Below, piece by piece: positions 1-5,688 of a stretch of 5,688 nucleotides of DNA. The stretch spans positions 1-5,688 of the forward strand of contig JAAUTM010000115.1 in the NCBI GenBank assembly GCA_012031455.1. The letters are read 5' to 3'. The notes under the pieces were generated by a model that saw only the letters and a program-made list of their open reading frames with translations, was not told the DNA's origin and did not search any database. Within the stretch, counting starts at the first letter, position 1. Every line of letters starts with the position of its first letter. The position numbers and the translations under genes were made by a program. Origin of the DNA: Phycisphaerales bacterium (GTDB lineage: Bacteria > Planctomycetota > Phycisphaerae > Phycisphaerales > Phycisphaeraceae).

Positions 1-287
1 GGGTGATGCCGGCGTTGTTGACGAGGATGTCCAGTCGTTTGTATTCGTCCACGACACCTTCGATCAGGGCCTCGACAGCCTTGCTGTCGGACAGGTCACA
101 GGGACGCACCACGGCTTTGCCACCCTGGGCGGTGATGGCCGAGGCGACTTCCTGCAGCTTGTCCGCCTGCCGTGCCACCAGAACCACCAGCCGGCCTTGC
201 TGTGCCAGGGCGTGGGGCGATGGCGGCACCAATCCCGCGCGAAGCTCCGGTGACGATGGCAATACGTTGGACGCTTTCATTGGACAT
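1..287 (-). CDS. fabG: 3-oxoacyl-ACP reductase FabG, N-terminal part (cut by window edge, one frameshift)
   Basis: NADPH-dependent reductase of the short-chain dehydrogenase family, catalysing the first reduction of the fatty acid elongation cycle in the cytoplasm. About 95 N-terminal residues of a usual ~245 are visible. The start MSNESVQRIAIVTGASRGIG contains the cofactor-binding TGxxxGxG motif at residues 13-20, and the visible part ends near residue 93 with the NNAG motif of the Rossmann fold. The reading frame breaks at the GGGG run at 214-217. Removing one G restores AAIAHALAQQGRLVVLVARQ and the following conserved helix and strand. The Ser-Tyr-Lys catalytic residues lie outside the window. 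The ATG at 285-287 is preceded by AGGA eight bases upstream. It is the last visible gene of the operon and is separated from fabD by about 120 bp of repeat-rich spacer. Family assignment is firm; FabG rather than another SDR rests on the operon context. Confidence 0.9.
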
Positions 288-310
288 TGATTGGTTCCTG
301 TTAATCGAGA

Positions 311-410
311 TGGATATAGGATAATGGATAAAGGATAATGTACAGAAAACAGACTCAATAACGGGCTTTTATCACTACCTTATCCATCATCCATTATCCA
401 TTATCCATTA
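311..410. repeat. Imperfect inverted array of GGATAAT heptamers in the fabD-fabG spacer
   Basis: The left arm (about 311-340) is a run of GGATAAT-type heptamers (GGATATA, GGATAAT, GGATAAA, GGATAAT). The right arm (about 379-410) is the reverse complement type, with units ATTATCC/ATCATCC. The central 38 bases hold no ORF. The 20-mer TTATCCATCATCCATTATCC at 380-399 is identical to 1824-1843 and is the reverse complement of 1398-1417. The left arm ends with GGATAATGTACAGA (333-346), matching 13 of 14 bases of the arm end at 1412-1425. This looks like an ORF-less relative of the cassette at 1388-1853. It fills the gene-free stretch between fabD and fabG, and I see nothing else there apart from the fabG ribosome binding site. 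Confidence 0.85.
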
Positions 411-1376
411 ACTTGGTTCTGCAAAACTTTCCACCTTCACGGAGCGGTCGATGCGTTTCATCATCCAGCCAGCGACTTGCCCGGAGCAAGTTCGACGAAT
501 TGGCCGGGCACATGGGTCATCAACCAGATCATGGATTGTTCCCAGCGGACGGCTCCGGTGAGCTGATCCACCAGACGCTGCTTCACATAATCAATTTTGT
601 TGATTTCGTGATAGATACCGGTGACGTTGGCCATGACAGGTACATCCGGCGAGTTCCACTGAACCTGATCCAGAGCCTCTTTCAAACGGACGGCGGCAGG
701 TTTCATGATCGGGGAATGAAACGCCCCGGCCACCTTGAGCGGCTGAGCCTTGATCCCCCATGTCCGCAGCGCGTTTGAGCGAACGTTCGCAGGCAGTCAG
801 ATGGCCTGAGAGCACGATCTGACCGGGGCAGTTGTAGTTGGCCGGGACCAACACTTCATCGCCTTGTATGGCTTCCTGACAGAGCAGGCGGGCCTGGGCT
901 TCGTCGCTGCCGATGAGTGCGACCATGCCCGATGCGACGGATGAGGCGGCTTCCTGCATGGCTTGCCCACGCAACCTCACCAGTTTCAACCCGGTTTCAA
1001 AATCAAAGGCTCCGGCCAGATGCAGGGCAGTGAATTCGCCCAAGGACAAACCAGCGGCAGCGGCAACTTTTGGGAACCGACCTTCGCTGGCAAGGGCACG
1101 GTAGCAGGCGACCGTGGTGGTGTAGATGGCTGGCTGAGCGTTGTCGGTGCGGATCAGCTCCTCCTCGGGGCCGTTCCAGCATAGGTCGCTGAGTTTGAAT
1201 CCCAGCAGGTCATCCGCCTGTTGGAAGGTTTCCCTGGCGGCGGGATACTTGTCGGCCCATGCCTTGCCCATGCCCACAGTCTGAGCGCCTTGACCGGGGC
1301 AGAGCAGAATGACCGCCGGGGCTGTACGCAGGGATTGGATCGGGGTGGGGGTGGTGGTAGTTGTGGGTTGAGTCAT
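408..1376 (-). CDS. fabD: Malonyl-CoA:ACP transacylase FabD (two frameshifts in the raw sequence)
   Basis: Transfers malonate from CoA to acyl carrier protein, supplying the extender unit for fatty acid synthesis. The corrected protein is about 322 residues, normal for the family plus a short Thr/Pro-rich N-terminal extension (residues 4-12). Visible motifs are GQGAQ at 28-32, the nucleophile elbow GLSLGE around Ser111 (most relatives have GHSLGE), the VRLRGQAMQ helix carrying the substrate-binding Arg, NYNCPGQIVLSG, and AGAFHSPIM with the catalytic His near residue 220. Two indels break the frame: one extra C in CCCCC at 755-759, and one missing base at about 461-466. With both repaired, the tail reads LAGMMKRIDRSVKVESFAEPS and stops at TAA 410-408. 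The ATG at 1376-1374 has no purine-rich Shine-Dalgarno; it lies 44 bases after the four-helix-bundle gene, so reinitiation or leader-independent initiation is possible. Confidence 0.93.
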
Positions 1377-1387
1377 GTGTGTTTATG

Positions 1388-1426
1388 AATGGATAGTGGA
1401 TAATGGATGATGGATAATGTTCAGAC
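1388..1426 (+). repeat. Inverted repeat, fabD-proximal arm
   Basis: Heptamer-based arm whose 1398-1426 segment is the exact reverse complement of 1815-1843. It contains the stop codon of the four-helix-bundle gene (TCA at 1421-1423 on the plus strand). It occupies most of the 44-base gap before fabD, leaving no ordinary ribosome binding site there. Confidence 0.95.
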
Positions 1427-1834
1427 TCTGGTTTTGGTATGACTTTTACTGGTTTGAATGATTCGGGTAATGATGGCGTACAACGCTTTGCTCTCTTCCA
1501 TCAATCCGCTCAATCTTTTGGCGGCAATTTGTTCGCTATCGGCCAGCAACTCCAACCAATACAGGGTCTCACAGGCTTCGCGTTGAGCTATTTCCATGGT
1601 GGTGATGAATTGCCTTCGCGATGAGGCGTGTTGCGCTTCTCGATAATTGGCCCCGATTGACGTTCCGGCCTTGAGCAATTGCCTGCCTAAAACATCCGCT
1701 GTTCGATTCTTGGGCAGAGCAGTAACTAACTTGATGATTCGGCAGGCAAATTGCCTGGTTCGTTTTTGCATCAATGCAGGCGATAATTTTTCACCTGTTG
1801 GATTCGATGTGGATGTCTGAACATTATCCATCAT
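1421..1834 (-). CDS. Four-helix-bundle protein (S23 / rRNA intervening-sequence family)
   Basis: A 137-residue protein with the hallmarks of the four-helix-bundle family first seen in 23S rRNA intervening sequences. These are the block GRQLLKAGTSIGANYREA at residues 50-67, a following SSRRQFITTMEIAQREACET helix, and ETLYWLELL at 89-97. It is predicted to be all-helical and cytoplasmic. The family includes the Avd accessory proteins of diversity-generating retroelements, and its usual function is unknown; binding to nucleic acid has been suggested for relatives. It has no known role in fatty acid synthesis. Residues 1-7 are encoded by the flanking repeat, and the TGA stop lies in the opposite arm. 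Start: ATG 1834 or the adjacent ATG 1831; an AAGGA at 1845-1841, overlapping the fabH stop codon, would serve either. Unlike most of its long neighbours the frame is intact. Confidence 0.9.
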   Translation of the reverse strand: MMDNVQTSTSNPTGEKLSPALMQKRTRQFACRIIKLVTALPKNRTADVLGRQLLKAGTSIGANYREAQHASSRRQFITTMEIAQREACETLYWLELLADSEQIAAKRLSGLMEESKALYAIITRIIQTSKSHTKTRV

Positions 1835-1853
1835 CCATTATCCTTAATCCATT
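1815..1853 (-). repeat. Inverted repeat, fabH-proximal arm
   Basis: Reverse complement partner of 1388-1426. On the minus strand it encodes the last two FabH codons and stop (ATG GAT TAA, 1852-1844), provides the AAGGA in front of the four-helix-bundle gene, and encodes that gene's first residues. The three positions where the arms differ are exactly the FabH stop codon. Confidence 0.95.
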
Positions 1854-2891
1854 ACAGTTTCCACAAAGACCCCGCCCAGGTCAGTCCGCCGCCGATGCCG
1901 ATGAACAGCACCAGTCGCCGGTCTTGATTTCCCCGAACTCCACAGCTCATGCAGACAGATGGGCACGCTGGCACCGCTGGTGTTGCCGTAGCGATCAATG
2001 TTGATGTACAGCTTGTCTTCGCCCAGCCCCAGCCGATCCCGGGCGCTTTCGAGGATGCGGATATTGGACTGGTGCGGAATGATCATCGCCAAATCCGCAG
2101 GTTTTAAGTTGTGTGCTGCCAGCGATTCATCAATTACTTTTTTGAGCGTTGACACCGCGAACTTGAAGATAGCCTGCCCGTTCATCTGCAGGGTGTTGAA
2201 GTTTCCGGAAAAGATTTTGTCGCCGGGGGGGATGTTGTGCTGATCGCGGGGAACATATAGCTCCTGCCACATCGACCCATCGCTGTGCATGATGGTGTGC
2301 AGCGGGCCTTGTCCGGCATCATCACTGGCGGTGAGAATCACAGCCCCGGCCCCATCGCCGAATAACACACAGGTTCGCCGATCTTTCCAGTCGGTGATGC
2401 TGCTGAGGGTTTCCGTGCCAATGACTGCGATGGTTTTGGCCTGTCCGGTGCGGATCATGGCAGTAGCCACTGAGAGGGCATAAACAAACCCGGAGCAGGC
2501 GGCATTCAAATCCATCGCCGCCGCAGGCACAGCCCCGACATCGGCCACTACCTGAGCAGCGGTCGAAGGGCAGACCATTTCCGGGGTGATGGTGGCACAA
2601 ATCACCATATCCAGCTGTTTGGGCGACATGCCGGCGTTTTTGCAACGCCATGTTCAGGGCTTTGGCAGCCAGATGTCGTGAGGTGGTCCCGGGGTCCACC
2701 AGGTGCCGGGTTTTGATGCCGGTGCGCTGGCTGATCCACTCATCGCTGGTATCCACAAACTTCGCAAGGTCATCGTTGGTGACCAGACGATCGGGTAAAC
2801 CGATGCCTGTGGCGACCAGACGAATACCCGTGGATTGCGTGGAACCGGTGGGGGTGGTTGATACGGCGGAGGGAGAACTTCCTTGACTCAT
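1844..2891 (-). CDS. fabH: Beta-ketoacyl-ACP synthase III FabH (four indels in the raw sequence)
   Basis: Condenses a short acyl-CoA primer with malonyl-ACP to start fatty acid synthesis; a cytoplasmic thiolase-fold enzyme. The corrected protein is 349 residues, slightly longer than the usual ~320 because of a Ser/Thr-rich N-terminal extension (about 20 residues). The catalytic triad is visible: Cys132 in NAACSGF, His273 in IPHQSNIRI and Asn303 in YGNTSGAS. The FGDGAGAV motif is at about 178-185 and the C-terminal GIGGGLTWAG at 332-341. An extra T in TTTTT (2637-2641) breaks the frame near residue 85. Three single-base losses, at about 1928-1934, 1912-1916 and 1870-1873, scramble and then restore the C-terminal frame. 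The ATG (2891-2889) overlaps the plsX TGA by one base, implying translational coupling; a GTG one codon upstream is possible. The last codons and stop lie in the repeat arm of the following cassette. Confidence 0.95.
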
Positions 2892-3970
2892 CACTTGGTT
2901 TCCTGGGCGGTTGCCTTGGCTGCATCCACGCTGGCGTGCTCGCCACTGCGCAATTCATTGGGGATTTTTGCCAAGGCTTCCACGATTCCCTCATTGATGC
3001 CGAGTTTGGCAAAAGCCAGCGAATTGCGGATGGCAGCCTTGATGGTACGGGCCAGGCTGGACCCGTGACATTTGAAGAAGATTCCATTGGCACCCAGCAG
3101 CGGCGCCCCGCCGTATTCGTGATAGTCGTGCTTCTTGTAGATGCTTTTGACCACCGGTTCAAAACGCATCGCCAGTTCGGGGTCCACGACAAACACTTCA
3201 TGGGCGATCATGCGGAACAAACCAGCGGAAAGACCCTCTGCCAGTTTGAGAACGACATTGCCGGTGAAGCCTTCGGTGATGACCACATCGCATTTGCCGT
3301 CGAAAAGATCGCGGCCCTCGATGTAGCCAATGTAGTTGAGCGTTGGTCGGCCTTCATCAGCTTGGCGGTTTCCCGCACCAAAGCATTGCCTTTGCCTTCT
3401 TCGCCACCGATGGAAAGCAAGGCGACACGGGGGTTGTCGATGCCATGAAGCCGGTTGGCGTAGATGGCAGCCATGTGCCCGTATTGATGTAGGTGGGGGG
3501 CTTTGGGTTCAGGGTTGGCACCCACGTCGCAGACAACCAGCGGGCCGTGCATGGAGGGAAACGTGACTGCGATACCGGGGCGAAGTACACCGGTGAGTCG
3601 GCGCATTTCCATTTGGGCGGCAGCGACGCACGCTCCGGTGTTGCCAGCGCTGATGGTGATTTCGCAGCGCTGATTCCCGCCATGACGATGCCCACCAAGG
3701 CGTGCCATGCGTACGATGGAGCTGTCGGTCTTCTGGGCGCAAGGCCGTGACCGGAGGATCCTGCATGGTGATGATCTGGGTGGTGGCCTGAACCTCGATA
3801 CGAGGCTCGTTTTTAAGGCCGGCTTCGATGATGCCCTCGCGAATGATGGCAGCATCACCAATGAGGACCAGGGTGTCCTCCGGCGAAAGTAAAGATAACG
3901 CATCCAGGCTGCCAGCCAGGATCGCGTCGGGGGCGTTGTCCCCGCCCATGACGTCGATACCTATGCGCAA
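2891..3970 (-). CDS. plsX: Phosphate acyltransferase PlsX (two frameshifts in the raw sequence)
   Basis: Converts acyl-ACP and phosphate to acyl-phosphate, the donor used by PlsY in the first step of phospholipid synthesis; a peripheral membrane enzyme. The corrected length is about 359 residues, usual for the family. Visible motifs are the N-terminal IGIDVMGGDNAP, ISAGNTGACVAAAQ, VVCDVGANPEP, NPRVALLSIGGEEGKGN, VVITEGFTGNVVLKLAEG and the C-terminal YGGAPLLGANGIFFKCHGSS. One extra G in GGG at 3735-3737 and one missing base at about 3340-3346 split it into three ORF pieces; together they cancel. The start is TTG at 3970-3968 (TTGCGCATAGG, reading MRIGID), one base after the rpmF stop, so it probably relies on translational coupling. 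The stop TGA overlaps the fabH ATG. About 24 residues separate DSSIVRM from SAGNTG, a few more than in E. coli PlsX. Confidence 0.95.
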
Positions 3971-3971
3971 C

Positions 3972-4154
3972 TTAGGCTTCCTGTGCGATCTTGAGTTTCA
4001 GACCGGGACGGACATAGCCGCATTCCGAGCAGGCGGCATGGGGCAGTTTGGCACTGCCACAGTTGGGGCAGCGCACAGACGCAATGGGCTTGAGCGCCTG
4101 GTGCGAGCGGCGCATCTTGCTCTGAGATCGGGATTTGCGTTGACAGGGGAGCAT
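3972..4154 (-). CDS. rpmF: 50S ribosomal protein L32
   Basis: A 60-residue structural protein of the large ribosomal subunit. The basic N-terminus (MLPCQRKSRSQSKMRRSHQA) is followed by LKPIASVRCPNCGSAKLPHA and CSECGY, giving the zinc-ribbon cysteines C29, C32, C42 and C45. An extra Cys at position 4 is not part of the ribbon. The ATG at 4154 was chosen because AAGGAAG lies five bases upstream and the protein then begins at the family's usual position; the same frame is open further upstream but does not look like L32. It is the first gene of the operon. Its TAA is separated from the plsX TTG by a single base. The frame is intact. Confidence 0.93.
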   Translation of the reverse strand: MLPCQRKSRSQSKMRRSHQALKPIASVRCPNCGSAKLPHAACSECGYVRPGLKLKIAQEA

Positions 4155-4159
4155 GATCA

Positions 4160-4166
4160 CTTCCTT
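4160..4166 (-). promoter_or_regulatory. Ribosome binding site of rpmF
   Basis: AAGGAAG on the minus strand, five bases before the ATG at 4154. It decides the rpmF start over upstream in-frame codons and is the clearest Shine-Dalgarno in the operon. Confidence 0.7.
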
Positions 4167-4296
4167 CGGCGCTGGACGCCCTGCGAACCACCTGGCGGTC
4201 ATCAATTAACCGGTGGTCCGACACGTTAAACTCCACCATGCTCTGGGTCGATGCCATGTTGTAACAGGCATCCGCCCTGACGAGCTGGGTGTAGTC

Positions 4297-4310
4297 GGGT
4301 AAAGTTACCC
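4297..4310. promoter_or_regulatory. Palindrome overlapping the operon promoter (candidate operator)
   Basis: GGGTAA-AG-TTACCC is a 14-bp perfect inverted repeat with a 2-bp centre. It covers the predicted -10 of the rpmF-fab operon. A further GGGTAAA half-site in the opposite orientation (TTTACCC) lies at 4368-4374, just before the divergent gene. The position suits a repressor site. No matching known operator is recognised; it does not resemble the Bacillus FapR box. Confidence 0.4.
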
Positions 4311-4330
4311 AAACCGCTCGCTATCGTCAA
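4302..4330 (-). promoter_or_regulatory. Candidate sigma-70-type promoter for rpmF-plsX-fabH-fabD-fabG
   Basis: On the minus strand, TTGACG (4330-4325) is followed after 17 bases by TAACTT (4307-4302). The -35 matches five of six consensus positions and the -10 only three. Transcription would begin about 140 bases before the rpmF ATG, leaving a leader (4155-4295) in which I see no recognisable riboswitch or ORF of known family. Confidence 0.35.
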
Positions 4331-4404
4331 GCCCAAGCGCAGCCGATGCCCGCATTCGAAGCTTGTCTTTACCCATTTTGCCGCGCATGAATTACACTGT
4401 CATC

Positions 4405-5155
4405 ATGACTTCATTCAGGATCAACGGAATTTTCATCACCACGTTCTTTCTATGGGCAAGCTGGATCAATCCGGTGATGCTCACGGCTCAGGTTACGCCC
4501 GGCGAGGACATCATTCGCTCGGCAGCTTTCCTGCTTGGTAATGCCATCCAACCTTCGCGCGAGGGACGCCATCACCTTTTGCTGCGTTCGCTCCGGCAGT
4601 TGCGTGACCCGGCTCTGGATCCGCTGTATCAGCACCTGCTGGACTCGGAATCACCCTCGCTGAAAATCCACGGCTTTCTGGGGTTGCTCGAATCGAGTCC
4701 TCCGGGGAAAGCGGATTTGTCGTCCCTGGCGGCTGTGAAAGATGAGCGACTGGCGGCAGAGATGGTCAATGCCATGATGGACAATGAGCTGCTCACCCTC
4801 GAGCAGGCACGGCAAATACTCTCCTGGCGTGATTTTGATCCTGCCTCGGAATTGCTGGTGGCATCGTATCTCCTGGAAAAGGGTCAGTTTGATCAGCCCG
4901 ACATGGTGACCGAGCTGGCCAAACTACCGGCTCCACCTGTTCGTGGTCTGGCTGGTTTATTGCTCACTCAAATGAATCATGCCCAGGGCATTACGCTGCT
5001 GGAGGAACTTCGGCAAAGCGGGGACCCCCGTCGTGATATCCTGCTGGAAACCCTTTGCCGAGCGGCATTGCGACAGAAGTTTGATAAAACAGCCCACTGG
5101 GGCATGACCATCGCCACCGATCCCCAAGGGGTCGGCGACCATGTCCGGGACCTAA
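4405..5155 (+). CDS. Exported hypothetical protein with helical (HEAT-like) repeats
   Basis: No named family recognised. The N-terminus MTSFRINGIFITTFFLWASW continues as a hydrophobic stretch to about residue 25 and ends in LTAQ, a plausible signal peptide or membrane anchor. The rest is rich in Leu and Ala with regularly spaced helical segments (LLLRSLRQLRDPALDPLYQH, LLESSP, LAAEMVNAMMDNELL, LLEELRQSGDPRRDILLETL), typical of HEAT/TPR-like solenoids. Start candidates are ATG 4405 (chosen because the signal peptide begins there), ATG 4387 and TTG 4363; none has a Shine-Dalgarno. The raw frame stays open to 5394, but beyond about 5150 it is antisense to the lipoprotein gene and loses its character. 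One extra base in the CCCCAAGGGG stretch (5122-5131) would bring in TAA at 5153-5155, giving about 249 residues; this end is inferred. The gene is divergent from rpmF and shares its control region. Confidence 0.65.
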
Positions 5156-5373
5156 CGGTCGTGCGCCAGGAGCATGTCGCCCTCCACGAAGCGGGCGCCG
5201 TGTTCAATCCCGAGTGGCTCGCCCTGGTCGACGACGCGCCGGTCGCCCACCACAATAGCGTCCGTCCGGCTGTCGCTTTGCTCCAGCCGCACCAAGCCGC
5301 TTCTGGCACAGGATGTGATGTTGAAAGCCATGACAGCCAGGGTCAGGGAGAGAAAGAGGCTCCTGAAGTTCAT
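5152..5373 (-). CDS. Small predicted lipoprotein
   Basis: A 73-residue protein starting MNFRSLFLSLTLAVMAFNIT followed by SC-A. It has a lipoprotein signal peptide with a basic n-region, hydrophobic h-region and a lipobox ending in Cys22 (ITSC; weaker than the LxxC consensus). The mature part, about 50 residues, is polar and charged (LEQSDSRTDAIVVGDRRVVDQGEP, shown in part) and matches no family I recognise. The ATG at 5373 is preceded by AAGG eight bases upstream; the frame continues upstream to 5517 without looking coding. Its TAG (5154-5152) overlaps the inferred TAA of the convergent gene. It could be a complete small envelope protein or a frameshifted fragment of a longer one. The antisense reading on the plus strand was judged non-coding. 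Confidence 0.6.
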   Translation of the reverse strand: MNFRSLFLSLTLAVMAFNITSCARSGLVRLEQSDSRTDAIVVGDRRVVDQGEPLGIEHGARFVEGDMLLAHDR

Positions 5374-5536
5374 TATCGTCGCCTTGGTTGGTGATAAGAA
5401 TCGGCATTGGGAACATTCGAGGGAAGCCACCCCGCCGGAGCAAGCCCGGATCAACCCGGAAGGAGCATAAAAAGCTTCCGTTGACGGCTCGGCGGCCGAG
5501 GCCGATTCTCTGCTCAACCATCCCTCGCGCGGTTTC

Positions 5537-5543
5537 AGGAGGG
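5537..5543 (+). promoter_or_regulatory. Strong ribosome binding site before the gene at 5550
   Basis: AGGAGGG, six bases before ATG 5550-5552. This near-perfect Shine-Dalgarno is the main evidence that a gene begins there. Further upstream, TTGACG at 5481-5486 could be a -35, but the GATTCT 17 bases downstream is a poor -10. Confidence 0.65.
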
Positions 5544-5549
5544 TTTCTT

Positions 5550-5688
5550 ATGCATCCACTCAAGATTGAACTCGACCGGCTCCAGCACGGGCCGGTCGAT
5601 TTTCCATTCGAGGAGACTCCCGAGTCCTCGACCTCCTCAACGATCCCGACGTATCGGTCCACGAACGTCCGGGAACGACTGACGCGCC
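5550..5688 (+). CDS. N-terminus of a plus-strand gene, possibly DUF177/YceD-like (cut by window edge, one frameshift)
   Basis: The start reads MHPLKIELDRLQHGPVDFPF, then EETPE. One missing T at about 5624-5626 then hides the continuation FLDLLNDPDVSVHERPGTTD. With that base restored, about 46 residues are visible to the edge. The pattern of a short strand, Leu-rich segment, GPVDF and an acidic stretch recalls the N-terminus of DUF177/YceD proteins, which often precede rpmF. The similarity is weak and only the N-terminus is seen, so the family call is tentative; the existence of a gene is better supported, by its strong ribosome binding site. An inverted repeat (5573-5580 with 5591-5598) lies inside the coding region. 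Confidence 0.45.
   Translation, partial: MHPLKIELDRLQHGPVDFPFEETPESSTSSTIPTYRSTNVRERLTR

Follow-up and report, generated by a model that had tools for sequence, protein, structure and literature searches.

An S23-family gene between inverted heptad arrays in a planctomycete fab operon: a candidate one-gene mobile element of the rRNA intervening-sequence kind

The DNA analyzed here, a stretch of 5,688 nt from a Phycisphaerales bacterium (referred to as the window), carries between fabH and fabD a complete S23-family gene that is framed by inverted arrays of a 7-bp unit. Judged from sequence comparisons, and with a probability of roughly 0.8, this cassette appears to be a compact, one-gene mobile element of the same kind as the intervening sequences (IVS) of rRNA genes. 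Elements of this kind would be about 0.43–0.6 kb long and would lie in protein operons, and their arms would also spread as arrays of heptamers.

A framed S23 gene at the fabH-fabD junction

The enclosed ORF (1421..1834, minus strand) encodes 137 aa and matches PF05635 (S23/IVP; E 5.7e-19, 68.7 bits, cut-off 33.8). This is the only Pfam hit between the arms, with neither a transposase nor a Y1-type (RAYT) domain being found there. In transcript sense, the 5' arm (1815..1853) is an array of the 7-bp units GGATAAT and GGATGAT, read on the minus strand, and the 3' arm (1388..1426) is an inverted copy of this array. The two arms pair at 36 of 39 positions, including a perfect run of 29 bp, and they contain both the start (1834) and the stop (1421) of the ORF, exactly as an earlier note on this DNA had claimed. 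The same note described a four-helix-bundle ORF inside an inverted repeat at this junction, and the description is borne out by the PF05635 match, the arm pairing and a predicted structure with four helices (mean pLDDT 90.5). Two features go beyond it: the arms are built of 7-bp units, and a second hairpin (310..410), located between fabD and fabG, consists of heptad units like those of the element arms but encloses no ORF. It is probably a decayed, gene-less copy of the element.

Upstream of the S23 gene lies the 3' part of fabH (1844..2629, minus strand, ACP_syn_III match), the stop codon of which is contained in the right arm. The downstream neighbor is fabD (591..1376, minus strand, Acyl_transf_1 match), with its ATG 12 nt away from the left (3') arm, and all three genes have the same orientation. 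Between positions 96 and 3970, fabG, fabD, fabH and plsX seem to be broken across several frames, and the S23 ORF is whole; given that the fab and plsX genes are split in this way, the window may carry frameshifts or sequencing errors.

On the inverted-repeat score used for the survey described below, the window arms reach 31.5, compared with 26.5 for the highest of 800 control positions taken from other loci. In the predicted RNA fold of positions 1380–1862 (483 nt) the arms form the terminal stem (z -7.4, with 0 of 100 shuffles equally good), and the hairpin at 310–410 gives a z value of -5.6. A chance inverted repeat is ruled out by the arm score, the shuffled folds and the survey of S23 loci against controls. 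An rRNA IVS in the strict sense is also ruled out for the window, since an Rfam scan of it found no rRNA family and the element sits between fabH and fabD.

The best PDB match of the predicted S23 structure is 2RLD (S23 family; BT_0352 of Bacteroides thetaiotaomicron), followed by 2GSC (Xcc0516), and the Avd chains of diversity-generating retroelements (DGR; 8UB7 and 4DWL) match the monomer model weakly (E 0.08–0.3, probability 1.00). The likeness of fold to 8UB7 and 4DWL, together with a published homology between PF05635 and Avd (PMC10053308), would allow the gene to be read as the Avd of a DGR. However, no reverse transcriptase (RT) was noticed in the ORF list of the 5.7-kb window (6 of 36 ORFs were scanned against Pfam), and the sole DGR-like S23 locus examined, in the gammaproteobacterial genome G797, has no arms and scores 12. 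We regard an Avd gene as extremely improbable.

The fabH-fabD spacer was also compared across 392 planctomycete genomes. Among the best 30 FabH loci, two of which had no FabD hit, S23 is present between fabH and fabD in three (L441, L443 and L448). Eleven of these spacers were read: the same three hold S23 and have heptads unlike that of the window, those of L445 and L450 have heptad hairpins without S23, and five are plain. It could be supposed that the window's copy goes back to an old, vertically inherited insertion that is common to several planctomycetes, and that it is now decaying and immobile at this site. The three occupied spacers are in keeping with this, as is a tree test in which a single clade of the S23s from the window, L441 and L448 is not rejected (p-AU 0.555); these three also have partly similar heptads. 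On the other hand, the S23 closest to that of the window lies elsewhere (68% to P0002, or 65% over the tree columns), with those of the fabH-fabD spacers at 32–53%; the heptads differ, both the S23 and the heptad of L443 are quite different from those of the window, and L442, the second-best FabH relative, has no S23 in the spacer. A shared old insertion that has lost its mobility is, on this evidence, rather unlikely. The S23 genes and hairpins in the spacer, taken with best matches that lie outside it, point to an occupation of the junction that was either repeated or long-lasting.

Two further observations concern the repeats themselves. The hairpin in the L442 spacer repeats with a period of about 9 (CGAAGGACA-like) and may represent a sister class of repeat arrays. 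The pattern of the window arms, with one mismatch allowed, has one match in the 392 planctomycete genomes; this match lies in G266, the genome that also gave the best hit to the FabH of the window, and the 3-kb stretch around it contains no S23.

Heptad arms at S23 loci in other genomes

An alignment of 39 S23 relatives was used to scan genome contigs and returned at least 80 loci, 77 of them usable, from Planctomycetota, Verrucomicrobiota, Chloroflexota, Bacteroidota, Cyanobacteriota, Acidobacteriota, Pseudomonadota and others. Taking as arms any inverted repeat between the flanks with a score of at least 14, arms are present at 62 of the 77 usable loci and at 10 of 800 control positions in those loci. 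The flanks are also self-similar at a lag of 7 (identity 0.398 upstream and 0.425 downstream, control 0.256), and only lags 14 and 21 reach a comparable size. PF05635 places number between 1 and 23 per genome in 24 genomes chosen from the survey loci, and none of 14 control genomes was positive.

Further samples gave a similar picture. In 13 genomes, which overlap with the survey of 77 loci, arms accompany 71 of 80 S23 copies. PF05635 was found in 77 of 369 Gammaproteobacteria genomes (71 above the family cut-off), with arms at 24 of the best 29 loci, and on plasmids they were found at all six loci fetched from 25 matching records, although three of these six represent one locus in three Planktothrix plasmids, which differ in the length of their heptad arrays. 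Arms are weak or missing at 15 of the 77 survey loci, 9 of the 80 copies from the 13 genomes and 5 of the 29 gammaproteobacterial loci. S23 genes between such arms, which the earlier note suggested looking for at other loci, are repeatedly found in the genome, gammaproteobacterial and plasmid samples, and in at least seven phyla the family goes together with heptad arrays that are mostly private.

Some loci depart from the plain pattern. The S23 arms of L162 (Akkermansia) and L168 (Melioribacteraceae) are made of longer units, and the left heptad arm of L147/L291 encloses a short Nostoc repeat that exists in multiple copies, with matches to it in many Nostoc genomes. G797, a gammaproteobacterial genome of 1.5 Mb (L500–L502), has ten PF05635 places that are alike and one that is partial. 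The place that was read adjoins what appears by eye to be a DGR variable repeat, and the genome may hold DGR cassettes in unusually large number. These copies were rejected as rRNA IVS, as Rfam gave no family in two stretches and the neighbor is like a DGR variable repeat, and for the same reasons they were used as a contrast without arms.

The arms do not have one fixed sequence. For the 80 copies of the 13 genomes, the left flank matches the copy's own right flank in 70 cases, but matches that of another copy in the same genome in only 20 of 678 comparisons; counting only copies that have arms, the values are 70 of 71 and 18 of 532. One acidobacterial genome has arms at 18 of 20 copies fetched, and by eye nearly all of their heptads are different. 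Among 111 non-redundant copies with arms scoring at least 16, arm similarity of 0.5 or more is seen for 32 of 49 pairs of close S23s, compared with 8 of 2733 distant pairs, and the correlation between arm and S23 similarity (0.386) was reached in 0 of 2000 permutations. Since arm similarity rises with S23 similarity, arms and gene tend to travel as one unit. One correction to the earlier note is that the arms frame S23 genes as mostly copy-specific heptad arrays rather than as a constant sequence.

Heptads were then counted in 14 genomes, in matches rather than tracts, so that overlapping registers of one tract are counted several times. The L039 pattern (2 mismatches allowed) gave 204 matches in its own genome; three others had 17, 17 and 21, one had a single match and nine had none. 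The reversed heptad gave 0 in its own genome, and two others had 10 and 1. For L080 there were 300 matches in its own genome; two others had 5 and 7, the remaining 11 had none, and the reversed heptad had 1 to 3 in three genomes. Both heptads are by far the commonest in the genome whose S23 copy bears them, which argues against arms that are scattered genome-wide and untied to four-helix-bundle genes, the outcome that the earlier note had named as fatal to its proposal. Forty stretches picked at heptad matches, with the S23 places already identified in two of the genomes excluded, contained S23 in one case and solo or paired arrays in the remainder, and array length varies among the places holding heptads. 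The density of heptad arrays in gammaproteobacterial stretches was 0 in 200,000 bases with S23 and 0 in 167,333 bases without, an uninformative comparison.

Filled, empty and decayed sites

At the Nostoc site L145, the filled form has a 426-bp element between two copies of TTTTATT, a duplication of 5 to 7 bp depending on the reading. The best 30 of 53 genomes were read, and 17 of these loci have a single 7-mer and nothing else (two as TTTTGTT), two more have a one-base variant in the first letter of the 7-mer, eight are internally deleted but retain the ends and the duplication, one is full and two have other sequence. A second Nostoc site, L391, has a 443-bp element flanked by ATCAT, and through the duplication the following gene regains its start codons; of 15 loci read, four are filled, nine are empty with a single ATCAT and two are otherwise. 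The discrete Nostoc elements therefore measure 426–443 bp. At a third site (L147), the full insert occurs in 5 of 53 genomes, and the 20 read from the other 48 range from nearly empty to two-armed internal deletions, some with other sequence. Other Nostoc genomes carry relatives of the L145 element at different loci (74–86% identity; 20 fetched, several of which share a site), and their alignments run from positions 1–17 to positions 407–425 of the 426.

In Parabacteroides, the insert is present in one of 15 matching genomes (18 searched) and the other 14 have 21–74 nt in its place, the flanking duplication being unresolvable from the sequences compared. Sites L146 and L401 had no clean empty counterpart among the relatives compared. 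The empty sites and target duplications that the earlier note had hoped to find are thus seen at some relatives' sites (L145 and L391) but not at the window's own, where no empty relative among the planctomycete FabH loci compared is near enough to reveal a duplication.

Strong predicted stems, and array lengths that differ between places and between the Planktothrix plasmids, would also be expected if the cassette were a fixed regulatory hairpin, in which an ordinary chromosomal S23 gene regulates itself by means of its mRNA stem, with the heptads growing by slippage and without any movement. Such a hairpin is contradicted by the clean empty sites with single-copy targets at L145 and L391, and the presence or absence of the insert in Parabacteroides and the related elements at other Nostoc loci also speak against it. 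We consider it very unlikely.

The history of a site can be complex. In a tree of the L145 flanks, which has four changes and includes one row with a poor left flank, a single clade of the filled and decayed genomes is rejected (p-AU 1.8e-05). Because these genomes do not form one clade, there must also be precise loss, locus exchange or repeated insertion, and an empty site is not always one that was empty in the ancestor. Decayed L145 copies from different clades share nested sequence (by eye), and this makes either a hairpin-aided, precise loss between the short duplications or an exchange of the locus likely.

Decay removes the gene and leaves the arms. The S23 ORFs that stay intact are under purifying selection in Nostoc, where 12 of them (121 aa, from several loci) have a median dN/dS of 0.145 (range 0.055–0.239, 63 of 66 pairs usable). 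The low ratio implies that selection maintains some function of the gene, most simply one that serves the element. The S23 ORFs of L145 and L391 contain a short in-frame extra, VRGASRR, that is not in the other intact copies compared, as if a small repeat had been inserted.

S23 might also be a passenger, in which case the arms would be MITE-like ends moved in trans by an unrelated transposase, with S23 doing other work, such as RNA-stem binding or persistence. The ends and the 5–7-bp duplication do resemble those of a DNA transposon, arm-only hairpins and solo arrays are frequent at the places read, and the title of the best PDB match of the S23 model gives its function as unknown. A common transposase, however, would have no need of heptads that in most cases differ from one S23 copy to the next and that track S23 similarity, and selection keeps S23 ORFs intact. 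A passenger role is conceivable but rather unlikely, and S23 itself may drive the movement of the element.

Proposed mechanism and comparison with known systems

If the cassette is a one-gene mobile element moved with the help of S23, a plausible mechanism can be outlined. The S23 protein, for which a solved relative offers the model of a homopentamer with an Avd-like fold, would bind its own heptad array, either as DNA or as an RNA stem, and would help the element to copy or insert. We know of no catalytic site or activity in the S23 family, and for want of a known catalytic site a nuclease, recombinase or RT is proposed to be recruited from elsewhere. The examples read have the element between genes, beside stop and start codons, where its stem does little harm. 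Once transcribed, the arms would pair, and RNase III would probably cut the insert out, as in rRNA IVS. In a wider and more tentative form, for which the odds seem a little short of even, S23 proteins would be the mobility factors of a widespread, unrecognized class of minimal elements, the pentamer recognizing copy-specific heptads; the class would include rRNA IVSs as one of its niches, and many of the dispersed heptamers of bacteria (STRR, TAACTGA and GGGAATC) would derive from its remains.

The heptamer repeats of several lineages lack an explained source, and the discrete ends, presence or absence, short duplications and private heptads make both this source and the origin and function of IVS testable. 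Elements of this kind look like an overlooked class of jumping elements. Among the papers listed in searches of the largely open-access literature, none joins non-rRNA PF05635 genes to heptamer arms or calls them mobile. S23 genes inside CRISPR or defense operons may be hitchhikers. A heptad-armed S23 cassette lies between cas2 and cas1 in the Anabaena cylindrica plasmid pANACY.01 (L605), and other cassettes are found after drmD in Planktothrix plasmids and between helicase and N-6 methylase genes in a Chlorohelix plasmid. An association of S23/IVP with CRISPR modules is named in a figure legend (PMC10910872), and insertion may account for it.

With DNA transposons and IS elements, the cassette shares terminal inverted repeats, seen in the window. 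Duplications of 5–7 bp flank the elements at two Nostoc sites. The window element differs in having no transposase gene, its enclosed ORF matching PF05635 only. REP/REPIN-RAYT systems are similar in that dispersed palindromic repeats are tied to the gene that they flank, and REPINs occur in many copies without the gene. Dispersed arrays cognate to the enclosed gene were found in two genomes with such an S23, and the window has one extra hairpin. RAYT is a Y1 transposase, whereas S23 is a four-helix bundle without a Y1 domain, and RAYTs are not known for target duplications. The Avd proteins of DGRs share a similar fold with the monomer model of the window S23, but no RT, TR or VR was noticed in the window among its 36 ORFs, six of them Pfam-scanned.

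Dispersed 7-bp arrays, often at gene junctions, are also typical of the STRR of cyanobacteria, of TAACTGA in Beggiatoaceae (PMC4679880) and of GGGAATC in Xanthomonas, where inverted pairs have been reported (PMC4692102). They differ in that the accessible text of the publications on them draws no link with S23. In a sample that does not include the source organisms by name, the published heptads TAACTGA, GGGAATC, GGGGACT, GATAGRA and GACAGAT were each found beside S23 in 0 of 189 cases, and GGGGATT in 1 of 189, not exceeding the control (1 of 567).

The rRNA IVSs of Coxiella and Leptospira resemble the window element in having an S23 ORF, a length of about 430 nt and complementary ends that give a stem, and differ from it in lying in rRNA rather than in a protein-coding operon. 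A search of S23 loci with six rRNA motifs, run without a positive control, found no rRNA IVS among those covered. IVS elements have been known for more than 25 years and are described as unclear in origin and function (PMC4990558); their mobility is only hypothesized, and an IVS-like excision of the window element by RNase III would be an analogy based on a predicted stem. One Coxiella strain has a 176-bp deletion in the S23 ORF, and the authors conclude that production of S23p in vivo is improbable and think that the RNA is more important (PMC4990558), which speaks against a role for the protein there. The Coxiella IVS is 428 nt long, with an S23 ORF, a 28-bp stem and, ahead of the ORF, tandem heptamers that vary in number between strains (PMC4990558), an anatomy close to that of the window element. 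These published heptamers strengthen the link to rRNA IVS, and the proposal that the window holds the counterpart of such an IVS in a protein-coding operon is supported.
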